Of a DNA stretch of 21,177 bases, positions 1 to 21,177 are shown in pieces. Every line of letters begins with the position of its first letter. Positions within the stretch are counted from its first letter, which is position 1. The position numbers and the translations under genes are program-made. Below the pieces are notes generated by a model, which did no database searches, was not told where the DNA came from, and saw only the letters and a program-made list of their open reading frames with translations. Source of the stretch: a bacterium (GTDB lineage: Bacteria > B130-G9); contig JAGHCW010000082.1 in assembly GCA_021160245.1 (NCBI GenBank), forward strand, positions 1 through 21,177, given 5' to 3'.

Positions 1-136
1 GCTCCCGAATTTCAGAGCTATCGTTGGCGGTTGATTGCAGCAGGCTGTCGATATAAGGTCTGCTTTGTTTGTAGGAGTGAACGCTTCTTAACTCTCGCGA
101 CTTGAGATTTGACGGATAGGAGAGAGACTAAGCTTG

Positions 137-1561
137 ATGACACGAGTGTTGCTTGTCAATTATCATCAGAATCGCGGATTGAATCCGTATCACCCGGATA
201 GCGTCTCAAAGGTGACCGGCGCGTTTCCTCCGTTGGGGCTTTTATATCTCGCAGCGGTGTTGAAGCAGAGGGGTTTAGCCGAAGTCGAGGTTTATGACGC
301 GAACGTTGAGCGGGACGATGATGATACATTCAAGAGCAGACTATCCCAGTCCGGGGCTAATATCCTGGGCTTCACGTCCTCGACTTTCGAATGGCTAACG
401 ACCGTCGGCGCCGTCAAACTAGCGCGGGAGGTGTTACCCGAGTCGCTGATTGTGGTTGGCGGTCCGGCCGTGGGCGCCTATCCCGAGGAATGTCTCTCGT
501 TTGATGAAATCGATATAGGCGTGATCGGTGAGGGCGAGGTCACATTTGCTGAGATAGTTGCGCGGTTCAATGATGGCGAGCGTTTGCAAGGTATAGCTGG
601 GACGGTCTATCGAGACAATGGCGAGGTTCTCCTAGCCAGTCCGAGGCCATTTGTCTCAGACCTTGACAGCATTCCCTTTCCTGCTCGAGAGCTCGTTGAC
701 CGCGACGCCTATAGCGCTATCTTTATACGGAAGCCGTTTGCCACGCTGATAACCAGCCGTGGTTGCCCGTTTAAGTGCACGTTTTGTTCGCGCTTCTATT
801 TCGGGACGAGGGTTAGAAGCAGAAGCGCGCTCAACGTGGTCCAGGAGTTTGAGGAGTGCGCGGAACGTTTCGGCGTCAAGGAGTTTATGGTCTATGACGA
901 CACGTTCGGTGTTAATAAGAGAATAGCCCTTGACCTATGTAACCTGATGATAGAAAGGAAGCACAAGTTCCGCTGGAGCATACGGACTAGGGTAGATTGC
1001 ATCGACGCCCCCTTTCTAGAGAAACTCAGGAGAGCGGGATGCTTCAAGCTGCACATGGGCGTGGAGTCGGGCAGCCAGGAGATACTCGATCGGATGCGAA
1101 AGGGGATAACTGTAGAGCAGACGATAAGTGCTTTTGAGCTCGCGAACAAAATGGGAATGGAGACGGTTGGCTACTTCATGTTTGGCTACCCGGGTGACAC
1201 GCTTGAGACGATGGCGAAGACGAGGGAAATGTCACTTGGGCTGGCTCTTTCGTGGGCCGATTTCTCGATTACAACGCCCGCGCCGAGGACCGCGCTCAAC
1301 GACGAGTTCGTGCGAGCGGGTTACATTGACGGCGACTTTTGGCGACGATATACGTTGGGTCAGGCGATTGATAAGCTGCCGTATTTTACAACGCCGGAGT
1401 TCGATGAACACGACCTTGAGAGGATGCAGCATGACGCCTTCATACGATTTTACCTGCGGCCCTCCATCATTCTGAAGAAATTGACCTCACCTCAATTTTG
1501 GTTCGAGGCGAAGAAGTCAATTGGAGGCGCGCTTGCGCTTCTTAAGATGTGGCGCACGTGA
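137..1561 (+). CDS. B12-binding-domain radical SAM protein, substrate unknown
   Basis: Seen: a 474-residue protein with an N-terminal cobalamin-binding (Rossmann-like) region at about residues 3-150, marked by PPLGLLYLAAVL, VVGGP and IGEGE. The radical SAM core starts at about residue 204 with the Fe-S cluster motif CPFKCTFC (Cys210, Cys214, Cys217), and GVESGS and GYFMFGYPGD follow as expected for later core strands. Family knowledge: this is the BchE-like 'B12-binding radical SAM' superfamily, which does methylations, ring formations and other radical chemistry; the fold does not give the substrate. The start is ambiguous: TTG at 134 or ATG at 137, behind an AGGAGAG stretch at 118-124. I chose the ATG. 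It is the first complete gene of a plus-strand run, 77 bp before another B12/radical SAM gene. The specific reaction cannot be inferred. Confidence 0.9.
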   Translation: MTRVLLVNYHQNRGLNPYHPDSVSKVTGAFPPLGLLYLAAVLKQRGLAEVEVYDANVERDDDDTFKSRLSQSGANILGFTSSTFEWLTTVGAVKLAREVLPESLIVVGGPAVGAYPEECLSFDEIDIGVIGEGEVTFAEIVARFNDGERLQGIAGTVYRDNGEVLLASPRPFVSDLDSIPFPARELVDRDAYSAIFIRKPFATLITSRGCPFKCTFCSRFYFGTRVRSRSALNVVQEFEECAERFGVKEFMVYDDTFGVNKRIALDLCNLMIERKHKFRWSIRTRVDCIDAPFLEKLRRAGCFKLHMGVESGSQEILDRMRKGITVEQTISAFELANKMGMETVGYFMFGYPGDTLETMAKTREMSLGLALSWADFSITTPAPRTALNDEFVRAGYIDGDFWRRYTLGQAIDKLPYFTTPEFDEHDLERMQHDAFIRFYLRPSIILKKLTSPQFWFEAKKSIGGALALLKMWRT

Positions 1562-1638
1562 GCGTCACTTCTGGGATTGAGCTAGTAGAGCATCAGATTT
1601 GGCGTGCTATTCACGTCTATTGAAAACGGATTCGAGAC

Positions 1639-4368
1639 ATGATCAAACCAAACTCCTCGCTATCGCTTTCATCGCTTGACGCTGTCTTAGGAACGGTTGA
1701 GAGGCCGGGGCGATACAGTGGTGGCGAACGTAACATAGTAAAAAAGGACCTGTCCAGTGTCCTGCTGAAGTTCGCGCTTTGTTTCCCGGACACCTATGAA
1801 ATCGGGATGTCGCACCTTGGGCTTAGGATTCTCTATGACATCCTCAATGGCCGGGAGTTAACTGCCGCTGAGCGAGTTTTCATGCCCTGGAAGGACTTTG
1901 GGGATAGGCTACGTAGCCTCAACCTGCCGCTCTTCAGTCTGGAGAGTCGGCTGCCTCTTTCAGAATTCGACGTGGTGGGTTTTTCCCTTCAGCACGAGCT
2001 TTGCTATACTAACGTGCTTGAGATGTTGGAGCTTGGCGGCGTGCCGATTAGGTCCAAAGACCGTAGCGAGAGCGCGCCCCTTGTGATAGGAGGGGGCCCA
2101 TGCACGTTCAATCCGGAGCCGATGTGGGAGTTTTTCGACTTCTTTGTCGTTGGGGACGGCGAGAGAGCCATAGTCGAGCTGGCGAAGATGTTCGAGGACG
2201 TCAAGCGAGGCGATGGCGGTCGGCGGGAGATGATATCAAGGGCGCGCGAGATCGAGGGCGTTTATATCCCCTCCGATTATGAGATGGCGTATTCCAGAGG
2301 ACTTGCCACGAGCCTAACTCATCGAGGCGAGAAGTATGGAAACCCATTCGGGGCGCCAAAGGTCAAGCGGGCGATCATTGAAGATCTCCAAGAGGGCGAA
2401 TGCTCCCAGCGGTGGGTCGTGCCAAGCGCTTCTGTTATCCACGATCGCGCGGTTGTGGAGATCATGCGAGGTTGTTCCCGCGGATGCCGGTTTTGTCAGG
2501 CTGGGTTTGTTAATCGGCCGGCGAGAGAGCGCGACGCAAAAGATGTCGTGAAACAGGCCGAGAAGCTGGTAGCCGAGACGGGTTATGAGGAGATATCGTT
2601 TCTCTCGCTGTCTTCGGGCGATCATTCAGGTATTGAGCAGATTATCGGCGATTCCGCAAGAGCGCTGGAGGAGAGCAGAGTCTCGATATCGTTGCCGTCA
2701 CTTAGGTCTGAAACACTGACGCAGGCTATTGTTTGTGGCATCAAGAACGTCAAGAGGACGGGGCTAACACTTGCCCCAGAAGCTGGCTCGGACCGATTGA
2801 GGCGGGTCATCAACAAGCCCACAACGGATACGGTACTGATGAATTCACTTAAACAGGCTTTTGCCGCGGGCTGGAGGCGTGTAAAACTCTACTTCATGAT
2901 CGGCCTGCCGACCGAGACAGATGAGGATATCGAAGCTATCATTAAACTGGTTAGCAAGCTCTCCGGCGTGGCGAGGCAAGCGGGCGGTCGGGGGGCAAAG
3001 CTCACGGTTAGCGTATCGACATTCATCCCCAAGCCCCATACTCCGTTCCAATGGTGCGAGCAGCTCTCGCAAGACGAGGCACAGCGGAAGTTCTCTCGAT
3101 TAAACAAGGGGATAACATCTCGGAATGTGGAGTTTCGATGGCATAGCCCAAAAATGAGCTTCTTAGAGGGAGCATTGAGTCGAGGGGACAGATCGCTTTC
3201 TGTTGTTATTGAGCGAGCATTTCGATTGGGCTGCATATTGGACAATTGGAGCGAGGAGTTCGATTATGAGCGATGGATGGCTGCATTCGATGAGTGCGGC
3301 CTATCACCTCAATCGTATCTCAATGCGCGTGATACATCAGGGTTTTTGCCTTGGGAGCAGATTGATTGCGGTCTTTCTAGAGATTTTTTACTTGGCGAGA
3401 GAGAGCGCTCAGAGTCCGGGGAGTTAACGCTTGATTGCCGGAGGTCGGGAGAATGCACGGGATGTGGGGTCTGCGAGGACGCCTCGTCCTATTTGGCGAG
3501 TGCGAGTTTCGCTGCTGCTGCGGCGAGTGGCAAGTTGGAGGGGGGCGCAAGCGAGCGAGTAGGGATGCCTCTTTCGCGGCGGACAGCCGTGTCTCCGCGA
3601 CAGATCGTCTTCCCATTGAGGTGCAGGTTCGAACGTGTTGGGCCGGCGAAATATGTATCGCATCTGGATGCGCTGACGGCTCTTGGTAGGGCGATCAGGC
3701 AGTCCCTGCTGCCGATTGAGTACACGAAGGGCTTTAATCCGCAGCCGAGGCTCTCGGCCGGGATGCCGCTGCCCATCGGCTACGCGTCACTGGCGGAGTA
3801 TGTGGATTTCAAAGTCCAGAAGCCCGTCTCGCCTCATGAGCTGGTCTCTTCGCTGAATCCTTATCTAATGGAGGGGATTAGGTTTACGGTTGCGAGCCAT
3901 TTGGTTCAGAGGTCGCCCTCGCTCTGCGCTCTAGTTTCCGAGATGGACTACTCGGCGGTTTTGGACCTGAACCTACTCGCGGAGATCTTGGATGATAAGG
4001 ACTTAACGGACCTTAGTAGCGAGTGCTTCCATAGGGACAGGATCGAGCATTTTCTCGCAAGAGAATCCATCATTATCGAGAAGACGACACCCAAGAAGAC
4101 GACCAAGCTCGACCTTCGCGCCTTGCTGGGCTCGATGTCTCTTACGGAATGCAGGGACGGGCGCGCCTCGATTCGGATGATTCTCAAAGTTGACAGGAAT
4201 GGCAGAACCGCAAAACCCGACATGGTGTTGTCTGAGCTTTACAACATCACGGATGATGTGATGTACTTTGCTGATATAACAAGGCTTGAGCAGTACTGCT
4301 GGCGAGGCGGCAAACGAAGGAGTTTGCAGGAGATAGGAACGCGCGCGGGACTTTCAACTCAGCGCTAG
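1639..4368 (+). CDS. TIGR03960-type B12-binding radical SAM protein fused to DUF2344 (TIGR03936) domain
   Basis: Seen: 909 residues. The N-terminal B12-binding-like region carries FPDTYEIGMSHLGLRILY, GGGP and VGDGE (about 45-180). A radical SAM core follows with CSRGCRFC (Cys279, Cys283, Cys286), then TLAPEAGSDRLR and FMIGLPTETDED. A linker has three cysteines spaced C606-x2-C609-x2-C612 (ECTGCGVC) and is then Ala-rich. The C-terminal part, from about residue 655 (FERVGPAKYVSHLD, YTKGFNPQPRLS), is a DUF2344 domain. Family knowledge: TIGR03960 and DUF2344 proteins occur either as neighbouring genes or fused, in many anaerobes and deltaproteobacteria, often near RNase E/G or ribosomal genes; their function is not established. 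The length is consistent with the fused form. The CxxCxxC linker could bind a second cluster or metal (inference). The ribosome site upstream is weak. Confidence 0.93.
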   Translation: MIKPNSSLSLSSLDAVLGTVERPGRYSGGERNIVKKDLSSVLLKFALCFPDTYEIGMSHLGLRILYDILNGRELTAAERVFMPWKDFGDRLRSLNLPLFSLESRLPLSEFDVVGFSLQHELCYTNVLEMLELGGVPIRSKDRSESAPLVIGGGPCTFNPEPMWEFFDFFVVGDGERAIVELAKMFEDVKRGDGGRREMISRAREIEGVYIPSDYEMAYSRGLATSLTHRGEKYGNPFGAPKVKRAIIEDLQEGECSQRWVVPSASVIHDRAVVEIMRGCSRGCRFCQAGFVNRPARERDAKDVVKQAEKLVAETGYEEISFLSLSSGDHSGIEQIIGDSARALEESRVSISLPSLRSETLTQAIVCGIKNVKRTGLTLAPEAGSDRLRRVINKPTTDTVLMNSLKQAFAAGWRRVKLYFMIGLPTETDEDIEAIIKLVSKLSGVARQAGGRGAKLTVSVSTFIPKPHTPFQWCEQLSQDEAQRKFSRLNKGITSRNVEFRWHSPKMSFLEGALSRGDRSLSVVIERAFRLGCILDNWSEEFDYERWMAAFDECGLSPQSYLNARDTSGFLPWEQIDCGLSRDFLLGERERSESGELTLDCRRSGECTGCGVCEDASSYLASASFAAAAASGKLEGGASERVGMPLSRRTAVSPRQIVFPLRCRFERVGPAKYVSHLDALTALGRAIRQSLLPIEYTKGFNPQPRLSAGMPLPIGYASLAEYVDFKVQKPVSPHELVSSLNPYLMEGIRFTVASHLVQRSPSLCALVSEMDYSAVLDLNLLAEILDDKDLTDLSSECFHRDRIEHFLARESIIIEKTTPKKTTKLDLRALLGSMSLTECRDGRASIRMILKVDRNGRTAKPDMVLSELYNITDDVMYFADITRLEQYCWRGGKRRSLQEIGTRAGLSTQR

Positions 4369-4462
4369 TATAAATAGGATTCGGAGTTAAGACGGCGTGT
4401 TGACAATTGATTTCGACCTACCCGGAGATCGGGCAGAATTATCCCGGGAGGAGCTTCTGGAG

Positions 4463-5176
4463 ATGGCGTCTCTTTCGGTTGTGGTCATTCCGACCTACAA
4501 CGAGAGGGATAACATCAATCTTGTCGTGTCGCGCCTTCTCGACGAGCTGCCCACGATCAACGTGTTGATTGTGGATGATAACTCTCCTGACGGGACTGGG
4601 CAATTGGCGGACGGCCTTGCGGAGAATCTGGACGGCGTATCCGTACTGCATCGCGAGAGTAAGATGGGGCTTGGGACAGCCTACATAGCGGGTTTCACGC
4701 TCGCGCTTCAGAAAGACTACAAGTACATAATTCAAATGGACGCCGATCTTTCCCATGATCCGCGATATCTCCGGGTCTTCCTGGAGAAGGTCAGAAGCTG
4801 CGACTTCGTCTTGGGCTCGCGGTACATAGAGGGGATAAACGTCATTAACTGGGACCTCTGGCGCGTCATTCTCAGCTTGGGCGCGAGCATGTACTGCCGT
4901 ATAATCGGCGGCTTGCCCGTAACCGACGCGACCGGTGGCTTCAAATGTTGGAAGCGAGATGTGCTGAAGGCAATTAACCTCAAAGCCATTCAATCGACCG
5001 GCTACTCCTTTCAGATAGAGATGACCTTTAGAGCCTTGAAAGAGGGCGCGAAGCTGGAGGAGGTTCCCATCGTATTTGTCGGGCGGTTTCATGGCACTAC
5101 GAAGATGTCCAAGCGCATCGTTTGGGAGGCAATCTGGATGGTTTGGCGACTCCGACTCGGACTCTACAAGCGATGA
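4463..5176 (+). CDS. Polyprenol-phosphate mannose synthase-like glycosyltransferase (GT2, DPMS/Ppm type)
   Basis: Role by family: transfer of mannose from GDP-mannose to a polyprenyl phosphate at the inner face of the membrane, giving the lipid-linked donor for protein or envelope glycosylation. Seen, numbered from ATG 4463 (237 residues): PTYNE (10-14), VDDNSPDGT (37-45), the metal-binding DAD in QMDADLSHDP (93-95), GSRY, the TGGFKCWKR acceptor-loop motif, and GRFHGTTKMS near the C-terminus, all typical of DPM1/Ppm synthases. There is no C-terminal membrane segment, so it is the single-domain soluble/peripheral form. Start choice: a GTG at 4397 would add 22 polar residues, but GGGAGGAG at 4446-4453 sits 9 nt before ATG 4463 and the fold starts right there. 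It lies 18 bp upstream of the kinase gene. Glucose as donor sugar is the main alternative. Confidence 0.88.
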   Translation: MASLSVVVIPTYNERDNINLVVSRLLDELPTINVLIVDDNSPDGTGQLADGLAENLDGVSVLHRESKMGLGTAYIAGFTLALQKDYKYIIQMDADLSHDPRYLRVFLEKVRSCDFVLGSRYIEGINVINWDLWRVILSLGASMYCRIIGGLPVTDATGGFKCWKRDVLKAINLKAIQSTGYSFQIEMTFRALKEGAKLEEVPIVFVGRFHGTTKMSKRIVWEAIWMVWRLRLGLYKR

Positions 5177-5194
5177 TTCCGAGGCCTTGTGTTG

Positions 5195-6745
5195 ATGGGT
5201 CGATTGTTGTCGGAAGATAACACCCAGAGCAGCGCGGAGATGGCTAGTCTTCGATGCCACGCCTGCGGGGCAACCATATCCTCTGACGACAAGTCCTGCG
5301 GGACGTGTGGCGCCCCCAAAATAAGCTATCTTGAGCTCACCGAATTGATGGCCGACGCGGATTTGCTCTCGCTTTTTGGTCCCGACGGAGAGCGCCTCAT
5401 AGGTGGTCGCTATCGGCTTTTAGAGAAGTTCGCCCATGGTTCAACCGGTTCGGTCTTTCGTGCCCTGGACGTAAACCTCGACCGAGCTGTTGCGATCAAA
5501 TTCTTAAGTACATCTTCAGCGGATGGGATGGACTTGAAGACGAGGCGGCTCAGGCTGCAGACCGAGGGTCGGATACTGGGACTACTCAAGCACCCGAATC
5601 TGATAACTATTTACGAGATGTGCGACGAGGATGGCGTGCTCTGCATCGTTATGGAGCTTGTCGAGGGTAGTCCGCTGAAGTCGTTTCTCGAAGGGGGTGA
5701 GCCCTTCTCGACGAGCGATGCTGTGGATATCGCCATCCGCATCTGTGATGGCGTAGAGCACGCTCACAAGAATGGCGTTGTCCACAGGGACCTCAAGCCG
5801 TCTAACATCATTCTGCTTGAGGGAGATGAGGTCAAGATAGCCGACTTTGGCATCGCAAAGGTCGCCTTTGGCGCGGCGGCAGAGACGCCCGGGATAATCA
5901 TCGGAACACCTTACTACATGTCTCCCGAGCAGCTACTGGGGATAACCGTGGACGCAAGAAGCGATATATTCGCGGTCGGGGCAATGCTTTACCAGATGGT
6001 AACGGGGCGAAGGCCATTTGAGGGCCAGAACCTAACAGAGATAGTCCGCCGAATAACCTCCAGCGAGTTCGTCAAACCCAGACAGCGCAATTTAGAGGTT
6101 CCCGAGCGCCTCGAGATGATAATCGAGAGAGCTTTGATCAAGAACCGAGAGCTCAGGTATCAATCTATAAAACGGATGAAGGACGATCTATTGGCCTTTA
6201 GAAGAGGCGCCCCTATCAGCGAAGACCCCCAGCCGCCTCGCTCCTTCAATGCTCAAACGCAGACATCCGAGAAGCGTAACAAAACCAAATCGGAGCGCAG
6301 CTGGACGGTAACATTTTGGGTCGTGATTATCTCGGTTCTGGTTGCCGCGCTCATCCTTTTTGTCGTTTTCAAACCGCACGACAGTATCAGTCTAAAGCGC
6401 GCCACATCGGCAATCTTGGAGGCTTTTGCGGACGATGATTTTGGAGATGTCTATGCGAGACTATCTGACGATTTTAGGTCGCGCTTCAGTCTAAAGGAAT
6501 TCACCGAGCTCCCGTTCCTCGGATTTCAAAAGCCGCCCAAAGAAGAGCCCATGATATACGATGTGCAGCGGTTGGTGTTTTTGAATGATGGACATGAGGC
6601 GAACGTTATAGTCTCGGTTCGGTACTCTCGGGCCGTAAGAGCTTCTCGGTACACGATGCGATGGGTTAAGGAGGGTGGAGCATGGCACTACCAGAATCCC
6701 GAGTACGAGCGCTACCGAACGATGGTTAAAAACAACAATCTATGA
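5195..6745 (+). CDS. Membrane-anchored Ser/Thr protein kinase with N-terminal zinc ribbon and extracytoplasmic NTF2-like tail
   Basis: Seen (numbering from GTG 5189): a zinc ribbon C23-x2-C26-x10-C37-x2-C40; a Hanks-type kinase domain at about 75-340 with nucleotide-loop FAHGSTGSVF, lysine K104 (VAIKF), HRDLKPSN with catalytic D201, DFG with D219, and GTPYYMSPEQ; a basic, polar juxtamembrane stretch; one transmembrane helix at about 372-394; and a C-terminal domain of about 115 residues after it that resembles NTF2/DUF4878-like ligand-binding folds. All catalytic residues are present. The first glycine of the GxGxxG loop is Ala, which many active kinases tolerate. By topology, the kinase and ribbon face the cytoplasm and the tail faces the periplasm (inference). 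Start: GAGG at 5181-5184 is 10 nt before ATG 5195; GTG 5189 is too close to it. The stop overlaps the next start (ATGA), implying translational coupling. Confidence 0.93.
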   Translation: MGRLLSEDNTQSSAEMASLRCHACGATISSDDKSCGTCGAPKISYLELTELMADADLLSLFGPDGERLIGGRYRLLEKFAHGSTGSVFRALDVNLDRAVAIKFLSTSSADGMDLKTRRLRLQTEGRILGLLKHPNLITIYEMCDEDGVLCIVMELVEGSPLKSFLEGGEPFSTSDAVDIAIRICDGVEHAHKNGVVHRDLKPSNIILLEGDEVKIADFGIAKVAFGAAAETPGIIIGTPYYMSPEQLLGITVDARSDIFAVGAMLYQMVTGRRPFEGQNLTEIVRRITSSEFVKPRQRNLEVPERLEMIIERALIKNRELRYQSIKRMKDDLLAFRRGAPISEDPQPPRSFNAQTQTSEKRNKTKSERSWTVTFWVVIISVLVAALILFVVFKPHDSISLKRATSAILEAFADDDFGDVYARLSDDFRSRFSLKEFTELPFLGFQKPPKEEPMIYDVQRLVFLNDGHEANVIVSVRYSRAVRASRYTMRWVKEGGAWHYQNPEYERYRTMVKNNNL

Positions 6746-7062
6746 TTGAAATGGCGCCCTGGCTGAAGGAAGACGAGAGCGGAATCGTTACAATGAAGGT
6801 GCGAGTGCAACCCGGAGCGTCGCGGAATGAGATCAGCTCTGAACCCGACGGCGGCATTAAGCTCAGGATAACCGCTCGGGCAGTTGATGGCGGCGCCAAT
6901 CAGGAGCTGATTAAGTTCCTCTCAAAAACGCTCAAGGTCTCCAAGTCGTCCATTGAGATTACACGAGGCGCAAAAGCTAGAACTAAATGGATAGCGATAA
7001 AGACCTTGTCGGCGGATGACATATCTCAGGCGATAAGTCGAAGCATCGAGTGGAAGAGATAA
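6742..7062 (+). CDS. DUF167 / YggU family protein
   Basis: Seen: 106 residues carrying the family pattern of DUF167 (PF02594): VRVQPGASRNEI, LRITARAVDGGANQEL, then LKVSKSSIEITRGAKARTKW. Family knowledge: small widespread alpha/beta proteins (E. coli YggU, archaeal homologues) with known structures but no agreed function. The ATG overlaps the kinase stop codon by 4 bp (ATGA at 6742-6745), which strongly fixes this start and suggests coupled translation. The length matches the family, with a short N-terminal lead (MIEMAPWLKEDESG) that other members often have. The 3' end overlaps a possible GTG start for lnt. Confidence 0.9.
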   Translation: MIEMAPWLKEDESGIVTMKVRVQPGASRNEISSEPDGGIKLRITARAVDGGANQELIKFLSKTLKVSKSSIEITRGAKARTKWIAIKTLSADDISQAISRSIEWKR

Positions 7063-7133
7063 GGCGTCTTTCCCGAACCAGGAACAACGACGTGAATATA
7101 GAAGAAAACAGTAGCCCCACGGCCGAAAGGCCC

Positions 7134-8720
7134 ATGGCAGCTGACCATTCGAAGGTTATGACCAAAACGGGGCTTAAATGGAAAACCCTTCTTGCTGCAA
7201 CCTGCGGCATCCTGCTTGCTCTCGCCTTTCCCAAGTTCGAGTGCTTCTACCTTGTCCTTGTGGCGTTTGTGCCGCTTTTTTTCGCGCTTCAATCGGAGAA
7301 GGGCAAGAGGGCTTTCTTCCTCGGTTTCGTTGCGGGGCTTTTCTTCTACTTCATATCGCTCTTTTGGATAACTGAGGCGATGAGCAATTTCAGCGACTTG
7401 GGTTTTTTGGGTAGTGTGCTCATATTGCTCATACTCGTTGCGTACCTGTCGCTTTTTGTAGGCGCTTTTGCGAACATTGTGGCCATGGCGAGGCACAGCA
7501 ATTGGAGCGTTCTACTCATTCCCGTATTCTGGGTCTCTCTGGAGTTCATCAAGTCCAGGATTCTGAGCGGCTTTCCCTGGAACAACCTCAGTTGGTCGCT
7601 CTATCGGCAGACCGTATTCATTCAGATTGCGGACATTGCCGGTGACTATGGCATCTCTTTTTGTATTGTCCTGATCAACTGGTTACTTTTTTTGATGCTC
7701 GCGAGACTCGTTCGGATGCGAGCGGGACTGGGCTACGCTCACATCATAATCTCACTTATTCTGCTTTTTGCCTCCACGTGGGGATATGGGACGTATCGGC
7801 TCTCCAATCTTGATGAATCTGGGAAGAAGCTAAGCGTCGGCATCGTTCAGCCCAACATCCCCCAAGCGATGAAGCTGCGTGCGAATTCCCTTCCGCACAT
7901 GTTGAGCATTTACGGGCAACTTGCAGTCGCGCTTCCGGCGGATGTTCTTGATTTGATCGTGCTTCCCGAGGCCGCAATAACGACAGCATACAATGATTGC
8001 GAGTGGAGCCAATTGTGGGTCAAGAGAACGTTTGGTGGTCTATGCCCCGTTCTTTTTGGCGCCGTCGCCAGCACAAATGGCGATTATCGCAACTCGGCCT
8101 TTCTCGTCGATAAGAGCGGCGGCACGTCGAGATACGACAAGGTTCACCTGGTGCCTTTTGGAGAATATAACCCCTTCCCTCGCCTTCTGCATTTTGTTGA
8201 AGCGATGGCGGGTTACGAGGGTTCTCTGACGATGGGGGAAGGCCACTCGACACTTCAGCTAGGCGCCCTTTCAATCGGTGTCCCAATCTGCTACGAGATA
8301 ATCTTTCCGGAAATCTCACGAGATTTTGTCGCAAACGGAGCCGATATTATCTTTACAATGTCAAACGATGCGTGGTTTGGCAGAACATCAGGCCCATACC
8401 AACATTTCGCTGTCTGCGTCCTCCGAGCAATAGAGAATCGCGTCCCCGTCCTGCGATGCGCGAACTCCGGCGTATCTGGCCTTGTCGATTCGGGCGGGAG
8501 GATAAAGCTCGAGACGGCCATCTTCGCCCGCCGTGCCGACGTCGTTTCCGTGCAGACTGCCGGTAACAAAGGGAGCTCGCAGAGGGCGACCGGCCTGTTC
8601 GCTTATCTATGCCTCGCGGTTTCTATTGTCGTCGGATTGGGGCGTGTTGAGGGCATTGCCCGGGCCGTGAGGCGGCCGCTTAGACGTTTCGCGAACTCCT
8701 TCCGAGCACGAGACAAGTAG
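7134..8720 (+). CDS. lnt: Apolipoprotein N-acyltransferase
   Basis: Role: the inner-membrane enzyme that N-acylates the N-terminal diacylglyceryl-cysteine of lipoproteins using phospholipid, the last step of lipoprotein maturation and a Gram-negative trait. Seen (from ATG 7134, 528 residues): several hydrophobic helices over about the first 220 residues, the signature WNNLSWSLYRQ, and a C-terminal nitrilase-like domain with the complete catalytic triad Glu279 (VLPEAAI), Lys336 (YDKVHLVPFGEY) and Cys386 (PICYEIIFPE). These positions agree well with E. coli Glu267/Lys335/Cys387. A final helix precedes a basic tail. Start: a GTG at 7050 would add 28 polar residues and overlap the DUF167 gene by 13 bp. 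ATG 7134 puts the first helix close to the N-terminus, as in characterised Lnt, but its ribosome site (GAAAGG) is weak, so the start is uncertain. Confidence 0.95.
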   Translation: MAADHSKVMTKTGLKWKTLLAATCGILLALAFPKFECFYLVLVAFVPLFFALQSEKGKRAFFLGFVAGLFFYFISLFWITEAMSNFSDLGFLGSVLILLILVAYLSLFVGAFANIVAMARHSNWSVLLIPVFWVSLEFIKSRILSGFPWNNLSWSLYRQTVFIQIADIAGDYGISFCIVLINWLLFLMLARLVRMRAGLGYAHIIISLILLFASTWGYGTYRLSNLDESGKKLSVGIVQPNIPQAMKLRANSLPHMLSIYGQLAVALPADVLDLIVLPEAAITTAYNDCEWSQLWVKRTFGGLCPVLFGAVASTNGDYRNSAFLVDKSGGTSRYDKVHLVPFGEYNPFPRLLHFVEAMAGYEGSLTMGEGHSTLQLGALSIGVPICYEIIFPEISRDFVANGADIIFTMSNDAWFGRTSGPYQHFAVCVLRAIENRVPVLRCANSGVSGLVDSGGRIKLETAIFARRADVVSVQTAGNKGSSQRATGLFAYLCLAVSIVVGLGRVEGIARAVRRPLRRFANSFRARDK

Positions 8721-8729
8721 AAGCGACGG

Positions 8730-8757
8730 GCGCAATAACATCTTATGTCAATTGCGC
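8730..8757. terminator. Hairpin between convergent lnt and hfq, possible bidirectional terminator
   Basis: A stem-loop can be read directly: GCGCAAT (8730-8736) pairs with ATTGCGC (8751-8757), and ACAT/ATGT inside it continue the stem around a CTT loop with a small bulge. It lies 9 bp after the lnt stop, between genes that converge. No T-run follows on either strand, so it is not a classical intrinsic terminator. The rest of 8758-8898 shows no gene or clear structure. Confidence 0.4.
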
Positions 8758-8898
8758 TGCGGCTTCCCACGTTTCATGTAAGGTTATTCACGCGGGGCCT
8801 CTTAGAGCTTACGCAGTTGGAAAATGTCCTGTTCGCCGCGTAGGCAGGTTTGAGTCAGATCGGAACGATTCCCAAGGGGGTATGAACGGCCGGGGATT

Positions 8899-9153
8899 TC
8901 AGCTCATGGAATCCTTTTTGCCGGCTGACCTGAACAAGTCTTTGATAGGCGTGGCCGGCGACACAGAAGCAATAGCGTGTTTGAAAACCATTTGCTGGTT
9001 TGAGCCCGCGTCCAGTATGATCGTGAACTTGTCGAATCCCTGAATGCGCCCTGAAAGCTCAGTCCCATTGGCTAGAAGAACAGTCACTGGGATGTTCTGA
9101 GTCCTAGCTATATTCAGAAAAGTGTCCTGCAGGTTAATTGGGGGCGTTGCCAT
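8899..9153 (-). CDS. hfq: RNA chaperone Hfq
   Basis: Role: hexameric Sm-like protein that binds sRNAs and A-rich mRNA sites, promotes pairing and influences decay. Seen: 84 residues with NLQDTFLN (the proximal-face Gln9), the Sm1 segment VTVLLANGTELSGRIQGFDKF, and Sm2 MVFKHAIASVSP with the Hfq-specific KH pair (Lys58, His59). The rim region reads IARTQN, with one Arg in place of the Arg-rich patch (RRER) of E. coli, so a weak rim surface is expected (inference). There is almost no C-terminal tail. Start: a longer frame opens at 9234, but the Hfq fold begins at ATG 9153, and CGAGGA lies 6 nt upstream of it, so 9153 is preferred. It follows the DUF401 gene on the same strand after a 160 bp gap and converges with lnt. 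Confidence 0.96.
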   Translation of the reverse strand: MATPPINLQDTFLNIARTQNIPVTVLLANGTELSGRIQGFDKFTIILDAGSNQQMVFKHAIASVSPATPIKDLFRSAGKKDSMS

Positions 9154-9205
9154 CGTAGTCCTCGTATCCGAAATCACAGAGCTTGTCAAAAGCACAACTG
9201 TAGCA

Positions 9206-9234
9206 ACATTAGGGCAAGCGAAGCCCGGTTGCAA
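9206..9234 (-). promoter_or_regulatory. Candidate sigma-70-type promoter for hfq
   Basis: Reading the minus strand, TTGCAA (9234-9229) and TAATGT (9211-9206) are separated by 17 nt and lie about 50 bp upstream of the hfq ATG. The match to the -10 consensus is only partial. A TTGACA also occurs at 9189-9184, but its -10 would overlap the ribosome site. hfq could instead be read through from rnr and the DUF401 gene. Confidence 0.3.
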
Positions 9235-9313
9235 GTGTTATTTTTGCTTGGGAGCTGATTGGCTTGCTTTCTTGCATGTCTCTTGCGAGATCCTCATAAA
9301 ACCTGTGAGCATT

Positions 9314-10594
9314 CTATAGCATCAAATATAGAAGAAATATCCCAAAGAACAAAGACATCTCGACAACACAGGGCAAAATCATCAGGCGCCCAACCTGGAT
9401 GAACTTCACCTTGAAATACTCGTTCGACAGTATCAGGCACAGATGCACCGGGGTCAGCATGACCGCAACATAGCCCGAGACGGAGAAGATGAATACATAC
9501 GCGATGAGCTGTGATTCCGGCAGGGCTGCCTCAAAAACAGGGTATAGAATCGGCAGTGCAATGCCCACATAGGCCACAACGATTCCTGTCACGAAACCGA
9601 CTAAGAATGGAACTGAAATGGCAAGAAGAAGAAGCGGAACATCACTGCTGGCGAGCGACTCGGTGATGTCCTCGATCGCGCCCGCGTCCTTGAGTACGGC
9701 GGAGAAGATCAAGATCGACGCGATCGTTAGCATCGTCATCGCAACGCGCTTGTTCACAATCATCTTGATTGTTGTCCTAGAAGTTAGCCCTTTGCCCCAG
9801 AGAGCCATCGTTATTCCGACTATGAGGGCGATTACCAGGGGAAATCTAGTCGGCAAGGCACTTATCTCGAAGCCTCTTGATGCGAGCATTGATCTTGCAT
9901 TTGTCAGCAAGAGATTGAGAGTGATCACCGCTATGATCGAGCGACCTATGCTCAAAAGTCGCAGGAGCGCTCCCTCTGTCCTCGGACCCGTCTGTGTCGC
10001 GCGCTTTGGGAGCTGCCTTAGGAAAAAGTAGTAGCCAACAACCACGGTAACGATCGTGGCCGGGAACGAAATGATGGCTATCTTCATCAGGCTGAAGCCG
10101 GAGATGGCGCTTATCAAAATGACCGATGGATAGAACGGCCACCAATACTCCCACACATGCCTGAACCAGTAGTTGATCGCGGACTTATGCTCATTGTCGG
10201 CCTGAAGGCGCCGGCACGCCTCGTCAACCAGGGGCGCCGAGAAGCGCGCCCCGCCGGGCATAGGCAGCAGCCCGATGACTGCCGTCATTATTGGCACGGC
10301 GATCCTCGGGTTCTCGATTACTTCGGAGACCGCTGCCACCATCTTGCGCAGCTGCTTTGTCTCGGAAAGAATCGCAGAGAAGAGCACGATCTGAAGGACT
10401 ATCACAAGCAGCACGAGGTTTGGAGGGTCAGTCACACCAAAAAGCACGCTCTTGCCAAGCATATTGAGTGGCATTCCGAGCCAGAGCCCCAGAGCAATCG
10501 CGCCTGCGAAAAGCGAGGCGCCCAGCGGGGACTTGAGCTTGAGGCTTATCACCACGACCGCGAAGATGATTATTATTTTTAGGACTGCAGGCAT
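9314..10594 (-). CDS. DUF401 family integral membrane protein (putative transporter)
   Basis: Seen: a 426-residue, very hydrophobic protein with about ten or more membrane helices, a conserved central GLLPMPGGARFSAP stretch, YWFRHVWEYWWPFYPSVIL, and a C-terminal half with GFVTGIVVAYVGIALPILYP. Family knowledge: this pattern is that of DUF401 (PF04165/TIGR00529), a group of bacterial and archaeal membrane proteins distantly like ion/organic-acid permeases of the ArsB/GntP type; the substrate is not known. The ATG is only 3 bp downstream of the rnr stop, and its ribosome site lies inside the rnr 3' end, so the two are surely co-transcribed and probably translationally coupled. The functional link to RNase R is unclear. 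Confidence 0.9.
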   Translation of the reverse strand: MPAVLKIIIIFAVVVISLKLKSPLGASLFAGAIALGLWLGMPLNMLGKSVLFGVTDPPNLVLLVIVLQIVLFSAILSETKQLRKMVAAVSEVIENPRIAVPIMTAVIGLLPMPGGARFSAPLVDEACRRLQADNEHKSAINYWFRHVWEYWWPFYPSVILISAISGFSLMKIAIISFPATIVTVVVGYYFFLRQLPKRATQTGPRTEGALLRLLSIGRSIIAVITLNLLLTNARSMLASRGFEISALPTRFPLVIALIVGITMALWGKGLTSRTTIKMIVNKRVAMTMLTIASILIFSAVLKDAGAIEDITESLASSDVPLLLLAISVPFLVGFVTGIVVAYVGIALPILYPVFEAALPESQLIAYVFIFSVSGYVAVMLTPVHLCLILSNEYFKVKFIQVGRLMILPCVVEMSLFFGIFLLYLML

Positions 10595-10597
10595 GCT

Positions 10598-12730
10598 CTA
10601 TTCTGCCTTCTTGCCCTTCTGTTTAGCCAATAAGAAGTCGATCCGACCCAGCGGAACCTGAACTGCGTGGAGCCGAACTTTGACCGTATCACCGAACCTG
10701 AACCGCCGGCCCGTCTTCGCGCCCGTCAGGCTCAGCGCATCCTCGTCAAAAGAGTATCGATCGTCCGTCAATGAAGCAGTAGCCACGAGCCCCTCCACAA
10801 AGTACTTGTCCAGCTCGACGAAGAATCCCCTAGATATTACTCCGGAAATTATCCCGGTAAAGGTCTCGCCTGTCTTGTCCGCCATGAATTGGGCCTGGCG
10901 CATCTTGACGATCTGCTTCTCGGCCTTCTCGGCGGCCCGTCCCCTTTCGGAACAGTGGTGGGCGGCCTCCAAGAGCGACTCGGCCGGCATTTTCTTCTTC
11001 TCCGTCTTCTGACTTTGCAGACGCTGTTTGATGAACCTGTGGACCATTAGGTCAGGATAGCGCCTGATGGGCGATGTGAAATGCGCATAGCAATCAGAGC
11101 CCAGGCCAAAGTGCCCCAGATTGTCCGGGGAGTACTTGGCAAGCATGAGCGACCTCAAGATGAGATAGGAAACGAGCTTCTCGACTCGCTTGCCTCGCAC
11201 CTTGTCCACGAGGCGCTGGAGGTTCTCGCTGACATCGCCTCCGACGAGTGAGGTTTTATGCCCAATTACCTTGAGCATGCGCGATAGTTTTAGGAGCGAC
11301 TCCTCGTCCGGAGGCTCATGCACGCGATACACGCATTGCGCGCCGCCGCCTGTAAGATAAGACGCTACCGCCTCGTTGGCGACTATCATAAACTCCTCAA
11401 TAAGCCTGTGTGCAGCATTGCGCTCGGCCCGGACGATGTCCTCTGGCTTGCCCTTTAGATTCAAGATGACGATCGGGTCAGGAAGGTCAAAGTCCAAGCT
11501 CCCGCGAGCCGTGCGTATCTTGGCCAAAGCCTGAGCGAGATCGTTCATGGCGAAGATGTCCGAGGCGAAGCCGGAAATCTCATCCGCCGGAGGCTCGCCA
11601 TTGTCTCTATTCTCAAGCAACATGGCGACCTCGGAATATGTCAGCCGCGCATTACTTCTTATCACGCTCTCATATACTTTGGTCGAAGTAATGGCGCCTC
11701 TTTTGCTGAAGTCCATGCGAACCGACAATGTCAATCTCTCAACATTCGGCTTCAGACTGCATATCTCGTTGGATAGCTCAAACGGCAGCATAGGGATAAC
11801 GCTGCCCGGGAAGTAAACGCTGGTCGCACGCTCGTAGGCGTCTTTGTCAAGCGCGCTTCCGGGCGCCACGTACTTCCCCACATCCGCGATGTGGACATAA
11901 AGCCTGAAGCCCCTCTCGGTGCGCTTGATGCTAACCGCGTCATCAAAATCCCGAGCCTGTTCGCCATCGATCGTGAATGTGATTAGGCCCCTGTGGTCAG
12001 TCCGGCCCGATATATCGCTCTTTGCAATCTCCGCCGGAACGCGCGTCGCCTCGTCAAGAGCCTCGGCCGAGAAACTCGTCGGAATATCGAACTTGGACAC
12101 GATTATCCGCTGCAAGACCTCAGGGTCATCCGGATGACCCCAGACCTCCGTGATGGAGACCAACATCTTGCCCGCGCGATCATCGATCTTTAAGATGCTC
12201 GCGTTGACAACTAAGCCGTCCTCAATCGGGCCGACCTCGTTATTAGCCACGACAATCTCGTGGAATATCTTCGCGGATAGTGGGTCAAGAAAAGTACCTT
12301 TGCTGGTCTTCAAGAACTTGCCGACAATCTCCTTCATCGAGCGTTTGACTATCCTTATGACCCGTCCGCTCGTTCTGCCCCTTTGCCGCTTCGTGTAAGT
12401 TACTTCAACAACATCGCCGTCGATCGCGCCTCCGAAGCCGTTCGCCGGCACGTAGATGTCATCACCGCCAGCTTCAAGGGGTATCACGAAGCCAAAACGC
12501 TCGTTGACCGGCTCGAAACGTCCCTGCATCCTTCTTCTTGCGGATGTCAGGGCAAATTTGCCATCGTCGCCTTTCACGATTTTGCCGCGCGAGACGAGAT
12601 GCGCGAGCCGCTTTATGACGGCAGCCCTTTCGCGGCCAGAGCCCATGTGTCCCTGGATTTCTTTTAGCGTGAGGCGTTGCCCGCCCCCGCGTTTGAGTAT
12701 GCTTAAAACCTTTCGTTCTATTCTGTCCAA
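10598..12730 (-). CDS. rnr: Ribonuclease R (RNB/S1 exoribonuclease)
   Basis: Role: processive 3'-5' exoribonuclease that degrades structured RNA (mRNA, defective rRNA and tRNA), using two metal ions. Seen (710 residues): N-terminal winged-helix region (about 1-60); cold-shock-type OB domain (GRFEPVNERFGFVIP, DDIYVP); a second OB region; the RNB catalytic domain starting near 243 with FTIDGEQARDFDDAV holding Asp255, Asp261, Asp263 and Asp264; and a C-terminal S1 domain (about 625-705, TGIISGVISRGFFVEL). All catalytic aspartates are intact. The long Lys-rich tail of E. coli RNase R is absent. Start: TTG at 12730, supported by AGGA 7 nt upstream and by the fold starting there. It heads the minus-strand group rnr, DUF401, hfq and has its own promoter at 12834-12861. 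Confidence 0.96.
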   Translation of the reverse strand: MDRIERKVLSILKRGGGQRLTLKEIQGHMGSGRERAAVIKRLAHLVSRGKIVKGDDGKFALTSARRRMQGRFEPVNERFGFVIPLEAGGDDIYVPANGFGGAIDGDVVEVTYTKRQRGRTSGRVIRIVKRSMKEIVGKFLKTSKGTFLDPLSAKIFHEIVVANNEVGPIEDGLVVNASILKIDDRAGKMLVSITEVWGHPDDPEVLQRIIVSKFDIPTSFSAEALDEATRVPAEIAKSDISGRTDHRGLITFTIDGEQARDFDDAVSIKRTERGFRLYVHIADVGKYVAPGSALDKDAYERATSVYFPGSVIPMLPFELSNEICSLKPNVERLTLSVRMDFSKRGAITSTKVYESVIRSNARLTYSEVAMLLENRDNGEPPADEISGFASDIFAMNDLAQALAKIRTARGSLDFDLPDPIVILNLKGKPEDIVRAERNAAHRLIEEFMIVANEAVASYLTGGGAQCVYRVHEPPDEESLLKLSRMLKVIGHKTSLVGGDVSENLQRLVDKVRGKRVEKLVSYLILRSLMLAKYSPDNLGHFGLGSDCYAHFTSPIRRYPDLMVHRFIKQRLQSQKTEKKKMPAESLLEAAHHCSERGRAAEKAEKQIVKMRQAQFMADKTGETFTGIISGVISRGFFVELDKYFVEGLVATASLTDDRYSFDEDALSLTGAKTGRRFRFGDTVKVRLHAVQVPLGRIDFLLAKQKGKKAE

Positions 12731-12833
12731 ATTCGCTTCCTAAGTTGTGAGTTTCATTTAAGGCGTGCTGACGCGTCGCAGCCGAGGTGAGCAAGCGCCC
12801 GATAACCAAGGCGCGACCCATACTTAACAGTAT

Positions 12834-12861
12834 ATGTTACAAGAACGCCGAGCTTTGTCAA
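12834..12861 (-). promoter_or_regulatory. Sigma-70-type promoter upstream of rnr, with a palindrome over the -10 box
   Basis: On the minus strand a consensus TTGACA (12861-12856) is followed after 16 nt by TAACAT (12839-12834), giving a leader of roughly 100 nt before the rnr TTG. A perfect inverted repeat TAACA-GTATA-TGTTA (12825-12839) covers the -10 box and the predicted start point, where a repressor could bind (inference). The stretch 12862-13069 beyond it shows no gene or convincing RNA. Confidence 0.55.
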
Positions 12862-13069
12862 ACTCGTTGTCCGGATGTTGTGTAATCGGAGGTCCTATTG
12901 CTGAGTTGTCGCTGTATGCAATAGCATCGGGGCAATAGGCAATTGGAACTCGGTCGAGCTGTGGATGATGTCATGTCTCCTGCAAATGGAGCCGAACAAG
13001 CGGAGTAGGCCGCTGTCCAACGTCAATTGGCCGTCCGGCTCAGACGATAGCCATAAGCTAGATGTCCGC

Positions 13070-13098
13070 TTGACAGTTTGGGGTAACGTGATTATGTT
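13070..13098 (+). promoter_or_regulatory. Promoter of the tRNA-Ile/tRNA-Ala unit
   Basis: TTGACA (13070-13075) matches the -35 consensus perfectly, and TATGTT (13093-13098) follows after the ideal 17 nt. The predicted start point is about 5 nt before the first tRNA base, as expected for a stable-RNA promoter with a very short leader. Confidence 0.75.
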
Positions 13099-13109
13099 TT
13101 GTGTTGATA

Positions 13110-13183
13110 GGGCCTATAGCTCAGCTGGCTAGAGCGCGCGCCTGATAAGTGCGAGGTCCCTGGTTCAAGCCCAGGTAGGCCCA
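13110..13183 (+). tRNA. tRNA-Ile (anticodon GAU)
   Basis: A full cloverleaf can be folded over 74 nt. The acceptor GGGCCTA pairs with TAGGCCC (13176-13182) with discriminator A at 13183. The D arm is GCTC/GAGC. The anticodon stem CGCGC/GTGCG has loop CTGATAA and anticodon GAT at 13144-13146. The T arm CCTGG/CCAGG has loop TTCAAGC. The 3' CCA is not encoded (TTT follows), so a CCA-adding enzyme is required. It sits 50 bp before tRNA-Ala and is probably co-transcribed with it. Confidence 0.97.
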
Positions 13184-13233
13184 TTTTTCTATTTCTGGTT
13201 TTCCGGTTTGAGATAAGGATGCCAGTTCAAAAT

Positions 13234-13306
13234 GGGGGTGTAGCTCAGCTGGGAGAGCACCTGCCTTGCACGCAGGGGGTCAGCGGTTCGAATCCGCTCA
13301 TCTCCA
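13234..13306 (+). tRNA. tRNA-Ala (anticodon UGC)
   Basis: A 73-nt cloverleaf: the acceptor GGGGGTG pairs with CATCTCC (two G-U pairs), with discriminator A at 13306. The D arm is GCTC/GAGC. The anticodon stem CCTGC/GCAGG has loop CTTGCAC and anticodon TGC at 13267-13269. The T arm is AGCGG/CCGCT. CCA is not encoded. The stretch 13307-13446 that follows holds only weak hairpins (for example CCAGT/ACTGG at 13351-13365) and no 16S, 23S or 5S sequence. Confidence 0.97.
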
Positions 13307-13446
13307 CTTCTCTTTTCGCGTCCTTTAGGACCGAACACTCGCTCTGTTGCCCAGTGGTTTACTGGAAAGCGCGTATAGGCTAGGGAAGCCGACTCCCAGT
13401 TGTGGCCCGCCTCGCTTTTTGTGGTTCTTTTTCTCTCCATGATGTT

Positions 13447-14886
13447 CTAGACCTTTGACTTTGCGGCGACCTCGACTCGGTTCTTGCCCTCGCCTTTTGC
13501 CTGAGCAAGTGCCTTATGTGCAAGGGAGACCAGCTCCTCCTTTTGATCCGCGTGCTCAGGATAGGCTGCAAGACCGATGCTGACAGTAACATCCTCGCCG
13601 GAGTTACTTACCGACAAGAACTTATGTTTCTGGATGCTCTGCCTCAGCTTGCCAGCAACTACGTTACCCTCCTCGGATGTGATGTTCGGAAGAAGCGCCG
13701 CAAATCGATCCGCTGCATAACGGGATAGAGTGTCGACCGGCGTGATATTCGACGAGAGTACTTGTGATACTTCCTTAACAAGCTCCCCGCCTGCATCTCG
13801 ACCAAGCTTCTCACACATATCATAATAGCTGTCGATGTCTATTATTAAGAGGCACATCGGCGTACCGAATCTCTCACCTCGTTTAATCTCACGGTCCATC
13901 ATCGCATCGAGGTATTTCGTGTTGTAAAGGCCGGTAAGATGGTCGGTAGTTGACATCTCCTCGATCTGTGTCTTTAAGCGCGCGTTTGCGATCGCCAGGG
14001 CTGCGCAATCCGCAAAAGGTGAGATTAGTTCGATGTCAGTGTCAGAGTACACGGAATCATCCGTCCTGTTGACCAGCTGTAGAATGGCGACGACTTGCCC
14101 CGAGTAGATGAGTGGAACGCAAAGCATGGACCTGACCCTCAAGCCCAGAATCGCGTCGAGCGCCGGATCGAAATCCTCGTCATCTCTGACGTCCTCCATG
14201 AAGATGGCAGACATGGTCGCCACGGTCTTTCCCAATATGCCTTGGCCCTTTGAAAAGCGAGGCGCATCTTCGCCCATTATGTTGCCGGTGACAATGTTGA
14301 AGACCATTTCACCAGTGTCCGGCTCGATCAGCACGCCGTTCCATGCCTGTGACGGGACGATCCCACGTATGCTCTCAAATAAGCCCTTGAGTTTCTCGTC
14401 AATTGGCTGCCGCTGTGTAAGCAGGTGGCCGGCGCGAGCGTATATGTCGATCTCCGCCTCAAGCAGCTGGAGTCGCTCCTGCATTTTCATTGCTGCTGAT
14501 TTCAGCGCCCAAGTTGAGAGGAGTCGCCTGACGAGTATAAGAAACTCATCGTTCTGATAGGGCTTGTTTAAGTAATAGAACTCCTTGAATCGTAACGTCG
14601 ATTTTAGCTGGCGGTACGTCGACTCTGCGGACATTACGATGACCGGCATCTCTTGCACGTAGCTCTGTAGCCTTTCAATGAGGTCCTGAATAGACGGATT
14701 TATCGTTACGATATCTATTAAGATCAGGCCGATGTTGCCTCGTTTCAATTTGAAAAAGATGTCATCTACATCCGAGATGATCTCCATACCAATGCCAGTC
14801 TCTCTCAGGATGTCGATAACAGCATTGCCCGGGAACAACGGATCGCCTATCAGAGCCACCCTGTGATCGATTAGTTCATACACCAC
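13447..14886 (-). CDS. Receiver-GAF-GGDEF protein with degenerate (probably inactive) GGDEF site
   Basis: Seen (479 residues from GTG 14886): an N-terminal receiver-like domain (about 8-123) with possible phospho-acceptor Asp58 (LILIDI) and Lys108 (NKP); a helical linker; a GAF domain (about 150-305); and a C-terminal GGDEF-fold domain (about 314-475), recognisable from TDHLTGLYNTKYLD, LLIIDIDSYYD and VTVSIGLAAYPEH. The signature GGDEF reads AADRF (391-395), the preceding inhibitory-site RxxD reads TPVD, and the substrate-contact NDxxG region is also altered. Diguanylate cyclase activity is therefore unlikely; a c-di-GMP or nucleotide sensor, or a protein-protein role, is more plausible (inference). 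Start: AAGGAG (14900-14895) is 8 nt before GTG 14886 but only 2 nt before the more upstream TTG 14892. The gene is monocistronic with its own promoter. Confidence 0.9.
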   Translation of the reverse strand: MVYELIDHRVALIGDPLFPGNAVIDILRETGIGMEIISDVDDIFFKLKRGNIGLILIDIVTINPSIQDLIERLQSYVQEMPVIVMSAESTYRQLKSTLRFKEFYYLNKPYQNDEFLILVRRLLSTWALKSAAMKMQERLQLLEAEIDIYARAGHLLTQRQPIDEKLKGLFESIRGIVPSQAWNGVLIEPDTGEMVFNIVTGNIMGEDAPRFSKGQGILGKTVATMSAIFMEDVRDDEDFDPALDAILGLRVRSMLCVPLIYSGQVVAILQLVNRTDDSVYSDTDIELISPFADCAALAIANARLKTQIEEMSTTDHLTGLYNTKYLDAMMDREIKRGERFGTPMCLLIIDIDSYYDMCEKLGRDAGGELVKEVSQVLSSNITPVDTLSRYAADRFAALLPNITSEEGNVVAGKLRQSIQKHKFLSVSNSGEDVTVSIGLAAYPEHADQKEELVSLAHKALAQAKGEGKNRVEVAAKSKV

Positions 14887-14929
14887 GCCCAAGTCTCCTT
14901 AAAATCTCTCTTTTGCTCATGTCATGTTC

Positions 14930-14959
14930 TATATATACACGCGCATCCGCCAAAGTCAA
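14930..14959 (-). promoter_or_regulatory. Promoter of the receiver-GAF-GGDEF gene
   Basis: On the minus strand TTGACT (14959-14954) is followed by an 8-nt TATATATA (14937-14930), giving spacers of 16 or 18 nt depending on the -10 register. The predicted leader is about 35-40 nt, ending in AAGGAG before GTG 14886. This is a good sigma-70-type match. Confidence 0.6.
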
Positions 14960-15266
14960 GCTTATTCGCCGGCAAACTTCATATAATGTGGCAATTGGCT
15001 TGAGAAAGGTGATTATTTCCATCTTCAATTGACAAAGAGCCTGCATTGCGTTGATGTCTTGGCTGCAAACTCCTTGCACAACCTGTCGTATATCGCGTCG
15101 CTCGAACTGGGATTGGAGGTCATTTGCGGCAAAGCATGCTCTGGATGCCCTTGCGGCAAGTGAGGCAGATGCGCCGGATGTCGATCAAAAGCGCCCATAA
15201 TGAGAAGTTTGGAGTCGCTTTGCATGATTTGCCGTGTCGAGGTTCATCTTGGGTCGAAAAAAACCA

Positions 15267-15296
15267 TTGACTCATCGCCTGTTCCTGTTGTATTGT
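15267..15296 (+). promoter_or_regulatory. Candidate promoter for the giant secreted protein gene
   Basis: TTGACT (15267-15272) and TATTGT (15291-15296) are spaced by 18 nt. If used, it would give an unusually long leader of about 280 nt. No better-matching pair was found closer to the start codon, although TATATA at 15528-15533 could be a -10 without a recognisable -35. Confidence 0.35.
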
Positions 15297-15492
15297 CCCT
15301 GTTCGGATGGATCATACTCTAACGAATTGGCTTCTCTGAGCGGGTTCTTGCTTGTGAGGACGTGAGTTGCTATTGCGCATGGCTAAATAAACTAAAGCCG
15401 CCAAACGATAAGGAAGAGGACATTCGGCATCTCAGTTGTAATGGGGAAGATGTCCAAATTGATTTATGCTCATAAAGTTCACAGTGTACCTA

Positions 15493-15523
15493 ACACGCCG
15501 GACGCGTGTGTGGTTTCCTTTTT
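15493..15523 (+). promoter_or_regulatory. Stem-loop plus T-run in the leader of the giant gene, possible attenuator
   Basis: ACACGC (15493-15498) pairs perfectly with GCGTGT (15504-15509) around a CGGAC loop, and TTTTT occurs at 15519-15523. The 9-nt gap between stem and T-run is longer than in a standard intrinsic terminator, so the role is uncertain. It lies 60 bp before the start codon, which would allow attenuation of the downstream gene if transcription begins at 15296. Confidence 0.25.
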
Positions 15524-15582
15524 GTCTATATATGTCTTCATAGTTTCGGATTTATTCGAATAGGAACAGTTAGGAGGAGACG

Positions 15583-18500
15583 ATGTATCGAGGCACGAGC
15601 AGGCTGTATGTGCTGTTTGCTGTTGCTCTGATGGTGTTGTGCGTGGGCTCTTTTGCGAGAGCTGCTCTCCCTGTGGAGACCAATCCCTCGTGGCATTCGA
15701 CTGACCAGCTTCGTAGCTATGATGTTGAGTGGTACTTCGCGACCGCGGGAACGGTCTATCCAGATTTATATACTGCAAACATCGACGGTGAGCTGGTCGT
15801 TTATCAGAACTCGAAGGTTGACCCCATCGAGATAGCGACGGACCCGACCGTTATGTTGTCAGTAAGCCCGAATGCGATTGACATCGATTTTGGCGACTTT
15901 GACGGCGATGGATACAAAGACATGGCCCTTGTTCTCGACAGCGGCCTTGTTGAGGTTTACCGCCGCCCACCAACGGCAACGACCGCCACAAATTGGACGC
16001 TCGAATGGCAGTCATGCCAGATTCCGACCGCCAATACGACAAAGGTCAAGTGGGCAGATGCAGATGGCGATGGCAATATGGACCTCATTACAATCGGCGA
16101 CCCGGACTACGTAAAAGTGTACTACAGTGATGGCATTGCAACGTTCAGAACTAACTCAGGTTGCGATGACTATCCCGACTGGGAGACGCCATCCTCATAT
16201 CCCGCGCTCTCTATCGATGTTGGCGACGTCAACGGGGACACCTATCCTGATTTCGCGATCGGAACAGGTGACGGCAATCCTCTTTATATGTTCTTATTCG
16301 ATTACCGTCTAGGCTCGAGGGGTTACTACATCCCCGATCCTATCTGGCAATCAACAGGAACTCCCATTACGCGGGGCGTCTTGCTGCGCGATTTCGACAA
16401 GGACGGCAAGCTCGATCTTGCCGCTGGTAACACGGGTGATCCGGCCTGGATATTTGTCAATAGAGACGCCTACCCGTGGTACCCAGAATATCCGGACTGG
16501 GAGTCTGACGCTTCGAATTACACTTACGACATCTGCGCCGCCGACTTCGACGTGGATAGCGACAACATCTCTCTTGACAACGACCTTGACCTGGTTGAGG
16601 GTAACTTCGCTCAGGCGGATGTAATATATCAGAACAACACGACCACTATCGGTGTGTTGGAGATGACGACAATTCCGGCGTGGACCTCCGATTTCGCAAC
16701 AGGGGAGACGCTCTCCCTTGCCTGCGCGGACATCGGCGAGGACTTAAACAACGCGACCTATCCAACGATAGACCCGGAGCTCGCCGCTGGCGGCTGGGAC
16801 CAGTTCAATGTTATATACATGAACTACTCGGAGCTCGGGCCATATCTGGACAACCAGTTCCCGACGGATAGCTCGCTCTGCCTGAATCTGGAGGCAGACT
16901 GGACGTTGCCAGGATTTACAGCCTGCGGAACTGACGCCAACATCTACTTCGAGGTTTGGACTGCCGCTCCAGGCGCATCTATCACCTCAATCAAAGTTTA
17001 TGTGGACGCCACGACCAGCACGATGCAAGAGGTTACAGGCAGCGTGGCGACGGTCTCCGTAACCTACGAAGGTATTCCGGGAAGATACTGGCAGTGTGCC
17101 TACAACGACCCGAATAGCTGGAATTGGGGCGATTACGTCTATGTCCGAGTTGAGGCGACAGATAGCAATCTGGGCTTCAGGACCCTCAATTACTGGTTCC
17201 ATATAATGGACGACATAGAGCTCGTCTCCACCGATCCATCGGACGGTGAGATCTCAGCGCCTCGTTCGCAATTCAGTTATGTCCTTGCGAACACCTGCGG
17301 CACGATCGACACGGCTTACTCCTGGCTGGAGTGGACGGGCCCGTGGGGGCCGACGTCCGCCACATTGACCTTGCTGTCGATAACCGGTGGCCCGGCGCAA
17401 TATACAGTGCTGTTTGAGACTGAAGACGGCTTCCCTCTTGGCCCAGGCTATTATACTTGGCGTTTCTACGGGACGGATGATCAGGGGCGTGATTACGACT
17501 TCACCTCAACCATCCACTTCTGGATACAGGGCGGCGTATGGCCCCAGTTTAGACAGAACCCGCTTCACAGTGGAACGAGTCTCTATCCGGCGCGTATGCC
17601 ATGTCCCTCCCGCAGGTGGGAGTATCCTGCGGTTTCAGGTACGAGCGATATACACGCGTCTCCTGTCAAGGACAGTTGGGGCAATGTTTATACAATTGAC
17701 ACGCTGGGCGAGCTTTACAAGATAGCCTCAGACGGAACGCTCGTTTGGTCGAAGCAAACAGGAGGCCTGGCCTCTGAGGCTCGTTGGGCGCCGGTTTTAG
17801 GCCCCACGGCGACGAACAACACAATCGTCTTTGTGCCACTGGGAGACCAGGTAAAGGCCTTCGACGCCGCAACCGGTAATGAGCTGGCTGTCTATGATGT
17901 AAGCGGTGCTGGCAACATCATTATGTCATCTCTGTTGCTGTTCCCTGAGGGCGGCGACTGGTTGCAGCCGAGAATCGCATTCGGCACAACCTATGATGTA
18001 GCTGCCGACAACTTCTATATCCTCGACGCTGACCCAAGTAATCTTCTCGTTGAGCTCTGCGCGCTCGAGATTGCCGGTCAGTATATCCACTCGACTCCAG
18101 CCGTTGACCCGACGGGCGCCTTCCTTTGGGTAGCTACCGATTGGGGCGAAGTGCACAAGATCGATATTACGGGCTGCGCGGTCGATTCCACGTTCGTTGC
18201 GGAGGACTTCTCCGGCATAGCGGATGCGATTATTGAAGGCAGTGTTGCGGTTGCGACCGACGGCTCCGTCTTCTTTGGCGACGATTCCGGCTGGTTCTTC
18301 AAGATCGGCTCGGACGCCACGATCGGCACCGATGGTTGGTACAGCGAGACAGGCGACTCTATTCACACCTCGCCTGCTCTCTTCTCCACAGGCGCAACGC
18401 TTTGCGTAGCTTACGGAGACAACTTCGGTACATTGTGGGTGTTCGGCGCCTATCAAACCACTACAGCAGTTGCGACGACCTCATGCCTCTTCCAAGCCGG

Positions 18501-21177
18501 ACCGCGGGCTGGCGGTGGTTCCGCCATCTTCCACGGCAACGGTATATCGGTGTCGGGCGATGGCTATCTCTATTTCGGTTCTGAGAATGGCTTCATTTAC
18601 TGTGTGGACGCCACGCAGGGCGACTTCAGTTACGATCACGATCTTTGGAAGATGCTTCTCGGCGCCCATGTGCGGAATACGCCGGCCATTGGCTATTATG
18701 GCGAGATAGATGTTTGCGCAACTACTTCTCCGCCGAATCCTTATGGTATCGTAGTTGAGATCATATCTGACTGCGACGCGCCAATGACCGAATGCTTGTC
18801 TTGGGACGATCTTGCCCTCGACCATACGAATGCAGCGACCTTTGATTTGAACTACACCGGTATAGACGTCAAGTCTGGTATCGAGTCGATTGACTTCTAC
18901 AGGAAGGCTAAGAATGGTGGCGTGTATGAGTTGATAGACACCGTCTATCCGCCGCTGCCGGGTTATTCCGTAAGTGGCTCTTACAACACGGCAATTGCTA
19001 CGGAAGGAACCTATTACTTCTACACGATAGGTCACGACAGGCGCGAGCCAATTGCCAATGACGAGGCGGCCCCCGGCGTTCAGGATTGTGAGATCACTTA
19101 TGACATCACTACCCCTGAGGCGACTTGTAGCACAGTTGCCGAATGGACGAGCACGGAAGCGACATTGGCCGTCTGCTACACCGCTTGGGACCCGACCACA
19201 GCGACTACCGATGTTTCGGGACTTGCGAGCGTCAAGTTCTACACCCAGTTCATGGCGAGCGCTTGTGGCGCAAGCTGGGGTGGCTGGCAAGAGCAGAGCA
19301 CGCACGCTACGACGTTCACGGCGGGCACCGATCAGGTCTCAGATTGTATCGATTACATGCTGCCAACCGAGGGTTACTATCGCTTCGCGTTCATCGCTGC
19401 CGACCATGCTGGCAACGCGATGGCGGAGCCGCCGGCGACATCTTGCAGCACCACAGTTTGGGACTGCACCGCCCCTGAGTCTGATACTCACGGTGGCGCA
19501 TATACGAACAACCCGGTCATCCACAGGGATTATTGGGCAAGCGATGACGTGACTGGCCTCGACCAGGTTGATCTATACTACTGGTATTCGAATGACGGCG
19601 GCGCGAGCTGGTCGCCCTTCACTCACGCTTATACCGTCCAGACGGACACCGATGGGAATGACCCATCTGACTGCTTCTGGGCAAATGACGAGTGGAGTTT
19701 TGACGTAACCGCCATCGGAGAGGGCATCTATAGATTCGTCACAATTGCGACGGACAACATCGGCTTGGTCGAGACGTTCCCTGTCGATCACAACGAGATG
19801 CCTTACTACCAAGTCTATTACGACTTCCACAACCCAGAGACCTGGGCGATTGTCGATGGATACCATTGGGGTCCTGACACCAACTGCCCGGCGACTTGCG
19901 AGACCATCACGGTCAGCTTTGATTCCACGTTCCCCGAGCCTGGTGGAAGTGGACTTGAGCAAGTAACGCTCTGGTGGAGACTCCAGGAAGATTGCGATCC
20001 TGGCATGGGCTGGACGGATTGGACTGACACGCTTACTGACGCGATTACGACAAGCACGTTGTCCGTGCTGACGACAGGGACTTGGTACTTCCCGGCTGCT
20101 ACGGTTGGAACCTACCAGTTCTACACAATCGGCGAGGACTTCGCGCTTAACAAAGAAGATGTGCCAAATGCTGACCCAGACCTCTGTGCTGACGACGAGG
20201 CGATGTACGAGAACATACCGCCAGAGACGGAGGCCTACACGGAGCCTTATGGCCAGGATAACACCTGGGTGAACGGACCAACCGAGATAGGCCTTTATAC
20301 CTGGGATGATCCAGGCACATGCTCAAGCGGCATCGCGACTGTGGCGTCGTTGATGAAGTATGAGGGCGGCGCGACTTGGTCCACCATTTCTGGGCTTATG
20401 ATCCCGACCGACAGCACGGTCTTCTGGACGCCGTCACCGGCTTGGGAAGGCCTCTACAAGATTCTGAGTAACGCTCAGGACAAGTCGGACAACTGGGAGT
20501 ATCACAACCTAGGTGATATGCCCGTCGCGGGAGATGATGAGTTCATCTACGATGTGACGAACCCGGTGGCTACGCTCACTTGCGTAACGCCTCCATATCT
20601 TTCCTCCCCGGCGACGCTTTCGTTCGACTACACGGACGAGAACGCTAGTATCACGACAGTTGCTGGCATGGATTACCTGCAGCTTTGGGCAAGGGAGCCG
20701 GACGGCACGCTGCATCTGGTGGCGACAAATACGACGATCTACGGCGAGACGGGTCCGGGCACAGATGCCTTCACGGACTTCCTGCCACCATTTGAGGGTG
20801 TATTCGGGCTATATACGACCGCCTTTGACAGGGCCGGCAATGTTGAGCCTGGCGCTGCCACTGAGTGCTCGGTAACCTTCGATTGGACGCTGCCGACATC
20901 GACGATAGGAAGCGTCGCTCCGACAATCGCAACCATGGAGTTCGATTGCATTGAGATATCCTTCATCGCAACGGACGCGGTTAGCGGGATTGACGAGGTC
21001 CACCTCTTCTATCGTTATACGGAAGACGGTGGTGTGACTTGGGAGCCGGCGACTACCGGGACATGTGGCTGGAGAGACTATGGCCTCGATGTGCCTGCTC
21101 AGGTCTTCTACGGCTATGGCGCCACGTCAGCGACCGGCGCCTTCAACTTCTGCTTCGACGACCTGCTGAATGGGGAC
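15583..21177 (+). CDS. Giant secreted FG-GAP / PQQ-propeller / Ig-like repeat protein, 3' end beyond window
   Basis: Seen: an uninterrupted frame of 1865 codons running off the window edge, preceded by AGGAGG (15572-15577) 5 nt before ATG. A signal peptide (residues 1-27; Arg7, hydrophobic core VLFAVALMVL, cleavage after ARA) indicates Sec export. Domains in order: (i) seven FG-GAP/VCBS-type motifs, residues about 45-415; (ii) two Ig-like stretches, about 435-650; (iii) a PQQ-type propeller from WPQFRQNPLHSG at 653 to about 1061; (iv) six complete Ig-like repeats and part of a seventh, 1067 onward. The protein is Asp/Thr/Trp/Tyr-rich with many paired cysteines, suggesting disulfides outside the cytoplasm. 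Two propellers plus an Ig stalk suggest a surface adhesin or carbohydrate/protein-binding role, but no catalytic motif is visible. The C-terminal anchor or sorting signal (T9SS, dockerin, LPXTG, membrane helix) is not in the window. It is the only gene in its transcription unit here. Confidence 0.93.
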   Translation, partial: MYRGTSRLYVLFAVALMVLCVGSFARAALPVETNPSWHSTDQLRSYDVEWYFATAGTVYPDLYTANIDGELVVYQNSKVDPIEIATDPTVMLSVSPNAIDIDFGDFDGDGYKDMALVLDSGLVEVYRRPPTATTATNWTLEWQSCQIPTANTTKVKWADADGDGNMDLITIGDPDYVKVYYSDGIATFRTNSGCDDYPDWETPSSYPALSIDVGDVNGDTYPDFAIGTGDGNPLYMFLFDYRLGSRGYYIPDPIWQSTGTPITRGVLLRDFDKDGKLDLAAGNTGDPAWIFVNRDAYPWYPEYPDWESDASNYTYDICAADFDVDSDNISLDNDLDLVEGNFAQADVIYQNNTTTIGVLEMTTIPAWTSDFATGETLSLACADIGEDLNNATYPTIDPELAAGGWDQFNVIYMNYSELGPYLDNQFPTDSSLCLNLEADWTLPGFTACGTDANIYFEVWTAAPGASITSIKVYVDATTSTMQEVTGSVATVSVTYEGIPGRYWQCAYNDPNSWNWGDYVYVRVEATDSNLGFRTLNYWFHIMDDIELVSTDPSDGEISAPRSQFSYVLANTCGTIDTAYSWLEWTGPWGPTSATLTLLSITGGPAQYTVLFETEDGFPLGPGYYTWRFYGTDDQGRDYDFTSTIHFWIQGGVWPQFRQNPLHSGTSLYPARMPCPSRRWEYPAVSGTSDIHASPVKDSWGNVYTIDTLGELYKIASDGTLVWSKQTGGLASEARWAPVLGPTATNNTIVFVPLGDQVKAFDAATGNELAVYDVSGAGNIIMSSLLLFPEGGDWLQPRIAFGTTYDVAADNFYILDADPSNLLVELCALEIAGQYIHSTPAVDPTGAFLWVATDWGEVHKIDITGCAVDSTFVAEDFSGIADAIIEGSVAVATDGSVFFGDDSGWFFKIGSDATIGTDGWYSETGDSIHTSPALFSTGATLCVAYGDNFGTLWVFGAYQTTTAVATTSCLFQAGPRAGGGSAIFHGNGISVSGDGYLYFGSENGFIYCVDATQGDFSYDHDLWKMLLGAHVRNTPAIGYYGEIDVCATTSPPNPYGIVVEIISDCDAPMTECLSWDDLALDHTNAATFDLNYTGIDVKSGIESIDFYRKAKNGGVYELIDTVYPPLPGYSVSGSYNTAIATEGTYYFYTIGHDRREPIANDEAAPGVQDCEITYDITTPEATCSTVAEWTSTEATLAVCYTAWDPTTATTDVSGLASVKFYTQFMASACGASWGGWQEQSTHATTFTAGTDQVSDCIDYMLPTEGYYRFAFIAADHAGNAMAEPPATSCSTTVWDCTAPESDTHGGAYTNNPVIHRDYWASDDVTGLDQVDLYYWYSNDGGASWSPFTHAYTVQTDTDGNDPSDCFWANDEWSFDVTAIGEGIYRFVTIATDNIGLVETFPVDHNEMPYYQVYYDFHNPETWAIVDGYHWGPDTNCPATCETITVSFDSTFPEPGGSGLEQVTLWWRLQEDCDPGMGWTDWTDTLTDAITTSTLSVLTTGTWYFPAATVGTYQFYTIGEDFALNKEDVPNADPDLCADDEAMYENIPPETEAYTEPYGQDNTWVNGPTEIGLYTWDDPGTCSSGIATVASLMKYEGGATWSTISGLMIPTDSTVFWTPSPAWEGLYKILSNAQDKSDNWEYHNLGDMPVAGDDEFIYDVTNPVATLTCVTPPYLSSPATLSFDYTDENASITTVAGMDYLQLWAREPDGTLHLVATNTTIYGETGPGTDAFTDFLPPFEGVFGLYTTAFDRAGNVEPGAATECSVTFDWTLPTSTIGSVAPTIATMEFDCIEISFIATDAVSGIDEVHLFYRYTEDGGVTWEPATTGTCGWRDYGLDVPAQVFYGYGATSATGAFNFCFDDLLNGD
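15757..16830 (+). repeat. Protein-level FG-GAP/VCBS repeats: seven blades of a predicted beta-propeller
   Basis: Seven related motifs of the form (P/L/K/M)-D-(L/M/F)-x-x-G/x occur with their acidic residue at 61, 113, 167, 223, 278, 336 and 399 (spacing 52-63 residues). Five have an EF-hand-like calcium loop before them: DFDGDGYKD (105), DADGDGNMD (159), DVNGDTYPD (215), DFDKDGKLD (270) and an expanded DFDVDSDN loop (321). The count of seven and the spacing fit one integrin-alpha-like seven-bladed propeller. Confidence 0.8.
17539..18765 (+). repeat. Protein-level PQQ-like beta-propeller repeats
   Basis: The segment opens with WPQFRQNPLHSG, a common entry motif of PQQ-like (WD40-like) propellers in large secreted proteins. 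Blade-like units follow: SPVKDSWGNVYTIDTLGELY, VPLGDQVKAFDAATGNEL, STPAVDPTGAFLWVATDWGE, SPALFSTGATLCVAYGD, GDGYLYFGSENGFIYCVDA and TPAIGYYGEIDVCAT. There is no dehydrogenase catalytic motif, so the fold is probably structural or ligand-binding. Confidence 0.75.
18781..21177 (+). repeat. Protein-level tandem Ig-like repeats (six complete, one cut by the window)
   Basis: Repeat boundaries are marked by a D-x-T-x-P-like motif with its proline at residues 1067, 1178, 1298, 1418, 1547, 1661 and 1771, giving units of 111, 120, 120, 129, 114 and 110 residues. Each unit has a G-(L/I/M)-x-x-(V/I/L) segment (VSGLASVKFY, VTGLDQVDLYYW, VSGIDEVHLFYR) and a later EG-x-Y-x-F segment ending in AxDxxGN (TEGYYRF...ADHAGN, FEGVFGLY...FDRAGN). 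The repeats are diverged at the DNA level. Confidence 0.85.

Follow-up and report, generated by a model that had tools for sequence, protein, structure and literature searches.

The analysed window, a stretch of 21,177 bp, is the whole of contig C66 of the host genome G000, which comprises 3,430,261 bases in 244 contigs. GTDB phylum B130-G9, to which the host probably belongs, has been described as Candidatus Cuxufiota with three genomes of 2.27-3.43 Mb (PMC11382960); a search for literature on the phylum returned nearly nothing. The 3′ part of the window is occupied by a giant open reading frame (ORF) of 1865 codons that contains no stop and runs off the contig end. The earlier note had described this ORF as a giant unterminated exported protein, and this description was borne out by a strong ribosome-binding site (AGGAGGAG) in front of the ATG at 15583, by a Sec signal peptide, and by a stop-free ortholog in another genus (G003). 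The ortholog displayed a matching signal-peptide layout (MNRGSSK...GARA, cleaved before AI) and was the sole return of a scan of the genome contigs. Since it is 68% identical across residues 1-657, we consider the reading frame to be genuine. Upstream of the giant gene lies a divergent receiver/GAF/GGDEF-like gene, which is also found in G003; its GGDEF motif is degenerate (AADRF and TADRF, with AADRF in the window). An Hfq-like ORF was recognized from sequence further upstream. The features are listed in Table 1.

The earlier note had proposed to extend the sequence past position 21177. When this was done, the gene was found to carry on in contig C77 of the same genome, which begins about 2 bases past the window end, and to stop there after 2241 additional codons. 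C66 and C77 were compared for a shared, exactly matching stretch of DNA at their ends, and none was found. The junction is bridged by contig C245 of G003, a 4,522-bp contig that consists of a single open frame. Its first 110 residues matched the last residues of the window with 72% identity, and from residue 112 it matched C77 from base 2 onward with 68% identity over 1396 residues. C245 and C255 of G003 also showed no exact overlap; this pair overlaps with several mismatches. Two independent orthologous C termini (G003:C255 and G001:C108) were 54-56% identical over the last 652 residues. Judged from these alignments, the window ORF and the C77 frame are one gene encoding about 4,107 residues, with a predicted mass of 448 kDa and a pI of 4.05. 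The full chain comprises, in this order, a signal peptide, an FG-GAP propeller, two linkers, a PQQ-type propeller, 19 Ig-like units, two Big_3_5-like domains, a C13-like domain, one further Ig unit, and a C-terminal domain (CTD) directly in front of the stop.

Table 1. Features of the giant gene, its surroundings, and related heads in the host genome (residues refer to the joined protein)
Feature	Residues	Position	Strand	Basis
Hfq-like ORF		8899-9234	-	sequence
Receiver/GAF/GGDEF-like gene		13447-14892	-	
Ribosome-binding site AGGAGGAG		15572..15579	+	read upstream of ATG 15583; strong
Giant ORF, window part	1-1865	15583-21177	+	open frame
Sec signal peptide, cleavage between ARA and AL	1-27	15583..15663	+	sequence
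FG-GAP/VCBS-type beta-propeller	28-423	15664..16851	+	Pfam FG-GAP_3 and structure model
Two linker domains	424-650	16852..17532	+	low-confidence model, ortholog alignment
PQQ/BamB-type propeller, starts WPQFRQNPLHSGTS	651-1061	17533..18765	+	Pfam, profiles
Stalk start, six complete units plus most of a seventh	1068-1865	18784..21177	+	repeat profile
Giant ORF, C77 part		G000:C77:2-6724		open frame to stop
Whole stalk, nineteen Ig-like units	1068-3220			repeat profile
Two Big_3_5-like domains	about 3455-3647			
C13-like domain	3648-3875	on C77		structure model comparison
CTD, about 120 aa, beta-rich	3984-4107	L049:6356-6721 (G000:C77)		extreme C terminus
Lipoprotein-like gene, 160 codons		L049:6740-7222		
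PQQ propeller heads		C162, C86, C241		own genome
Subtilase heads		C202, C118		own genome
C25 gingipain-like peptidase heads		C17, C195		own genome
Beta-helix head		C23		own genome
FG-GAP and PQQ-like heads together		C234		own genome

The HMM searches proposed in the earlier note returned matches to FG-GAP_3, PQQ_2, Beta-prop_ACSF4, and Big_3_2. FG-GAP_3 matched the first propeller in four stretches (E value of 9e-13, 49 bits, cut-off of 26.9). An AlphaFold model of this region reached a pLDDT of mostly 55-80, and its residues 1-396 superposed on integrin alpha (Z of 29.6), CRTAC1, WD40, and seven-bladed propellers with Z scores of about 29-30; CRTAC1 was singled out by both Foldseek and the profile search. 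The head had been described as a seven-motif FG-GAP propeller. Seven is a generous count: about five DxDxD-like acidic loops are readable, although the model does superpose on seven-bladed propellers. The linkers are 60% identical in the ortholog and are probably Ig-like beta-sandwiches; the low-confidence model contains beta strands in their second half only. For the second propeller, Pfam returned PQQ_2 (PF13360; E value of 1e-7, 32.2 bits, cut-off of 27.6) and Beta-prop_ACSF4 (E value of 5e-9). A profile built from alignment A7 matched PQQ propellers and BamB structures in the PDB with very low E values; PQQ-like, BamB, and designed propellers were its strongest matches, and dehydrogenases matched more weakly. 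Mixed alignments of both propellers placed PQQ fragments onto the FG-GAP region; therefore, the model was built from alignment A6, in which the PQQ part was represented by a single sequence. In this part the pLDDT was 20-50 and the propeller was not resolved, so that its assignment is based on the profiles, by which residues 651-1061 are classified as a PQQ/BamB-type propeller. Of the proposed double propeller, the FG-GAP half was recovered in the structure model and the other half as profile matches.

Within the window, the stalk gave a weak Ig-like match to Big_3_2 (E value of 9e-5). The repeat profile defined a period of about 113 residues and 12 further units in the C77 portion, which extends the growing Ig-like array of the earlier note to 19 units. 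Stalk units also matched Big_13 (E value of 4e-15) and OmpL47-type repeats (97 bits, above the cut-off). Reading the protein as a head, a platform, and a stalk is therefore fair, given an FG-GAP propeller like those of integrin alpha and CRTAC1, a PQQ/BamB-type propeller, and 19 Ig-like units. At least 20 ORFs in the same genome carry the Ig stalk and/or the CTD with other heads (Table 1). Because these kin swap heads, we regard the window protein as belonging to a set of head-stalk-CTD proteins with interchangeable heads. The combination had been called uncommon, and this holds in part only: a PQQ propeller with an Ig stalk occurs in at least five proteins of the same genome, FG-GAP and PQQ-like heads meet again in the protein on C234, and giant proteins pairing propellers with Ig arrays are known from nanohaloarchaea (PMC10266531). 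The host genome also contains 16 matches to C25 (gingipain-type) domains, on C17, C83, C118, C195, C226, and other contigs, several of them with Ig stalks and a CTD. In G001, a 6033-codon open frame with a missing 5′ end (L036; G001:C84:1-18099) combines several PQQ propellers with Ig units and CTDs in tandem.

The protein ends in ...NIMGEGATAAMDLQP, followed by the stop. Up to the stop, the C terminus showed neither an LPXTG motif with helix and charged tail nor an evident membrane helix. Pfam scans of both halves returned no dockerin and no cohesin, and Por_Secre_tail (TIGR04183) was absent from the giant protein and from its genome. A single Por_Secre_tail match was seen in G003 only (L128; G003:C226:3233-3472), possibly due to contamination of the bin. 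Neither Pfam nor NCBIfam yielded a model that the CTD matched above threshold (weak matches to DUF11 and NEW3), its profile found weak matches only in the PDB (best E value of 0.009), and the structure models left it unresolved. The earlier note had expected the C terminus to decide between a cell-surface anchor and a released protein. It matched neither outcome; in place of a recognized anchor or type IX secretion system (T9SS) tail, it comprised an uncatalogued domain and, near the base, an unforeseen pseudo-protease domain. These two are the new parts of the protein.

Each of the four phylum genomes contains at least 15 confirmed copies of the CTD (58-196 first-look candidates), and ten or more occur in four other lineages. 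Among 59 stop-terminated ORFs of the phylum, 53 have the CTD within 15 residues of the stop, and five of the remaining six have it right behind the signal peptide. It is C terminal in 18 of 21 ORFs of the four other lineages. Because CTD matches were its starting point, the survey informs on the position of the domain and not on its overall abundance. Further loci include L116, L115, L127, L140, and L148, and dozens of exported proteins carry the domain. Directly downstream of the giant gene lies a lipoprotein-like gene without a Pfam match, which is kept in G001 and G003; the gap to the stop is about 15 bases or less in the host genome and in G001 and is close in G003. Past it, two genomes carry lpxK in the opposite orientation. 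The neighboring lpxK and lnt genes fit, by annotation from sequence, a diderm host with lipopolysaccharide. The type II secretion system (T2SS) secretin GspD was detected in all four phylum genomes, in three of them above the cut-off, and a search for SprA gave no match in the four genomes, with the controls being equally silent.

These observations suggest that this uncultured, diderm bacterium exports a head-and-stalk protein to its cell surface, and we hold the full mechanism outlined here to be somewhat more probable than any departure from it. The Sec signal peptide would move the chain through the inner membrane. Passage through the outer membrane would probably involve the T2SS; this is a guess based on the occurrence of GspD. 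The CTD would then retain the chain on the cell surface or act as a sorting tag, and the co-encoded lipoprotein may be the partner of the CTD. With an assumed 4 nm per domain, the 19 Ig-like units would space the propellers about 70-80 nm off, where the two N-terminal propellers may bind a surface, a polymer, or a neighboring cell. An adhesive or scaffolding protein on the cell surface is the most likely role; we infer its retention, its ligand, and its export route. We propose only tentatively, and with more doubt than confidence, that the CTD is a previously undescribed C-terminal module for sorting or surface attachment. In B130-G9 (Ca. Cuxufiota) and in at least four further bacterial lineages, it would display a range of exported proteins (propeller giants, subtilases, and gingipain-like C25 peptidases), possibly via the T2SS and a partner lipoprotein. 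Alternatively, the whole chain could be released as an extracellular matrix or polymer-binding scaffold, with the CTD as a mere structural cap. The C terminus without evident membrane helix, LPXTG, or known sorting tail would suit release, as would the T2SS secretin, the resemblance of the CTD to generic beta-sandwich domains in its weak DUF11/NEW3 matches, and the five ORFs with the CTD just after the signal peptide. However, the strict end position of the CTD over diverse heads and in other lineages suggests more than a cap, and the co-encoded lipoprotein is conserved. We therefore consider release unlikely, albeit a serious possibility.

The C13-like domain surfaced only by structure comparison; a phmmer search of this part against the PDB gave nothing useful, and PF01650 (Pfam C13) had no match in the giant protein or in its genome. 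The model (pLDDT of about 60-80) matched legumains, caspases, and CHAT over about 180-200 residues with Z scores of about 14-17 (15-16 for legumains, 17 for CHAT). In three orthologs, the catalytic His is replaced by Glu or Gln and the Cys by Asn or Asp, so that the C13 catalytic pair is absent. A distant homolog from another lineage (G142) has kept both His and Cys and matched PF01650 just under the cut-off (E value of 1.2e-4). A dN/dS of about 0.11 between G001 and G003, the only pair for which the ratio was usable because dS was saturated between genera, indicates purifying selection, and we conclude from it that the fold is maintained. As modeled, the domain is a legumain/caspase fold without the dyad, and going by its sequence, catalysis is not expected. 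Instead, it may serve as a binding or structural module near the base of the protein. It is very unlikely that the domain still processes or autocleaves with an unusual active site, making the protein a protease or one that is cut from its base: the clan CD fold, the strong purifying selection, and the numerous C25 peptidases, also of clan CD, in these genomes would allow it, but both catalytic residues are lost in all three orthologs. A 2197-codon frame in another genome (L107; G267:C230) contains several C13-like domains with differing dyad states, apparently without a full dyad. Least probable of all, to the point of being nearly negligible, is that the window gene ends in unassembled sequence and C77 belongs to a paralog. 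The lack of an exact overlap, the roughly 2 bases absent between the contigs, and the ease with which Ig repeats misassemble could suggest this, but the single open frame of G003:C245 runs from a match to the window end into one that begins at the first codon of C77, and paralogs are just 30-40% identical.

With the end of the open gene now fixed, the window protein can be seen as one of a large group of modular giants exported by a phylum that has hardly been studied. Should the CTD prove to be a sorting signal, it would provide a handle on surface building in several uncultured phyla, whose secretomes would become predictable from sequence.

Several parts of the protein resemble known systems. 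The FG-GAP head is like those of CRTAC1 and integrin alpha in both sequence profile and fold, with about five readable acidic loops in the window propeller. The second propeller is like PQQ-like and BamB-type propellers by profile match; BamB, however, is a lipoprotein of the BAM complex, whereas the propeller of the window lies within a giant exported chain. The stalk units are of the same kinds as those of bacterial Ig-array adhesins (Big_13, Big_3_2, and OmpL47 type), but the window protein has propeller heads and no RTX or LPXTG end. Bacterial pseudo-orthocaspases have already been reported to lose the His-Cys dyad (PMC6426788). They and legumain-like C13 peptidases share the clan CD fold with the domain described here, which differs from pseudo-orthocaspases in being C13-like and not p20, in the replacement of the dyad by Glu/Gln and Asn/Asp, and in being situated in the basal part of a giant surface protein. 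T9SS substrates are similar in that one C-terminal domain is shared by a variety of otherwise unrelated exported enzymes, C25 peptidases among them; the CTD differs from Por_Secre_tail and, as a sorting module, would be analogous to the T9SS tail yet unrelated to it. In overall layout, the window protein is also like SVXNc_0300, a nanohaloarchaeal SPEARE-type protein of 9,409 aa for which a role in adhesion has been proposed (PMC10266531). Both have a Sec signal, N-terminal propellers (two PQQ-like ones in SVXNc_0300), and a long tandem Ig array. SPEARE-type proteins end in a membrane helix and a VirB4/TraG-like ATPase, whereas Pfam detected no ATPase in the window protein, which is bacterial and combines its stalk with an FG-GAP head, a C13-like pseudo-protease, and the CTD.
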